From the NCBI GenBank assembly GCA_019694575.1, contig JAIBBR010000010.1, positions 1-64,000 of the forward strand: a stretch of 64,000 bases of DNA, given 5' to 3'. Made by a program: the position numbers and the translations under genes. This DNA is from Myxococcaceae bacterium (GTDB lineage: Bacteria; Myxococcota; Myxococcia; Myxococcales; Myxococcaceae). Positions 1-64,000 of the stretch are shown here, in pieces; position 1 is the first letter of the stretch, and every line of letters starts with the position of its first letter. A model generated the notes under the pieces. That model was not told the DNA's origin and searched no databases. It saw nothing but the letters and a program-made list of their open reading frames with translations.

Positions 1-74
1 CGGGCGACCGCGATGGCGCTGGCTTTTCGGGGCACTTTCGGTGAATCTCAGCCCGTCACGCGGACCAGACCCCC

Positions 75-122
75 GGGGTCAATGCTGGTGAGAATCGGGG
101 GGTCAAAGATCGTGAGAACCGG
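75..122. repeat. Two-copy 24-bp tandem repeat (GGGGTCAA-type)
   Basis: Positions 75-98 and 99-122 are direct copies that match at about 20 of 24 bases. Each starts with GGGGTCAA and carries TGAGAA 14 bases further in. Repeated GGGTCA-type motifs are typical of the ends of IS21-family elements, so this could be the relic of an insertion-sequence end lying mostly outside the window. On the minus strand the repeat sits in a short open frame that ends at a TGA near 46 but has no start codon, so I do not call a gene. Confidence 0.4.
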
Positions 123-253
123 CACGTCGGGCCCGGTGACCAGGGCGTCGGAGTCAGCTGTGTCTCGAGAGCAGACAGTTCAACTCAACGCCGCCCGCTG
201 CCTTGCAACCGACACTTTTGGGAGCGGCACTCCACAAAAAGAACGTTTGATCT

Positions 254-535
254 TTTTGTGACCATGGGCCTTCCAAGGGTACCCGGTGTCGGCCGTGGCG
301 AAAAACGCGAGCAAAAATGTTCGAGCAAAGTGACACGAAGGCACGGCGATACGCACTTCAAGCCTGCTCGCCCTTTTGAGCCGCTTTGCTTAAAAGGTGC
401 TCTTTGCTTTGAAGAGAAAGTGGGGCGTGCTGCGTGACATCGCGCCTTCGTGTTTTTTTGCTGTGGCGACTTCGCACCGAAAATCGCTGTCTCGCTTAAG
501 GGGCGAGGTACCTTTTGGAAGGGCCCTTCACAAAA
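254..535. repeat. Large imperfect palindrome (foldback structure) in the gene-free first 635 bases
   Basis: Several inverted arms share nearly the same centre, around 385-396: TTTTGTGA 254-261 with TCACAAAA 528-535; 266-283 with 507-525, one indel; 333-342 (acacgaaggc) with 444-453; 346-350 with 439-443; 351-355 with 431-435; 356-361 with 409-414; and a 10-bp stem 372-381/388-397, one G-U pair, closing a 6-base loop. A run of seven T follows the stem at 453-459. The region could be a non-autonomous foldback element or a structured RNA on the plus strand. No protein gene in 1-635 is convincing. Confidence 0.6.
333..459 (+). ncRNA. Candidate structured RNA with terminal T-run
   Basis: This is the core of the palindrome. 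Read on the plus strand, about 36 bases on each side pair in order: a basal stem of 10+5+5 bp with small bulges, a 6-bp stem, an internal loop, and a 10-bp apical hairpin. The 3' arm runs straight into seven T, like an intrinsic terminator. I see no clear promoter upstream. It does not match the sequences of tmRNA, RNase P RNA, SRP RNA or 6S RNA that I know. The call rests on folding by eye, and the larger palindrome around it may mean this is only the middle of a repeat element. Confidence 0.3.
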
Positions 536-635
536 CGTTTGGTTCGCACTTCGAAACTGAACCGTGAGGCGGCCCCACAGTCGCCTTAAGCAAAGTTCGA
601 AACGTCAAGTGCCGCATGGAAACCACCTGATGTCG

Positions 636-1130
636 TCAGGCGCGTTGGCGCAGCAGTTGGTGCAGGCGTGTGCGCCCACGGTTCAGCGCGCTCTTCACGG
701 TGCCTTCGGGTAGCCCGAGCATTCGCGCAATCTCGGGGTACGAGTAACCACGCAGCTCACGCAGTGTCAGAATTTGCTGGTGTTGCGCGGACAGTTGACG
801 CAACGCATACATGAACTGCTCGTGCCGCTCGTCGTTCATCAACTGCTCGTCGGGAGTGGGTGATTCGCCGGGAGAAGTCTCCAACTTTCCGCGGCGCCGC
901 TTCGAGCGCAGCGAGTTGATGCTCGAATTGACAAGAATGCGGTGCAGCCAGGTGGTGGTTGCCGCGCGCCCGTCGAAGTGCGCATGTTTCGAGTACAACC
1001 TTGAAAAGACGTCTTGCACCACGTCTTCGGCTTCATCGGCATCGCCCAAAATTTTACGGGCAATGGCGAGCGCGCGGCGGCGGTGTTGACGGTACAAATC
1101 GCTGATGGGAGGGAGAGTGGCGGCGTCCAT
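636..1130 (-). CDS. ECF-type RNA polymerase sigma factor (sigma-70 family)
   Basis: A 164-residue protein with the two-domain layout of ECF sigma factors. Region 2 lies at about residues 10-75 and includes DEAEDVVQDVFSRLY. Region 4 lies at about 105-160 and includes the helix-turn-helix segment PEIARMLGLPEGTVKSALNRG. It would direct RNA polymerase to a small set of promoters. It lies 48 bases downstream of the FHA/sigma-54 activator on the same strand, so the two may be co-transcribed. No anti-sigma factor gene is visible next to it, which leaves its trigger unknown. The class is clear; the regulon is not. Confidence 0.93.
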   Translation of the reverse strand: MDAATLPPISDLYRQHRRRALAIARKILGDADEAEDVVQDVFSRLYSKHAHFDGRAATTTWLHRILVNSSINSLRSKRRRGKLETSPGESPTPDEQLMNDERHEQFMYALRQLSAQHQQILTLRELRGYSYPEIARMLGLPEGTVKSALNRGRTRLHQLLRQRA

Positions 1131-1178
1131 TTGGCTTCAAACGGGCGGCCCTCAAGAACGATCTACGACGGCAAACGG

Positions 1179-2837
1179 TTATTCCGCCTCGTCTTTACCA
1201 GTCAGGCCCCACTCTTTGAGGCGCTTGAACAAAGTCGAGCGGCCAATCGCCAGCTCCTTGGCCAGCTTCTCGCGGTTGTTGTCGAGCTTGCGCAAGTAGT
1301 ATTCGATCAGGCGCCGTTCAATCTGCGCCAGCATCGACTCTAACGTGGTGCCAGAGGGAAAATCGGGCACCGGTATCACCACGCCCGACAGGTCTCGGTC
1401 TTTCACCGTCAACGCCGCTTCAGCGTCGAAGAACAAATCGCTCGGCTCGATGTGCAGGCCTTTGCGCAACAACATGGCTCGGTGAATCACGTTGCGCAGC
1501 TCGCGAATGTTGCCCGGCCAGGTGTGCGATTCGAGCTTGGCGATGGTCATCGGGTGCAGCCGTACCTGTTGACCTTTGGGTGTGTACAGCCGCACGAAAT
1601 GCTCGGTCAGCGCGAAAATGTCACCGCGCCGGTTACGCAAGGGAGGCAGCACCAGCGGAATGACGCACAAGCGGTAATAGAGGTCTTCGCGAAACGAGCC
1701 ATCTTTGGCGCGGTGGAGCAGATCTCGATTGGTCGCGGCAACGATGCGCACGTCGACCACTTGCGGCTTCGAAGCGCCGACGCGTTTGATTTCTCCCGAC
1801 TCGAGCGCGCGCAACAGCTTGGCTTGCAGGTCGAGTGGCAGCTCGCCAATTTCGTCTAAGAACAGGGTGCCGCCGTCAGCTTCTTCGAAAGCGCCCTTGC
1901 GTGCGTTGGTGGCACCGGTGAAGGCGCCCTTTTCGTGGCCGAAGAGCTCGCTCTCAATCAGCTCCTTGGAGATCGCCGCGCAATTGATGGGAATGAACGG
2001 CCGCTCGGCACGCGTAGAGCGGGCGTGAACCGCGCGGGCGACGAGCTCTTTGCCGGTGCCTGACTCGCCCATGATGGTGACCGCCGCCTGCGAAGGGGCG
2101 ACGCGCTCAATCAGTTCGCTCAAGTGGCGCACCGCGGGGTCAGCGCCAATCATTCCGAAATAGGCGTTGTCGCGGCGGGTGCCGGCACCCACTGGTTCTA
2201 AAGTAAGCTCGGTTTCGCCGATGCGCAGTTGGGTGAAGAGCGGCACGTCGACTTGCTGCACCCGCGCGTTGCCCAGCCAGGTGCCGTTGGTCGAGCTCAA
2301 GTCGGCCACGTTGAACAACCCGTCTCGGCGAGTGACTTTCAAGTGGCGCGCCGAAAGAAACTTGTCATCGATGCTCAGATCGCACGTTTTGTCTTTGCCC
2401 ACGGTGAAAGCTTCAGACTGCAGGCGGTGAATCGTTTCGCGACTGCCTTGCTTGATGCGCACTTGCGCCGGGGCGAGGCGGGCAGGCTCAGACACTTGGG
2501 CCACGGTGTTGCCGGCCGACTCCACTTGGGTAATCACCTCGTCGTCGGTTACGCTGCGGGCGCGGTACACCGCGTTCCACGGGCCAAAACCGATATCGAC
2601 GCCGTCTTTCAGCTCGATGCTGGTTTCACGCTTACCGTCGACTTCGGTGCCCCGGCCCGACAGGTCCTCCAACACACAGGCGTTGGGGTGCACGGTGATC
2701 GCCGCTTGCTGGCGCGACACCGCCGGGTCAGGAATGGCGATGTCGCAGCTTTCTCCGCGGCCAATCACCACGCGTCGCGCGTCGAGGGTGAAGCGCAACA
2801 CTTCTTCGCCATGTTTGAAGAAGACGAGCTCGGCCAT
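1179..2837 (-). CDS. Sigma-54-dependent transcriptional activator with two FHA domains
   Basis: About 552 residues. Two FHA domains come first ([13 protein letters not shown]; then [13 protein letters not shown] with STNGT), followed by a sigma-54 AAA+ domain with Walker A GESGTGKE and the sigma-54 loop GAFTGAT, and a C-terminal Fis-type HTH ([19 protein letters not shown]). FHA domains bind phosphothreonine, so the protein probably links Ser/Thr kinase signalling to sigma-54 promoters, as in myxobacterial enhancer-binding proteins. I chose the ATG at 2837, just before the first FHA strand. Starts at 2900 or 2930 are possible but would translate the palindrome arm. Having two FHA domains in tandem is less usual than one. 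Confidence 0.93.
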
Positions 2838-2901
2838 GGCGCGCTGGCTAACACGGGGCGAATGCTGACACCACTCGCCTGAGGAGACGTCATTAGACAT
2901 A

Positions 2902-2930
2902 GTGGGTATTTTTACGCTAAAAATACCCAC
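2902..2930. promoter_or_regulatory. 29-bp palindrome abutting the ATPase start codon
   Basis: The 13-base arm GTGGGTATTTTTA (2902-2914) and its exact complement TAAAAATACCCAC (2918-2930) flank a 3-base centre CGC. The right arm ends at the base before the GTG start of the DUF4143 ATPase, so it occupies the ribosome-binding-site position. It also lies between the two divergent genes. It could be an operator, a translation-blocking hairpin, or the recognition site of a repeat family that travels with this ATPase. Confidence 0.7.
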
Positions 2931-4091
2931 GTGTATGAACGCTTATTGACGGCTGAATTGGCGGAGGGGACCAAAAGCGTGCTGCTTTTGGGGCCTAGAC
3001 AGGTCGGCAAGTCCACCCTGTTGAAAAGTCTGCGCCCCCAAAGAACGCTCGACCTTTCTTCACCGGCGATCTTTCGCGACTACGTACGCGAGCCTGAACG
3101 CCTCGAGTACGAGTTGTTAGCGCTCCCGCCCGGTCGCCAAACTGTTCTCATTAATGAGGTGCAGCGAATTCCTGGTTTGTTGAACGGTGTTCAAGCGCTT
3201 CTCGATGAACACCGCGGCCGCTTTCGTTTCTTACTGTCTGGCTCGAGTGCGAGAAAGCTGCGTCACGGTCAAGCCAATCTTTTGCCAGGTCGAATCAACG
3301 CCTTTCGGCTTCACCCGCTGGTGGCCCATGAGCTCGGCTCAGACTTTTCATTGGAACGTGTTTTTGCACACGGTTCACTGCCCGGTATCTATGCAGAGCC
3401 TTCAGCCGCCCAGCGAAGCAAAGATCTGCGCAGTTATGTCGATATCTATTTGCGAGAAGAGATTCAGGCTGAAGCGCTGGTGCGAAACGTAGGTGCTTAC
3501 GCGCGGTTACTCGACTGGGTAGCGGCGGCCTCGGGTCGCATCGTCAATGTTCAGAAGTTGGGGAGTGACGCCGGCATCGCGTTCGAAACGGCTCGGCGTT
3601 ACATGGAAGTGTTGGTCGATACACTGGTGGCATTTCAGGTGCCGGCGTTCAAGCGATCAGACAAAGCGCGTCTGGTGGCTCACCCGAAAACTTTTTTGTT
3701 TGATCTCGGTGTTCGCAATGTCTTGCTGCAGAGGCCACTCGAAAACGCCTTGCCTGATGAAAGAGGGCTGCTCTTCGAGCACGTTATCGCCTACGAATTG
3801 TGGCGGCGAATCGATGCCTTTTGGAACACGGCGAAGCTATCGCATTACCGCACGCACGATGGTGTGGAAGTCGACTTCGTACTTGAGATCGGTCAGGAGC
3901 TTTGGGCGATCGAAGTCAAAGCCAGCCGCGACGTCGACAAATCAAATCTCAACCCGTTGCTTCATTTTGAAGAACGGTTTCCGAAATCTCGACGCCTCGT
4001 TGTCTACCTGGGAGCGCGGCCGCAAAAAATAGGTACCGTCGAAGTGCTGCCGTTCGAAAAGTTCGTGTCGTTGCTGCCACTCAAGGCGTAG
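2931..4091 (+). CDS. AAA-family ATPase with C-terminal DUF4143 (nuclease-like fold)
   Basis: 386 residues. The P-loop GPRQVGKS is at residues 21-28. The usual Walker B aspartate is replaced by asparagine (VLINEVQ, about 72-78). The sensor segment [10 protein letters not shown] is at 101-110. The C-terminal DUF4143 region has a PD-(D/E)xK-like pattern, D315 followed by EVK at about 328-330. The family is widespread and frequently transferred; its cellular role is unresolved. The GTG start follows directly on a 29-bp palindrome with no Shine-Dalgarno, and no other in-frame start precedes the P-loop. Base composition is more AT-rich than in the neighbours, suggesting acquisition. It converges on gspN with a 13-base gap. 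Confidence 0.88.
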
Positions 4092-4104
4092 CAAGGGCCG
4101 CTGC

Positions 4105-5076
4105 TTACGGAAAGCGCGGGCGGCCCAGGTTGCCGGTGAGCCGGCCCATGCGCCAGTTGGCGTCTTTGGGGTCGGGTGGAACCATCGCCAGGGCGCCGCC
4201 GATCATGCCCAGACGCTTCACGAATTCAGGGTCGGTTTTGAAGCGAATCTCGAGGTTGGGCTCTGAATATTCCATGCGTTTGGCCAGCTTCATTGTTCCG
4301 CTGATGGCGAGCTCGACGTCGGTGCTCTTGCCCTTGAACTCTTCAACCGTGCCGACGCCCTTGTCGAACTTCACTTTGCCCGTGACGTCGCCGAGCACGA
4401 TTTTCGGCATGTCCATGGGGGTCGGCTCGGGGCCAAACATTGGCAGCGCGAGTGAAAGCGTGCCGCCATTCAACGCCATGGCCTTGGTGTCGACAGTCAC
4501 CGTACCTGAGGCCTGGCTCAAGTCGGCGCCTGTGCCGTCGCCCGCCACGGGCATTTCGAGCGCGGCGGCCCCTGAAATGCGGCCGGCCAGTTGCAACCCG
4601 CTATAGCCCTTGATGCTGGGGCTCGAGAGATCGATATCGTCGAGCGCCACGTTCACGTTGGCGTTGCCGAGCACGTCTTTCTTTGCCGCGGGGCCGGCCA
4701 GCGCCATTTTCAAAAGCGCGAAGCCGTTCACCGTGAAGCCGAAGCTGCCGTCGAAAGCATCGCCTGACACTTTTACGCCCGGGGGCAGCAGCGTCGGCCG
4801 CACGCTGATGCTGTCAATTACCAACGGCTCAGGCGCAGCTTCTTGGCCCGGCGCGAGCTTCTTGGTGATCTTCAGCCCCTTGGCCTTCACCGAGAAAAAC
4901 CCGGGGCCCACCGAGCTGAAGGTGAGGTACCAACCATTGTTGTCGGCTTCTTGCTTGAGCCGCTCACCGAACAGCTCGTAATTGAAGGTGAGCAAGAATG
5001 AAATAATCAGCGCGAGAACACTGAAGGCGGCGTAACCGGTGATGCGCTTCCACAGAGCGATGTTCTTCGTCGGCAT
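4105..5076 (-). CDS. gspN: Type II secretion system protein GspN
   Basis: 323 residues. One N-terminal membrane segment (about 15-35) is followed by a periplasmic domain rich in beta strands, as in the GspN family and with similarity to the AsmA-like GspN of delta-proteobacterial clusters. GspN is an accessory part of the secretion machine in the inner membrane and is absent from many T2SS operons. It is the last gene of the gsp operon, 3 bases after gspM. The family call rests on position and topology as well as sequence, because GspN proteins are poorly conserved. Confidence 0.85.
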   Translation of the reverse strand: MPTKNIALWKRITGYAAFSVLALIISFLLTFNYELFGERLKQEADNNGWYLTFSSVGPGFFSVKAKGLKITKKLAPGQEAAPEPLVIDSISVRPTLLPPGVKVSGDAFDGSFGFTVNGFALLKMALAGPAAKKDVLGNANVNVALDDIDLSSPSIKGYSGLQLAGRISGAAALEMPVAGDGTGADLSQASGTVTVDTKAMALNGGTLSLALPMFGPEPTPMDMPKIVLGDVTGKVKFDKGVGTVEEFKGKSTDVELAISGTMKLAKRMEYSEPNLEIRFKTDPEFVKRLGMIGGALAMVPPDPKDANWRMGRLTGNLGRPRFP

Positions 5077-5079
5077 GGC

Positions 5080-5637
5080 CTAGTTCTTCATTCGGTACGT
5101 CGAGATGGTCAGCCACGCCGAGAGCGTTTCAGACGTGGGTCGCGGCTCGATGCGCATGTATTTCACCTTCACCACGCCCGGGCCTGCCTCGAGCGCGGCC
5201 AAGAAGTCGGTCAGCCGGTTCAAGGCGATGTCGTTGAGTGTCACTTCGACCGCGCTTTCGACAATGGTGTCACCGTCGAGCGTGACATCGCCCTTGGGGT
5301 TGATCATCGGTATCGACAGCCCGGCGGCTTTTCCCTTGTCTTCGACAAAAGTGGCAAGGCGCACATTCGAGGCGCGCAAGCTGAGCTCTACCTGCTGCCG
5401 GGCGCTGTCGGCGTCGCGAAACGTAGCGGCCAATTCTTGTACCTGCTCGAGCTGCGCGGTCTTCTCTTTGATGTGCGAGCGAATGGTGTCGGCGCGGGCG
5501 CTGATCGAAAATGTGGTGATGAAGATGATGAACCCCAACACCGCGACGATGGCGCCACCCACCATGCGGCGTTCACGTTGGGTGAGCGTCGAAAAATAAG
5601 CCTGTGCATTGGCGATGGCTGAACGAAGTGATTCCAT
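5080..5637 (-). CDS. gspM: Type II secretion system protein GspM
   Basis: About 185 residues. A short cytoplasmic segment is followed by one membrane helix (VGGAIVAVLGFIIFITTF), then a predicted coiled coil and a ferredoxin-like periplasmic domain, the standard GspM layout. GspM pairs with GspL in the inner-membrane platform. I take the ATG at 5637, two bases after the gspL stop and preceded by GGGGAG, instead of a longer frame that overlaps gspL. Confidence 0.9.
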   Translation of the reverse strand: MESLRSAIANAQAYFSTLTQRERRMVGGAIVAVLGFIIFITTFSISARADTIRSHIKEKTAQLEQVQELAATFRDADSARQQVELSLRASNVRLATFVEDKGKAAGLSIPMINPKGDVTLDGDTIVESAVEVTLNDIALNRLTDFLAALEAGPGVVKVKYMRIEPRPTSETLSAWLTISTYRMKN

Positions 5638-5639
5638 GG

Positions 5640-7223
5640 CTAGCTCCCCGCCTGCGCGACGGCGTCGGGGCATTGAACTTGAACGTCGAGCCCGAAGTTG
5701 ATCTTGTTGCCGTCTTTGCTCTTTTCGATTTTGCCTACTTTAATTTCGGTGAAGCATTTGAACTTCTTCAACGCCGTCGTCAGATCGTCGATTTCTTTGC
5801 TCGAAGGCGCTTCACCGCGAATGCTGATGCGATCGAGATCAATCACGATGCGGTCGAGCACCACCTTCAAGTCGGGCGAAATGCGGCTGGTGGCTTCGGC
5901 GAGCAAATTCACCGCCGAACGTTTGGGCAAACCGGCAGCGGGGCTCTCTTTGCCTTTGAGCATGTTGAGCGCGACGCCGTAGTCTTTCACGCACTTGCCC
6001 AGCACCCGTTGCGTGGTTTCGCACAACACGGCGTCGAGCTGTTTCTCGCGCCGCTCGAGCACGCCGTTACGCACCACGCCGCTCACAATCAGCAGCACGA
6101 AAAGCACCGCGGCGAAAATGCCCAGCTGCGGCAGTTTCTCGCGCACGAAGTCGAGGTCACCTTTGAAGGCGAACTCGCCGCGCCGCAAATTGAAGCGCGG
6201 AGCCTTCGCGCCCGACGCCTGCCCACGCAGCGCCAACGAATAAGCCTGCGCCGCGGGAGCGCACGCCTCGCGGGGAATCGCGTCGTCGACGTCGGGAGGC
6301 AAGTCGAGCTTGAAGACGGGAATGTTCAGGTCGCGCTCCAGCTGCTCGGCGATGCCCGGCATCGTGGCCGTGCCGCCGCAGAGCAAAATGTGCTCGAGCG
6401 AGAGCCGTGAACGCGCGGTGTACGCCTTCAAGGTGGGGCGCAGCTCGCGCAAAATGGGGTGCAGCGCCCGCAGCATCGCCTGCGCGGCCCGTTCAGCGTC
6501 AGGCCCCACCACTTCGCGGCCCAGCGCGGCGTGCTTGTTTTTCCAGTCGGTGGCTTCGGCCAGCGACACCTTGAATTCGGCGGCCAACGCTTTGCTCAGC
6601 GACAGGCCTCCGCCGGCGATGGTGCGGGTGAACTCGATGTTGCCGTTGGGCCGACCAATCGCCAGGGTGGTGCGCTCGTGGCCAATGTCTAAGAAGGCAA
6701 TTGGCGCGTTGGCTGTTTCAGGCAGCATTTTCGAAGGCAACGCAGCAATCAGGTTTTGGTAAGCGAGGCCGGGGTGGGTGACGATGCGTGGCTCGAGCTT
6801 CGCTTCTTTCAGTGCCGCGAGCAGCGTCTCTAATTCGGCCTTCTTCACCACGCCGACCAACAACTGGCTCGACTTTTCGTCGGCGCTGGCCACTTGGTAG
6901 TCGAATACCGCTTCAGAAATGTCGAACGGCAACTGGCCTTCGACTTCGAAGGGCAGCGTCGCGTCGATGCGCTTGGGGTCGGTGAAGGGCAGAGCAAACG
7001 TGTGGGTGGCAAAATGCAGGCCGGGTACCGAGACGATCACCTGATCAGCGTGCAGCGCTCCAGCGTTCAGCGCGGTGAGCGCGCTGGCCAACGTTTGCGC
7101 TTTGTCGCCCTCGAGCCGAGGCACTTCGACCCATTTGCGCAACGCCGAGCCGCGCAAGTTGGTTTCGAGCAACACCGCTTTGAGTGAATAGCTGCCTAAG
7201 TCGAGGCCCAAGATCCGAGCCAT
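5640..7223 (-). CDS. gspL: Type II secretion system protein GspL (PilM-like)
   Basis: 527 residues. The N-terminal half is an actin/PilM-like cytoplasmic domain (ILGLDLGSYSLKAVLLE, FLDIGHERTTLAIGR, ILLCGGTATMPGI). A single membrane helix follows at about 365-385 (LGIFAAVLFVLLIVSGVV), then a periplasmic ferredoxin-like domain. GspL recruits the ATPase GspE to the inner membrane and binds GspM. It is longer than the roughly 400 residues of E. coli-type GspL and keeps a full PilM-like ATPase fold, as is common in delta-proteobacteria. Confidence 0.93.
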   Translation of the reverse strand: MARILGLDLGSYSLKAVLLETNLRGSALRKWVEVPRLEGDKAQTLASALTALNAGALHADQVIVSVPGLHFATHTFALPFTDPKRIDATLPFEVEGQLPFDISEAVFDYQVASADEKSSQLLVGVVKKAELETLLAALKEAKLEPRIVTHPGLAYQNLIAALPSKMLPETANAPIAFLDIGHERTTLAIGRPNGNIEFTRTIAGGGLSLSKALAAEFKVSLAEATDWKNKHAALGREVVGPDAERAAQAMLRALHPILRELRPTLKAYTARSRLSLEHILLCGGTATMPGIAEQLERDLNIPVFKLDLPPDVDDAIPREACAPAAQAYSLALRGQASGAKAPRFNLRRGEFAFKGDLDFVREKLPQLGIFAAVLFVLLIVSGVVRNGVLERREKQLDAVLCETTQRVLGKCVKDYGVALNMLKGKESPAAGLPKRSAVNLLAEATSRISPDLKVVLDRIVIDLDRISIRGEAPSSKEIDDLTTALKKFKCFTEIKVGKIEKSKDGNKINFGLDVQVQCPDAVAQAGS

Positions 7224-7225
7224 GG

Positions 7226-8509
7226 TCAGTCCTCCCGGTAATAAACCAAGCGCCCCAGACCGTCATCGAGCCGCACCACCGCGGTGAGCGTGCGGGTGAC
7301 GTCGCCGGCTTCGCCGGTGGCCTTGATCATGAAAGTGGTGCTCTTGTCGTTGATGAAACCTTGCCCCGCCGCGTTGCTGGTAATGGTGGGGTTCACCGCC
7401 ACGCCTGCCGCGGTGAGCGTCGTTACGAAGTCTCCCACCGACATGCCAATAATGGGAACAATGCGAGCGGCGCGAATTTTCTGAATCAGTGTGTCGATGA
7501 ACACCGGGTCTTGCAGCCGCGCATCGGGCTTCGACGGGTCGGCGATGGCGCGAATTGCCAGCTCGAGCAGCACCGGGTCATCGGTGTTGATGTTCTGCTT
7601 TGAATTGATGTCGGGGTACACGGTGAACTTGTCTCTGAAGGCCGCCATGAAGCGGTCATTTACCCCGTGCACCATGTACAGCTCGTCGAGCGAGTCGAAG
7701 CGCGCGTTTTTGGGTTTGTAGCGCGGCTCGTAGCGATCGTACCGGTACGCTTCGTCAGAAAAGCCTTTCACGATGGGGTCGCCCTGGCCTGACAGGTTGA
7801 GCTGCGCGGCCACTTCGTCTTCGTCGACCCAGTCGCGAATGGCGCCGATGATTTCTTGCGGAGTGACCTTCACCTTGTTGCTGTCTTCTTTTTCGAAGAG
7901 AAACTCGTACTTTTTGTCAGCCAGGGTGACGAGCATTTTGCTTAGGGGAATGCGCACCTGCAGCGGCCCCAAGTCGAGCTGGTTCAAGTTGATCTTCTCT
8001 TCTTCGTCAGACAGCACTGCGTTGAAGCAGCCTTCGAAGCTGCCGAACGAACGTTGCTTCTGCTTGTCGGCCAACTCGGGGTTGTCGTCATCGAAAGAGA
8101 ATTTTTTGCCGCTCTTGGGGCCGACCCCGCCCGTCGGCTCCTCGCTGGGAATCAACCCTTGCAGCATGTAACAGTCGATTTTCACCATGCGCCACAGCTG
8201 GAGCGACACGTTCTGGGCAGGTGACGCCGCGCCGTCTGGGCTGAGCAGCTTCATGATGTCGCCGATGCCGGGTATCTGCATGCCGTTGAGCTGCTTTTGA
8301 AACCGCAGCATCAAACGCGCGAGGCCGAGCGAGCTCTTGGCCATGTAATGTGCTCGCAACTCGTCACGTTGGTTGGTGGCGAGGCGCAACTCGACGATCG
8401 AGTTGTAGCGCATCTCTTGCGCCATCAACGCCAACAGCGCCAGGCCGATGAGCACCATCAACAAGGCCACGCCGTGTTCGCGCGAGACTTTCTTTCGCGG
8501 GGCGCTCAT
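7226..8509 (-). CDS. gspK: Type II secretion minor pseudopilin GspK
   Basis: 427 residues. A short basic leader is followed by the hydrophobic helix GVALLMVLIGLALLALMA, where prepilin peptidase would cut, and the large alpha-helical periplasmic domain that marks GspK. GspK caps the pseudopilus tip together with GspI and GspJ. It overlaps gspJ by 4 bases. The body is acidic, with a charged stretch near 135-150, and is longer than the usual 320 or so residues. Confidence 0.92.
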   Translation of the reverse strand: MSAPRKKVSREHGVALLMVLIGLALLALMAQEMRYNSIVELRLATNQRDELRAHYMAKSSLGLARLMLRFQKQLNGMQIPGIGDIMKLLSPDGAASPAQNVSLQLWRMVKIDCYMLQGLIPSEEPTGGVGPKSGKKFSFDDDNPELADKQKQRSFGSFEGCFNAVLSDEEEKINLNQLDLGPLQVRIPLSKMLVTLADKKYEFLFEKEDSNKVKVTPQEIIGAIRDWVDEDEVAAQLNLSGQGDPIVKGFSDEAYRYDRYEPRYKPKNARFDSLDELYMVHGVNDRFMAAFRDKFTVYPDINSKQNINTDDPVLLELAIRAIADPSKPDARLQDPVFIDTLIQKIRAARIVPIIGMSVGDFVTTLTAAGVAVNPTITSNAAGQGFINDKSTTFMIKATGEAGDVTRTLTAVVRLDDGLGRLVYYRED

Positions 8510-9198
8510 TCGTACCTCTGAAATTCAGTGTTGAGCGCGATGCGCGTTTGCGTGGTGTAGCGGGCTTCTTTGCCCGTCTCGTCGATAGCGGTAAGCACCA
8601 CCCGCACCCGGGTAGGCAAAATGCTCTTCTTTTCTGCCCGGCGGGTGTCCCACTCGTCGTCCCACTGTTTGCGCTCTGAGTTCCAATATTGAAATTCGAT
8701 CTTCTTCGCGTCTTCGAAGAGCACGTCTTCGGTGCCTCCGCGGTCCATGCGCTCTTCGATTTGCGGGCGTTCACGGCGAATCAGGTCGGTGCGGCCTTTG
8801 GCGTTCTTTTCGGTCGAAGAGCGCACGTAATATTCGACGACCATTTGGTCTGACTCTTTGGCGTCACCGTAAAGCCGTTGGTGGGCGAGTGAGGTGAACA
8901 TCAACTTCTCGCGCGTGCCGATAAAATTGGTGGGGCGATCAAAAGCGTCGCGGTAGCGCTTGGCGTCGTAGCGCTCGCTGATGTACGCGGCCGAAATTTC
9001 GCGGGTCATGCGGCTCATTGCAGCGCGCAGCATGCGGTAGCGCTCTGAAGTGGCTTCGACTGTTTCTTTGGCACCCACCGCGCCGTTGAACGCAATAGCC
9101 ATGGTGGCGCCAATGAAGGCGGTGATGGTGACCGCAATCACAATTTCAATCAGCGTAAAGCCGCCGGTGCGGCGAGGGCGAAAGCGGAGGCTATTCAA
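8506..9198 (-). CDS. gspJ: Type II secretion minor pseudopilin GspJ
   Basis: 230 residues. The type III signal GGFTLIEIVIAV at about residues 12-23 has the conserved glycine before the cut site and glutamate at mature position 5. The rest is the usual GspJ beta domain. It works with GspI and GspK at the pseudopilus tip. It overlaps gspI by 8 bases and gspK by 4, so these are translated together. Confidence 0.92.
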   Translation of the reverse strand: MNSLRFRPRRTGGFTLIEIVIAVTITAFIGATMAIAFNGAVGAKETVEATSERYRMLRAAMSRMTREISAAYISERYDAKRYRDAFDRPTNFIGTREKLMFTSLAHQRLYGDAKESDQMVVEYYVRSSTEKNAKGRTDLIRRERPQIEERMDRGGTEDVLFEDAKKIEFQYWNSERKQWDDEWDTRRAEKKSILPTRVRVVLTAIDETGKEARYTTQTRIALNTEFQRYE

Positions 9199-10120
9199 GA
9201 CGGCCTCCCAACTTGGTGCGACGAATGGGGGGTTGAAAGCCGGGCAGGTTGCTTAACCCGCCCTTGCCGGTGAAGGTTGAGGGCAACCCACCTGGGAACG
9301 CCGAGCCCGCAGGGCCGCGTGAGGCTGCCCACTGCGATTGGGCCATGACTGGCATGCCGTCGGTCGGGTCGACCATGCCCGGCCCTCTCGGGTTGGGCAC
9401 GGGCTTGGCGACAACCTGGCCGTTGTCGGTGCGCACCATGACTTCTCCGCCTTGCGTCGTCACGCCCGCCGCCGCGATCGCGCCGCCGTTGCGATCAGTG
9501 CCGGGGCCGAGCGACACCACATGGGTCACCACGTCGAGGCTCTCGGTGAGGTTGCCTTCTTTCCAGGTCACGGTGAGGTGCACTTCACGCACTGACTTGG
9601 TGAGCTGCTCAATCATTTGCGTCAACTGCGTCGACATCATCGCCGTCGCGGGCCCCGCCATCAGGGCCGCGAGCGGGTTGGCCGCGGCATTTCCGTTTGC
9701 CGTGGCGGCTGCTTGCCCGGCGCCGCCGCTCATCGCGCTCATCATTGCCGACAGTGGGTCTTTACCGTCGCCGCCCATGGGAATGTTGAACAGTGCCCCA
9801 ATCGCCTGCTCGGGCTTCAAGTGGGTTGTCTTGGGCGCGATGATTTTCGAGCGCCATTTGAATGAAGACCACCCGTCGTCGGTAAAGTCGCCCGCGTCTT
9901 CTTCGTCGTCAGCGGCGAAGCCCTTGTCATAGAGCTGCTGCTCGATGTCGGTCATTTTTGATCGCGCCAGCAGGTTGGCGACGGTGAGCTTCTTGGCGTA
10001 CACGTGCGAAGCCAGCGCAGTCGAGTTGACGTTGAAAATCGCCATCAGCGACAGCGCCAGCACGGTGAGCGCGACCACGCATTCGAGCAAGGTGAAGGCC
10101 CTGTCGGCGCGCCGTTTCAT
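9191..10120 (-). CDS. gspI: Type II secretion minor pseudopilin GspI, with long low-complexity region
   Basis: 309 residues with the prepilin motif RAFTLLECVVALTVLALSL at about 7-25. Typical GspI proteins have 120-130 residues. Here a Gly/Ala/Met-rich insertion lies at about 105-165, and an extra Gly/Pro-rich tail follows the conserved VREVHLTVTWKEG segment. The mature position 5 glutamate is present. It sits between gspH and gspJ with 4- and 8-base overlaps, which supports the GspI assignment in spite of the size. The extra regions may be surface loops of the pseudopilus tip. Confidence 0.88.
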   Translation of the reverse strand: MKRRADRAFTLLECVVALTVLALSLMAIFNVNSTALASHVYAKKLTVANLLARSKMTDIEQQLYDKGFAADDEEDAGDFTDDGWSSFKWRSKIIAPKTTHLKPEQAIGALFNIPMGGDGKDPLSAMMSAMSGGAGQAAATANGNAAANPLAALMAGPATAMMSTQLTQMIEQLTKSVREVHLTVTWKEGNLTESLDVVTHVVSLGPGTDRNGGAIAAAGVTTQGGEVMVRTDNGQVVAKPVPNPRGPGMVDPTDGMPVMAQSQWAASRGPAGSAFPGGLPSTFTGKGGLSNLPGFQPPIRRTKLGGRLE

Positions 10121-10848
10121 GACCGGGGCACCTCGACTTCTTCAGGCACCACGTTGATGCGGCCGGTGAGTGGCGACACCAAAATTGTCCACACGTTGCT
10201 GCCTTGACTGACTTCAATTTGCGCGCGCTCGGTGAAGCCTTGGGGAAAGAAATACAAGTACGCCGCGCCCTCTTTCACCGGCTCGTGCTGGTGACGCGTC
10301 CACACCGTGACCTTCACCGCGTCGTCGAATGACTTCTCAGAGACCTCGGAGTCAGAATACGCCGCGTACTTGGCGGCTGCTTCGACCCGGTCTTTTTCGC
10401 GCGCGAGCAACTCTTCGACCGACGGCGTACCCTCGGAAGATGTTCCTAAGAAGCGGGGGCGGCCAAACCCGTCGTCGTGTTTCTTGTCGTCGGCGTTGCG
10501 CGCTTCTTTGAGCTCGGCGTCGCGGTCTTTGCGAGCGGTGATGCCGCCTTCAGCGCATTCGGCCCGGTACTTCACTTGGCCGCCGCTGCCTTCTTCGCCC
10601 TTGCTCTTGGGCAAGTCGAACACCAACCGGCAGGTGCGGCCCTTGAGCGCGGCGCTGTCGTAGAGGGCGCGAATCACTCCGGCCAATTCAGAAGTCGCGG
10701 TCTTTGCTTTGGTGCCGGTAATGGCTCCGGCTGAAATCACCACCCCGCCGATAATCAACGACGTCACTGCGATGCCGATGACCAACTCAATCAGGGTGAA
10801 GCCTGACTGAGTTGAGGCAGACCGCGAATGTCGGCGCAGGGTGGGCAT
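10117..10848 (-). CDS. gspH: Type II secretion minor pseudopilin GspH
   Basis: 243 residues. The prepilin signal QSGFTLIELVIGIAVTSLI is at about 14-32, with the conserved Gly and Glu+5. It is larger than the usual 150-190 residues because of a charged central segment (about 85-150, rich in Lys, Asp and Glu). GspH sits just below the GspI-J-K tip. It is 6 bases downstream of gspG and overlaps gspI by 4 bases. Confidence 0.9.
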   Translation of the reverse strand: MPTLRRHSRSASTQSGFTLIELVIGIAVTSLIIGGVVISAGAITGTKAKTATSELAGVIRALYDSAALKGRTCRLVFDLPKSKGEEGSGGQVKYRAECAEGGITARKDRDAELKEARNADDKKHDDGFGRPRFLGTSSEGTPSVEELLAREKDRVEAAAKYAAYSDSEVSEKSFDDAVKVTVWTRHQHEPVKEGAAYLYFFPQGFTERAQIEVSQGSNVWTILVSPLTGRINVVPEEVEVPRS

Positions 10849-10854
10849 GACACG

Positions 10855-11289
10855 CTAATTTTTGGCCGCCGGGTTCTTGCTCGAAATGTCTTCGTCGAGG
10901 CCGCTGCCGCCCGGAGAACCGTCGTTGCCGTAGGTCATCACCACCGGCTTGCCGCCTTCGTTCAAGTAAACATAGTCATTGCCCCAAGGGTCTTTTTGCA
11001 GCTCCTTGATGCACTGTTTGTCGACGAGCTCCTTCAGACCGGTGCCGGTGTCGGGGTACTTGCCGTTGCGGGCCTTGCACAAGTCCAAACCTTGCATCAG
11101 CGCGCCAATGTCGAGCCGGGCTTTGTCTTGTTTGGCTTTGTCGAGCGTGGGAATGACCGCGACGACGATGGCGCCCATCAGCAGGCCCAAAATGGTGATC
11201 ACCACCACGATTTCAATCAGTGTCATGCCGCGTTGGCGGCGGCGTTGGCTTCGGTGCAGCGACTTCATGAGAAAAACCTTTCTAGACAT
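10855..11289 (-). CDS. gspG: Type II secretion major pseudopilin GspG
   Basis: 144 residues, standard size. The prepilin motif is QRGMTLIEIVVVITILGLL, with Gly before the cleavage site and Glu+5. The C-terminal calcium-site region carries DPWGNDYVY and the typical glycine-rich end. GspG polymerises into the pseudopilus that drives substrates through GspD. Two starts are possible: the ATG at 11289, preceded by GGAG nine bases upstream, and an internal ATG at 11268, preceded by AGAAAGG. The upstream small ORF overlaps the first by eight bases. Confidence 0.95.
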   Translation of the reverse strand: MSRKVFLMKSLHRSQRRRQRGMTLIEIVVVITILGLLMGAIVVAVIPTLDKAKQDKARLDIGALMQGLDLCKARNGKYPDTGTGLKELVDKQCIKELQKDPWGNDYVYLNEGGKPVVMTYGNDGSPGGSGLDEDISSKNPAAKN

Positions 11290-11395
11290 AAAAAATAACT
11301 CCTACACATACGAGACTGACCGCCATACCTAAGACAACAGCTGCGGCCACCCGTTGAATCCACACATCGCGAATCGCCACTGATTGATTGGTCAT
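11282..11395 (-). CDS. Small single-pass membrane protein between gspF and gspG (candidate)
   Basis: A 37-residue frame starts MTNQSVAIRDVWIQRV and continues into one hydrophobic helix (AAAVVLGMAVSLVCVGVIF), ending four bases before the start of a second possible gspG start region; its stop overlaps the gspG start at 11289. It begins 4 bases after the gspF stop, so it fits the operon spacing exactly and fills a 110-base gap in an otherwise tightly packed operon. The ribosome-binding site is weak. I do not know a named family; it could be a small T2SS accessory peptide or a chance frame. Confidence 0.45.
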   Translation of the reverse strand: MTNQSVAIRDVWIQRVAAAVVLGMAVSLVCVGVIFYV

Positions 11396-11399
11396 CACG

Positions 11400-12668
11400 T
11401 CACCGAATGGCTGAGTTCAACTGCATGATGGGCATCAGAATCGAGAAGGCGACGAAGGCAATCACGCCGCCCATGAGCACAATCATCAAAGGTTCGAGCA
11501 ACGACGTCAGCGCGCCGACGCGCACGTTCACTTGTGACTCATAACTGTCGGCCACGTTCACCAGCATGTCTTCGAGCTGGCCCGAGCGTTCGCCGATCGC
11601 CACCATGTGGTACACCAGCGGGGGAAATTCGCCCGAGCGCTTGAGCGGCGTGGCGATGCTTTCACCTTCGCGAATGGCGTCGCGCGCTTTGTCGACCACG
11701 TCAGACAACACGCTGTTGGTGACGACGTTTTTCACGATGTCCATCGCGGTGAGCAAGGGCACACCGCTCTTGAGCAGCGTGGCCAGGGTGCGTGAAAAGC
11801 GTGCCACCGAGAGCATGCGCGAGAGCGGCCCGAAGACCGGTAGCTTGAGCACCATGCGGTCCCACTTGGGCTTGCCGGTTTCGCTGCGGGTCCACACCAC
11901 CGAGCCGACGATGCCGCCAATCAGCACGGGGAAAATCACGAACCACCAATTCGAAAACAAGTTGGACATGAAAATCAGCATCTGGGTTGAAAGTGGCAAC
12001 ACGGCCTTCATGTCGATGAAGATCTTCGTCACCTTCGGCACCACCACTGTCATCAACAGCACCAACACGCCGCCGCCGATCACCATCATGATGACGGGGT
12101 ACACCATGGTGCCGATGATCTTTTGCCGCAAGCGGGCTTGGCCTTCGGTGAATTCAGCCAGACGCAAGAGCACTGAGTCCAACGCGCCTGAATGCTCACC
12201 CGCGCGAATCATGTTCACGAAGAGGTGGCCGAACACTTTCTGGTGGTGGCCGAGCGCGTCAGCGAGCGAAGAGCCTTCATTCACCCGCTGCTTCACGTCA
12301 GAGAGCACGCGCTTCAACTGCTCCTTGTCGACTTGATCAACCAACGCGGTGAGCGACTCGACCAACGTCACACCGGCGGCGAGCAGGGTGGCGAGCTGCC
12401 GCGTCATGATCGCGATATCGTCGGTGGTGATTGAACCGCGCGTCAGCTTTCGCAAGTCGACGTTGGCGTTGAGCACGTCGGCTTTGCCGGGCGCCGCTTT
12501 GCCATTCTTCGGCCGCGCCGTGCCGGTTTGGCTCTCACCCAACACGTCGGTGAGAAACACGCCTTCTTTACGCAGCAGTGCACGCAAACCCTTCGGTGAC
12601 TCGGCTTCTTTCAGCCCGCTGATCACCTTGCCTGCCTCGTTGAGGCCTTTGAATTCGTAGACCGCCAT
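11400..12668 (-). CDS. gspF: Type II secretion inner-membrane platform protein GspF
   Basis: About 422 residues. It has two repeated GspF domains of roughly 120 residues (conserved LLAAGVTLVESL and LLKSGVPLLTAMD segments) and three membrane helices, ending in LLEPLMIVLMGGVIAFVAF. GspF is the polytopic core of the inner-membrane platform that contacts GspE and GspL. I use the ATG at 12668 (MAVYEFKGLN), which matches family N-termini and lies 7 bases after the gspE stop. There is a charged Lys-rich linker near residues 50-75. Confidence 0.95.
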   Translation of the reverse strand: MAVYEFKGLNEAGKVISGLKEAESPKGLRALLRKEGVFLTDVLGESQTGTARPKNGKAAPGKADVLNANVDLRKLTRGSITTDDIAIMTRQLATLLAAGVTLVESLTALVDQVDKEQLKRVLSDVKQRVNEGSSLADALGHHQKVFGHLFVNMIRAGEHSGALDSVLLRLAEFTEGQARLRQKIIGTMVYPVIMMVIGGGVLVLLMTVVVPKVTKIFIDMKAVLPLSTQMLIFMSNLFSNWWFVIFPVLIGGIVGSVVWTRSETGKPKWDRMVLKLPVFGPLSRMLSVARFSRTLATLLKSGVPLLTAMDIVKNVVTNSVLSDVVDKARDAIREGESIATPLKRSGEFPPLVYHMVAIGERSGQLEDMLVNVADSYESQVNVRVGALTSLLEPLMIVLMGGVIAFVAFSILMPIMQLNSAIR

Positions 12669-12675
12669 GGCGCGT

Positions 12676-14463
12676 TTACAAGTCTTCCTGCGTGACTGAG
12701 AGAACCTCGGCGATGGTCGTTTCACCCGCGGCCACCTTGCGCGCGCCGTCGTCGAGCAAAGTGAGCATGCCTTTTTCCATCGCCTTCTTCTTGATGGTGT
12801 TCGAATCGATGTTCTTGAGCACCAGCTGCCGCACGTCGTCGTCGACCAGCAGCAGCTCGTAAATGCCAGTGCGGCCCCGGTAGCCGTTCTGGTTGCACTG
12901 CACGCAGCCTTCAGCCTTGTAGACGGTGCTCCCGCCGAAGGCTTTGAAGCGCTCGCGGCTCATACCCAACTTCGCCAGCTCGTCGTCGGTGGGGGTATAG
13001 GGCACCCGGCAATCGCCGCACACCCGACGCACCAAACGTTGCGCCAAAATCGCGGTCAGCGAGCTGGCCACCAAGAAAGGCTCGATGCCCATTTCAACCA
13101 GGCGGGTCACCGCGCCGGCAGAGTCATTGGTGTGCACGGTCGAGAACACCAAGTGGCCGGTGAGCGACGCTTGAATGGCGATTTCGGCGGTCTCTTTGTC
13201 GCGAATTTCGCCGACCATGATGATGTCGGGGTCTTGGCGCAAAAATGAACGCAGCCCGCTGGCGAAGGTGAGCCCAATTTTGGGGCTGATCGCCATTTGC
13301 CCGATGCCTTTCAGCTGGTATTCGACCGGGTCTTCGACGGTCAGAATGTTGAGGTCGGGCGTGTTGATGCGTGAGAGCGCGCCGTAGAGCGTGGTGGTCT
13401 TGCCGCTACCGGTGGGGCCGGTGACCAGTACGATGCCGTGCGCGCGGCGAATGACTTGATCGACTTCAGTCAGAATCTCTTGGCTCATGCCGATTTCGGC
13501 CAAGTCGAGCAGGGTGGCGTTCTTGTCGAGCAAACGCATCACGATGCGCTCGCCATGCGTGGTGGGAATGGTCGAGACGCGAATGTCGATGTCGCGGCCG
13601 GCCAGCTTGATGCGAATACGGCCGTCTTGTGGCAAGCGTTTTTCGGCGATGTTCAGCTGCGCCATAATCTTCACGCGGCTGATGATTGAATTTTGATAGC
13701 GGCGGGGCGGTTTGATCACCTCTTGCAGCACGCCGTCGACGCGAAAGCGCACAATCAGCTCGCGCTCCATCGGCTCGATGTGAATATCGCTGGCGCGTTC
13801 TTTGGCGGCGCGAAAGAGCAGCGAGTTGACGAGGCGAATAATGGGCGCTTCGTCGCCGGTATCGAGCAGGTCTTGCGTCTCTTCGAGCTTTTGCTCTACC
13901 GCCTGAAGGTCATTGGCCTCCATTTCGTCGACCACTTGCTCGGCTTCGTTGAGCGCGCGATCGTAAGCGTTGTTGATGGCGTCGGTGATGGTGGCGGCGC
14001 GGGCGACGCGCAACGTGATGTCTTGGCCGAGCAGCATGCGCGCGTGATCAACCATCGACGTGTCGAGCGGGTCGGCCACCGCCACCGCGACGTAGTCACC
14101 GTCAGCCTTGAGCGGAATGAGCAGCGATTGCTTGGCAAAGTTGATCGGCACCCGCTTCACCAGCTCGGGGTCAATGTCGTCTGAAGTGATGTTGGCGATG
14201 GCCGGCAAATCAAGCTGCGCGGCAAGCGCTTTCACCAACTCGTCTTCGGTGATGGCCTTCAAGCCCACCAGCAGCTCACCCAAGCGGCCGCCTTTTTCAG
14301 ACTGCTGCGCGAGGGCTTCGTTGAGCTTTTCTTCCGACAGCCCAGCGGTGTTCATCAGAATCATGCCCAGTGGCTTGCCAAAGAGAAACGCCGGCCCTTG
14401 CGCCACCACTTGGGTGCGCTCGGTAATCGGGTTGGCAGTCAGGGCCTGTTCGCGTTGGCTCAA
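12676..14463 (-). CDS. gspE: Type II secretion ATPase GspE
   Basis: 595 residues. An N-terminal MshEN-type domain (about 30-180) is followed by the secretion ATPase domain with Walker [11 protein letters not shown] (349-358), Asp and His boxes, Walker [16 protein letters not shown], and the tetracysteine zinc motif (CGDC, then CVQC, about 485-530). It powers pseudopilus assembly from the cytoplasm. The start is a TTG whose TTGA overlaps the gspD stop, implying translational coupling. An ATG at residue 34 or 37 would cut into the MshEN domain. Confidence 0.95.
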
Positions 14464-17078
14464 TTAAGCTCCGGTTCAGGCGTGGCCGGCGGAGCAGGCA
14501 CCGGCGCCGGTGCGTCGGGCGCATTGCCGGGTACCGGCTCGCGCAAGTTGCCAGGTGGGGTTGCTCCCTCGGGTGAAGGGGCAGGCGAGGCCGGCGTCGG
14601 TGCCGGGTTGGTAGGCGCCGCGGTGCCACCGGGCAGAATCAACTTTTCACCGGGAGAACCGGGGCCGCCGTTCTCGAGCTTGTTCATTTCTTTGTTGAGC
14701 ACCTGGGTCATTTTCGCGAGCGGGCCGGCCTTGCGAGAAAAGTCGATCGCCACGTCGTAAGTGCCGACTTGGCCGTAGAACTGCTCGACGAATTGCTGAC
14801 GCTCTTTCAGCTTGCGCTCGAAGATGCGGCGAAAATCGCTGCTGTCTTTAATGATGTACGGCGTGAGAAACAGCAGCAGGTTGGTTTTCACCTTCTTGTG
14901 CGTCTGGCTGCGAAAGAGGTGCCCGAGCAGAGGAATGTCGCCCAGAATCGGCACCTTGTTCACGCTCTCGAGCGTGCGCTCTTGCATGATGCCGCCGATC
15001 ACCACCGTCTCTTGGTCTTTGGCCACCACGGTGGTCTTCGCGCTGCGCTTCGACGTCGGGGGCCCGGCTGACGTGTTGTCGCCCGGAGCCACGTCTTCGA
15101 CTTGCTCGTTGATCACCAAGCGTACGAAGTCGCTGTCGTTGATCTGCGGCTTCACCGAAAGCTTGAGCTCTACCGGCAACCGCTGGGGAATGCCGATGCC
15201 CCCCAAGGCGCCGAGTGCCCCCAAGCCGCCCAACCCGCCCAGACCACCGAGCAGTGAGTTGGCGCCGGTGGTGCCGGGCAACGCGCTGGCCAAGCCGCTC
15301 AAGCCGCCCAGGCCCGCCGTCGGCGCGGCCACGAAGGGTATCGTCTGACCGACCACGAACTCGGCTTCTTCGTTGTCGCTGGTCAAAATGTGCGGCGTCG
15401 AGAGCACGTTCACGTCAGAGCTGACTTGCAGCGCGTGCAACACCAAACCGAAAGCGGGAATTTGCACGCCGCCGAACGAGAGGTTGGGCACCATGGGGCC
15501 CTGCAGACCGGCGAGAAAACCGCCGAAGCTGGCAATGCTGGCCAGGTTGAGTGAAGGAGGCACCGATTGCCCGGTGTACTTGGTGCCAAACACCACCGGC
15601 AGCCGTTCGCCACCCGTGGGCGAAGGCAAGGTCGCTCCGGTGTGCAGGTTGACGCCCAGCTCGGTGTTGCGGTCTAAGTTTACTTCCATGATGACTGCTT
15701 CGATGAAGACTTGGCGGCGGGGAATGTCGAGCTTCTCAATGACCCGCACCATCGAGCGGTAGTCGTTCTGGCTGGCGATAATCACCAACGAGTTGGTCGT
15801 CTTGTCGGCCGACACTTTCACTTCGCCTTGAAACAATTCGGCGGCGGTGCTGGTGCGCGGTGCCCCAGCGGGAGGCGGCGGCGCGCCAGGTACTGCCTTG
15901 GGGCGGTTGGCGGTGCCTTGGGTGAGCGCGTTGAGCGTGTTTTGTAGCTCTTCGGCGTTGGCGTTTTCTAAGTAATAAACGTTGATGCGGCCGCCACCGT
16001 CGGCGATGGGCACGTCGATCTCACGAATCAACCCCATGATCCGCTCCAACGCGGCGGGGCTGGCCACGACGATCAACTTGTTGGTGCGCTCATCGGGTAT
16101 CAGCTGAGACAAAGTGGCCGGGCCGCCCGAAGAACCGTCAGCGCCAGCGGCGGCACCGGGAGCGGCGGGCGGAGGCGGTGCACCCGGCGGTGCGGGCGCC
16201 GGCAACGGGGCGATCGACCCTGGGCGTTGGCCTGGGCGCGCACCTTTGTTCTCAAAGAGCTTTTGCACCTTGTCGGCGATTTCTTGCGCGGTGGCGTAGC
16301 GAATTTGCAGCACGCGCACCTCGTCGCTCGAAGAACGCGAGTCGAGTTGCTCGACGACTTTTTCTAACCGGTGAATGTTGGAGCCCAAGTCGTTGACGAT
16401 GATGGTGTCAGGCTGAAAGGGAATGGTGTCGCCCGAGGGGCTGACGAGCTGCTGCAGCACGCCGCGCACTTGCTCAACTTCAGCGTACTTGAGCTTGAAC
16501 ATGCGGGTGACCATCTGCTCGTTCAGCGTGTAGGCCGCTTCGGGGTCGGTGATCAGCGGAATGGGAAACTGCTTCGCGCGCTGCTTGTCGACGATCTTGA
16601 GAAACTTGCCATGCGGGTAGAGCGACAGGCTGTTGGCGTCGAGCGCGGCCAAGAACGCGGCATAGAAACCTTCACCGTCGACTTCGGCACGGCCGTTTTC
16701 AGGCCCGACGATGGTGATTTTGCCGCGCACGTTCTCGGGCAAAATGAATGTCTTGCACGTGGCGTCTGACACCTGCTGCACCAATTTTTCGATGTCGACT
16801 TTTTCGAAATAGATGTTGTAGCGGGCCTTCTTGCGCACTTCTTCGCAGGTCGGTTTGGGCGCTTTGACCGTGCCGGGAGCGGGCGTGGCGGTCGGCGCGG
16901 GGGGCACTCCAGCAGGGGGCACGCCGGCGGGCACTGCGTCGGGCACAGCGCCCAGCACGCGGTTGGGCGGCGAGGGCACCACGCGTCGCTCGGGGCGGGG
17001 CGGTGGCGCGGGGGCTTGGGCCAGCACCGGCAGCGCGGTGAGGACGACGAGCGAGATGAATGAACGGTGCATAGGCAT
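14460..17078 (-). CDS. gspD: Type II secretion outer-membrane secretin GspD
   Basis: 872 residues. A signal peptide (cleaved after VLAQA) and a Pro-rich segment are followed by N0 and three N domains, then the secretin barrel (VFIEAVIMEVNLDRNTELGV; VVIGGIMQERTLESVNKVP; LLLFLTPYIIKD). Two Gly/Pro/Ala-rich insertions interrupt the N domains and one Gly-rich run (GLGGLGGLGALGALGGIG) lies in the gate region. A Pro-rich tail ends the protein. It forms the outer-membrane channel. The gene follows gspC by 6 bases. No pilotin gene is seen nearby. Confidence 0.95.
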   Translation of the reverse strand: MPMHRSFISLVVLTALPVLAQAPAPPPRPERRVVPSPPNRVLGAVPDAVPAGVPPAGVPPAPTATPAPGTVKAPKPTCEEVRKKARYNIYFEKVDIEKLVQQVSDATCKTFILPENVRGKITIVGPENGRAEVDGEGFYAAFLAALDANSLSLYPHGKFLKIVDKQRAKQFPIPLITDPEAAYTLNEQMVTRMFKLKYAEVEQVRGVLQQLVSPSGDTIPFQPDTIIVNDLGSNIHRLEKVVEQLDSRSSSDEVRVLQIRYATAQEIADKVQKLFENKGARPGQRPGSIAPLPAPAPPGAPPPPAAPGAAAGADGSSGGPATLSQLIPDERTNKLIVVASPAALERIMGLIREIDVPIADGGGRINVYYLENANAEELQNTLNALTQGTANRPKAVPGAPPPPAGAPRTSTAAELFQGEVKVSADKTTNSLVIIASQNDYRSMVRVIEKLDIPRRQVFIEAVIMEVNLDRNTELGVNLHTGATLPSPTGGERLPVVFGTKYTGQSVPPSLNLASIASFGGFLAGLQGPMVPNLSFGGVQIPAFGLVLHALQVSSDVNVLSTPHILTSDNEEAEFVVGQTIPFVAAPTAGLGGLSGLASALPGTTGANSLLGGLGGLGGLGALGALGGIGIPQRLPVELKLSVKPQINDSDFVRLVINEQVEDVAPGDNTSAGPPTSKRSAKTTVVAKDQETVVIGGIMQERTLESVNKVPILGDIPLLGHLFRSQTHKKVKTNLLLFLTPYIIKDSSDFRRIFERKLKERQQFVEQFYGQVGTYDVAIDFSRKAGPLAKMTQVLNKEMNKLENGGPGSPGEKLILPGGTAAPTNPAPTPASPAPSPEGATPPGNLREPVPGNAPDAPAPVPAPPATPEPELN

Positions 17079-17084
17079 GTTTTT

Positions 17085-18050
17085 CTAGCGGGGAATAGAG
17101 ACAGTCGATTTGACGGTAGAGCCGTTGCGCAGCACTTCGAATTCGAGGCGCGATGACTCTTTGAGCTTCGTGTAGAGCTCGAGTGCTTTTTCGGGGCTGT
17201 TCATGTCGTAGCCGTTGATGCGTTTGATCACGTCGCCGTTTTGAATGCCGAGCTTCGAGTAGATCGAATCGGGGCGAATCGAGAACAGCTTGAAGCCGTT
17301 GGCGACGCCGTTTTCGAACGACGGCACGATGCGGGCTTGCATGGCCACGTCGTTCAAGTTGGCGAGCGTCTTGTCGACCTCAGCGCGCGGCACCTCGTAC
17401 TCGTTCTCGCCCGTCTTTTTGATCGTCGAGCCCAAGGCCACCGACGGCGGAGGGTTGTTGTTACCGGCCGGCGCAGAGGGTGCACTGGGAGGTGGCGTGT
17501 ACACCGCGGCGGCCGCGCCATCACCCGCTGACCCGTCGATGAACTCTTTGTGGTTGTTGTTGTTGATAATCACCCGCTCGCGTTCGATTTCGAGAATGGT
17601 GGCGCCCATCACCAAATCGCCGACCATGTAGGTCGCCGTTTTTTGGGTGCTCACGTCTTGAATCGACGACATCGACCACTCGGGCAGCCCCGACAACAAC
17701 GTGCCCAACAGCTTGAGCCGCAGACCGGTGCGCACCGGCTGCGCGTTGGGGTCGAGCACACCTTGTACCGGTTCGGTAATTTCGGGCTCTTTAGGCACCG
17801 GCAACCCAGTCACCGCGGCCACGCGCTCTAAGTTGAGCGCCGCCATTTGCTCCTGCTGCACGATGCGGGGAGCGACCTTATTTTTGGCCCCCGCCGGCGC
17901 CGGCATCACCAACGGCTCGAGAAAGCCGTTCACCATTCTGGCCACCAACAGCGCGACAAGAAAGATGAATATGAGGTGAACAACCCAGAAGTGTTTCTTA
18001 AATAGGAGTTCCACGGCAACGTGAGCCAAGAGCAAGCCAGGTGCCAGCAA
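17085..18050 (-). CDS. gspC: Type II secretion protein GspC
   Basis: Up to 321 residues. A membrane helix (VVHLIFIFLVALLVARMV) is followed by the homology-region domain (about 110-150) that binds the N0 domain of GspD and a C-terminal PDZ domain (SIYSKLGIQNGDVIKRING). GspC links the inner-membrane platform to the secretin. It is the first gene of the operon. The start is uncertain: a TTG at 18050 gives the longest frame, while a GTG at 18014 gives a more typical short cytoplasmic segment. The 172 bases upstream should hold the operon promoter, but no strong sigma-70 or sigma-54 site is obvious to me. Confidence 0.9.
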   Translation of the reverse strand: MLAPGLLLAHVAVELLFKKHFWVVHLIFIFLVALLVARMVNGFLEPLVMPAPAGAKNKVAPRIVQQEQMAALNLERVAAVTGLPVPKEPEITEPVQGVLDPNAQPVRTGLRLKLLGTLLSGLPEWSMSSIQDVSTQKTATYMVGDLVMGATILEIERERVIINNNNHKEFIDGSAGDGAAAAVYTPPPSAPSAPAGNNNPPPSVALGSTIKKTGENEYEVPRAEVDKTLANLNDVAMQARIVPSFENGVANGFKLFSIRPDSIYSKLGIQNGDVIKRINGYDMNSPEKALELYTKLKESSRLEFEVLRNGSTVKSTVSIPR

Positions 18051-18222
18051 GAAGCCTGAATTTACTTAAGAAATGCGCAGTTCTTCGCCGCCGCGATGGA
18101 CAAAATGTCAGGCCCCGACTGTTGGCGATGACGGGCTGTCAGCGAACTGGGGTGGCGGACTTTCCGTGTTTCCCTTCGGCTATTGAGCGACCCCGGGCAG
18201 TCGAACTACGAGGACCTGCACC

Positions 18223-19119
18223 ATGGCCGCCGATCGCGTCGACAAAAGCTGGGGTTCAAAAGGTTTGGGCGGGTACACCGTCGAAGCCATTCTGGGCACA
18301 CTCAAACACTACGGAGTGAGCGTCACCGAGGCAGCATTCAAAGCCTCCGCCGAAAAAATGTACCCGCTCGACTTCGTGCGCCAGTGGGTGGTGGGTTGGA
18401 AGGGCACTGGTCAATTCGGGTCATTTCCACTCGCCGCGGCCGATGAGCTCTGGCACCGGTGGGTGGGCGAAAAACTCAACCCCGATCACCTTACCCACGA
18501 GCTGATGACATTGATGGCTCTGCTCACTGCGCAACCCCGCTCCGACACCGCCGAAGTCACCAAGGCCTTCGAGGTGCTCGAAGGGCACAAGGCCGAAATG
18601 CCGGGGCCGGGCGACTTGCGCGAGCAATTTGTCGCCGAAATGGTCTTTCGCATGGACGACGCGCTCTCTACGTTTAATCGCCTGGGCGAGACGCTGGCCG
18701 GGCAGGGGCGGGGTGAAGAGGCGTTGCGTTTCGTGGCCTTCGAAGAATTTCTCTTTCCCGTGCGCGAAGGCAGTGCCACGGCGCTGGTCAAGGCCGCGCT
18801 GGGCAAAAAAGAAGAGGCCATCGCTGACCTGATAAAAATTGCCGACGACGCGAAGCGCGACCCCCATGCGCGTTTATCGGCTGTCGACGCGCTGCTTCAT
18901 TTCGAAGAAATTGCCAAAGCCAAGCCGGTCACTCTCGCGATGCTCGAATTGGCGCAAGAGGGCAAAGACCTCGAGCTGGCGGTCGAATTGGCTGAGCGGC
19001 TGCGTTTCATCGCCAATTCGTTGGGGCCCTCACCCGAACGCGCTGAGTTGTTGGCCCGGGTCATGGCGCTCATCGATCAACTCGAAGGGCCTACCATCGG
19101 TCGCCTCGAAGACCCTTAA
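18223..19119 (+). CDS. Uncharacterised helical-repeat (TPR-like) protein
   Basis: 298 residues, starting at an ATG with GAGGA eight bases upstream. I do not recognise a named family. The sequence is almost wholly alpha-helical, with no signal peptide or membrane segment. The second half has TPR-like helix pairs (FNRLGETLAGQGRGEEALRF; ALVKAALGKKEEAIADLIKI). It is divergent from gspC, sharing a 172-base upstream region, and converges with the NtrC-type regulator with a 16-base gap. A cytoplasmic scaffold role is plausible but not shown. Confidence 0.8.
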   Translation: MAADRVDKSWGSKGLGGYTVEAILGTLKHYGVSVTEAAFKASAEKMYPLDFVRQWVVGWKGTGQFGSFPLAAADELWHRWVGEKLNPDHLTHELMTLMALLTAQPRSDTAEVTKAFEVLEGHKAEMPGPGDLREQFVAEMVFRMDDALSTFNRLGETLAGQGRGEEALRFVAFEEFLFPVREGSATALVKAALGKKEEAIADLIKIADDAKRDPHARLSAVDALLHFEEIAKAKPVTLAMLELAQEGKDLELAVELAERLRFIANSLGPSPERAELLARVMALIDQLEGPTIGRLEDP

Positions 19120-19135
19120 CCGAACTGCACCTTCG

Positions 19136-20491
19136 TCAAGGCTCGCTCTCGTCAGCGGCGAGCTTTCGGTAAATCGTGCGCGCGGCGATGCCGAGCAGCC
19201 GGGCCGCAAGCGTTTTGTCGCCCTTGGTGTGGCGCAGCGTTTCGGCAATCACCCGGCGTTCGACTTCTTCCATCGGCGTGCCAATGGGAATCACGATTTG
19301 GCTGGCAGTACCGAGCGGCCCTTTGCGCACTGACTCGGGTAAATCACCGGCCTCAATGGTTTGCCCCGTGCACAACACCACTGCACGCTCAATCGCGTGC
19401 TCGAGCTCGCGCACATTGCCTGGCCACGCGTAGTTCTCGAGCGTGCTGCGCGCGGCGTCAGAGAACCCGTGAATCGGTTTGCTGTTTTTCGCGGCGTAGC
19501 GGCGCAGAAAGTGTTCAGCCAACAACGGCACGTCTTCGCGGCGCGAAGCGAGTGAAGGTATGCGCACTTCGACCACGTTCAAGCGAAAGAACAAGTCTTC
19601 GCGAAAACGGCCCTCGGCCACTTCTTTCTGCAAATCTTTGTTGGTCGCCGCCACCAACCGCACGTCGACCTTCACCGTCTGTGTGCCGCCCAAACGCTCG
19701 AGCTCGCCCTCTTGCAGCACGCGCAGCAATTTCACCTGCGCCGAGGGGCTCATTTCGCCCACTTCGTCGAGAAACAGCGTGCCCCCGTCAGCGCGCTCGA
19801 AGCGGCCTTCGCGGCGCGCCACCGCTCCCGTGAAGGCGCCCTTCTCAACGCCAAACAACTCGGCTTCTAAAATGCTCTCGGGCAAGGCGGCGCAATTCAC
19901 CGCCACGAAGGCACCCTTGGCGCGGGGCGAAGAGTCGTGAATCGAGCGGGCGGCGAGCTCTTTGCCCGTGCCCGATTCGCCCATGAGCAGCACGGTGGCG
20001 GTCGACGGTGCGGCTTGTTTCAACGTGTCGAGAAACGCCCGAAAGGCCGGAGCCTGCCCCACCATGGTGCGGGGCCCGAGCGCGGCGAGCTGCGCTTTCA
20101 GGTCGCGGTTTTCAGCCACCAGGGCCTGCTTTTCCATCGCCTTCTGCACGGCTTTCACCAGCGAATGGCGCTTCAGCGGCTTGGTGATGAAGTCATAGGC
20201 GCCGTCGCGCATTGCGCTCACCGCGGTTTCAACGGTGGCATAGGCGGTCATCAGCACCACTTCGACGTCGGGCCGCATGGCGCGCGCGGCTTTGAGCAAT
20301 TCTTGCCCGTCGACCCCGGGCATCATCAAGTCGGTCACCATCACGCCCACTTCGGGGCGGCGAATCAACCCGAGCGCTTCTTGCCCGCTTGAAGCGGCAA
20401 GCGTGGGCAACCCTTCACGCTGAAACACGCGGCACACCGAGTCGAGGTTGGCGCTGTCGTCATCGACGACCAGAACGGTGACTGAGCTCAC
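19136..20491 (-). CDS. NtrC-family response regulator (receiver, sigma-54 AAA+, Fis HTH)
   Basis: 451 residues. The receiver domain (about 1-120) has VVDDDSAN, the phospho-acceptor aspartate in VMVTDLMMPG and the KPL lysine. The sigma-54 ATPase domain has GESGTGKE and GAFTGAV. The Fis-type HTH (LAARLLGIAARTIYRKL) ends the protein. It would activate sigma-54 promoters on phosphorylation. No histidine kinase is adjacent, so the partner is an orphan elsewhere. The gene lies 9 bases downstream of the Cys-rich lipoprotein gene, on the same strand and probably in the same transcript. Confidence 0.95.
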   Translation of the reverse strand: MSSVTVLVVDDDSANLDSVCRVFQREGLPTLAASSGQEALGLIRRPEVGVMVTDLMMPGVDGQELLKAARAMRPDVEVVLMTAYATVETAVSAMRDGAYDFITKPLKRHSLVKAVQKAMEKQALVAENRDLKAQLAALGPRTMVGQAPAFRAFLDTLKQAAPSTATVLLMGESGTGKELAARSIHDSSPRAKGAFVAVNCAALPESILEAELFGVEKGAFTGAVARREGRFERADGGTLFLDEVGEMSPSAQVKLLRVLQEGELERLGGTQTVKVDVRLVAATNKDLQKEVAEGRFREDLFFRLNVVEVRIPSLASRREDVPLLAEHFLRRYAAKNSKPIHGFSDAARSTLENYAWPGNVRELEHAIERAVVLCTGQTIEAGDLPESVRKGPLGTASQIVIPIGTPMEEVERRVIAETLRHTKGDKTLAARLLGIAARTIYRKLAADESEP

Positions 20492-20500
20492 GGGTGGCTC

Positions 20501-22009
20501 TCAATTACACATATTGGTGCTGAAGTTACAGCTGCCCGAGCAGCACTGGGTGTTGCTGGCGCAGCTGTCTTGGGTGATGCGGCATTGGCAATAACCGCCG
20601 CTGCCCCGGTCGACGCATTGGTAGGGCAGGGGCCGGCATTGGCTGTTGATGGTACAGCCGACGTAGCAGCTGCCCACGTTGTCGCCCCACGCCGCGCTGT
20701 GCAGACAGAAACCACCCGAGCCACAATTGCTGCTGTCGGCCCGGCAAAAACCGGTGCAATAACCGCCTGGCCAGTCGGTGCCGGTGAGACAAAACCCCGA
20801 CTCACATTCGCTCGAGCTCGCGCAGGGCATGCCGTAACGCAAAAGGCCGTGGTCTTTGCTCTCGCAATACTTGCTGTAAACATTGCACCCAATACCGGCG
20901 TCAGCGGTCTGGCATTCCGAGTCGGCTGAACAAAGTGGAATGCAGATGTTGTTGTCGTTGCCAGGGGTGGTGTCGAGGTCGAAGCACGCGTAGCCAGGGC
21001 GGCAGCGACCCGACGCGCCGTTACCTGTGCCGATGCAACCGGGCCGGCAAACGGTTGTGCCGCCGCCTTGGGTGCACACGCCGCCGTGACAGCCGGCGTT
21101 GGTGCCGACGGTGCACGGGGTTGAATTGCTGCAGGCACCGTTGGGGTAGCCGACCTGCGCTTCGGTCCAGCACTTGCCGCCAGCGCATTGATCGCCGGTT
21201 GCGCAGGGCAAACCGTCGTTGAGGCCAGTGCATTGTGGGCTGCCCAAACACTTCGGGTCAGCGCAGTCGATCGCTTGATCGCACGTGTTGTCGATGCCGT
21301 CGTTGCAGATTTCGGCGCCGGCGCGCACACAGTCAGGGTCGGCGCAGTCAGTTTTACCGTCTTGATCGTTGTCGAAGCCGTCGCCGCAGGCGGTCTCTTT
21401 TTTGACCCTGCCCGCGCAGGTGCAGCCCACGCCGCAGGTTTGGCCGTCACAGTCGGGGTCATCGCAGTCGGTGGCACCGTCGCCATCGTTGCTTTGGCCG
21501 TCGTTGCAGGCGGTTTCGCGCTTGGTGCCATTGCCACAGGTGCACCCATTGCCGCAGCCCATGCCGTCACAGTCGGCGTCGGCGCAGTCGATGAGCATGT
21601 CATGATCATTGTCTTGGCCGTCGCTGCAGCCGTTTTCGTGCTGCATGCCGCCCGAACAGAAGCAGCCCGGACCACACGCCGAGCCGCTGGTGCAGGGCAC
21701 GCTCGTGCCACCACCCGTCGCGTTTCCTCCGCCCGAGCCGCCTTGCCCGCCACCGGTGCTGCCACCATTGCCGCCGCCAGAGCTGGTGCCTCCACCCGCG
21801 CCGCCGCCCAGGCCCGCGTCATCGCCGGGCACGCTGCACTGAGGTGTTCCGAAGCACTTGGGGTCGGCGCAGTCGGTTTTGCCGTCGCCGTTGTCGTCTT
21901 TGTTGTTGTTGCAGATTTCAGGGCCCGGCAGTGGGCCCGGTGTGGCGGGCGAACATGCTGTCCAACACGCGACGAGGAGCGCCAGCGAGCAGCCGAAACT
22001 AACCCGCAT
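20501..22009 (-). CDS. Cys-rich lipoprotein with repeated DxDNDxDGxxDCxDxDC motifs
   Basis: 502 residues. A lipoprotein signal ends at VACWTAC. Then come at least five copies of a 25-35 residue unit with the pattern C-N-D-G-x-D-N-D-x-D-G-x-x-D-C-x-D-x-D-C (for example CGDGFDNDQDGKTDCADPDC), a Gly/Ser-rich linker at about 65-105, and a Cys-rich C-terminal half with roughly 40 cysteines. The unit resembles calcium-binding repeats of the thrombospondin type 3 kind, so a disulfide-rich surface protein is likely. Such proteins are common in myxobacteria. The start codon lies inside a foldback repeat. Function unknown. Confidence 0.85.
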   Translation of the reverse strand: MRVSFGCSLALLVACWTACSPATPGPLPGPEICNNNKDDNGDGKTDCADPKCFGTPQCSVPGDDAGLGGGAGGGTSSGGGNGGSTGGGQGGSGGGNATGGGTSVPCTSGSACGPGCFCSGGMQHENGCSDGQDNDHDMLIDCADADCDGMGCGNGCTCGNGTKRETACNDGQSNDGDGATDCDDPDCDGQTCGVGCTCAGRVKKETACGDGFDNDQDGKTDCADPDCVRAGAEICNDGIDNTCDQAIDCADPKCLGSPQCTGLNDGLPCATGDQCAGGKCWTEAQVGYPNGACSNSTPCTVGTNAGCHGGVCTQGGGTTVCRPGCIGTGNGASGRCRPGYACFDLDTTPGNDNNICIPLCSADSECQTADAGIGCNVYSKYCESKDHGLLRYGMPCASSSECESGFCLTGTDWPGGYCTGFCRADSSNCGSGGFCLHSAAWGDNVGSCYVGCTINSQCRPLPYQCVDRGSGGYCQCRITQDSCASNTQCCSGSCNFSTNMCN

Positions 22010-22168
22010 ATGTCACCGGTCTCACGACTGCGACTGACGGTCTGTGGCACCTTCGCGGCGTGCTCGCTCGGCGCACCGACAAGTGCGCCTTCGCTGTGCG
22101 CCACCACGAATCTGCCGACAGCCTGTCAGTCTCGCTACGAGAGACCGGTGACATATGCGGGCTAACTT
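21996..22168. repeat. Foldback repeat with 21-bp perfect terminal arms (MITE-like)
   Basis: The arms 22003-22023 (cccgcatatgtcaccggtct plus c) and 22141-22161 are exact reverse complements. Outward they extend to about 28 bases with three transition mismatches. Inward the pairing continues at about 70% to the centre near 22082, so the whole 170 bases can fold on itself. It contains no gene. It may be a non-autonomous mobile element. Its left end supplies the ATG of the lipoprotein gene, and the mirror-image ATG sits at 22155. Confidence 0.65.
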
Positions 22169-22284
22169 CACTGCGATGCATGCGCTTGACTCCGCTGACG
22201 GCCCTTGGGGTGCGTGGCGGCACCTTAACAAGGGTCTTTCGTGCTGCAAAAAGGCGACGGTGCGTGGCTACCCAGTGGCGCTAC

Positions 22285-23271
22285 CTATTCGTCACTGCTC
22301 TCGGCCGGTACGCCGCCCATTTTGGCCACGTCTTCTTTGTTCACCTGGGTGGGGTCGATTTTTTTCACCGCGGCGTGCAACTTGTCGATCGTCTCGTCGA
22401 AATCGAAATGGCCGTCTTTTTTGAAGCGCAAAAAATTCACCCGCGCCACCACGTAATTTTTCAAGTACGGGCTCACCAACCCGCGGGCCTTGAGCGAGTC
22501 GACCATGGCGACCACCGAGTCGTCGAAGGCGAGCAGTTTGTCGGCACGTTCTTCGCGAATCTTGAGGCCCTTTTCGATGTCTTCGTTCAAGAACGATTCT
22601 AACCGCTTCACCACGGGCGCGTAGGCTCCGGCTGAATAGCGGGGCCGCTTTTCGTAGGCCGCTCCGAAGGTGGCGAAGTGCGGTTCTTCGAACATCGGCG
22701 CGAAGTCGCTCTCTTTGCCGCCGCCCGCGCCCACCAAGCCGCGGTACATGCGAATCACCTCGAGTGAGCGTTCTTTCAAGTTGTGCGCCTTCTCGGTGTT
22801 GAGCGCGAGAATTTGGTACGCCACGTCGGCCTCGGGCACCACCAATGCCACGATGCTCTTCATGCCCAAAAGGCGCATGGCGCCCAGCCGGTGGTTGCCG
22901 TTTGGAGTCCAGTACATGCTGTCTTTGTGCACCGCGATCAGCGGGTCTAAAAAACGGCCCACGCGCTCCATCGCGTTGGCGAGCTTCTTCACGTGCGTTT
23001 CGCTGCGATCGCGTTGGTAAGGCGTCGGTTCGACTTTGTCGATGGGCAGCGCCGCCAGCACCACTGCGTGACCGCCCAACGGTTCGCGGTACATGCCCAA
23101 GGTGTGGCCGCCGTCAGCGGCGATTTGCTTCGCCAGCGCTTCGGCTTCGGGGGTGGCTCCGTTCATCACCTCGGCCACGCCCAAGCCCTTCGAGGCGGCT
23201 TCGACCTTTTTGCGCCGGGGAGCGCGGGGTTTCTTTCCACTCGCTGCGGTTGCTTTGCCGTGGCTTCCCAT
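22285..23271 (-). CDS. ParB-like N-terminal (Spo0J/Srx) domain protein
   Basis: About 328 residues from the ATG at 23271 (MGSHGKAT), 8 bases after the tldE stop. A basic N-terminal segment is followed by a ParB/sulfiredoxin-type domain (about 80-160: IDKVEPTPYQRD, PLIAVHK, PNGNHRLGAMRLLG), where GNHRL matches the family's GxRR-like nucleotide-binding box. A helical C-terminal half follows. It lacks the ParB dimerisation region and a ParA partner, so it is probably not a partition protein. Its place after tldD and tldE suggests co-expression; the role is unknown. Confidence 0.82.
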   Translation of the reverse strand: MGSHGKATAASGKKPRAPRRKKVEAASKGLGVAEVMNGATPEAEALAKQIAADGGHTLGMYREPLGGHAVVLAALPIDKVEPTPYQRDRSETHVKKLANAMERVGRFLDPLIAVHKDSMYWTPNGNHRLGAMRLLGMKSIVALVVPEADVAYQILALNTEKAHNLKERSLEVIRMYRGLVGAGGGKESDFAPMFEEPHFATFGAAYEKRPRYSAGAYAPVVKRLESFLNEDIEKGLKIREERADKLLAFDDSVVAMVDSLKARGLVSPYLKNYVVARVNFLRFKKDGHFDFDETIDKLHAAVKKIDPTQVNKEDVAKMGGVPAESSDE

Positions 23272-23279
23272 GTCGTCTT

Positions 23280-24629
23280 TTACTCTCCACTGATGGTCAG
23301 CTCCGCGAAGCGAATCGTCGGAGCGCCGGTTGAACCGCGAAACGTCAAGTCGCTGCCAATGGCGTCGATGTTTTTGAGCATCTCGAGCATGTGGCCAGCC
23401 ACGGTGACTTCTTGTACCGGTTGTGAAAGCTCGCCATTTTCGACCCACAAACCGTTGGCGCCCCGCGAGTACTCACCGGTCACCATGTTCGCGCCATGGC
23501 CCAACATCGCCGTCACATAAAACCCGTTCTTTACTTCACGAATAATCTCTTCGGGCGGCTGCGTGCCCGGCTCGAGATACAAATTGTGCGTGCCGATGTG
23601 CGGCATCGAGCGGTACCCGCGCGACGCATTGCCGGTGGTCTGCGTCTTCGCTTTGCGCGCGGTGAAGGTGTCGTAAAGAAACGCCTTCAGCGTGCCCTCT
23701 TCAATCAAGGGGGTGCGCCGGGTGGGCACGCCTTCTCCGTCGAAGGGCGCGGTGCCAAGGCCTTTTTCGAGCCGGCCGTCGTCGACCACGGTCACCGTAC
23801 GGGGCGCAATGGTCTTGCCCAAGAGCGGCGCGAAGAATGACGATTTCTTGAAGACCGCATCGCCATTGGCCGCGCCGGCGATGCTGCCGACAAAAGACGC
23901 CGCCATCATCGGGTCGAAAATCACCGGCACTTTTTGCGACTTCACTTTTTTCGCGCCCAGCATGCGCACCGCGCGGCGCGCCGCTTCTTGGCCAATGGCC
24001 TGGGGCGAATCGAGATCTTTCAAGAAGCGCTTGTAGTCGACCCAGTAGCTCGTCTGCAGTTGATCGCCTTGTGACGCCACTGGCACCGCGTACAAGAATG
24101 CGTACGTGCCTTCGTAGCTGCCTGAAGCGCCTTCGCTCGAAGCCAAATGCACCTCGCCCACGCTTTCGCCCGCGCCCACGCTGTCGAACGTGCGCACCCG
24201 CGAATCGAACGCCTTGCCCGCCTTTTCCATCTCGAGCGCAGCCCGAATTTTCCATTCGGGAGAAAGGTTCGCCACCTCGTGATCGTAGAGGGCGCCGACG
24301 ATCGTATCGCCCTTCAACGCCGCGCGGGTCGGCAAACCATTGAGCGGGTTCGGCGCCGCCGCTTGCGCCAGTTGCAGCGCGCGGTCGACGAACGTGTCCA
24401 TGCCGGTGGGGTCAAAGTCAGAGGTGTAAATGAACCCGAGCCGCTGTTGGGCCACCACTCTCAAGCCGACACCTTTCGAAGTGGCTTGGGTCAAATCTTC
24501 AATCTCTCCGTCGCGCACGCGCACTGAAGACTCGCGCCCGATTTCGACGAAGGCTTCTGCTTGAGCGGCGCCCCGTTTTTTGGCCCGGGCTACCAACTTT
24601 TTGGCCAACGCTTCGTATGCAGTGGTCAT
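23280..24629 (-). CDS. pmbA: Metalloprotease TldD/E family, TldE (PmbA) subunit
   Basis: About 449 residues. The TldD/PmbA N-terminal domain (FVEIGRESSVRVRDGEIEDL) and C-terminal domain (GYRSMPHIGTHNLYLEPGT) are present. There is no HExxxH motif, which is the mark of the inactive TldE partner. TldD and TldE form a heterodimeric protease that cleaves unfolded peptides and matures some modified peptides. I start at the ATG 24629, preceded by AGGGAGAA and 20 bases after tldD. Confidence 0.93.
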   Translation of the reverse strand: MTTAYEALAKKLVARAKKRGAAQAEAFVEIGRESSVRVRDGEIEDLTQATSKGVGLRVVAQQRLGFIYTSDFDPTGMDTFVDRALQLAQAAAPNPLNGLPTRAALKGDTIVGALYDHEVANLSPEWKIRAALEMEKAGKAFDSRVRTFDSVGAGESVGEVHLASSEGASGSYEGTYAFLYAVPVASQGDQLQTSYWVDYKRFLKDLDSPQAIGQEAARRAVRMLGAKKVKSQKVPVIFDPMMAASFVGSIAGAANGDAVFKKSSFFAPLLGKTIAPRTVTVVDDGRLEKGLGTAPFDGEGVPTRRTPLIEEGTLKAFLYDTFTARKAKTQTTGNASRGYRSMPHIGTHNLYLEPGTQPPEEIIREVKNGFYVTAMLGHGANMVTGEYSRGANGLWVENGELSQPVQEVTVAGHMLEMLKNIDAIGSDLTFRGSTGAPTIRFAELTISGE

Positions 24630-24649
24630 GGTTTGAAAATGTTCTCCCT

Positions 24650-26089
24650 TTAGCCGACGCGGGTGCCGCCGACGGTCATGTTGTCGATACGTACGGTCGG
24701 CAAGCCCACCCCGACGGGAACGCTCTGCCCATCTTTGCCACACGTGCCCAAACCCGGGTCTGGCTTCGGGTCATTGCCCACGTGGCTCACGTTCTTCAAC
24801 GCTTCAGGGCCTACGCCAATGAGCGTCGCGCCTTTGAGCGGGCGGCGAAGCTTACCCTTTTCAATTTCGTAGGCCTCGCTGACCTCGAAGACGAAGTTGC
24901 CGTTGGTGATGTCGACTTGGCCGCCTCCGAAATGGGCGCAATAAATGCCTTTGTCGACGCCGCGAATGATCTCTTCATTCGTCTCTTCGCCGGGCGCCAA
25001 ATAGGTGTTGGTCATGCGGGGCAGCGGCATGTGCTTGAACGATTCACGCCGCCCACTGCCGGTGGGGGCTTGCCCCATCAACCGCGCGTTGAGCTTGTCG
25101 TACATGTACCCTTTGAGCACGCCGCGTTCGATCAACACTTTGAACTGCGGCGCGTTGCCTTCGTCGTCGACATTGAGCGACCCGCGGGCGTTGGCCATGG
25201 TGCCGTCGTCGATGACGGTGACTTTGTCAGACGCGACTTTCTGCCCGAGCTTGCCCGCGAAGAGCGAAGTGCCCTTGCGAATGAAGTCGGCCTCGAGCCC
25301 GTGACCGACCGCTTCGTGCAGCAAAATGCCGCTCCACCCTGGCGCCAACACCACCGTCTGTGGGCCGGCTTTGGCGTCGACCGCGCCCAATGTGGCCACC
25401 GCCTGCCGCGCCGCTTCGCGCGCCACTTGCTCGGGGGTGAAGGTGTCGAAGTGTGAGAACGGCACGCGTCCTCCGCCGCCGTAAAAGCCGGTGCGCCGCT
25501 CGCCTTTTTTACCTTCTGCCACCACGTGCGTCGAAAGCCGCGCCAAGTCTTGAATGTCGCTCGCCAGGTGGCCTTCGGTGTTGCACACCCAAACGTTTTT
25601 CGTTTGGTCGGCATAAGTGGCGATGACCTGTTTCACCCGCTTGTCGAAGGTGTGCGCCGCTCGGTTGGCTTGCACCACCAGCGCCACTTTGTCGCTCACG
25701 TCGACACCCGAGAGCGCCTGCTCGACGCGGTAAAACGTGGGTTGCGGGCGGCGGCTGACGTTGAAAGCAATCTCAGCGCCGCTGCCTTTGGCGATCAACG
25801 CCGCGGTCTGGGCGGCGCGCCGCAGCGCTGCTTCATCTAAATCGTCTGAATAGGCGTAACCGACCTTCGCACCCGAAATGACGCGAATGCCCACGCCTTG
25901 CGAGAGACCGCCTTGCGCGCTTTTGACTTTGTTTTCTTCCAAAGTGACCGCGGTGCTCACCGTGCGTTCGACGTAAACCTCAGCGAAGTCGCCGCCCTTG
26001 GCCATCGCGGTGGCGAGCAGCTTTTCCATCAGGGGTATGGCAACTAAAGGCGCAGACGGCTTTTGAGAGGCGGGGGCTGATTTGACCAT
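24650..26089 (-). CDS. tldD: Metalloprotease TldD
   Basis: 479 residues from the ATG at 26089. The zinc-binding motif HEAVGH is at 258-263, within the conserved GWSGILLHEAVGHGLEAD segment, and a late conserved block carries HFGGGQVDITNGNF. It is the catalytic subunit of the TldD/TldE protease. It heads a three-gene minus-strand operon with tldE and the ParB-like gene. A longer frame upstream to 26338 would run across the divergent FHA gene and is rejected. Confidence 0.95.
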   Translation of the reverse strand: MVKSAPASQKPSAPLVAIPLMEKLLATAMAKGGDFAEVYVERTVSTAVTLEENKVKSAQGGLSQGVGIRVISGAKVGYAYSDDLDEAALRRAAQTAALIAKGSGAEIAFNVSRRPQPTFYRVEQALSGVDVSDKVALVVQANRAAHTFDKRVKQVIATYADQTKNVWVCNTEGHLASDIQDLARLSTHVVAEGKKGERRTGFYGGGGRVPFSHFDTFTPEQVAREAARQAVATLGAVDAKAGPQTVVLAPGWSGILLHEAVGHGLEADFIRKGTSLFAGKLGQKVASDKVTVIDDGTMANARGSLNVDDEGNAPQFKVLIERGVLKGYMYDKLNARLMGQAPTGSGRRESFKHMPLPRMTNTYLAPGEETNEEIIRGVDKGIYCAHFGGGQVDITNGNFVFEVSEAYEIEKGKLRRPLKGATLIGVGPEALKNVSHVGNDPKPDPGLGTCGKDGQSVPVGVGLPTVRIDNMTVGGTRVG

Positions 26090-26209
26090 GCCGGTAAAGT
26101 AACCACGAAATGGGCTTATTCCTTTCAAGTTCTTTCGTTGCCCATCGCCGGGAACCACACAGTACCCTCTCGGGCGTCTTAACCCTGCTAGACTTTTTCT
26201 AGCTCCCGC

Positions 26210-28639
26210 ATGCCTCCTCCTGACGACAAGAAAGGCCGTTCTAACCCCCTCGTTCAGCGGGGCGGCGCCTCGCAGTCGGGCAGTGACCCCGAGCGCAAAG
26301 CCGAGACGGTGGTGGGGCCGAAGAACCCGTTGGTGCAAAGGGGCGGCGGCAGTACAAGCGCAGACCCCGAACGTTCGCGCGAGACCGAAGTGGGCGTGTC
26401 GAACCCGCTCACCGTTCCTCCGCCCAAACGCCGGCCCCGGCCGATTGACGACGGTGGCAGCGGCGGGGCTGAAAATTCAGAGTCAACGCCTTCGCCTGAA
26501 AAGAGCGTCTCGCAGAAGTCGCAGACCGGTAAAAGCAAGCGTTCGGTGGTGTCGTGGGTGGCGCCCCCGGGTGAGCTGTCGGCACGGCACCGTAAGCCCG
26601 AGCCTTCGGGGTACCGCACGGGCCACGAGTATGAGCCGATTGAAGAGCTGCAGCGTGAGCACGCCGAACTTGAAAACGAGGCGCCCAATGACACCCATGA
26701 AGAAGATGACCCCGTGGTGCCGCGTGGGCCGCTCGAAGGTGACGGGTTAGACGCGCTCGACCCCGACCTGCCGGTTGACGAAGACGACGAAGAGGTAGAC
26801 CAGGCGACTCCCGGCACCAGCGCCGGCCCGCCGATGACAGGCGAGACCGAAGACGACGGCAATGCCACCACCGCCGGCCGCCCGCTGAAGCTGGAAATCA
26901 TTGCCGGCCCCGACAAGGGCGAAACGCGCCGTTTCAAAGGCGTGCGCATGGTGATTGGCCGCACCAGCGGCATTGAAGTGCAGTTGACCGATCAGTCGGT
27001 TTCTCGCCGGCACGTCGAGCTGGTGGTGAGCGACACCGGCGTGCTGCTGCGCGACTTGCAAAGCGGCAACGGCACCAAAGTGAACGGCGAGAAAGTGGCC
27101 GAGCGGCTCTTGGTGCACGGCGACGTAATTACCATTGGCAAGACACAGCTGCGGTTGGTCGACGAGGTAGCGGCCTTCGAAAAGCTGCGCGCTGAAACCG
27201 AAGCCAAAGAACAAGAAGAGCAAGCCAAGTCTGAAGCCGCGGCGCAGGCCAAAGCCGAAGAAGAAGCGGTGGCCGGCGCGAACGCAGACGATGGCGCGGC
27301 GTCAGGCGAGGCAGTCGCTGGTGAAGACGGTGGTGAAGAAAAGCACGAAGAAGACGACGACGAGCCCGCCGGCCTGTGGGACCGCTTCAAAGCGTTGGAG
27401 CCCAAGAAGCAGAAGATTGTCGGGGGCGCGGCGATCGCGGTGGTGTTGCTGTTGGTGGGTGGCCTGGTGTTTCGCCCGGGGCCCCGCAAACCGGTCGATA
27501 CGGGAAAGACCGAAGCCGCGGCGCTGATGCAGAAGGCGCGCGAGGCGATGACAGCCGGCAAATTCGATGAAGCCGTGGGAATGGTGGGGCAGGCCGAAAA
27601 GCTGTCACCGGGTATCGATCAGCAAAAGCTCGGCAAACAAGCGGCCGATGAGCTGAAGAATCAGAAAGCGTTAGACACGATTTCAGCCCTCATCGACACC
27701 GGCAAGCTCGAAGAGGCCCGGCAAGCGCTCGCTGCGTTGGCTCCAGGCACTGCTGCCGCCGAGGTGCGCCGTCAAGCGCTGGAAAAACGTCTCAAAGCAT
27801 CGAGCGCGAATGCCGCCGGTGAGCTGATTGAACGGTTGATCGCCGCCGGTGAATTAGAAAAAGCCGAAGCCGCGCTGCAAGAGCTGCCGGCTGGCCCTGA
27901 GAAAGCGGCGCTGGCGGCGCAAGTCGAAGAAGGCCGGCGTTCGCTGGCCGAAGCGTTAGAAAGCGAGCAGCAACAAGTGCGCAGCGCGGCGGCCAACGCC
28001 GATCAAGAGCGAACCCGCGAGCAGGTGGTAGAACGTGCGTCGGCGTTTTCTATCGTGCAGCGAAAGTTTCTCGCCAATGACTGGGTGCGCGCCGCGGCGG
28101 AATGTGACCGGGTGATTGAGTCGTTCCCCGGTAATGAGTCAGTGCGTAAAAAAGCCAAGGCGCTGCAATCGCAAATTCCTACTTTCGGCCGGTTGTACGA
28201 CGAGGGGTTGCGCAAGTTCACCGCGGGCAATTTGGTGCAGGCCGCTCCGATTTTGAAAGAAGCGCGCAAGGTGTACCTGCAAATGGGGTTGGAGTCGTCG
28301 TTGGGCCGAGATTTGGAAGAGAAGCTCACCCAAGCCGCCATCACCGCGGGGAAAGATGCGCTGCTGCGCGACGACTTGGCGCAAGCGATGGTTTATTTTC
28401 GCGAGGCGCTTTCAGTGGAGCCGAAAAATGCCCGGGCCCAAGCCGGGGTCGACGAAGTGGCGTCACACGCCGAAGACTTGTACCGCGACGGTTATGGGCT
28501 GAAGGGCATGAATGCACGCGAGGCGGCCGCCAAGTTCAGGTTGGTCATGCAGATCACGCCCAAGAATTCTGAGCTGTACAAAAGAGCCCAAAACCAATTG
28601 GCGGGGTTGAACAGCCGCACCCAGGAAGCCTCGCCATGA
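26210..28639 (+). CDS. FHA-domain transmembrane protein with helical-repeat C-terminus
   Basis: 809 residues. The N-terminal 215 residues are disordered and charged and begin with three copies of NPLVQRGG or NPLT at residues 12, 39 and 65. An FHA domain (about 225-318) keeps GR, SRRH and NG residues that bind phosphothreonine. An acidic Glu/Ala region follows, then one membrane helix at about 402-420 (IVGGAAIAVVLLLVGGLVF). The remaining 380 residues are helical and TPR-like. The FHA part is therefore cytoplasmic and the repeats are probably periplasmic. It heads an operon with the next two genes (4-base overlaps). Confidence 0.88.
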   Translation: MPPPDDKKGRSNPLVQRGGASQSGSDPERKAETVVGPKNPLVQRGGGSTSADPERSRETEVGVSNPLTVPPPKRRPRPIDDGGSGGAENSESTPSPEKSVSQKSQTGKSKRSVVSWVAPPGELSARHRKPEPSGYRTGHEYEPIEELQREHAELENEAPNDTHEEDDPVVPRGPLEGDGLDALDPDLPVDEDDEEVDQATPGTSAGPPMTGETEDDGNATTAGRPLKLEIIAGPDKGETRRFKGVRMVIGRTSGIEVQLTDQSVSRRHVELVVSDTGVLLRDLQSGNGTKVNGEKVAERLLVHGDVITIGKTQLRLVDEVAAFEKLRAETEAKEQEEQAKSEAAAQAKAEEEAVAGANADDGAASGEAVAGEDGGEEKHEEDDDEPAGLWDRFKALEPKKQKIVGGAAIAVVLLLVGGLVFRPGPRKPVDTGKTEAAALMQKAREAMTAGKFDEAVGMVGQAEKLSPGIDQQKLGKQAADELKNQKALDTISALIDTGKLEEARQALAALAPGTAAAEVRRQALEKRLKASSANAAGELIERLIAAGELEKAEAALQELPAGPEKAALAAQVEEGRRSLAEALESEQQQVRSAAANADQERTREQVVERASAFSIVQRKFLANDWVRAAAECDRVIESFPGNESVRKKAKALQSQIPTFGRLYDEGLRKFTAGNLVQAAPILKEARKVYLQMGLESSLGRDLEEKLTQAAITAGKDALLRDDLAQAMVYFREALSVEPKNARAQAGVDEVASHAEDLYRDGYGLKGMNAREAAAKFRLVMQITPKNSELYKRAQNQLAGLNSRTQEASP

Positions 28640-29397
28640 GTGGCGGTTTGCGCGAGCTGGGAGTGGACCTCATTGCCGACGGCCAGTGGGAACGCGGCTT
28701 GGCGGTGTTTGCCGAGTCAGTGCGCCGCACGCCGAATGATCACCGCGCTCGCATGCTCGCCGCGCGTTGCTACGAAAAATTGGGAGAGACCGAGCGCGCC
28801 GTGACGGTGCTCCACGCGTGCGCTGAGGGGCTGTTGCGACGCGACTATTTGCTTTCGGCGCTGGCGGCGTCGAAGTTGGCGCTGGCGTTGTCTCCCCATG
28901 AGCGTCGGCTCAACGACACGTTAGATCGCGTGTACCAACGCGCTGCACGTACCGCCGCCGGCCGGGCAGCGGTGCCGCCTCCGTTGCCTCCCGAGCCTCT
29001 CTTTGACGGAAAAGTGGTTGAAGACTTGATGGCGATGTCGGGGTCTGAGCTTTCGGACAAGGCAATTGAAGTGCTCGCCGTGCCAGAGTTGTCGGCTGGC
29101 GCTGACCCGTCGACCCGCCCGCCCTTGCCGCTTTTTTCTTCAGCTCGATCGCGATGCCTTCGCCGACTTGGTGAAGTTAATGGGCTACCGCACGTTCGAA
29201 GACGGCGAGCCACGCGCAAAACCGCGACTGCGTTCATTGATCGCACCCAGTTTCTCGAGTTGCTCAAGTCGTACCCCACCATTCGCAGCTACTTAGAAGG
29301 CTTGTCAGAGCGGCGCTTGAAGATGATCGGCGAGGCGCTGCGCCCGGCTGAAATTCTCGATGCTGATGAGCTGGTCATGGAGCCCTCTTCACGATGA
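28636..29397 (+). pseudogene. TPR / cyclic-nucleotide-binding protein, internally deleted and frameshifted
   Basis: The open frame encodes 253 residues. Residues 1-110 are TPR-like, then PPPLPPEPLFDGKVVEDLM. At about 29131-29140 (CTTTTTTCTT) a one-base shift gives the peptide PLFLQLDRDAFADLVKLMG, the usual opening of a cyclic-nucleotide-binding domain, in the next frame. At about 29205 the original frame resumes as RKTATAFIDRTQFLELLKS, the usual end of such a domain. Related myxobacterial proteins, as I recall them, carry two complete cNMP domains between these points, so about 200 residues are missing. It may still be translated as a short TPR protein, or reflect an assembly error. Confidence 0.7.
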
Positions 29398-29858
29398 ACA
29401 GGCGCGTCGTCGGTATTGCTCTGGCCGTGGCGGTTGCGGTGCTGACTGTGGTGCTGTGGCCGAAGAAGAAGCTCGAGCCTGAAGATCAGGTGCGTGCGCT
29501 GGTGGCCGAGATGGTTGCGGCGACTGAAAAGCGCGATTTGGCGGCGATGCTCGAGCCGGTCGATGAAAATTTCAAAGGGCCCGGTGGCATCGGTAAGTCA
29601 GAGCTCAAGGCGATTTTCTTTTCGCAGGTGATGCGCGGCAATGCGGTGGGGGTATTCAACCCCGAGCTCGAAGTGACGATGACCAGCGATGATCACGCCG
29701 AAGTGCGCGGCCGTTTTCTCTTTGTGGGCGGCAAGGTGCCCGGCCAGCCGGTTGATCCTTCGTCGGCGCTCGCCGCGTGGGATATTACCGCTGAAGTGAT
29801 TCGTGCTGGCTCAGAGTGGAAGTTCGTTCGCGCGTCGTACAAGAACGCGGCACAGTGA
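29394..29858 (+). CDS. Uncharacterised membrane-anchored NTF2-like protein
   Basis: 154 residues. An N-terminal hydrophobic helix (VVGIALAVAVAVLTVVLW) is followed by about 125 residues whose pattern suggests an NTF2-like fold (ALVAEMVAATEKRDLAAMLEP; FLFVGGKVPGQP). It has no lipobox cysteine, so it is probably a single-pass inner-membrane protein facing the periplasm. It overlaps the preceding gene by 4 bases. The fold is similar in style to the lipoprotein at 32322. Function unknown. Confidence 0.8.
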   Translation: MNRRVVGIALAVAVAVLTVVLWPKKKLEPEDQVRALVAEMVAATEKRDLAAMLEPVDENFKGPGGIGKSELKAIFFSQVMRGNAVGVFNPELEVTMTSDDHAEVRGRFLFVGGKVPGQPVDPSSALAAWDITAEVIRAGSEWKFVRASYKNAAQ

Positions 29859-29934
29859 GAGCTGCTGATTTTCGAGTCAGTGAACTTCGCATTCGTGCGA
29901 GAACGCGAGGCGGTGAACGAATCACCCAAAACCA

Positions 29935-31533
29935 TTACTGAATAATCGGCTTGGCTTCTTTCACCCACGCCTGCGACATCGCCTTTTGCCCGGCCGCGGC
30001 GAGCCGCTTCTCGACATCGGTGAGCATCGCGTTCAACTGTTCGCGCGGCACCTGGGTTTGCTTCATTTTGGTGAGGGCGAAGGCGTAGTTCTGGCAACCC
30101 GCCGCGTATTCCTTCTTCGCGAACTGGGTGTCGCCCATCGCCACATAAGCCTCAGCCAAGGCGCCCGTGCCGTCGGCAGGAGTAATGGGGGCCAGCTCCT
30201 TCATGGCGCTGTCGAAGTCTTTTTTGGCGATGAACACCGAGCTGCGCGCGTACTGAGCACGAATCACGTTCACGTTCTTCGCCGCCACGGCCTTGTCGTA
30301 CGCAGCCATTGCGTCGTCGAGCTTGTTGGCGCTGCGCAGCACGTCGCCCTTCGCCAGCCAGTAACGGTCGTCGCGGTCTAACGCGCCCACCACGGTGCCG
30401 TCAGGAGCGGTGTTCTTGATGTTTTGATAAAAGTTCTCGTACTTGGCGAGCAACGCCAACGCTGCTTCTGACTGACCAGCGCCCTGCAACAGCAGCGCGC
30501 CATCGAAGAAGAAAACCGGAGCGGTGCCTGCCTTGGCAACCAACTGATCAAACGCCGCGCTCGCTTGGGGGTCTTTTTTGTAAGCCAGGGCGCGGGCCTT
30601 GGCGAACAACGCCCACGTGTCGTCAGGGTTCGACTGCAACGCCAAGTCGGCTTGTTTGAGCGCATCGTCATAGCGGGCTTCGACGTTCGCTGACTCAGCC
30701 AAAATCGCCAGCGCGCGGGCCTTCAACCCTGGCGTCATTTCGGCCTCATTGGCGAGTAACTTGGTGACCACCTCAGCGCTCTCCTTGCCTCCCATGCGTC
30801 GGTAAGTTCGCGCCGCGGCCATGCCCAACTGCGACCGAACGTGCTCCGGGTTGGCGGTGATGCCCTTGGCATAGGTATCGAACGCCTGAACCCAGCTGCC
30901 TTCTTCGAGCAACAGGTCACCCAGAGCACACGCGTACAGCGGGTCTCTCCACGCCTTTTCCATCGCCGAATTGAGCGCTGGCTTGGCGAGCGCGGTGTTG
31001 CCTTGCGCCTTGAGCGCCATGCCCTGCGCGTAAAAGAGCTTGGGGCTGGTGGCTCCTTTTTTTCGCTGCTCCTCGATGTAGTTTTCTGCCTCTTTGGCCT
31101 TGCCTTCAGCCGTCAGTATCAACGCTTGTGAAGCGTGGCGATCTTCTCCGCGCGCATCGGCCTTGGTGGCCCGCGCCAAAAAGTCTTTCGCCTTGGCGTC
31201 GGCTCCAGGCACTTTGTGAACCAACCATTGTTCGGTGTACACGCCGGTGGCCAGCGACAACGCCTCGGGCGAGTCAGCCTTTACCTGAAGCACTTCGTCG
31301 AGCTGCTTCAACGCTTGCTGCAGATCAGACGGGTTGTCTTTGGTGACAATCGTTCGAACGGCCTTCATGCGTTCAGAGACGTCTTTTTTCGTCTTGTCGT
31401 TCTTCCAATAGAAGAAAACCCCACCGGCCAAAATGACCGCCACCAGCGCGATTTGGCCCATTGCCGAGCCAAAGCTTTCGCGCTTCTTCCACTCGCCACC
31501 TTGAGAATTGTTCACGTCTTCAGCCGCAGCCAT
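29935..31533 (-). CDS. Single-pass membrane protein with many TPR repeats
   Basis: About 532 residues from the ATG at 31533 (MAAAEDVNN). A membrane helix lies at about 26-42 (IALVAVILAGGVFFYW). The rest is a run of TPR-like helix pairs (ALYAQG-type units such as ALKQADLALQSNPDDTWALF and AMAAYDKAVAAKNVNVIRAQ) extending to the C-terminus. Such proteins are protein-interaction scaffolds. It converges with the NTF2-like gene. I find no link to a named system. Confidence 0.85.
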   Translation of the reverse strand: MAAAEDVNNSQGGEWKKRESFGSAMGQIALVAVILAGGVFFYWKNDKTKKDVSERMKAVRTIVTKDNPSDLQQALKQLDEVLQVKADSPEALSLATGVYTEQWLVHKVPGADAKAKDFLARATKADARGEDRHASQALILTAEGKAKEAENYIEEQRKKGATSPKLFYAQGMALKAQGNTALAKPALNSAMEKAWRDPLYACALGDLLLEEGSWVQAFDTYAKGITANPEHVRSQLGMAAARTYRRMGGKESAEVVTKLLANEAEMTPGLKARALAILAESANVEARYDDALKQADLALQSNPDDTWALFAKARALAYKKDPQASAAFDQLVAKAGTAPVFFFDGALLLQGAGQSEAALALLAKYENFYQNIKNTAPDGTVVGALDRDDRYWLAKGDVLRSANKLDDAMAAYDKAVAAKNVNVIRAQYARSSVFIAKKDFDSAMKELAPITPADGTGALAEAYVAMGDTQFAKKEYAAGCQNYAFALTKMKQTQVPREQLNAMLTDVEKRLAAAGQKAMSQAWVKEAKPIIQ

Positions 31534-31624
31534 CAGAAAGCCTCTCGCTCGTCGGGGTCGGAAAAGCCCGGGGGGTATACCGAGAGGCATTTCAGGGTGT
31601 CAACGAGCTGTTACAGGCGCTTCT

Positions 31625-32275
31625 CTAGCTCGAATACGGCGGGCGCGCGTGGTCACGCCAATGCTTCACCGACGGCCGCTCCCACTGAGCTTCGGCGAAC
31701 GCCTTCAGCTTGGGTGGCAGCGATGTTCCATTTAAGTTGAGCCGTTGAATCATCACCGCCAAGTCGGTGTCTGCCAGGCACCATTGATCGAACAAAGTCA
31801 GTCGGTTCTCATCAATCAGCGAATCGGCGCCACGTAAAAAACGGTCCATATGGGCGGCGGCTTCGGGCGACAGCGGCTGCTTCACCGGCTGCTGAAAGAA
31901 CAGGCTCGAAGTGGGGCGCTCTTTGCGCAGTGGCATGAAGTCAGAACGCATCCACGCCATGACTTCGCGGCAGGTCGCGCGCTGGGTGAGCTTCTTGGGC
32001 AACAACGACTCGAACTCAGGAGGAGGAAAGAGCTCTTCTAAGTACTCGGCAATTGCCGACGATTCGGCGAGCTGAAACGTGTCGGCCTCGAGCATGGGAA
32101 TGCGGCGGGTGCGTGAAGGGTAGGCCGGCGTGAAATGCTCTTTCTTCTGCAAATTCACTTCGCGTACTTCGAAGTCGACGCCTTTCTCGGTGAGGGCGAC
32201 GAAGGCCGACATCGCCCACGGGCTGTCCCACAACGTGTCCACGTACAGCGTGAGCCGGTGCTTGGTCATACCCAT
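31625..32275 (-). CDS. yfcF: Glutathione S-transferase, YfcF type
   Basis: 216 residues. It follows E. coli YfcF closely in length and conserved segments: TLYVDTLWDSPWAMSAFVAL at the N-terminus, the thioredoxin-like RRIPMLEADTF with LAESSAIAEYLEE, and WCLADTDLAVMIQRL in the helical domain. It would be a cytosolic glutathione-dependent enzyme, possibly a peroxidase. The start at 32275 has AGGGG six bases upstream. Confidence 0.9.
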   Translation of the reverse strand: MGMTKHRLTLYVDTLWDSPWAMSAFVALTEKGVDFEVREVNLQKKEHFTPAYPSRTRRIPMLEADTFQLAESSAIAEYLEELFPPPEFESLLPKKLTQRATCREVMAWMRSDFMPLRKERPTSSLFFQQPVKQPLSPEAAAHMDRFLRGADSLIDENRLTLFDQWCLADTDLAVMIQRLNLNGTSLPPKLKAFAEAQWERPSVKHWRDHARPPYSS

Positions 32276-32321
32276 AAGTGCCCCTTTGCTGCGACGCGGC
32301 GCTTCAGCCGCGTTGGCTGCG

Positions 32322-32795
32322 TTAGATGCCTGAGGTGATCTTCCAGTTGTGCTTGTCGACTTTTTTGAAGCTCATCTGTTTGATCTCTCCCTCGCTCTGC
32401 GCTTTTTGCGTCAGGTTAGGGAGCTTGAAGGTGGCGGTATACGTATATGTGGCGTGGGCCACTTGGGCCTCTTCGTCGAATTCGATTTTGCGCACCGACA
32501 CTTCAAGACGAATGTCTTCAAGCTTGGCCAGGCGCTCGGGCAGCTTGGTCGTCAAATCTGAATAGTTGAGGTCGTCTTCGGGGTTGGCGCTGCCGCCGTC
32601 GTCGCGAAAGGTGTCGTGCGCGAGAGAGACCAGGGTGTGGGCGTCGCGCTTCTCGACTGCTTGGCGGTACGTTTCCATCACCGCCAGAATGGCGCGGGTG
32701 TCGTCGGTGTCATCGATTTCAGTGCCGGGGATCTTGCGGTGCGCGCAGCTGCTGGCGAGCGCCACAGCCGCCACCACGGTCAAAATTCGCTTCAT
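32322..32795 (-). CDS. Putative lipoprotein with NTF2-like domain
   Basis: 157 residues from the ATG at 32795, which has AAGAGG eight bases upstream. The signal peptide ends in the lipobox ALASSC. The mature part, about 135 residues, has a SnoaL/NTF2-like pattern (AVMETYRQAVEKRDAHTLVS; ATYTYTATFKLP). It lies downstream of the SRPBCC-like gene on the same strand. Function unknown. Confidence 0.8.
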   Translation of the reverse strand: MKRILTVVAAVALASSCAHRKIPGTEIDDTDDTRAILAVMETYRQAVEKRDAHTLVSLAHDTFRDDGGSANPEDDLNYSDLTTKLPERLAKLEDIRLEVSVRKIEFDEEAQVAHATYTYTATFKLPNLTQKAQSEGEIKQMSFKKVDKHNWKITSGI

Positions 32796-32857
32796 GAAGA
32801 CCTCTTGGGTGAGCAATTCGAATGCGCCAACAGCACCGGCGCACGCGGTATTCCTTT

Positions 32858-33382
32858 TTACTTGGCCCGCACCACTTCGGCGATGAAGCGGTTTAACACC
32901 GGCACTTCGTTGTCCAAAATCTTCATGCCCTCGCTCTTGATCACGCCTTCTGCAGCGATCGCCAGGGGCTTGAGCAAGAACGGCAACTTCACGGTGATTT
33001 CACCGTCCATCGTGCGCTCGGTCTGCCCGCCCACGTCTTTCAACCGAAGCACGCCGGTGTTGATCAGCAGCTTGCTGATTTTGTCAGACGTCGGCGTGTT
33101 GGTGAAGCTGAGCTCTTTCTTGGTGCGATCGTAAGTCGACGTTTCGATGAACGCGAACCATTCGGGCGGCACCTGCTTGGGCCCAATGTTCGGAATCACC
33201 GGCTTGGGGCGATAGCGCGCTTTGCGCGTCACCTTGGTGCCGTCGTCTTTTTTCTCGAGCACCTTGGCCTCGAGCAGCACTCCGTGGTGTTGCAACAAAA
33301 ACTCGGTGTAGCGATCGTCGAGAATCGCGGCTTCAACTTCGGCCACCGAACCCTCAATGCGCTGGCGGGCTTCGAATTTCAT
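32858..33382 (-). CDS. SRPBCC-like (DUF2505-type) protein
   Basis: 174 residues from the ATG at 33382. It shows the helix-grip pattern of START/SRPBCC ligand-binding proteins, beginning KFEARQRIEGSVAEVEAAI and ending with a long amphipathic helix. DUF2505 is my best guess at the family. There is no signal peptide. It overlaps the large upstream membrane gene by 4 bases (ATGA), so both are probably translated from one message. A hydrophobic ligand is likely but unknown. Confidence 0.75.
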   Translation of the reverse strand: MKFEARQRIEGSVAEVEAAILDDRYTEFLLQHHGVLLEAKVLEKKDDGTKVTRKARYRPKPVIPNIGPKQVPPEWFAFIETSTYDRTKKELSFTNTPTSDKISKLLINTGVLRLKDVGGQTERTMDGEITVKLPFLLKPLAIAAEGVIKSEGMKILDNEVPVLNRFIAEVVRAK

Positions 33383-35736
33383 GGAGCGGCCTTTAGCACG
33401 CCCCCGTAGACGCGCTGCTCGAAATTGCACCGGGCCGCCCACTCGGTGGCCCGGGCGGTCAGAGCCAGGGCCGCGCTGTCCCACGGAGGGGTGGCCGCCC
33501 ACGCCTGCACCTGCCCGCAATCGCCCGCCAAGAACGAGGCTTCGAGCGAAAGCCGGTACGTCTCGCGGCGAATGCTCAAGGGCACTGTCTGATCAGCCAG
33601 CGTGCCAGCCAAGTATTCGCGAGCGCGCAGCGGCTCTTGCGCTTGAAACAGCCGACGGCCGATCAAATAACCCAACAGGGGGTGCTGCGGCGCTCTCTGC
33701 CAGGCATCACGCAAGAAGAAGAGCTTCACTTCATCGTTGCCGGGCGTGAAATAGCGCCACATGTCTTCGCGCACGGTTTCATTCTCTAGCGCGGCCTTCT
33801 TCACTCGGGCGGTGCGGTCTAAGGTGGGCGAGACCTTCAGCGCGACAATTTCATCGAGCAACGTCTTCGCGTCGTCAAGCTTGCCGCTCTTCACCGCCAA
33901 GTCGGCGCGGGCCATCAACGCGTCGGCCGCGCTGGCAGGAAAAGGCTTCATCGCCGCCGCCAAGCGGGTCAGCACTTGATCTGCCTCGCCGGGTTGCTCC
34001 AACCGTTGCAGCGCTGAGGCTTCGCCCATGCGAAACGACGGCTCGTCAGGCTGCAGCTCGGCGCAGCGACGGTATTTTTCGAGCGCTTGGGCCGGGTCGC
34101 TGTCGACCAGTTGCGCCGCGGTTTGCGACAGGTTGGCCACTTCGCGCGCGCAAGCCCGGGCAAAAATACTGGCGCGGCGAAAACGCGCATATGCCAGCTG
34201 TTTACCTTCTTCATCGAGCGGCACGGTGTCGAGAAACGCCGACCATTCTTGCCCCAGCGCATCGAGGCTCTGGCCATAGACACCCTGAAAATCGCCTTGT
34301 CTGTACAGCGCGCGCAGCTTTTCTGAGCCATGTTGGTCTTGCAGCCAGCGAATGAACGAGCCTGCCGCGGTGTACGCGCGTGAAGGACTCGTTGCGTAGA
34401 AGCCCGCGGGCTTCATCAGCGCGGCAGCGTCAGGCAACAGCTCGAGTTGCTTTAAGCCTTTCGCCCATTGGTGCAGCGTCAAGTCATCGACGGGGTTGTC
34501 GACGGCCACCGCCAAGCCTTCAATCACTCCCGCGTGGGGAAAGAGACCGCCCAGCGTCGCCGTCACGCCGAAGGGTTTCGCTCCAAAGGGCGCGGCGAGC
34601 GCGTGCACCAGCTCGTGCTTCAACACCTCATGAGGAAAGGGCGCGTCGTTGATGTGCACTTCACGCCGCCAGGGCTTGGCGAACTGCGTGCGCGAGGCGC
34701 CCACCAACCGGTTTTTCTCGTCGCCGTTGCGGTACCAGTAAACGCTGACTTTGCCGGGCGCGGTGGTGCCCAGAAATTCTGCCAGTTGCTGGTAGCGAAA
34801 TTCCATATCGCGCGTCATGCGCTCGAGCTCGAGGCGTTTTTTGCCCCGCGGGTAATAGAGCGTGAAGTGCTCAGTTTCTTCTTGGCCGCCGAGCGCTTCT
34901 TGCACCGAAGCGTCAGTGGCGCCGAACCCTAAAGTGGTTCGATAGCTGTCGAGCGCCGCCCAGCCGATAGAGGTCAACGACAACAACAACGCCGCGTTCA
35001 ATGAAGGAGGCCGCCAGGTGAGCACCGCCAACCGTGACTCGAAAAGCGCCGAAGTCAGCGTGAGCAATAACACGGTGCCGAGCGCGGTTTGCAACCGAAA
35101 CCAGCCCAGCGCCGAGGTCACCTTCAATGTTTCGTCATAAAGCGGCCCCGGCACGTAACCGTACAGGCTGCTGAAGGCGAACACCTGCGGCCCGAAAAGA
35201 ATTGGCCATGCCGCGTACAGCAGCGCTCCGACGATGAGCGCGAAGTACGCCAGCACCAGAGCGCGCCGCTTTGGCACCGCGAAGCCGAGCAACGTGCCCC
35301 ATGCCCCGGCGAAGGCGGCGGTGGGCAAGGTGAGCAGTGGAAAAAACGCCATCGTGGCGAAGGGGTCGCACTGGCTGGTGGTGAGTGCGCTCACCGTGGC
35401 CAACAGAAAACAAGGTAGCAGCGCCGCCACGCTCAAGCTGACACTGGCGCCAAACGCGCGCAGCACCGACGCGTGCTGGGCCAGCCCCGAACGCACCATC
35501 ACCCGTTCAGTGCGCGCGGCGGTGATGGCGATAATCGGGGTGAGCAACCCCAACGCGAGGGTCAATAGTTCGCCCAGCTCGTAGCCCGGCAACTGCGCGA
35601 GCGGCAGCCGTGTGCCGACCAGACCCACCGTGCACACACCCAAGAGGGGCAGCAGGGCCCACCGGTTCTTCAGCAGCTCTCTTGCTCGATTCAGAACCCC
35701 AAGCACGCCGTCTGCCTCTATACTCTTCGGCCGCAT
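33379..35736 (-). CDS. Polytopic membrane protein with HExxH peptidase-like domain and TPR tail
   Basis: Up to 785 residues. Seven or so hydrophobic helices fill residues 25-275, followed by a soluble domain with the zinc motif HELVHALAAPFG (about 367-378) as in peptidase MA-like proteins, and a helical TPR region (about 520-780). Membrane helices in front of an MA-like domain suggest it acts outside the cytoplasm on a peptide substrate. The annotated ATG at 35736 shares CATG with the divergent PilZ start; a GTG at 35706 is an alternative. Confidence 0.8.
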   Translation of the reverse strand: MRPKSIEADGVLGVLNRARELLKNRWALLPLLGVCTVGLVGTRLPLAQLPGYELGELLTLALGLLTPIIAITAARTERVMVRSGLAQHASVLRAFGASVSLSVAALLPCFLLATVSALTTSQCDPFATMAFFPLLTLPTAAFAGAWGTLLGFAVPKRRALVLAYFALIVGALLYAAWPILFGPQVFAFSSLYGYVPGPLYDETLKVTSALGWFRLQTALGTVLLLTLTSALFESRLAVLTWRPPSLNAALLLSLTSIGWAALDSYRTTLGFGATDASVQEALGGQEETEHFTLYYPRGKKRLELERMTRDMEFRYQQLAEFLGTTAPGKVSVYWYRNGDEKNRLVGASRTQFAKPWRREVHINDAPFPHEVLKHELVHALAAPFGAKPFGVTATLGGLFPHAGVIEGLAVAVDNPVDDLTLHQWAKGLKQLELLPDAAALMKPAGFYATSPSRAYTAAGSFIRWLQDQHGSEKLRALYRQGDFQGVYGQSLDALGQEWSAFLDTVPLDEEGKQLAYARFRRASIFARACAREVANLSQTAAQLVDSDPAQALEKYRRCAELQPDEPSFRMGEASALQRLEQPGEADQVLTRLAAAMKPFPASAADALMARADLAVKSGKLDDAKTLLDEIVALKVSPTLDRTARVKKAALENETVREDMWRYFTPGNDEVKLFFLRDAWQRAPQHPLLGYLIGRRLFQAQEPLRAREYLAGTLADQTVPLSIRRETYRLSLEASFLAGDCGQVQAWAATPPWDSAALALTARATEWAARCNFEQRVYGGVLKAAP

Positions 35737-36130
35737 GCCTGAACAGAAACCCGGTGGTCCAGACGGCCGTCAGTCACCGCGAGCTCCGATTGAGCTCAAG
35801 GTCGACTACAAGAAGATGAATTCGTTCTTCGCCGACTACACCAAGAACATCTCTAAGGGCGGTACCTTCATCAAGACCGCCAAACCGTTGCCAATGGGCA
35901 CCCGGTTTCTTTTCAAGCTCACCGTGCCCGCCCGCAGCGAGCCCTTCGAATTGTTGGGTGAAGTGGTGTGGGCGCAGACCGACGGAGACGGGCCCGGCAT
36001 GGGCATTCGCTTCATCTATTCGACCGACACCCAGCGCTCTGAATTTGAAAGCGTGGTCGAAGACTTGATGTCGAAGAGCTTGGGGGCCGACTTGACTGAT
36101 CGGCTGCTCAACAAAGGCCCGAAGAGCTAA
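35735..36130 (+). CDS. PilZ-domain protein (myxobacterial TIGR02266-type)
   Basis: 131 residues. The c-di-GMP motif RxxxR appears as RQSPR and the second motif (D/N)xSxxG as NISKGG. Most of the protein is one PilZ domain, with a helical C-terminal extension. It may be a c-di-GMP receptor. TATACT at 35719-35724 lies 11 bases before the ATG and resembles a -10 box, implying a very short leader, but no good -35 is seen. It overlaps the next gene in TAATG. Confidence 0.85.
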   Translation: MPEQKPGGPDGRQSPRAPIELKVDYKKMNSFFADYTKNISKGGTFIKTAKPLPMGTRFLFKLTVPARSEPFELLGEVVWAQTDGDGPGMGIRFIYSTDTQRSEFESVVEDLMSKSLGADLTDRLLNKGPKS

Positions 36131-36696
36131 TGCGCGCTTCGGCATTGGCGCTGTCGTGCGCGCTCAGCGCGGTGTCATGCCGTTTTGCCCATGCTGACAA
36201 GCCGGTGGTGCCCCCCGCGCCGTCTGATGCGGGAGCCGCGCATGCCGCGACACCTGCTGTCACCGACGTCACGGCGCAAGATTATGTGGCTTTGCCGATG
36301 CCCACCGGGCGTGTGCGGCTGCAGACTGCCGACGGCCGCTTTCAGTGGGTTGAAGTCGAGGTCGCCGCCTCTCGCGCCATGCGCACCCGCGGCATGATGT
36401 GGCGCGTGGCGCTGGCTGACGGCAAAGGCATGCTCTTTCTCTTCAAGCAACAAGAACCACTGTCTTTTTGGATGCGCAACACCCTCATTCCACTCGACAT
36501 GGTGTTCATCGACGCTGATCTGAAGATCGCCGGCATTGTCGAAAACGCTGAGCCGCGCACGTTGACCAGCCGCTCTCCCGGCAAGCCGTCGCAGTTTGTT
36601 TTGGAGCTGCCGGGTGGCTACACGCGCAAGCTGCACATCAAGCCCGGCACCCAGGTGGAATTTGAAGGCGTGGGACTGATACCGGTCGAACCTTAG
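36130..36696 (+). CDS. DUF192 periplasmic protein
   Basis: 188 residues. The signal peptide is followed by a Pro/Ala linker and a DUF192 domain (about 55-185) with its typical RTRGMMWR, GMLFLF and LSFWMRNTLIPLDMVFID segments. DUF192 proteins are small beta-barrels, often exported, with no settled biochemical role. The gene begins on the last base of the pilZ stop (TAATG) and converges with the PIN-like gene, overlapping it by 4 bases. Confidence 0.9.
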   Translation: MRASALALSCALSAVSCRFAHADKPVVPPAPSDAGAAHAATPAVTDVTAQDYVALPMPTGRVRLQTADGRFQWVEVEVAASRAMRTRGMMWRVALADGKGMLFLFKQQEPLSFWMRNTLIPLDMVFIDADLKIAGIVENAEPRTLTSRSPGKPSQFVLELPGGYTRKLHIKPGTQVEFEGVGLIPVEP

Positions 36697-37061
36697 TCAT
36701 CAACTGTGAGCACGAAAACGCGTGCACCGGCCCGTTGAAAGGCTTCACGTTCCAAGTTGTTGCGTCGAATGTTCTGGTCGCGAGTGAGAACGATCCATCC
36801 GAGCGCTCCTACCACCGGGAGCCAATCGACGTCTTGGCAGTCCTGAGCAAAGTGGTCGTCATGCAACTCCACGGTTCGGTCTTGTTTACGCAAAGCATCA
36901 GCGACGAACCCTCGGCCCAGGTTTCGATCGATGAAAAAGACGAGTTTTTTAAGCGGCCGATTTCGGGAACTCGTAGCGAACCGCCTCTTCGATTTCGGCG
37001 CGCGAGCATCTGTAGTCTTCCGCGAGGTCGTCAGATGACTCGCCCGCCTTGTAGCGATCAA
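36693..37061 (-). CDS. PIN-like toxin of the VapC45/DUF5615 kind
   Basis: The conserved part is about 83 residues, from KKLVFFIDRNLGRGF to the end, with the acidic and LTRDQNI segments of PIN-like nucleases. It is preceded by the DUF433 antitoxin gene, whose last bases it overlaps. No ATG or GTG lies in frame near the core; the only candidates are TTG at 37061 or CTG at 37031, both inside the antitoxin gene. Expression therefore likely depends on translational coupling. It would cleave RNA if active. Base composition is more AT-rich than in the neighbours. Confidence 0.7.
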   Translation of the reverse strand: MIATRRASHLTTSRKTTDARAPKSKRRFATSSRNRPLKKLVFFIDRNLGRGFVADALRKQDRTVELHDDHFAQDCQDVDWLPVVGALGWIVLTRDQNIRRNNLEREAFQRAGARVFVLTVDD

Positions 37062-37671
37062 CGATCACTGCGGTGGTCACATTTTTCCCTGCAATGCATG
37101 GGCGACCAAACTGAACGCGAGGGTCGATAACGACAAATTTTGGGTCGTGGGCGTCGGCTCGTTCTCTCGCAAACGGAAACAGGCGAATGGGAACGCCTTG
37201 AGGACTGCGTTCAACCCGCTCGAGATACGCCGCGAGAACGTCTTTTAGAACAATTTGTCCTTCCGCTGATGCACTCACCAGGCTGCCGTATTTTTCGACG
37301 AACAAATTTTTGTTATCGGTAAACATCTGCTCGTTAGCCAACGGATGTTTGGTGCCAAATTCTTTGGCTAGAAATCTGATGGCGCTGCGAACTTTGTCGA
37401 GCCGAATATGATGCCGTCGCCGCACCGCGCTCAAAACGTGAATTTCGATAAGGTTTTGAAAAGACAGCCAACCACGAAGAGGTTCCGCCGGCGGGATGAC
37501 GGGCTCAAACGCCTTCTGACCCGACCGCGTGGGGTAGGTTCGCCCAAACGTCCATGACCGAATGGTCGCCCGAGGAAGCCGTAAATAGTGCGCGACATCG
37601 GCAATGGAGTACGCGGGATACTCCAAGGGCGAAACGCCACCGTAGATGTCTATTTTTTGCGAGTGCGCCAT
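36949..37671 (-). CDS. VapB45-like antitoxin with HTH and DUF433
   Basis: 240 residues from the ATG at 37671. The N-terminal part has a helix-turn-helix-like segment (YSIADVAHYLRLPRATIRSW) and the C-terminal 60 residues match DUF433 (RVQFGRPCIAGKNVTTAVIV; YRCSRAEIEEAVRYEF). DUF433 proteins pair with PIN-like toxins, as VapB45 does with VapC45 in Mycobacterium. It should bind and inhibit the following PIN-like protein and repress the operon. The AT-rich composition suggests acquisition. Confidence 0.8.
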   Translation of the reverse strand: MAHSQKIDIYGGVSPLEYPAYSIADVAHYLRLPRATIRSWTFGRTYPTRSGQKAFEPVIPPAEPLRGWLSFQNLIEIHVLSAVRRRHHIRLDKVRSAIRFLAKEFGTKHPLANEQMFTDNKNLFVEKYGSLVSASAEGQIVLKDVLAAYLERVERSPQGVPIRLFPFARERADAHDPKFVVIDPRVQFGRPCIAGKNVTTAVIVDRYKAGESSDDLAEDYRCSRAEIEEAVRYEFPKSAA

Positions 37672-37907
37672 TGATGCCAGGGTACCACGTGGTTCGGGTG
37701 CTTCAAGCACCGCCAACTTTTCGTGGACGCTCAGGACTTCCGTTCGCGAATGTTCACTGCGACGATTTTGCACCCCTCACCCAAACGCCCCACTTGAGCT
37801 GGTAGAGGCCTTTCGTGCGCCCGACGAAGCCCGCCGCGTTACCGGCAAGCGACCTGGGGCACATCGCTTGCACCCCACTCGCAGTAACAGGCGCGGGTTG
37901 AACCCCA

Positions 37908-40900
37908 TTGAACACATTGACCATCGGCCGCACTTTGCCCGGCGCACCTGCTCCATTGGGGGCGCGCTTCGACGGCCAGGGCACCAACTTCGCGCTTTAT
38001 TCAGAGCACGCCAAGCGGGTTGAGCTGTGCCTTTTTTCTGACGACGGCCGTGAGCAACGCGTGCCAGTTACTCAGCGCACCGAGCTCATTTGGCATGTGT
38101 ATTTAGACGGCGTGGGCCCAGGGCAGCGTTACGGCTACCGCGTCGATGGCCCGTGGGCGCCTGCTGAAGGGCTGCGGTTCAATGCGCACAACGTCTTGCT
38201 TGACCCTTACGCGCGGGCGATCGCCGGCCCCGTCAACTGGAAACGCGGCGCCTTTTCGTACGACATTCACAGCGAAGAAAAAGATCTCAAGGCGGTGACG
38301 GTTGATCAGCTCGGCGCACCGCTCGGGTTGGTGACCGACGATCGTTTCGACTGGGGCGACGACAAGCCGCTCAACCTTCCCATGCAAAACAGCGTCATCT
38401 ACGAGACGCATGTCAAAGGGCTGACCACGCTGCACCCGCAGGTTGACGGCGCGCTACGGGGCTCGTACCTGGGCGTCGCGGCCGACCCAGTGGTGCGCCA
38501 CCTGAAAGACTTGGGAGTCACCGCTGTCGAGCTCTTGCCGGTGCATGCGTTCGTCGATGATCTTTTTCTGCTCGACAAGGGCCTCTCGAATTACTGGGGC
38601 TACAACAGCATCGGCTTCTTTGCGCCCGACCCGCGCTATCGCTGCGGCCCGGGGCTGGGAGAAGAAGTTCGCCAGTTCAAGACGATGGTGAAGGCGCTGC
38701 ACGCCGCTGGCATCGAGGTGATTCTCGATGTCGTCTACAACCACACCGCCGAGGGCAACCACCTGGGGCCGACGTTGAGCCTCAAGGGCATTGATAACCC
38801 GAGCTACTACCGCATGGTGCCGGGCAATCGGCGCTACTACTTCGACTACACGGGCACCGGTAACTCGCTGAACGTCAGCCAACCGCAGACGCTGCGGTTG
38901 ATTATGGACTCGCTGCGCTACTGGGTCGAAGAGATGCACGTCGACGGCTTTCGCTTCGACTTGGCGTCGGCGCTCGCGCGCAGCCTGCACGAAGTCGACA
39001 TGCTTTCAGCGTTCTTCGTCACCATCAACCAAGACCCGGTGATTGCGCGCGCCAAGTTGATCGCCGAGCCGTGGGACTTGGGCGAGGGTGGTTACCGCGT
39101 CGGCCAGTTTCCCGCGCGGTGGTCGGAGTGGAACGGCAAGTACCGCGACGCCATTCGCTCGTTCTGGCGCGGCGACGGCGGCATCGCTTGTGAATTGGGT
39201 TACCGCCTCACCGGCAGCTCTGACTTGTACCAGTCTGACGGCCGCAAGCCTTATGCGAGCGTGAACCTGATTACCGCGCACGACGGTTTCACTCTCAACG
39301 ACTTGGTTTCGTACGACGGCAAGCACAACGCGGCGAACCAAGAGAACAACCACGATGGTACCGACCACAACCTCTCGTGGAATTGCGGTGTCGAGGGCCC
39401 TACCGATGACCCCGGGGTGCTCGCCCTGCGCACGCGACAAATGAAGAATTTCTTGGCGACGCTGTTTTTGTCGCAAGGCACTCCGATGTTGTGTGGAGGC
39501 GATGAGTTTGGGCGCACGCAGCAGGGCAACAACAACGCGTACTGTCAAGACAATGCACTCAGTTGGTACGACTGGAGCTTCAGTGCTCGTCAGCAAGAGC
39601 TGCTGGCTTTCACCCAGAAGTTGGCGCGGCTGCGGCGTGAACACCCCACGTTTCGTCGCGCGCATTTCTTTCGTGGGCGCCTGCTGCGTGGCTTGGGGGT
39701 GAATGACATCGTCTGGTTTCGCCGCGACGGCAAGGCGATGAATGACGAAGATTGGAAGAACCCGGGCACGCAGAGTTTGGGCATGTACTTGTCAGGCGCG
39801 GGCGTGGGTGAAGTCGACGAAAGCGGGCGGCCGGTGCTCGACGACGACTTCGCGGTGATTGTCAATGGCAGCGCAGAAGATAGGGCCTTCGTTTTGCCAG
39901 CGCTCACGCCCCGCGGTGCGGCGCAGCCGTGGGAGCTGGTGCTCGACACTTTTGACGACAGCCGTCACGACATGCTGCCGGCCGGTTCTGAAGTGAATGT
40001 TTCTTTGCGCTCGATGCGCGTGTACCGCCGCAAAGCGGCATTGGCCACCACGGCGCGCGCTGCGGCTCCGTCTTCGACGTACCGGGTGCAGTTGAACAGT
40101 GGCTTCTCCTTCACCCATGCACGAGAGCAAGTGAGCTACCTCGATGCGCTCGGCGTGGGCGCCTTGTACACGTCTCCGATTCTGCACGCGGTGCATGGCA
40201 GCCAACACGGGTACGACGTGGTGTCGCACGCGCGGCTCAACCCCGAGCTCGGCAATGACGAGCAGTACACCGCGCTTGCTGCCGAGTTGAAAGGGCGGGG
40301 CATGGGCAACATTGTCGACTTTGTGCCCAATCACGTCGGCATTGGCTCGGGTGAAAACCCGTGGTGGGTCGACGTGCTCGAGAACGGGCCCGCTTCGATT
40401 TACGCCGAGTATTTCGACATTGACTGGCACCCGCCCACCATTGGGCTCGAAAACAAAGTGCTGCTCGCGGTGTTGGGTCGCCAATTCGGTGAAGAGCTTG
40501 AAGACGGCAAGCTGTTCATCGTGCGCGACCGCGGCACTTTTTCGACCGGGTATTACGACAACCGCTGGCCCGCTTCGCCGCGCACCTACGGGCCCATTTT
40601 GTCGCGCGCGCTCGAAGGCACCTCGCTGGCCGCCGCCGACCCCGACCGGCTGGAGCTCGAGAGCATCATCACTGCCATCGGCCATTTGCCGGTGGCCGCC
40701 GAAGCCGAAGCCGACGCGGCGCAGCGCAGCGAACGTGACCGTGAGAAAGAGATTATCAAGCGGCGCCTGGCGACATTGATTGAGCGCTCGACGGCGGTGG
40801 CTGAAGCGATTGATGGGGCGTTGAAGGCCATTAACCCCTCGGTAGACAACCGTGGCGACGCCGACTGGCTCGAGAAGTGGCTCGGGGCTCAAAACTACCG

Positions 40901-42830
40901 CCTGGCGTACTGGAGAGTCGCTACCGAGGAGATCAACTACCGCCGCTTCTTCGACATCAACGACTTGGCGGCGATTCGCATGGAGCGGCCCGAAGTATTC
41001 GAGGCCGCGCACGCCAAGATCGCCGAGCTCGTCGGCAAGGAGCAGATCTTAGGCCTACGGTTGGACCACACCGACGGTTTGTACGAGCCCGAGGGGTACT
41101 TTGGGCAATTGCGTAGCCGGTTGGGTCGCGACATCTATTTGGTGGCCGAGAAGATTCTTGAAGACGACGAGGCCCTGCCCCGCACATGGCGCATCGCGGG
41201 AACCACGGGTTACGACTTTCTCGCCGCGGTGAATTCGCTCTGGGTCGACCCTGAGGCTGAAAAGCGTATCTCGGCCGAGTACCAAGACTTCACCAACGTG
41301 CACGGCAGCTACGAAGAGATTGTGCAGGCCTCGAAGCAAAGCCTGATGGAGACAAGCTTCTCGGCCGAGACGATTATGCTGGGCCAAGCCCTGCGCCGGT
41401 TGGGGCAGCAAAATCGCCGTTCGCGTGACTTTACGCTGCAGATTCTCACCCGCGCGGTGCTGGAAACCATCGCCGCGTTCCCGGTGTACCGCACGTATAT
41501 TCGCCCAGACGGTTCGAGAGAAGCGAACGATGAAGCGCATATTGATCAGGCCATTGGTCTCGCCATTCGCCGCAACCCCGGCATCGAGCCGTCAGTCTTC
41601 GCGTTTCTGCGCGATGTGCTCTTGCTGCGCCAGCGCACGCCCGAATCGACTTTGTTCGCGATGCGCTTTCAGCAGCTGACCGGCCCGGTCATGGCGAAAG
41701 GTGTGGAAGACACCGCCGTGTACCGCTTTCACCGCTTGGGCTCGCTGAACGAAGTGGGCGGTAACCCAGCGCGCTTCGGGTGTGCTCCGGCTGACTTTCA
41801 CAAGCACAACACCGAGGTGCTGACGTCGCACCCACTGTCGATGACCACCACCAGCACGCACGACACCAAGCGCAGTGAAGACGTGCGGGCGCGCATTGCG
41901 GTGCTGAGCGAAATTCCCGAAGAGTGGTGGGCGAATGTGCAGCGCTGGAGCCAAACGCTCGCGCACGACAAGACAGCGCTCTTCGGCGAGGCTTGCCCGA
42001 GCGCGAACGATGAGTACCTTTTTTACCAGACGCTGGTGGGTGCTTTGCCCTTCGAAGGTGTCGACGCGGCGTTCATCGCCCGGGTGAAGGAATATTTGCT
42101 CAAGGCCGCGCGCGAAGCCAAGACACACACCAGCTGGACCGCGGCCAATGCGGGCTACGAGCAGGCGCTGGGCGGCTTTGTCGAAAAAGCGCTCGCTGAC
42201 GGTGACTTTCTCAACGGGTTGATGCACTTTCAAAAAGACATCGCTCCGTACGGCGCGGTGAACAGCTTGTCGCAGCTGGCGCTCAAGTTTGCCTCGCCTG
42301 GAGTGGCCGACACGTATCAAGGCCAAGAGCTGTGGTCGTTCGATTTGGTTGACCCCGACAATCGCCGCCCCGTCGATTTCGCGCATCGTCGCAAGTTGCT
42401 CGCGGAGCTCGACGCGAAGCCAGAGCCGTCGCCAGAAATCGCCACCGAATTGCTCGAGCACTACGAAGACGGCCGGGTGAAAATGTACGTGCTTTCACGG
42501 GCGCTGCGCTATCGCCGGGCGCATCGCGAGTTGTTCTTAGAAGGTGGCTACCGCGCCGTCAGCAACGACAGCAACCACTTGGTGGCTTTCGAGCGAGCGA
42601 GGGGACACGAGCGCATGGTGGTGGTGACGCCGCGCTTCTCACGCAAGGTGACGCAAGGCCGTTCGCGTTGGCCAGTGGGCTCCGCTGCATGGGGCGAGCT
42701 CGACGTGGTGTTGCCGCACCCGGGGCCGTACACAAACCTCTTCACCGGTGAAAAGTTCGAAGGCGAACGGCTGAAGGTGGCCGATTTGCTGCGGCATTTT
42801 CCCGTGGCGTGGTTGTGCGGGCCGGCATGA
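37908..42830 (+). CDS. Fused glycogen debranching enzyme (GlgX) and maltooligosyltrehalose synthase (TreY)
   Basis: 1640 residues in one frame. Residues 1-705 form a GlgX-type isoamylase: a CBM48 domain, then GH13 with the nucleophile in DGFRFDLA, the acid in AEPWD and the HD of TAHDGF. Residues 721-1640 form Tre[53 protein letters not shown]. The first half would remove alpha-1,6 branches from glycogen; the second would convert the freed chain end to a trehalosyl unit. TreZ, which releases trehalose, is not in the window. The TTG start at 37908 lacks a strong Shine-Dalgarno. Confidence 0.92.
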
Positions 42831-42847
42831 GCGGCCGCCGCGCAGCG

Positions 42848-44116
42848 TTAGCTTTTCAAGGCCAAAGGCTTGCTCGCGATAGCCATGGCTTCCTGTTCAA
42901 GCGACGCTTCGTCACTCACCGACACCAAAGTCAGCTGCTGCGCATTCAGCCCCAGCGCCGCCGCTTCGGCTTCTTGCGCGGCAATCTCTACGCCGGTCGC
43001 CACTTCATGCGCCAATTTCGCCTCATCAGCTTGCGCATTGGCCAGCGCGCCGAACTTGCGCGCCAACGCGGTCAGCTCCGCGGCCTTTACTTGCGCGTGC
43101 CCGCTGCGCATGCCGATGAGCGAAACGCGCGCTCGCTCCAACAGCGCCACTTGGCTCTTCAGCTTCGCCAAAATGCGCTCGCGCTTGTCTTTCAACTCGC
43201 CCAACCGCTGCAGCTCTTCTTTCAGCGACGCGGCGGCCAGCTCTAGCTGGCGGCGCGCAATGGTGTCTTTGCTCTTCGCGGCGTCTTTTTCGAGGTTAGA
43301 GATTTCTTTCGCCAGGTCATTCGCCGCAGCATCTTCGAGCTGCGATTCCACACCGGCCCATTGCGCGGCGAGCTCCACCGCATCGCGCGTCAGTTGCTGC
43401 AGCGTGCGCGACAGCTCTTCGCGGGCCGGCTCGCGGGGCAGGGCGGCCAACGACACGCCGCATTGCCTGTACAGTGTGAGCGCGCGCGTAGCCAACGTTT
43501 GAAAATCACCGTGAAGACTGCCAATCAGCTCTTCACAACGCGCTTCGACCGGGTCGGCTTTGAGGGCCAAGTGCGCGGCGATGGAGCCCAACGCGGCGAA
43601 GAAAGCAATCAGCGCCCCTCCAGTGGCGCCCGCGAGCAACGCCGGCGTGGCAATGTCGCTCAATCGGGTGACGATGATTTTGGCGATTTGAAAACCAGCC
43701 ACGGTGAGCCCAGCCGTCGCCACCGCCGCCATCGCGAAGTGCAGCGGGCCCGGCCGTTCACTGGCCACTGCTGCCGTTTCACCTTTTTCATGCAGCCGTG
43801 TCTTTACCATCAACGCGCCGCTGACCGCCCCCGCCAACGCCAAGGTCCACCCGTGCGACATCTGTAGAAACCACGGCACTGCCGGCAACACCACCGCCAA
43901 GGCGCCTAACATCAACTTGTCGAGCCGATCGCCGCGTACCGCCACCAGCAACATCGCCGAGAGCGCCAAGTACGTCACCGGCACTGGCAACGAGAGGCGG
44001 TCGGCGACGTACCCCAGTGCTCCCGCCGCGGCGCCCCCCGCCAATGCTCGGGTGACATTGCGCTCGAAGGCTTCGCGTTGGTGCAGTTGCAAAACGGCGG
44101 TCTGGGCGGTCATCAC
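42848..44116 (-). CDS. Membrane protein with cytoplasmic coiled coil
   Basis: 422 residues. Five or so hydrophobic helices lie between about 20 and 205 (YLALSAMLLVAV; LMLGALAVVLPAVPWFL; LLAGATGGALIAFFAAL). The second half is a long coiled coil rich in Ala, Leu, Lys and Glu with no membrane segment. I do not recognise a named family. It follows the VWA protein on the same strand with a 37-base gap and is probably co-transcribed with it. Confidence 0.75.
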   Translation of the reverse strand: MMTAQTAVLQLHQREAFERNVTRALAGGAAAGALGYVADRLSLPVPVTYLALSAMLLVAVRGDRLDKLMLGALAVVLPAVPWFLQMSHGWTLALAGAVSGALMVKTRLHEKGETAAVASERPGPLHFAMAAVATAGLTVAGFQIAKIIVTRLSDIATPALLAGATGGALIAFFAALGSIAAHLALKADPVEARCEELIGSLHGDFQTLATRALTLYRQCGVSLAALPREPAREELSRTLQQLTRDAVELAAQWAGVESQLEDAAANDLAKEISNLEKDAAKSKDTIARRQLELAAASLKEELQRLGELKDKRERILAKLKSQVALLERARVSLIGMRSGHAQVKAAELTALARKFGALANAQADEAKLAHEVATGVEIAAQEAEAAALGLNAQQLTLVSVSDEASLEQEAMAIASKPLALKS

Positions 44117-44153
44117 AAGGCTCCTGTGCGAAAGTGAGAAGGCGAAGAAAGGT

Positions 44154-45593
44154 TCAGTACGTCGAGCCCATCAGCCCGAAGTCTTGGCGCGCTTGCGACT
44201 TGGCTTTTTTGCTCAAGCCCGAGAACGCTTCGTCACCTTGGGCGTTTTTGAAGCCGTCACGCAGCGCCGTTTGGGTGCGCATGTCATCGGCCACGGCGCT
44301 GGGCCCGGCCACCGCCGCGGCTTGGTTGAAGACGGCGGCGTTCTGCTCCATCAATTTCTCGGCTTCTTCTTTGCGGCCCGCTTTAATCGCCTCGGCCGCG
44401 AGCCGCGTGTTCACCGCGCTCAACGCCCGTGCCGCAAAGACGGTGGCGTCGTGGTCGCGCTTCTCGGCCACTTCTTCCACCCGGTTGGTCACCATGGCCG
44501 CCACGTGCGCTTCGGTCTTCACCGCGCTGTTCTTGAGCACGTCTTGGTACTCGAGTTCCACGTCGCTCACGTTGAAGCCCTGGCCGACGCCCGGCGCTTG
44601 TACGGTGAGCCGCGCCACGATGCGCTCGGTCTGACCCGCGGCGAAGTTGGGCAAGCTCACCCGCACACGGTTGCCACTCGTAGTGACTGAATAGCCAAGC
44701 ACGTCGCCCAGCACCGTGCCGGGCGGCAATTCGAAGGTGAGCGCCACGTCTTGCGCCACCGTGGTGCCGGCTTGGTTCAAATCTTTCTGAAACAAAGTGG
44801 CGAGCTGCGCGGCGTCAGACAGAAAGCCGTACGCGCCCGAGCCAATTTCAGCGATCGCTTGCATCAGGTCTTCATTGAAGTCATTGCCCACGCCAATGGT
44901 GCTCACCGAAATGCCCGAGCGACGCACGGTGCGGGTAATGTTCGCCAGGCCTGCTGGCGACTGCTCGCCTTCAGTCGGCTGACCGTCAGAGATCAAAATC
45001 ATGCGGTTCACTTTGAACTGGTTTTTCGCCGCGGCGAGCTGCGCTTTACCCGCCTGTAAACCGGCGCCAATGTTGGTGCCGCCGTCGTCTTGAATGCGGT
45101 CGATGAAGCGCATCATCTGCTGCTTCTCTTCGCGGTGCGCATTCATGCCGGGCAACACGCGCACGTCGCTGCCGTAATGAACAATCGCCAAGCGGTCATC
45201 GCCATCGAGCTGCGAGACGAGTTGGCGCGCAGCGTTCTTGGCTTGCTCCAACTTGTAGCCCGACATCGAGCCTGAGCGGTCAATCACCAGCGCCAAATTC
45301 ACTGGCGCGCGTTTCGCACCGGCAATTTCTACGCCGGTGACGTCTGCGGTGATGAACACGTCATTGCTGCCGGGCGTGACGAAAGGGTGCGACAGGCGGG
45401 TGAGCAGCTTGAGCGAGCCATCACCCGGCACATGCGCGTCGGGAGCAGGCGTCACCACCGGCATTGCCGGAGCTGGCGCCACCGCCTGCCCAACCGTGTT
45501 GAACGGCTGCAGTTGCGCTTTGGGGAGGCCGACGATCAACGCCGTCAGCGCCAAAACGCCAGCGGCGGCGAGAAAAATTCCGGTGCGGTTCAT
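44154..45593 (-). CDS. von Willebrand factor A (VWA) domain protein, membrane anchored
   Basis: 479 residues. One N-terminal membrane helix is followed by a Pro-rich linker, then a VWA domain (about 100-300) with an intact MIDAS motif DRSGS in ALVIDRSGSMSGYK, and a C-terminal region of about 150 residues. VWA domains bind proteins through a divalent metal. It lies just upstream of the coiled-coil membrane protein in the same orientation. Confidence 0.88.
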   Translation of the reverse strand: MNRTGIFLAAAGVLALTALIVGLPKAQLQPFNTVGQAVAPAPAMPVVTPAPDAHVPGDGSLKLLTRLSHPFVTPGSNDVFITADVTGVEIAGAKRAPVNLALVIDRSGSMSGYKLEQAKNAARQLVSQLDGDDRLAIVHYGSDVRVLPGMNAHREEKQQMMRFIDRIQDDGGTNIGAGLQAGKAQLAAAKNQFKVNRMILISDGQPTEGEQSPAGLANITRTVRRSGISVSTIGVGNDFNEDLMQAIAEIGSGAYGFLSDAAQLATLFQKDLNQAGTTVAQDVALTFELPPGTVLGDVLGYSVTTSGNRVRVSLPNFAAGQTERIVARLTVQAPGVGQGFNVSDVELEYQDVLKNSAVKTEAHVAAMVTNRVEEVAEKRDHDATVFAARALSAVNTRLAAEAIKAGRKEEAEKLMEQNAAVFNQAAAVAGPSAVADDMRTQTALRDGFKNAQGDEAFSGLSKKAKSQARQDFGLMGSTY

Positions 45594-45713
45594 GACGACT
45601 CCTGTGTGGGCCGGCGAACGAAAAGCCAGCGTGCGTAAGTCAGTTCACGAACGAGGCTGAAAAAAGATCTTTTGTAGCGAGCGTTTAGACTTCGCGCGCC
45701 AAAGCCATGGAGA

Positions 45714-45734
45714 TTCGCAAAGTTGCCTTGCGAA
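45714..45734. other. Short hairpin between tetR and the VWA gene
   Basis: TTCGCAA (45714-45720) and TTGCGAA (45728-45734) are perfect complements around a 7-base loop. It follows the tetR stop, reading on the minus strand, but lacks the T-run of a classic terminator. A 12-bp palindrome AAAAGATCTTTT also lies at 45662-45673 in the same gap, in front of the VWA gene; it could be an operator. Confidence 0.3.
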
Positions 45735-45746
45735 AACCCGCGGGCG

Positions 45747-46370
45747 CTAACGGCTGGGCGCTCTGACCGCATAAGCACCGACGAAGTGCTCGACGTGGTC
45801 ATCAATGAAGGCCCCAAGGTCGAGTGGGCGGCACTTCGCGCCAAACAGGCCCTGCTGGTGAATGAGCCCCAGCACCACCGGTGACAACAGCGCCAATGCG
45901 GCATAACGCACATGGGTCTTCTTGAGCTCACCCAGGTCGATGTGGCGCTGCAGGCGCGCTTCAACTGATTGCAAAGTGGGCTCCAAAATTTCATTGACGT
46001 ACGAGGGCCCGACACGCGCGTCGCCCAGCCCCGCCCCCAACCCGAGCCCGTGCACCGCTCCCAGCCCCCTTTGCCAACCGCTGACCACTCCCTTCAACAG
46101 CCAACGCAAGGCGTCTCGCACTTGACCCACGTCGGCCTGCGCCGCGGCCTGCATGTACGGCTGGCCCTTCTTTCGGTGGTGCGAAAAGACAGCGTCGAAT
46201 ACCCCTTCGCGGTCTTGAAAGTAATGGCGCAGGGTCGCGGGGCTCACCTTGGCTCGTTCGGCCAACACCCGAAAGCTGGCCTCTGCTGTCGCCGACGCTG
46301 ACAACCGTTCGACCAATTTTTCTTTTGATTTCAAGTAGTCGGCATTTTTGCTGCCGCTTCGGCGCCCCAT
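45747..46370 (-). CDS. TetR-family transcriptional regulator
   Basis: 207 residues. The N-terminal HTH includes FRVLAERAKVSPATLRHYFQDREGVFDAVF, shown here in parts, with the typical LRHYF recognition helix. The C-terminal ligand-binding domain is divergent. It is divergent from the Rieske oxygenase gene, with a palindrome and promoter between them. It very likely represses both genes and is released by an aromatic or related ligand. Confidence 0.92.
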   Translation of the reverse strand: MGRRSGSKNADYLKSKEKLVERLSASATAEASFRVLAERAKVSPATLRHYFQDREGVFDAVFSHHRKKGQPYMQAAAQADVGQVRDALRWLLKGVVSGWQRGLGAVHGLGLGAGLGDARVGPSYVNEILEPTLQSVEARLQRHIDLGELKKTHVRYAALALLSPVVLGLIHQQGLFGAKCRPLDLGAFIDDHVEHFVGAYAVRAPSR

Positions 46371-46374
46371 ATGG

Positions 46375-46403
46375 TTGATATTTTATATCAGTCGAAATAT
46401 TTT
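46375..46403 (+). promoter_or_regulatory. Sigma-70-like promoter overlapped by a TetR-type operator
   Basis: TTGATA (46375-46380), a 17-base gap and TATTTT (46398-46403) look like a -35/-10 pair for the Rieske gene. The exact palindrome TGATAT-TTT-ATATCA (46376-46390) covers the -35 box and lies 6 bases from the tetR start on the other strand. A repressor bound there would block the oxygenase promoter and its own. The predicted start of transcription is near 46410, leaving about 27 bases before the ATG at 46437. Confidence 0.6.
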
Positions 46404-46436
46404 AATTCTAGAAACGCGAGCGCAGGGGTGAAGGTC

Positions 46437-47453
46437 ATGTTCGAAGGTTTTGCCAACGTGTGGACACCCGTCGCGCTGTCGTCGCGGCTCAAGGTGCAAA
46501 AGACCCTTTCAGTCGTGCTGGCGGGTGAACCGCTGGCGTTGTTTCGCGACGCACGGGGCGAAGTGGGCGCGTTGATCGATCGTTGCCCGCATCGCGGCGT
46601 CAAGCTTTCGCTGGGCCAGGTCACCCCAGACGGTTGTTTGGAATGTCCATTTCATGCCTGGCGCTTCGACAAAGAAGGGCGCGTCTGCGAAGTGCCGCTC
46701 AACCCCGACGCCAAGCGCGAGCGGTTGTTTGCCAACGCGGTACCGGCACGTGACATCGGCGGGCTGATTTGGGTTTTCACTGCGTTGGGCGCCCGCGCAC
46801 CGAACGAGCCCACCGTACCCGACGGGCTCACCCACCCTGACTATGCCAAGACGTACTTACAAGTTGACTGGAAGGCGCACTGGACCCGAGCGATGGAAAA
46901 CATGCTCGATTCACCGCACGTGCCTTTTCTGCATCGAAAGACGATTGGCCGTTTTGTGCGGCCTAAACTCAAGCCCGGCTCGCGCATGGACATTGTTTGG
47001 GAAGAAACGCCTTACGGAGGTCGAACGCACGCTGGCGTTGACGGTGACTTTACCGGCGGGGCCTACCTCGACTTTTACAAGCCGAACGTGATGGTGCTGA
47101 ACATTCCCGTGCCGGGAAAAGTCTTTCGCATGCATGCGGTGTGTGTGCCGAAGAACGCCCAAGAAACATCAATGATTGTGGTGGGCACACGCTCGTTTGC
47201 CACCTTGGCGCTGCTCAACCCGTTCTTCAACCGCAACAACATGAAAATCGTGCTCGAAGATCAGGCGGTGGTCGAATCGTCATTTCCCGTCGAGATTCCG
47301 CCGGCGGCGCAAGAAAAGTCAGTTCGCACCGACAAGGCCACGCTGCAGTTCAGGCGTTACTATTACGAGCAACTGAAAAACGCGTCGGCGCCGGTGCAGC
47401 TCTCTCACGGCCCTGTCGCCGCGTACGAGGCTTTACATGCCGGCGTCGACTGA
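46437..47453 (+). CDS. Rieske [2Fe-2S] non-heme iron oxygenase
   Basis: 338 residues from the ATG at 46437, with GGGGTGAAGG just upstream. The Rieske ligands are in CPHRG and CPFHAW, about 20 residues apart. The mononuclear-iron motif N-x2-D-x2-H-x4-H is present as NMLDSPHVPFLH, and a later aspartate (LEDQAV) could be the third iron ligand. It would hydroxylate an aromatic, sterol-like or pigment-like substrate using electrons from a partner reductase, not seen nearby. The 3' end overlaps that of the divergent-strand gltK by 21 bases. The earlier start at 46371 would read through the operator. Confidence 0.88.
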   Translation: MFEGFANVWTPVALSSRLKVQKTLSVVLAGEPLALFRDARGEVGALIDRCPHRGVKLSLGQVTPDGCLECPFHAWRFDKEGRVCEVPLNPDAKRERLFANAVPARDIGGLIWVFTALGARAPNEPTVPDGLTHPDYAKTYLQVDWKAHWTRAMENMLDSPHVPFLHRKTIGRFVRPKLKPGSRMDIVWEETPYGGRTHAGVDGDFTGGAYLDFYKPNVMVLNIPVPGKVFRMHAVCVPKNAQETSMIVVGTRSFATLALLNPFFNRNNMKIVLEDQAVVESSFPVEIPPAAQEKSVRTDKATLQFRRYYYEQLKNASAPVQLSHGPVAAYEALHAGVD

Positions 47454-47930
47454 GCCCCCGCGCGCACAGAAGTACGGCGTCTGCGCGCCGCCGAAGAAAC
47501 GTTGGCAGTCGGCCGGAGATTCCATGCAAATGGCGGCCAGCGTCGCTTGATCGAGCAGCAACGCGCGGCAACTTAAGCTGCGCGCGGGGTCATCTTGATC
47601 TTTGGCCTCGGCTGGCGGGCAAGCGTTCGGCGTGCTGGGCAAACACACGCGCGAGCAATAACCCTTGGCTGGCAGGTTCTCGTCGAGCCCGCGGGGAAAA
47701 TTGATATCGCGTACGCAGGCCCGGTCTTCACATTCGGCTGAGCCGAACGAGATGAAGTCTTTGCTGCCTTTGATGTCTTTTTCGAAAATGGGGGTAGAAG
47801 CGAAGGTTCCTCCATCGCCCGAACCGGGAGCCCGTTTGACCAACGTGCATTCCACGCCCAGGTCAGTCACCTCACGGCAACCCACCAACACTGTCGTCAC
47901 CACCAGAAGAAACAGCGTGCCACGCATCAT
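47433..47930 (-). CDS. gltK: Gliding-motility outer-membrane lipoprotein GltK (CglC-like)
   Basis: 165 residues. The lipobox VLVGC is at residues 14-18. The mature protein has eight or more cysteines in CxxxC-like pairs. In Myxococcus xanthus the order gltK-gltB-gltA-gltC is a known gliding cluster, and here the same types of product lie in the same order. The lipoprotein would sit in the outer membrane with the GltA/GltB barrels. The short sequence makes orthology likely but not certain. Its end overlaps the Rieske gene by 21 bases. Confidence 0.75.
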   Translation of the reverse strand: MMRGTLFLLVVTTVLVGCREVTDLGVECTLVKRAPGSGDGGTFASTPIFEKDIKGSKDFISFGSAECEDRACVRDINFPRGLDENLPAKGYCSRVCLPSTPNACPPAEAKDQDDPARSLSCRALLLDQATLAAICMESPADCQRFFGGAQTPYFCARGGSVDAGM

Positions 47931-47960
47931 CTCGCTCGAATCTCCCCTAAAGTAATCGCG

Positions 47961-48019
47961 GCAAAACGCAGGCGTCGCAACCTACCACACCGCGCTGCGA
48001 CGTCGACATCACGTTTTGC
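47961..48019. promoter_or_regulatory. Nested palindrome between gltK and gltB
   Basis: GCAAAACG (47961-47968) pairs with CGTTTTGC (48012-48019), and CGTCGCA (47973-47979) with TGCGACG (47996-48002). Both pairs share the same centre near 47988-47990. The structure lies 31 bases upstream of the gltK start and 140 bases upstream of gltB. It could be a regulator-binding site or an RNA hairpin in the gltK leader. Beyond this I see no clear promoter in the 229-base gap. Confidence 0.45.
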
Positions 48020-48159
48020 ATGAAAGGTCGCACATACACCCACGTACAAACCGCATTGTTGATGGATGTGATCGGGATCTGTAAAGTTCGCCGCGCTTTG
48101 CGAAGAAGGCCCGCGGCGTCAAAGGGAGCCGTGGGGGGGACGAAGGCGCGGAGACTCCA

Positions 48160-48975
48160 TTGAATCGACTAAGCGTTGCCAGGCTCGTTCTGGCGGCTCT
48201 GTTTGTCAGCACCACCGCAAGCGCACAAGGTGCGCTTGATGCGCTTGATCTGACGGCAGACGAAAAGCCCAAGACAGAAGAAAAGAAGCCCGACGCCGAC
48301 AAGCCGCCCGTTAAAAAACCGGTCGCGGCCAAGAGCGAGGCCAAGCCAGAACAGAAAAACGACGGTCTCGAGCGTGACGTGACGCAAGAAGACCGCGTCA
48401 AGAGCCGGCAGCGCAAGCTGTACATCAAGCGCGGTCGCCTCGAGCTGGCTCCTTATTTCTTCACCACGCTCAATGACCCCTATTACGCGAAGTTCGGTGG
48501 AGCAATTCGCGCCGCCTTTTACCTCGCCGACACGCTGGCAATTTCAGCCCGCGGCTCGTTGATGCAAGTGCTCTCGACTGACGACGTGCGCGCCGCCAAG
48601 CGCAGCTTTCAATCGCGCATTTTCTATTCAGTGCCCATTTGGTCGGTGATGGGTGACTTCGAATGGAGCCCCATTTACGGCAAGGTGGCGATGTTCAATT
48701 CAATTTTGCACTTCGACGCCTATGTCATGGCGGGCGGTGGCGTGGTGAACACCGATACTTCGTCGCTGCGCGGTTTGAACCCCGCCGCCGACTTGGGGCT
48801 CGGCTTTCGCTTCGTGGTGAAAGACTTCTTCGCCGTCAATTTGGCGCTCATCAACACGGCCTATGTCGACACGCCCAAAGGCGCGGTGCGCGGAGTGACC
48901 CAAAATCTTCTCGCCCTGCACGCCGGTGTTTCGCTGTTCATTCCCTTCAAGTCGACGTACCGGGAGGCCGAGTAA
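48160..48975 (+). CDS. gltB: Gliding-motility outer-membrane beta-barrel protein GltB
   Basis: 271 residues, starting at TTG (48160) with GGAG five bases upstream. A signal peptide is followed by a Lys/Glu/Pro-rich periplasmic segment (about 35-70) and an outer-membrane beta-barrel domain (RGRLELAPYFFTTLNDPYY to SLFIPF) of the myxobacterial OMP type. It lies first in a plus-strand cluster matching M. xanthus gltB-gltA-gltC, encoding parts of the gliding machine that reach the surface. Confidence 0.82.
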   Translation: MNRLSVARLVLAALFVSTTASAQGALDALDLTADEKPKTEEKKPDADKPPVKKPVAAKSEAKPEQKNDGLERDVTQEDRVKSRQRKLYIKRGRLELAPYFFTTLNDPYYAKFGGAIRAAFYLADTLAISARGSLMQVLSTDDVRAAKRSFQSRIFYSVPIWSVMGDFEWSPIYGKVAMFNSILHFDAYVMAGGGVVNTDTSSLRGLNPAADLGLGFRFVVKDFFAVNLALINTAYVDTPKGAVRGVTQNLLALHAGVSLFIPFKSTYREAE

Positions 48976-49730
48976 TGAAGCGAGTCCTCCTGATGTTGGC
49001 GCTGTTGGTTATGCCCTCGCTGGCCTTCGCTCAGAAATCGACCGAAGACGAAGCGGGCGACGTGTCTGAGGTCGACAAAGACTCGAGCGGGCCGTTGCGC
49101 GATCGCATTCGCCCCGTCACCGGCCACTTGTTCTTGATGAAAGGCCGTTTCGAGCTCTCGCCGGGCATCAGTATTTCGGTGAAAGACGCTTTCTTCACCA
49201 AATACGTGTTCGGTTTGTCGGCCACGTATTACTTCACTGAATCGCTAGGCCTTTCACTTCGTGGTGGCTATGCGTTGTCGGTGACTTCGGGCGCGGCGCA
49301 AATTTGCGTGCGCGATGCTTCGGGCAATGCCTCATGCCGCCTGCCCACCGATACCGAGCTCAACGGTCTCGATGCCAACGGTCGCACCAAGGCGTTCGGC
49401 AAAATCGGCCTCTTGGCGGGGCTCGATCTGCAATGGGCGCCGGTCTACGGCAAAATTTCGCTCACCGCCGAAAAGGTGATTGGCTTCAACATGTACGCGA
49501 TGGCGGGGCCTCAGTTGGTGCAGCAAGGCCCGAACAACGCGCTCACTGTGGGCGGCAACGTCGGCTTGGGCATGCGGTTCTTCTTCAACCGCTGGCTGTG
49601 CTTGCGCACCGAGCTGCGCGACGTCATTTACATGGAGCCCAACGGCCCCATCGGCGACTCGTTGCGTAACCAGCTGATGATCGACTTCGGGTTCTCGCTG
49701 TTCTTCCCCACCACCTTTACGGAGGGCTGA
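48975..49730 (+). CDS. gltA: Gliding-motility outer-membrane beta-barrel protein GltA
   Basis: 251 residues from an ATG overlapping the gltB stop (TAATG). A signal peptide is cleaved at about SLAFA. An acidic segment is followed by a beta-barrel domain paralogous to that of GltB (KGRFELSPGISISVKDAFF; EWAPVYGK-like QWAPVYGK), so the two barrels probably arose by duplication. It is predicted to work with GltB in the outer membrane. The name follows the order in M. xanthus. Confidence 0.82.
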   Translation: MKRVLLMLALLVMPSLAFAQKSTEDEAGDVSEVDKDSSGPLRDRIRPVTGHLFLMKGRFELSPGISISVKDAFFTKYVFGLSATYYFTESLGLSLRGGYALSVTSGAAQICVRDASGNASCRLPTDTELNGLDANGRTKAFGKIGLLAGLDLQWAPVYGKISLTAEKVIGFNMYAMAGPQLVQQGPNNALTVGGNVGLGMRFFFNRWLCLRTELRDVIYMEPNGPIGDSLRNQLMIDFGFSLFFPTTFTEG

Positions 49731-49732
49731 CC

Positions 49733-51649
49733 ATGGTACGCATTCCGCGCACATTGCTCATTGCCCTGGCCATGGTGTTGGGGCTCGGTGTCGCCACGCC
49801 GTCATACGCGCAGTTCGATTTCGGCGGCGGCGCGAAGACCAAAAAGAAGAAGGGCAAAGACACCAAGAAGAAGAAGAAAAAGTCAGACAAGAAAGACGCC
49901 AAAGAAGAAGACGACGAGGGCGACGAGTCAGACCTGGTGCCGCTGCCCAGCACCGGGTTGGACTTGAACAAGCCAGCGCCGGCGGCCGAGGCAGCCAAGC
50001 CTGAAGAGAAGAAGCCTGAAGCCAAGCCTGAAAAAGCGAAAACGGCGCCCGCGATGAGCTTCGAAGCGGTCGACGTGTCAGGCAAGAGCGCTGACCGGCA
50101 GAAGCTCGACGCGGCTTTGAATCAATTCAAAGGCGACAACTACGAGCAGGCGGCGCTCTCGGCGCACACCTTGATGCGCGACCCCAAGTTGGCGGCGCTG
50201 TCGATAGAGAGTCAGTACTTGCTCGCCAAGTCGCTCTACCGCATGGGGCTGTACCACTCGTCGTTGGGTGAGTTTTCAAAGATTCTCGCCCGCGGGCCAA
50301 ACACGCGGTTCTTCAAGAGCTCCCTCGAATGGCTGTTCTTCATTAGCCGCAAGACGGTGAATGAAGCGGTGGTGCTCGACGAAATCGCCAAGTATGCCAA
50401 CTTCGAATTCCCCCAGCGTTTCCGCCATGAGTTCTATTACCTCTTGGCGCGTTATTACTTCGTGCGTGGCAAAGCGCTCGACGAGCTCGAGCAAAAAGGT
50501 GAAGCCGACAAGAGCTTCGACGAAGTGAAGCGGCTGACGTTGATGATTCCCAAGGGTGACGCGTTCTACGCGCGCGGCAAGTACCTGCAAGGGTTGGCGC
50601 TCTTTCGGGCCGACAAAGCCGAAGCGGCGCTCGAGGCATTCAAAGAAGTGGTGCGCGAGACGCGTGAAGCGGCGGTGAGCAATTCAGCCGACGCCAAGGC
50701 GATGAAGACGTTGCGCGAGCTGGCGTTCATGCAGCTCGGCCGTACCCACTACGGCGCGCGGCAAAACCGTTACGCCATTTTCTATTTTGGCAAAGTCGAG
50801 CGTGGTGGTACCCAATGGCTTGAGTCGCTCTTTGAGTCGTCATGGGCGAGCTACCGCATCGGTAAGTACGAGCAGGCGCTGGGCAATTTGATTACCCTGT
50901 CGTCGCCGTTCTTCCGTGAAGAATATTTCCCCGAAGCGCTGATTTTGAAGGCAGTGATTTATTACGAAAATTGCCGCTACCGCGAAGCGCTCATGGTGAT
51001 TGAAGACTTCGAGCGCATTTACGGCCCGGTGCAGGAGCAGCTCGAGCAGTTGGTGGCAAAGAATATGGAAGCCACCGAGTATTACAACGTGCTCGCCGAC
51101 GTGAAGAAGAAGAACAAAGAAGGCCTCACCCAGAGCCACACTGACCAAATTTTGGAGCGCATTTTGAATTTGGCGCTGACCGACACTGACTTGAAGAAGA
51201 CGGCAGACTCTATCGGCGAGCTCGAAAGCGAAATCGACGGGTTCGGCGGCAAGTCAGACAACTTCAAGTTCTCTGGCTTGGCGAAGGAGCTGATTGAAGG
51301 TCTCAAAGGTCAGCGCGAGCAGCTGATCAAGAAAGCCGGAGTGATGGCCAAGGGCAAGCTCGAGTTCGAGAACGGGGCGTTGAAAGCGCTGCGCTCCAAC
51401 GGTCTGCGCATCAAGTTCGAGACCAATGATCAAGAGAAGCGCTTCTTAGAAGAGGTGTTGGCCTCGGGTGGCGAAGCGAAAATCGTCATTCCCTACAAGT
51501 TCTCGGCGGCGGTGTCTGACGAAGAGCTGTACTGGCCGTACTTCGGCGAGTACTGGCGCGACGAGCTCGGCACGTATGAGTACACGCTGACCAAGGGGTG
51601 CATTGACCCCGAGGCGTACAAGGTGTCGGGTGGCCAGCAGAAGAACTGA
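49733..51649 (+). CDS. gltC: Gliding-motility periplasmic TPR protein GltC
   Basis: 638 residues. A signal peptide (to PSYAQ) is followed by an extremely charged stretch (about 33-65: runs of Lys, then Asp/Glu), a Pro/Ala/Lys segment and about 500 residues of TPR-like helices (QSYLLAKSLYRMGLYHSSLG-type units). GltC is a periplasmic TPR protein that interacts with the outer-membrane barrels in M. xanthus. It is 2 bases after gltA. A short T-run at 51657-51663 could be part of a terminator. Confidence 0.83.
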   Translation: MVRIPRTLLIALAMVLGLGVATPSYAQFDFGGGAKTKKKKGKDTKKKKKKSDKKDAKEEDDEGDESDLVPLPSTGLDLNKPAPAAEAAKPEEKKPEAKPEKAKTAPAMSFEAVDVSGKSADRQKLDAALNQFKGDNYEQAALSAHTLMRDPKLAALSIESQYLLAKSLYRMGLYHSSLGEFSKILARGPNTRFFKSSLEWLFFISRKTVNEAVVLDEIAKYANFEFPQRFRHEFYYLLARYYFVRGKALDELEQKGEADKSFDEVKRLTLMIPKGDAFYARGKYLQGLALFRADKAEAALEAFKEVVRETREAAVSNSADAKAMKTLRELAFMQLGRTHYGARQNRYAIFYFGKVERGGTQWLESLFESSWASYRIGKYEQALGNLITLSSPFFREEYFPEALILKAVIYYENCRYREALMVIEDFERIYGPVQEQLEQLVAKNMEATEYYNVLADVKKKNKEGLTQSHTDQILERILNLALTDTDLKKTADSIGELESEIDGFGGKSDNFKFSGLAKELIEGLKGQREQLIKKAGVMAKGKLEFENGALKALRSNGLRIKFETNDQEKRFLEEVLASGGEAKIVIPYKFSAAVSDEELYWPYFGEYWRDELGTYEYTLTKGCIDPEAYKVSGGQQKN

Positions 51650-51724
51650 CGCCGGTTTTTTTCATCGCGCCCGAAAGGCTCTGAAGCGGTCTAAAGAAAC
51701 GCTTGCGTGGTGTAGTATCGACGC

Positions 51725-52774
51725 ATGTCTTCGTCGGTTACACCAGCGCCGCTTCAACCGGTCACCATCGCCTTCGACGTGATGGGCAGCGACCTGGGCC
51801 CCGAAGAAATCATTCGGGGCGTGGCGCAGCTCACGTTAGACACGCCGCACATCAATGCGTTGTTGGTGGGTGATGGCGCGGTGATTGACGCCGCGCTGGC
51901 CGATATTCGCCACAACGCCGAGCGCGTCTCGGTGCAGCACGCCCCCGAAGTGGTGACGATGGACGAAAAGCCCGCCGCCGCGCTCGATGCCAAGCCCAAT
52001 GCTTCGGTGGCGGTGGCGGCCCGGCTGGTGGCTGAAGGAGAAGCCGAGGCGCTCGTGTCGGCAGGTAACACCGGCGCGTGTGTGCTCTCGTGCGCTCGCT
52101 ATTTCAAGTTGCTGCCTGGCGTGAAGCGCGCCGCGCTGGCCACCGTGTACCCGACGCAAGCGGTGCGTGGGCTGAAGGGCGACCCGTTCTCGTTGATTCT
52201 CGACGTGGGAGCGACGGTCGACGCCTCGGCCGATGACTTGGTGGCCTTCGCGGTGATGGGGTCAGCGTACGCGCGCATTATTTCGAAGAACCCTGCGCCC
52301 AGCGTGGCGTTGCTGTCGAACGGTACCGAAGCGCAGAAAGGCCCACCACGGGTGGTTGAAGCGCATGCCAAGTTGCAGCAGCTCGCGGGCATCAAATTTG
52401 TCGGCAACGTCGAGGGCGTCGACATTCCCAAAGGCACTGCCGACGTGGTGGTGTGCGACGGTTTCGTGGGCAACGTTTGCTTGAAGATGCTCGAAGGCGT
52501 GCACGACACGGTGATTGAGCTGGCCTCGTACGCTTACAAAGAGAAGCTGCTCTGGCGCGCGGGCTTGGCGATGTTGTCTTCAGGTTTCGAGCGCATCAAG
52601 CAGGTGACTGACTGGGAGCAGTATGGCGGGGCCCCGGTGCTTGGGTTTGATCGCATGTTTATCAAGGCGCACGGGCGTTCGCGGGCGCGCGCCATCGGCA
52701 ATGCCGGAAAGGTGGCCGCCAAAGCGGTGAGCCACCAATTGGCCGCGGAAATTCAGAAGGCACTGCCGAAATAG
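51725..52774 (+). CDS. plsX: Phosphate acyltransferase PlsX
   Basis: 349 residues. The family opening TIAFDVMGSDLGPEEIIRGV is followed by SAGNTGA and EGVDIPKGTADVVVCDGFVGN and the C-terminal APVLGFDRMFIKAHGRS, all PlsX signatures. It makes acyl-phosphate from acyl-ACP for phospholipid synthesis. Its usual partners rpmF and fabH are absent; here it follows gltC by 75 bases. TAGTAT at 51713-51718 may be a -10 box. Confidence 0.96.
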   Translation: MSSSVTPAPLQPVTIAFDVMGSDLGPEEIIRGVAQLTLDTPHINALLVGDGAVIDAALADIRHNAERVSVQHAPEVVTMDEKPAAALDAKPNASVAVAARLVAEGEAEALVSAGNTGACVLSCARYFKLLPGVKRAALATVYPTQAVRGLKGDPFSLILDVGATVDASADDLVAFAVMGSAYARIISKNPAPSVALLSNGTEAQKGPPRVVEAHAKLQQLAGIKFVGNVEGVDIPKGTADVVVCDGFVGNVCLKMLEGVHDTVIELASYAYKEKLLWRAGLAMLSSGFERIKQVTDWEQYGGAPVLGFDRMFIKAHGRSRARAIGNAGKVAAKAVSHQLAAEIQKALPK

Positions 52775-52780
52775 AGGCTC

Positions 52781-53803
52781 GTGAGCGCCGCTGACGAAAA
52801 AATCATTCGCCGCATCTACCGGTGGGACCTCGACAAGACCTACCTGCAGACCGAGTTCGACTCGTTGTCTGACTTGGTGCGCACCGCGTTTCAGAAAGCG
52901 CATCAAAAGAAAGCCGTGCCGGGTGCCGCAGCGCTGATTCGCGAACTGAAGGCCGACGGAGATGCCCGGCTGTGCATAGTCTCGGGCAGCCCCACGCAAA
53001 TGCGCACTGTGCTGGCCGAGAAGCTGAAGCTCGACGGAGTGGCGTTCGACGAGCTGGTGCTCAAAGACAACGTGCGAAATCTGCTCCGAGGCCGCTTCAA
53101 AGCATTGCGTGGGCAAGTGGGGTACAAGTTGCCCACCTTGCTGAACAGCCGGCTCACCGCTCCGCAAGATGCGCAAGAGGTGCTGTTTGGAGACGACGCC
53201 GAAGCCGATGCATTCGTCTATTCGCTCTTTGCCGACATGGTGGCGCGGAGGGTCGATGAGCCGGTGGTGCACCAAGTGCTCAAGGCGGCCGAAGTGTACC
53301 CCGACGACATCGACAGGGTGATGGCGGTGTGGTCGAAAATTCCCGCGGCTGACCCGGTGCGGCGTATTTTCATCAATTTAGATCGGCTGACTCCGCCCGC
53401 GTATTTTCAGCGCTACGGGCCGCGTGTGGTGCCCATTTTCAATTACTTTCAGGCCGCGCTGGTGCTGCTGGCCGATGGTTATTTGAAGCCGCACCAAGTG
53501 CTGCACGTGGCCGTCGAAATGGTGCAGACGGCGGGTTACAACCTGCTGACGCTTTCAAACTCATTTCAAGACTTGATGCGCCGCGGTTTTCCCTTGGGGC
53601 AGGTGATTCAGTCGCTCACCGAAGTGGCGCAGGGCCCTGGCGCGTTGCTCAATTCAGTGCGGCCGGTGCCTGACATTATTGCTGCGTTTACCAAGCGCAT
53701 TTCGGCGCTGGGTACACCGCCTGTACCGCCACCCGCGAGAGATGTTGACTATTTGTCGCTGCTCGATGACGCCCGGCCGCGCACGCACAAGAAGCGGCGG
53801 TAG
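52781..53803 (+). CDS. HAD-like protein similar to App1/LNS2-type phosphatidate phosphatases
   Basis: 340 residues from a GTG 6 bases after plsX. The HAD motif DLDKT (in RWDLDKTYLQT), the second motif IVSGSP and the acidic motif FGDD match the catalytic set of App1-type proteins that act on phosphatidic acid. The C-terminal half is helical with no family I recognise. Its place behind plsX fits a role in phospholipid metabolism. It may be a phosphatase, but no substrate is shown. Confidence 0.75.
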   Translation: MSAADEKIIRRIYRWDLDKTYLQTEFDSLSDLVRTAFQKAHQKKAVPGAAALIRELKADGDARLCIVSGSPTQMRTVLAEKLKLDGVAFDELVLKDNVRNLLRGRFKALRGQVGYKLPTLLNSRLTAPQDAQEVLFGDDAEADAFVYSLFADMVARRVDEPVVHQVLKAAEVYPDDIDRVMAVWSKIPAADPVRRIFINLDRLTPPAYFQRYGPRVVPIFNYFQAALVLLADGYLKPHQVLHVAVEMVQTAGYNLLTLSNSFQDLMRRGFPLGQVIQSLTEVAQGPGALLNSVRPVPDIIAAFTKRISALGTPPVPPPARDVDYLSLLDDARPRTHKKRR

Positions 53804-53807
53804 CTGC

Positions 53808-54224
53808 TCACGTCGTTAGCTTCTTTTCGAACAGCGGGAAGAGCTTCTTTTCTTCGTTTAGCAACCGCGCGCGCAGCACGTCGGCGATGGTGCGAAAGGC
53901 CTTGTGCACGCCGTTGATCGGCTTGTCCAAGTTCTCGAAAAAATTCACCACCGCGTTGGTCTGCACCTGCATGTTGGTTTCTGAAATGCGCACCAACTGC
54001 GCGCTCTCGAGGTCGCCGCGTTCTTCGCACATCGCGGCCAAGTCTTCGTAAAACTGCGCTTTGCGCTTCAAATGCCGCAAAACCAACGGTTTCAGCTCGC
54101 TGACACGCTCTTGAAACGTCTGCCCCACCGCGTCGAGGCAGCGATCGAGACCGTCTAAAATGAGCGCGTGGTCGAGCCGCATGGTGATCATCATGTCGAA
54201 GTTCGCAGAAGAGCGTTTGGCCAC
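53808..54224 (-). CDS. Hemerythrin HHE-like small helical protein
   Basis: 138 residues, all helical. Histidines at LDHALILDG, VLRHLKRK and VHKAFRTI and the NEEKKLFPLFEK ending resemble a hemerythrin-like four-helix bundle, but the usual full set of His/Glu ligands is not complete, so iron binding is uncertain. It is divergent from the pcnB-type gene and converges with the HAD gene. ATGs at 54194, 54191 and 54182 are alternative starts. Confidence 0.65.
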   Translation of the reverse strand: MAKRSSANFDMMITMRLDHALILDGLDRCLDAVGQTFQERVSELKPLVLRHLKRKAQFYEDLAAMCEERGDLESAQLVRISETNMQVQTNAVVNFFENLDKPINGVHKAFRTIADVLRARLLNEEKKLFPLFEKKLTT

Positions 54225-54345
54225 GGCGCGCGCAATCTGTCATGGCCTTGCGTCTGGCTCAATTTCCAAATCTTTTGCATTTATGGGTATAGAAGGTGCC
54301 AAGGCCCTGCCGCGACCTCCGCAGGTGGGCCCAAGAAAGAGAAGA

Positions 54346-55938
54346 ATGAAGATGTCTGACATGACGGCATCGCCTGCCCCTTTTTCGGCGCCGAACGAGC
54401 GGGCGCCGAAGGGCTGGAGCGGCGAAACCCGGGCTACCGAAGAGGCGTCGTCTGTGGGCGTGGTAGCGGCGACCCCAGCCAACGAGCACGACATTCCTCC
54501 CGACCGGCTCGACGCCGACGCCGTTCGCGTGGTGATGCGGCTGCGCCAACATGGGCATGAGGCTTATTTGGTCGGTGGCTGCGTGCGCGACTTGATGCTC
54601 GGGCACGCCCCGAAAGACTTCGACATCGCCACCAGCGCCACGCCCACCGAAGTACGAGATCTCTTTCGCAACAGCCGGTTAATCGGCCGCCGCTTTCGTC
54701 TCGCACATGTGTTCTTCAAAGGCGGCAAAATTCTCGAGGTCTCGACTTTTCGAGCCCGGCCGACCGAAGTCGAAGAGGTTTCAGCCATTGTCGAGCCTGA
54801 GGGAGATGCCAGCCTCGATGCCGAAGCCGTTGCCGCGGCGCTGCTTGGGGGTGGTGAAGGCGTCGACGATGACGACGACGATGACGTGGTAGAAGCGCCG
54901 GTTTCTGCGCCACTGCCGCCGGTTGCTACGGCTCTGGCGGTACCAGCTCCGGCGCCGTCAGCGCCCACCCCCGCCCTGAACACGGCCGACGACAACGACG
55001 TGTTCATCACCCAAGACAATGTCTTCGGCACCGCGATTGAAGACGCGCGCCGGCGCGATTTCACCATCAACGGGCTCTTTTATGACCCCGTGGTGGGCAA
55101 GGTAATCGATCACGTGCGCGGCATGCGCGACCTCGCCAAACGCGACATTCGCACCATTGGTGACCCCGAAATTCGCCTGCGTGAAGACCCGGTGCGCATT
55201 CTTCGCGCGGTGCGGTTCTGCGCCAAGCTCAACTTCGACATCGAGTCGCGCACCTACGCCGCGATGGAAGCCACGGTCGAAGATCTCTCGCGCTGCTCGG
55301 CGCCCCGGTTGCTTGAAGAGACGTTCCGGCTGATTCGCGGAGGTCACGCCGCCCCTTCGCTGAAGCTGTTGCGCGCGCTCGATGCGCTGAAAGTGCTCTT
55401 GCCGTCGATTGAAGACCACTTGAAGAAGGGTGGGCCCGCGGCTGAGGAAAACTTCTTCGACTTCGTTGAAACGCTCGACGCCAAGGTGCTCGACGGCGAG
55501 CTGTTCGACGACTCGATGCTGCTCGCGGTGCTGCTGTTGCCGTTGAGCTTGGCGGGCGAAGAAGTTGAATCGGCCGACGGTCAGCAACTGCATCTCACCA
55601 AGACGGTCGAATCGCTGCTTGCCGACTTGGTACGCAGTGCGCGTTTGCCCCGCCGCATCGCCGAGCGCTGCCGCTTGATGCTGCTCGCCCAGCGCACCAT
55701 GGCGGGGCTGCGCCGCCGTCGCGGAGGGTTGATTGGTTTTCGCAAGCACCCCCTCTTCAACGAAGCGCTGCGGGTGTTCTCGGTGTGGGTCGAAGCGACC
55801 GGAGAACATGAAGCCGCGCTGGCGGCATGGACCTCAGGGTCTGCGCCGCAACCTGTGGCCGGAGCTGCTGGGCCCGCCCGTCGCCGCCGTCGTCGGGGAG
55901 GCCGTGGCGGCGGGGGCAGTCGGCCACCGGTGACGTGA
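54346..55938 (+). CDS. Poly(A) polymerase / tRNA nucleotidyltransferase family protein with acidic insert
   Basis: About 530 residues. The nucleotidyltransferase core has LVGGCVRDLMLG and the catalytic DFDIATSA, then DARRRDFTINGLFYDP, GDPEIRLREDPVRILRAVRF. Between the catalytic aspartates and RRRDFTIN lies an insert of about 90 residues with a run of seven Asp (54865-54885) and a Pro/Ala-rich part. The C-terminus is Arg/Gly-rich, suggesting RNA binding. It resembles PcnB more than CCA enzymes. The start is an ATG at 54346 or 54352; the long frame from 54160 overlaps the divergent gene. Confidence 0.88.
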   Translation: MKMSDMTASPAPFSAPNERAPKGWSGETRATEEASSVGVVAATPANEHDIPPDRLDADAVRVVMRLRQHGHEAYLVGGCVRDLMLGHAPKDFDIATSATPTEVRDLFRNSRLIGRRFRLAHVFFKGGKILEVSTFRARPTEVEEVSAIVEPEGDASLDAEAVAAALLGGGEGVDDDDDDDVVEAPVSAPLPPVATALAVPAPAPSAPTPALNTADDNDVFITQDNVFGTAIEDARRRDFTINGLFYDPVVGKVIDHVRGMRDLAKRDIRTIGDPEIRLREDPVRILRAVRFCAKLNFDIESRTYAAMEATVEDLSRCSAPRLLEETFRLIRGGHAAPSLKLLRALDALKVLLPSIEDHLKKGGPAAEENFFDFVETLDAKVLDGELFDDSMLLAVLLLPLSLAGEEVESADGQQLHLTKTVESLLADLVRSARLPRRIAERCRLMLLAQRTMAGLRRRRGGLIGFRKHPLFNEALRVFSVWVEATGEHEAALAAWTSGSAPQPVAGAAGPARRRRRRGGRGGGGSRPPVT

Positions 55939-55992
55939 CGGCGTATGCCGTGCGTCTTGCGCGAAAACGGAAACACGGAAAGTTCGGCACCT

Positions 55993-57156
55993 TCAGCCAC
56001 CGTCGACGTCGGCCGGCCGAATCGACTTGCTGCCGAAGCGCTGCGCAATGGCATCGAGTGCTTGGTTCAACTTGCGCGTTTTTTCTTCGGGCGCTTTTTC
56101 GAAGAGGCCCAGCTGCGTGCCCAGGGGGGCCAGGTTCTGCGCTGACACGCCGGTGAGCCGCACCGGCTTTTCCAGCGCCACGCTGTCGAGCAGCCGGCAC
56201 GCTTCGCGGTACAGCGTCTGACCATCGTCGGTGCCATGTTTCAAGGTGCACCTACGGGTGAGCGACGTGAAGTCTGCGTATTTCAGCGTGAGCTGCACCG
56301 TCTTCGCCACCCACTTCGCAGAACGCAACCGTCGCCCCACACGCAGCGCCTGCGCATGCAGGTGAGGGTGCAACGCTTCTTCACCGTGTACGTCAGCGTC
56401 GAACGTCTCTTGCGCGCCGATGCTCTTTGCCTCGCGGTCAGGGTTCACCTTTCGCGCATCGATGCCTTGCGAGAGCTGCCACAAATGCGTGCCGGTATCG
56501 CCCAGCCGCGCACGCAGCCATTCTTCGTCGTGCGCCGCAAGGTCGCCAATCAATTTGAGGCCATAGCCTTGGAGCGTCGCTTCGAGCTTGGGCCCCACCC
56601 CCCACAGCCGCGAGACGGGTAACGGCGCCAGAAATGCCTTCGCCGTGCCGGCCGGTACTTCGCGCTGCCCATCAGGCTTGGCCAAGTCAGAGGCCACCTT
56701 GGCGACGTATTTCACTTCGGCAATACCGGCTGAAGCGGGCAAGCCGGTTTCTCGCCGAATGCGCTCTCTGAGCTGGCGGGCAATGTCTGCGGGTGCGCCG
56801 AAGAGTTCTTGCGAAGCAGTGACATCGAGAAACGCCTCATCAAGAGACAGCGGTTCAACCAGCGGCGTCACCGTTTCAAAAAGGCGAAACACCGCGTCGC
56901 TCGCTTCGGCATAGGCGTGCATGCGCGGAGGCACCACGATGGCCCGCGGCGCCAGCTTTTTGGCCTGCGCCATCGGCATGGCGCTGCGCACTCCGAATTG
57001 ACGCACTTCGTAAGAAGCGGCGAGCACCACTCCCCGGGTCGGGTGTCCACCGACGATCACCGGTTTGCCACGCAGCTGCGCGTTGTCGCGCTGTTCGACC
57101 GACGCGTAGAACGCGTCCATATCGATGTGCACAATGGCGCTCACCAGCGCCTTCAT
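55993..57156 (-). CDS. dinB: DNA polymerase IV (Y family)
   Basis: 387 residues. It has the Y-family palm motifs HIDMDAFYASVEQ and SLDEAFLDVT, fingers residues YEVRQFGVRSAMP, an HhH thumb region (LWGVGPKLEATL) and the little-finger domain. It performs error-prone bypass synthesis. It is last in an operon with the kinase and RluA-type genes, overlapping the latter by 4 bases. No LexA-type box is visible directly upstream. Confidence 0.95.
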   Translation of the reverse strand: MKALVSAIVHIDMDAFYASVEQRDNAQLRGKPVIVGGHPTRGVVLAASYEVRQFGVRSAMPMAQAKKLAPRAIVVPPRMHAYAEASDAVFRLFETVTPLVEPLSLDEAFLDVTASQELFGAPADIARQLRERIRRETGLPASAGIAEVKYVAKVASDLAKPDGQREVPAGTAKAFLAPLPVSRLWGVGPKLEATLQGYGLKLIGDLAAHDEEWLRARLGDTGTHLWQLSQGIDARKVNPDREAKSIGAQETFDADVHGEEALHPHLHAQALRVGRRLRSAKWVAKTVQLTLKYADFTSLTRRCTLKHGTDDGQTLYREACRLLDSVALEKPVRLTGVSAQNLAPLGTQLGLFEKAPEEKTRKLNQALDAIAQRFGSKSIRPADVDGG

Positions 57157-58067
57157 CGCCCAGTGGGTGGTGAAAGCTCAAGCTCTTGCAGCACGCGGGT
57201 GAGGGCGGGTGGCAGCTCGCTCATCACATGCAATCGGGTTTTGGTGCGCGGGTGGCTTAGCCCTACGCTGCGGGCGTGCAGAAAGAAGCGATCTAACCCC
57301 TTCATGGGGCGGCCCCCGTACAGTGCGTCGCCCACGATGGGAGCGCCAATCGCCGCCAAATGCGCGCGCACTTGGTGCATCACTCCGGTGATGATGCGCA
57401 TCTCGACGAGCGTCGCGTCTTTTGAACGAGAAAGCGCGCGAAAGAGCGAATGCGCGGGGCGGGCGCCCGCCGCATCGTCAGAGGGCGCCACCTTTGAGCC
57501 GCGTTGCACCAACGCCAGCTCGATTTCGCCCTCGTCGGGCACCGGCCCGGTCACCACCGCCCAATACACCTTGTCGATGTCACGCTTGCCGAAGGCCTCG
57601 CGAACTTTGGCCCACACCTCGCGAGAACGGGCCGCCAACAGCACCCCCGACGTTTCAATGTCTAGCCGGTGGCACAAACCGCCTTCGCGAGGCTCTTCAG
57701 CGGCTTCACGCACTTCGGGGTAGCGAGCCACCAACGCGCTGGCCACGGTGCGCACTTCGCCACTCTTCAGCGGGTGGCAAGGAATGCCCGCGGGTTTGTC
57801 GACGAAGAGCAAGTCGGCATCTTCGTGCAACACGGTGAGCTCCATGGCCGTGTCTTGCGCGAGCGGCACGTCTTCTTGCACCGTCACTTCGATGCGTTGC
57901 CCGAGCGTGAGCGAAAGGCCCTTGGTCGCGCGTCGCCCGTCGACCCGCACCTTGTCTTCTTCGAGCAGCGCTTTGGCTTTGGCCCGCGACAGCTTGAGCT
58001 GTTGCACCAGAAAAACGTCGAGGCGCAGCCCGGCCGCGCCGCCTTCAACCAGTAAAGTGTGTGTCAC
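57153..58067 (-). CDS. RluA-family 23S rRNA / tRNA pseudouridine synthase
   Basis: 304 residues. An S4 RNA-binding domain (about 15-75) precedes the catalytic domain with the RluA signature HRLDIETSG, whose aspartate is catalytic. It isomerises uridine in rRNA or tRNA. It starts with GTG in a GTGA overlap with the kinase stop and overlaps dinB. Which RNA it modifies cannot be read from the sequence. Confidence 0.94.
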
Positions 58068-59233
58068 TCGGTCAGTGCCTCGAAAACTTCTTCAGCCGTT
58101 TGGTACCGATCGTCAGGCTCTTTGCGAATCAACCGGTGGGCCACGCGTGACAACCCTCGCTCGCCCCTGGGGTTGATGGCGGCCAGCGGCGTGGGCTCGG
58201 TTTCGAGCACTTTTTGCCACAACTCGTACGGCGTCTTGGCGTCGAAGGGAGGCCTCCCGGCGAGCAGCTCGTACAAAATGACGCCCAGCGAATAGAGATC
58301 GGCGCGTGCGTCGAGAACCTCGCCGAGAATCTGCTCGGGCGCCATATAGCGAAAGGTGCCCACCAAACGACCGTCAGCGGTCACCGCCGCATCGTCAGCC
58401 AAGAACTTGGCCAGGCCAAAGTCCATCAGGCGCACCAGACGATCTTCATCGACCATGATGTTCGATGGCTTTAAGTCACGGTGAATCAACCCATGGCCGT
58501 GAATGTAGGCAAGCGCTTGGCAAATTTGCAGCGTCACGTCTTTCAACCGGCCGACACGCTCAGGGCGGTTGAGTTGCGCCAATTCACCTTCGCTGGGCCG
58601 CGACAAGAACGGCACGTGCTGGTCGGGCTCGGGAATGTCGTAGGGCAGCGAATTTTCAACCGACATGCCGGCATTGGTGTCGGGCTCGTCGGCCAAGTCG
58701 GCCAGGCGGCGCACCGAGTCGGGGCCGCTTTCGAACGACTGCACTTCTTCGCTCGGGCTTTCTTGCGCGAAGGCCGAAAGATTGAACGGAGAAGGTGCAT
58801 ACTCGTTCGACATTTCGTCTTCATCGACTGAAAGTGAATCGCTGCTCGGCGTGTCGGCCGGGCGGTTGAGCGCGTGCCGGTGCGCCTTGATGGCTTTCGA
58901 AAGCCCCTGGTCGCTCGACAGTTCTCCTGCTGACAACGACAGGTAGTGGCGCAGGGTGAGCCCGTCGACCAGCTCCATCGCCAGGTACGGGTACCCCTGG
59001 TACACGCCGGTGTCGTAGACCTTCACCACGTTGGGGTGAGACAGGTCTTCGAGCGTTTCGAATTCACGGGCCAAGCGGCGGGCCGCGCGGGGGTCTAACG
59101 CGGGGCCCGTGGACAGCAGCTTCAAAGCCGCGAGCTCACCGCTGCGGCGATCGATGGCGCGGTAAACGGTACCCACGCCGCCACTGCCTAAGGTTTCAAG
59201 AACACGGTAGGGGCCAATGACTTTCGGAGGCAT
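58064..59233 (-). CDS. Serine/threonine protein kinase with large insert
   Basis: 389 residues. The kinase has the glycine loop [10 protein letters not shown], lysine in [15 protein letters not shown] (251-258), DFGLAK and APE (298-300). Between helix D and helix E an insert of about 125 residues (101-225), acidic and Ser/Pro-rich, interrupts the fold. There is no membrane segment or extra sensor domain. It may phosphorylate FHA-binding proteins such as those encoded elsewhere in the window. I start at the ATG 59233; the longer frame crosses the uppS start region. Confidence 0.93.
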
Positions 59234-59308
59234 GGACGAACGGGCGCGGGCGAGGCAAGAGCAACAGGCACATCTTCGCTGTTTCATCACCCAAGGTGAA
59301 GGGATAGG

Positions 59309-60088
59309 TTGATTCTTGAACTGATGGAGTCGACCTTTGCGCGTGAAGAAGAAGTAAAGACCAAGCCGCTGCCGGGCCATGTAGGCATCATCATGGACGG
59401 CAATGGCCGCTGGGCCGAAGGGCAGGGCCGCCGGCGCCTCGATGGGCACCGCGAAGGTTCGCAGAGCGTGCGTGAGGTGACGCGCTGCGCCCGACGGCTC
59501 GGGCTAAAAGCGCTCACGTTGTACGCCTTTTCGTCACAGAACTGGGCCCGCCCACTCGACGAAGTGACCGGGTTGATGGCGCTGCTGGCCGAGTTTTTGA
59601 GCAAAGAGCGCGAAGAAATCATGACCAACGGCATTCGGCTCAATGCCATTGGTCAGCTCGACAAGCTGCCGGTGTTGGTGCGGGGGCCCCTTGAAGCGCT
59701 GCGCAAAGAAAGCAGGGGCAACAAAGGCATGGTGCTCAGCCTGGCGCTCTCGTACGGAGGCCGCGAAGAGCTGGTGAGCGCCGCCCGCACCGCGATGGAA
59801 AAAGCGAAGCGCGGAGAGCTCGACCCAAGCAAGCTCGACGCCGACACGTTCGAGACGTTTTTATGGACCGCCGATTTACCCCCCGTCGATTTGGTGATTC
59901 GCACCAGCGGCGAAAAGCGCATCTCGAATTTTCTGCTCTGGCAAAGCGCGTACGCTGAATACGTGTTCGCCGACGTGCAGTGGCCCGACTTTCGGGCGCC
60001 GCAGTTGCTCGACGCGATTTCTGAATACCAACGTCGCGACCGCCGGTTTGGTCTCACCGGTGCGCAGGCGAAACCGGCCCCGCCTTGA
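59309..60088 (+). CDS. uppS: Undecaprenyl diphosphate synthase (di-trans,poly-cis)
   Basis: 259 residues. It carries [13 protein letters not shown] with the catalytic aspartate, [20 protein letters not shown] and [19 protein letters not shown]. It makes the C55 lipid carrier used for peptidoglycan and O-antigen synthesis. The start is TTG at 59309 (AAGGGATAGG upstream) or ATG at 59324. It is divergent from the kinase operon and first of uppS-cdsA-rseP. Confidence 0.96.
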
Positions 60089-60912
60089 ACGAGAAGAACA
60101 AAAACCTGCTGCTGCGCATTGCGTCGGCGGTGGTGCTGCTGCCTCTGGTGCTGTGGCTGCTCTACATGGGCAGCTACTGGACCGCGGTGTTGCTCGCCGT
60201 CGCGTCGGCGGCGTGTGCTTACGAGTACCTGCAGATGACCAACCAAGGCCTGGGTGTGCCCGGCGGGGTGGCGCTGCTTGGGGCGGCGTCAATGCCGTTT
60301 GCGCCTATTATTCACTCCCACGACCCGGGCATGGCGGCGTTGGGCATTTCGGCTGTCGTGGGGGCCCTCTTTTTTTTCTCGTGGTTCTGGCACTTGGTGC
60401 GGGGGCCCTTGGAGCAAGCGCCGGTGCGGGTGGCGCATGTGGTGAGCGGGGTGCTCTTCGGCGGCATTGGCCTCACCGCGGTGGCTGCGCTGCGCATGAT
60501 GCCCGACGGTGGCTGGTGGGTGGTGGCGGCGCTGGTCATCACGTGGGTGAACGACACCTGCGCGTATTTCGCTGGGCGGTTTTTGGGCAAGCACAAGCTC
60601 TACCCCGCCGTGAGCCCGAACAAAACGTGGGAAGGTTTCGCCGGAGGAATGGTCGGCTCCATCGGCGGGTTGTTCATCTTGCGCGCGGGCTTTTTCCCTG
60701 GGTTGAGCGTGATGGACTGCGTGGTGATTGGCGTTTTGGGCGGCATTTGTGGGCCCGCGGGAGACTTGTGCGAGTCGATGTTGAAGCGTGCTTACGGCGC
60801 GAAAGATTCGGGCAACTTGATACCCGGTCACGGCGGCATGCTCGACCGTATCGACGCCTTGCTCTTCAACGCCCCAATGCTGCTCGTTTATTTGCACCTC
60901 ACGCGGCACTGA
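60085..60912 (+). CDS. cdsA: Phosphatidate cytidylyltransferase CdsA
   Basis: 275 residues, start TTG in a TTGA overlap with uppS. It has about eight membrane helices and the CDS signature DSGNLIPGHGGMLDRIDALL near the C-terminus. It converts phosphatidic acid and CTP to CDP-diacylglycerol for phospholipid synthesis. Confidence 0.95.
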   Translation: MNEKNKNLLLRIASAVVLLPLVLWLLYMGSYWTAVLLAVASAACAYEYLQMTNQGLGVPGGVALLGAASMPFAPIIHSHDPGMAALGISAVVGALFFFSWFWHLVRGPLEQAPVRVAHVVSGVLFGGIGLTAVAALRMMPDGGWWVVAALVITWVNDTCAYFAGRFLGKHKLYPAVSPNKTWEGFAGGMVGSIGGLFILRAGFFPGLSVMDCVVIGVLGGICGPAGDLCESMLKRAYGAKDSGNLIPGHGGMLDRIDALLFNAPMLLVYLHLTRH

Positions 60913-60985
60913 CGTCGCGCTTCTTGCGAACGAGAGGCCCAATTCACTGCAACTTGGTTGGGTAACGGTTAACCTCTCTACACTC

Positions 60986-62680
60986 ATGGGTTTACTCGGC
61001 ACACTGGTTCCCTTCGTGGTTCTCTTGGGCGTGTTGGTCACCGTGCACGAGCTCGGTCACTTCTTGGTGGCCAAGGCGTGCGGCGTGAAAGTGCTCAAAT
61101 TTTCTATCGGGTTTGGCCCGCGCATCGTCAGCTTCAAGAAGGGCGAGACCGAGTACCAAATTGCGTGGATACCGCTGGGCGGCTTCGTGAAGATGGCGGG
61201 CGAGCTGCCTGACGAAGAGGTTTCTGCCGAAGATGCACGGCGCAGCTTTACGGTGCAGCCCCCGTGGAAGAAGGCGGCCATCGTCTTCGCGGGCCCGGCT
61301 TTCAACCTTATTTTTCCGGTGCTGTTGGCGTTCTTTCTGTTGCTCGGCGACAAGACGGTGTTGGCACCGCGGGTGGGCTTCGTCGAAGACGACTTGCCCG
61401 GTGCGAAAGCTGGCATTCGCCCTGGCGACCTGATTGTGCAGATAGGCGACGAGCCGATTGTGTCGTTCAATGACATTAGCCAGGCGTTGGTGGGTAAAGC
61501 CGGCACTGAGCTGCCGATTGTCGTCGAGCGCGGAGGGCAGAAGCTGACGTTCCGGTTGTCTCCGGCGCAGCGGCTTGCAGTCGATCCGCTCGAGAAAAAA
61601 GTACAGGGAGTGCTGGGCATTGGCGCTGCCCGCGCTCCAGTGCTCGGAGTGCCTTTGGGCTCGGTGGCCGAAGCGGCCGGTCTGAAGACGTTCGACAGGG
61701 TGGTGCGCATCAACGGTAAAACGGTGAGTACCGAGTTAGAAATGATTCGCGCGCTCCACGACGCACAGGGCGAGCTCAAAGTTGACGCTCTGCGAGGGCA
61801 AGACGTGGCGGTTGCGGCGCAGAGCATTCAGGTGCCGCGGGCGGTGTCAGTCACGGTGCCACGCCAAAGCGGCGAAGGCTACGCAGCGCTCGGTGCCGAG
61901 AGTGCGTCACTTTATGTGTATTCGGTGAAGCCCGACAGCGCGGCCGACAAGGCGGGAATCAAAGCGGGTGACCGCCTTACCGGGCTCGACAACCATGAGC
62001 TGCTCTCTTGGCGTTTCTTGCAAGTCTTCTTAGAAACCGCAGAGACCAAGCCTTTCACGCTGAAGTGGAAAAGCGGCACCGAAGAGAAGTCAGCCGCGGT
62101 GGCGCAGGTATGCTTTCAAGCGAATGACGATTTTCAGACCCGCACTTTTCAGCTCGGTCTGAACCCCTGGCTCGACTCTGACGACTCGACAGACACCAAC
62201 AGCGCGGTCAATGGTGCGTTGACCTTTGAGAAGGTGACAATCTCTACCGGGCCAGTGGCCGCGTTGACCTCGTCGCTCACCTACGTGGCTGAAGGCACCC
62301 GCAAAATCGGCACCATTCTCGGCAAGTTGATTGTGGGCGACGTGCCCATGCGCGCCATGGGCGGCCCCATTGCAATTGCCCAAGCCGCGGGCCAAGCGGC
62401 CGAGGCGGGCGTTGATCAATTCGTCGCGCTCATGGTGATGCTCTCGGTGAACCTGGGGCTGGTGAACTTGTTGCCGATTCCCGTGCTCGACGGCTTCGCG
62501 CTGCTCTCAGCCCTGTGGGAGGCGATTCGTCGCCGCCCGTTGTCGATTCGCGCCCGCGAAGTGGCCAACGCGGTGGGTTTGGTGGTGCTGGCGCTGTTGA
62601 TGGTGCGCGTCTTCTACAACGACATCACCCGGACCTCGCGTGAAGACGTCACCGTGCAGCAGTGCGAAGTGAAGGCTTGA
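60986..62680 (+). CDS. rseP: RseP-type site-2 protease with three PDZ-like domains
   Basis: 564 residues. The zinc motif HELGH is at 21-25 and the third ligand region LDGFALLSALWE near the C-terminus. Four membrane helices frame the periplasmic part, in which I see three PDZ-like units at about 128-190, 215-270 and 308-365; E. coli RseP has two. It cuts membrane-bound anti-sigma factors in envelope stress signalling. The usual dxr gene between cdsA and rseP is absent. Confidence 0.92.
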   Translation: MGLLGTLVPFVVLLGVLVTVHELGHFLVAKACGVKVLKFSIGFGPRIVSFKKGETEYQIAWIPLGGFVKMAGELPDEEVSAEDARRSFTVQPPWKKAAIVFAGPAFNLIFPVLLAFFLLLGDKTVLAPRVGFVEDDLPGAKAGIRPGDLIVQIGDEPIVSFNDISQALVGKAGTELPIVVERGGQKLTFRLSPAQRLAVDPLEKKVQGVLGIGAARAPVLGVPLGSVAEAAGLKTFDRVVRINGKTVSTELEMIRALHDAQGELKVDALRGQDVAVAAQSIQVPRAVSVTVPRQSGEGYAALGAESASLYVYSVKPDSAADKAGIKAGDRLTGLDNHELLSWRFLQVFLETAETKPFTLKWKSGTEEKSAAVAQVCFQANDDFQTRTFQLGLNPWLDSDDSTDTNSAVNGALTFEKVTISTGPVAALTSSLTYVAEGTRKIGTILGKLIVGDVPMRAMGGPIAIAQAAGQAAEAGVDQFVALMVMLSVNLGLVNLLPIPVLDGFALLSALWEAIRRRPLSIRAREVANAVGLVVLALLMVRVFYNDITRTSREDVTVQQCEVKA

Positions 62681-62800
62681 AAGCCAACAGACGGGTGCGT
62701 TTAACCCCAGGCCCCTTTGGGTTGACCCGGCACTCCCTCAATGGTCTCGCTCGTTTAGCGTTGGCGCGACGCCTGCAATCCTCTCTTCGAGGCGATCGCT

Positions 62801-63757
62801 ATGTTTGGCTCCGACAAGCCCAGTCTTCGGCACCTCCCCGAGAACCAAGCCCGGTTCGACATTGATGATGACGATGAACTGAGCAGGCGGCCTGCACAAA
62901 GCGAAGTGCACGCGGCGCTGGTGCGCACGTTCGAATCGCCGCAGTACCAGCCTCCCATGTTGCCCAAAGTGGCCACCGAGCTGATTTCGCTCTCGGCGGT
63001 GCGCGACGTCGACGTGCAGCAGGTGGTGCAAGTGCTGGAGCGCGACAGCTTGTTGGCCGGCCGGGTGCTCAAGCTCGCCAATTCGCCGCGCTTTGGGGGT
63101 TTGGTGCCCATTCAGTCGTTGCGCGGAGCCATTACCCGCATGGGCCTGCGTGAGTTTCGTGACTTGGTGCTCGAAGCGGCGATGAACAGCCGCATCTTTC
63201 GTGCGCCCGGGTACAGCGACGCGCTCGACAAGTTGCGCATGCACGCCGCGGCCACCGCGCACGCGGCCCGAGCGGTGACCCGCTTCACTTCCTTCGAAGC
63301 CGAATATGCCTTCTTGTGCGGCCTGCTCCATGAAGCGGGGTCGGCGGCGGCGCTGGTGGCCCTGGCCGACGTGCCGCGGGGCCAAACGTTGCGCCCCATG
63401 AATGACGTGTGGCCGGTGATTGAAGAGCTGCACGAAAGCCTTGGCCAGCGCTTAATGACGCTGTGGCAAATGCCTGCTGAAGTGGCAATGGTGATTGGCA
63501 ACCACCATCAACTTGAAATCGGAGGGGTGGTGCACCCGCTCGCGGCCATTGTTTTGGTGGCAGAGCATATCGTCGACGGGCTCGGCTTGGGTGGGCCGAC
63601 GGCGCTGGTTCCCACCGGTACTGACACCCTTCGCAAGGCGCAGCAGCTGCAAAAGGCCCGCGCCGCCCTGGGTTTCGACGATGCGCGTTGGCGGGCTGTT
63701 TACAAGACTGTTGCTGATGCGCTGGTGGGGCAGAAAAACGACGCCGCCATGAAGTGA
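62801..63757 (+). CDS. HDOD-domain signalling protein
   Basis: 318 residues. An HDOD domain (about 55-250: LPKVATELISLSAVRDVDVQ; VLERDSLLAGRVLKLANSP; GLLHEAGSAAALVALAD) is related to HD hydrolases but lacks a complete HD active site. HDOD proteins take part in signalling networks and motility in myxobacteria and others. It follows rseP by 120 bases. Confidence 0.9.
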   Translation: MFGSDKPSLRHLPENQARFDIDDDDELSRRPAQSEVHAALVRTFESPQYQPPMLPKVATELISLSAVRDVDVQQVVQVLERDSLLAGRVLKLANSPRFGGLVPIQSLRGAITRMGLREFRDLVLEAAMNSRIFRAPGYSDALDKLRMHAAATAHAARAVTRFTSFEAEYAFLCGLLHEAGSAAALVALADVPRGQTLRPMNDVWPVIEELHESLGQRLMTLWQMPAEVAMVIGNHHQLEIGGVVHPLAAIVLVAEHIVDGLGLGGPTALVPTGTDTLRKAQQLQKARAALGFDDARWRAVYKTVADALVGQKNDAAMK

Positions 63758-63800
63758 CCGCGACGTTTACCTGCGCCCATTACGTGCTACGTGAGCGCGC

Positions 63801-64000
63801 GTGATTTTGGCGCTCGACACTTCGACCCGCACCCTCTCGGCCGCGCTGGTTCGCCCTGACGGCACCGTGGTGGGTGAAACGCGCGTCGGGCCTCCGGCGC
63901 GCATCAGCCAAGCGCTGCCTGGCGAGCTTGAAGCGCTCCTCGTGCGTGCTGGCATGGGTTGGGGTGGCGTTTCAGGCTTCGCGGTGGGGTTGGGGCCCGG
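63801..64000 (+). CDS. tsaB: tRNA threonylcarbamoyladenosine biosynthesis protein TsaB (N-terminal part)
   Basis: The first 66 residues are present; the rest lies beyond the window. The GTG start gives MILALDTSTRTLSAALV, and a later GFAVGLGPG matches the TsaB/YgjD-like actin-fold signature. TsaB supports TsaD in making t6A37 in tRNAs. Confidence 0.85.
   Translation, partial: MILALDTSTRTLSAALVRPDGTVVGETRVGPPARISQALPGELEALLVRAGMGWGGVSGFAVGLGP

Follow-up and report, generated by a model that had tools for sequence, protein, structure and literature searches.

The window analysed here is a stretch of 64 kb, in which a palindrome at 2902..2930 lies directly upstream of an AAA_14/DUF4143 open reading frame (ORF; plus strand, 2931..4091) of the PDC-S01 family, which encodes 386 amino acids and begins with a GTG start codon without a Shine-Dalgarno sequence. 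The palindrome, which has no strand of its own and which we propose to be an operator, reads GTGGGTATTTTTA-CGC-TAAAAATACCCAC, and its arms (2902-2914 and 2918-2930) are 13 nt each, 100% complementary and separated by a 3-nt loop. With loops up to 11 allowed, it is the sole palindrome with 13-bp arms in the 64-kb window, and none was found in 8 dinucleotide shuffles of the window. No further copy of the 29-mer at 2902-2930 (up to 3 mismatches) was detected within the window, and no further copy of its 25-bp core (up to 2 mismatches) in the 5.28-Mb genome. The palindrome adjoins the start codon with zero gap because the ORF begins at GTG 2931, and this junction has no room for a Shine-Dalgarno sequence. 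The initial annotation described an exact 13-bp-arm palindrome at the 5' edge of an AAA/DUF4143 gene, with which the arms, the position and the Pfam matches agree. It also stated that the palindrome replaces the ribosome-binding site, which is correct in that a Shine-Dalgarno sequence has no room there, but too narrow, as the palindrome appears to cover a complete leaderless promoter as well.

The ORF matches the Pfam families AAA_14 (E 4.5e-18) and DUF4143 (E 2.4e-30; residues 177-332). An AAA domain, a helical lid, a winged helix and a C-terminal domain are distinguished in the AF2 model (mean pLDDT 92), and the protein models as an AAA ATPase with a winged helix and a PD-(D/E)XK nuclease. 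The AAA ATPase domain (2967..3335, plus strand like all features of the ORF; residues 13-135) contains the Walker A motif GPRQVGKS. The winged-helix domain (3489..3704; residues 187-258), taken from the AF2 model, is the proposed DNA reader and includes a predicted recognition helix (3582-3620; residues 218-230). Searched alone by Foldseek, this segment (mean pLDDT 71) gave weak matches including the ROK, MarR and CzrA repressors, the best at E 0.03. The C-terminal domain (3753..4088; residues 275-386) is nuclease-like, with the PD-(D/E)XK nuclease Cdn1 as the top Foldseek match and Card1 further down; among 59 sequences, the putative catalytic residues D315 and E328 (in E328-x-K330) are invariant and K330 is kept in at least 90%.

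The PDC-S01 models of PADLOC match the window protein (best E 6e-66), and a PHROGs search of the protein gave no match. PDC-S01 is a phage-defence candidate of PADLOC-DB, an ATPase fused to a PD-(D/E)XK domain, and in passages of PMC12988326 it is described as the fourth most common candidate defence system of prokaryotes; for most PDCs, the same passages report activity against phage as unvalidated and validation as pending. The window protein matches both the models of PDC-S01 (AAA_14 + DUF4143; COG1373) and the stated domain plan. The family had initially been called a widespread orphan of unknown function, of which the first part stands, for it is very common, but the second has to be amended by its listing as the candidate PDC-S01, and we infer a defence role of the ATPase. 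For a member from T. thermophilus HB27 (TT_P0211), a 6.6-fold rise in expression was reported, the one expression record found in the family, and only when a plasmid and Argonaute were both present (PMC4406477).

Palindromes and promoters in the DUF4143 family

About 17-20 related matches exist in the genome, and most family genes of the genome carry an upstream palindrome of like size and position but with other letters, for example TATCGTCATTTATCATGATAAATGACGATA (L006), AGTTCCTTTTTTTAATATAAAAAGGAACT (L010) and TGGTGTTTTTTAAAGTCGTGAATTAAAAAACACCA (L012). We summarized a family sample of 205 genes, which includes the genome's own genes, same-order relatives, 80 named loci from many phyla and genomes of the phylum. 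Start codons were assigned mechanically, and a palindrome was counted if its end fell at -12 to +6 of a candidate start codon and its score was 8 or higher. In this sample, which is weighted towards the window's relatives, start-abutting palindromes precede 55% of family genes (113 of 205), compared with 6% of the neighbour genes of the same loci (24 of 400; Fisher p 1.7e-41) and 1.6% of dinucleotide shuffles. At a score of 10 or higher, the numbers are 59 of 205 and 5 of 400, respectively. Members of a subfamily are non-independent, for which clustering at 50% protein identity is a partial correction, and 33 of 60 cluster representatives pass the threshold; in the G000 loci, 11 of 15 family genes have a start-abutting palindrome. 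Palindromes are thus enriched beside other family members, as the initial annotation would have it, but with differing letters.

The same annotation supposed a fixed palindrome, and this did not hold, since the letters differ between members and each subfamily has its own version. A search with the 29-mer is the wrong form of test because the letters vary among members, and in its exact form it would falsely refute the idea because every subfamily carries its own palindrome. What is conserved across the family is the architecture and not the letters.

About 45% of the family genes fall below the palindrome threshold (score 8), which suggests that their arms have diverged, that the start codon was misassigned or that a different operator, for instance tandem repeats, is used. 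In a subgroup with longer ORFs (L015, L141, L156, L170 and L194), repeated units such as GGTGGATTTTC / GTGGTTGATTTTC are found upstream of the DUF4143 gene, where they stand beside, or in place of, a single palindrome and may form a multi-site operator. On pTT27 of Thermus thermophilus HB8 (L229), only a weak palindrome lies near the DUF4143 start, with short repeats around ATGCTAAATTGGCAT, and this gene is a possible exception to the palindrome rule.

Upstream of the window gene, a putative -35 hexamer TAGACA (2894..2899, plus strand) matches TTGACA at 5/6 positions and lies 18 bp from a putative -10 hexamer TAAAAA (2918..2923, plus strand), which is situated in the right arm and ends 7 nt before the start codon. 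This promoter, TAGACA-18-TAAAAA-7-GTG, is weak (9/12), and a simple, stricter promoter scan reported nothing at the window site because it requires T at the last -10 position. When the family is aligned on the palindrome centre, TTGACA-like hexamers peak 18-20 bp to the left without a mirror peak, a -10-like T-A-W-W-W-T occurs family-wide at +3..+8, and the start codon follows at about +15 to +17. In the copy on a Pseudomonas mendocina plasmid (L231), the ATG is where the palindrome ends. The palindromes therefore seem to sit over a sigma-70-type promoter, with the -35 at the left edge and the -10 in the right arm. Leaderless placement was defined as a -10 ending 3-9 nt before the start codon, with a threshold of at least 9/12, and such promoters were found for 48% of palindrome genes (start near palindrome end), against 2% among neighbour genes and 1% among shuffles. 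Shine-Dalgarno motifs are rare in the family, at 3 of 75 versus 48 of 325 in the comparison. A dyad over the core promoter, no Shine-Dalgarno sequence and a -10 that fits a leaderless start are all found here, and transcription of the family genes is probably leaderless.

Insertion of the unit and reading of the palindrome

Five same-family relatives (L222, L223, L224, L226 and L227) show empty sites: a gspN-like gene stands next to an FHA/sigma-54 regulator there, both run in one direction, the spacers are short and a DUF4143 gene is absent. In the window, 2902-4091 lies between these two genes in the opposite direction. Only 64 nt and 13 nt are left over on its flanks, and therefore the inserted unit between the genes adjacent in relatives is the palindrome with its promoter plus the ORF (2902..4091, plus strand). 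This supports the initial suggestion that the palindrome travels with its gene. On the minus strand (1179-2930), the palindrome is followed by an ATG at 2900-2898 in frame with the FHA/sigma-54 regulator, and the insertion may have given the regulator gene an N-terminal extension or a second promoter.

COG1373 is included in a published list of genes horizontally shared among gut bacteria (PMC10782964). On an Acinetobacter baumannii plasmid (L232), a few genes separate the DUF4143 gene (3926-5158) from a BREX locus that includes brxC, and an integrase and an IS3 transposase are nearby. Among the genomes G000, G009, G031, G034 and G046, some have at least 18 DUF4143 matches and close relatives have none. 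DUF4143 occurs in 72 of 193 phylum genomes, and the number per genome is strongly variable, up to at least 18 among the matches listed.

Such a patchy multi-copy distribution, together with the clean insertion of palindrome and ORF and the nuclease-like domain, would also fit a palindrome that marks the end of a mobile element, or its target site, the element being moved by the AAA + PD-(D/E)XK protein and the promoter overlap being secondary. REP palindromes serve RAYT transposases in this manner, as a cruciform or an inverted-repeat end. However, no second copy of the palindrome was found at the 3' end of the gene and none elsewhere in the genome (up to 2 mismatches), no conserved sequence was found in the window clade beyond the -35 or after the stop codon, and the promoter geometry is strong, so that we regard this explanation as unlikely. 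An IS or RAYT/REP-type element with terminal repeats was rejected as a candidate, paired terminal repeats and repeated palindrome copies being absent.

Similarity between palindromes is compatible with repression and activation alike. The protein could bind the palindrome to activate its promoter, or both activate and repress it, like phage CI or the C proteins of restriction-modification systems, and it is consistent with this that promoter strength varies and that some promoters, including that of the window (9/12), are weak. However, a repressor usually sits where this site does, over the -10 and the start region; on this argument, which is one from position only, we infer repression and consider activation quite unlikely.

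The symmetry of the palindromes was evaluated within subfamilies. Across 17 sister-clade operators (consensus near CATGTGGTTATTTTACGCTGTAAAATAACCACATG), pairing is kept at 199 of 238 positions, compared with a maximum of 168 in 2000 right-arm shuffles, and 30 pair types occur versus a shuffled maximum of 28, indicating that the arms change together within subfamilies. The window clade consists of 12 members, 11 of them at 54-64% protein identity to the window protein, from metagenome-assembled genomes (MAGs) labelled Gammaproteobacteria, Acidobacteria, Gemmatimonadota and Planctomycetota. In this clade the core GGGTAAA..TTTACCC is nearly invariant, and its covariation signal is weak because little varies there; conservation reaches as far as a TTG in the -35 position to the left and the stop codon to the right. 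MAG labels are possibly wrong, as for one relative labelled Klebsiella pneumoniae. Relatives labelled Gammaproteobacteria and Gemmatimonadetes (L047, L048 and L050) have a sequence after the stop codon in common, which suggests that MAGs were mis-binned or that one locus is shared, and phylum labels need caution.

As an alternative, the palindrome might act in the RNA, as a 5'-terminal hairpin of the mRNA that blocks or tunes translation or mRNA stability, and a transcript of the palindrome would fold strongly (-19.5 kcal/mol, z -4.9). However, from the promoter geometry the left arm would lie upstream of the transcription start and thus stay untranscribed. The arm mismatches in the family palindromes (G:T 16, A:C 14) have no G:U preference, which points to double-stranded DNA instead of an RNA hairpin, and on these grounds the hairpin is very unlikely. 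A structured RNA element was rejected as a candidate, as an Rfam search of the palindrome gave no match and pairing is not G:U-biased.

Operator similarity climbs with protein identity across the family. At equal protein identity, the operators of same-genome paralogs are no more alike than those from other genomes, which argues against a regulator provided by the host. The core pattern is present in at most one copy per genome in the genomes of 11 relatives. No conserved partner gene was seen in 80 flanked loci, where the largest cluster consists of antisense ORFs over the gene itself, though this null result is weak because ORF calling is noisy in GC-rich DNA. At other defence loci, control lies with a separate regulator such as BrxR or CapW, but a host-encoded regulator that binds the palindrome in place of the ATPase is most unlikely here, where operator similarity tracks the protein and not the genome, related operators occur in MAGs with differing phylum labels, a conserved neighbour gene was not seen and none of the genomes searched has more than one copy of the site.

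The specificity of the site is instead linked, as far as these comparisons go, to the gene's own product. The initial idea that the gene is regulated by its own site gains support both from this tracking and from the enrichment of palindromes at the start codons of the family. The two operator types are matched by two types of predicted recognition helix, one resembling GYETARRY (window clade) and one resembling PRQSAVRY (sister clade). In partial Mantel tests, the AAA domain, the lid and the winged helix all correlate with operator similarity and the nuclease domain does not; mapping of the specificity to one domain was given up, as these tests isolated no single domain. Operator similarity tracks the AAA domain and the lid as well as the winged helix, and the gene's own protein probably binds the palindrome, most likely via the winged helix.

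A proposed self-controlled operator cassette and its relation to known systems

The palindrome, its recurrence in the family, the covariation of its arms, the promoter geometry, the protein-linked specificity and the insertion as a unit are all seen in the comparison of sequences. Taken together, it is likely that the palindrome is a self-specific operator, that the ATPase uses it to keep its own leaderless promoter repressed, and that the site travels with the gene. The palindrome would then serve a horizontally moving, defence-type cassette of one gene as its autogenous operator. Transcription would start at or beside the start codon, and the encoded protein, as a dimer or oligomer, would occupy both half-sites, most likely via the winged helix. 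The bound protein would block RNA polymerase, leading to a low level of the AAA/PD-(D/E)XK nuclease, and the promoter would open if the protein is titrated, lost, switched by a nucleotide or ligand, or newly in the cell. As each subfamily has its own half-site, same-genome paralogs should not cross-regulate. Since promoter, operator and start signal lie within about 40 bp, the cassette should work at any landing site.

A wider and doubtful reading is that PDC-S01 proteins are single-polypeptide defence modules, which combine a nuclease effector, an ATP-driven switch and a DNA-reading regulator, and that the private palindrome serves as both operator and arming site. An invader would in that case disturb the promoter-bound complex, and the freed ATPase would derepress the gene and activate the nuclease.

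No literature that connects a palindrome with DUF4143, by name or by Pfam accession, was found, and no description of the control of the PDC-S01 family, in a search with most subscription journals and preprints outside its scope. The PDC-S01 passages of PMC12988326 do not mention a promoter operator, a leaderless start or autoregulation by a winged helix.

The operator would offer a handle on the unexplained PDC-S01 for which the sequence alone suffices. From it, PDC-S01 proteins are predicted to read DNA with a defined specificity; thousands of members would each come with a ready candidate binding site, and a simple reporter assay could test the family. An operator cassette would also explain why a lone gene can function when it has moved between phyla.

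Several known systems resemble this arrangement in part. REP/RAYT elements are alike in that a gene has its own flanking palindrome and a scattered distribution, but they differ from the window palindrome, which has neither repeated copies in the genome nor a second flanking copy. Autorepressing toxin-antitoxin operons and the WYL-type BrxR/CapW regulators keep a defence effector low via a palindromic operator, with a separate antitoxin or regulator gene. They share a palindromic operator at their own promoter, whereas no partner gene was found here. The C proteins of restriction-modification systems have a small self-contained promoter with overlapping palindromic operators, are often leaderless and control themselves, which allows entry into a new host. 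These systems are alike in their compact, self-controlled palindromic promoter; however, regulation by C proteins falls to a small, dedicated helix-turn-helix protein encoded next to the nuclease gene, whereas in the window one polypeptide would be sensor, effector and regulator.
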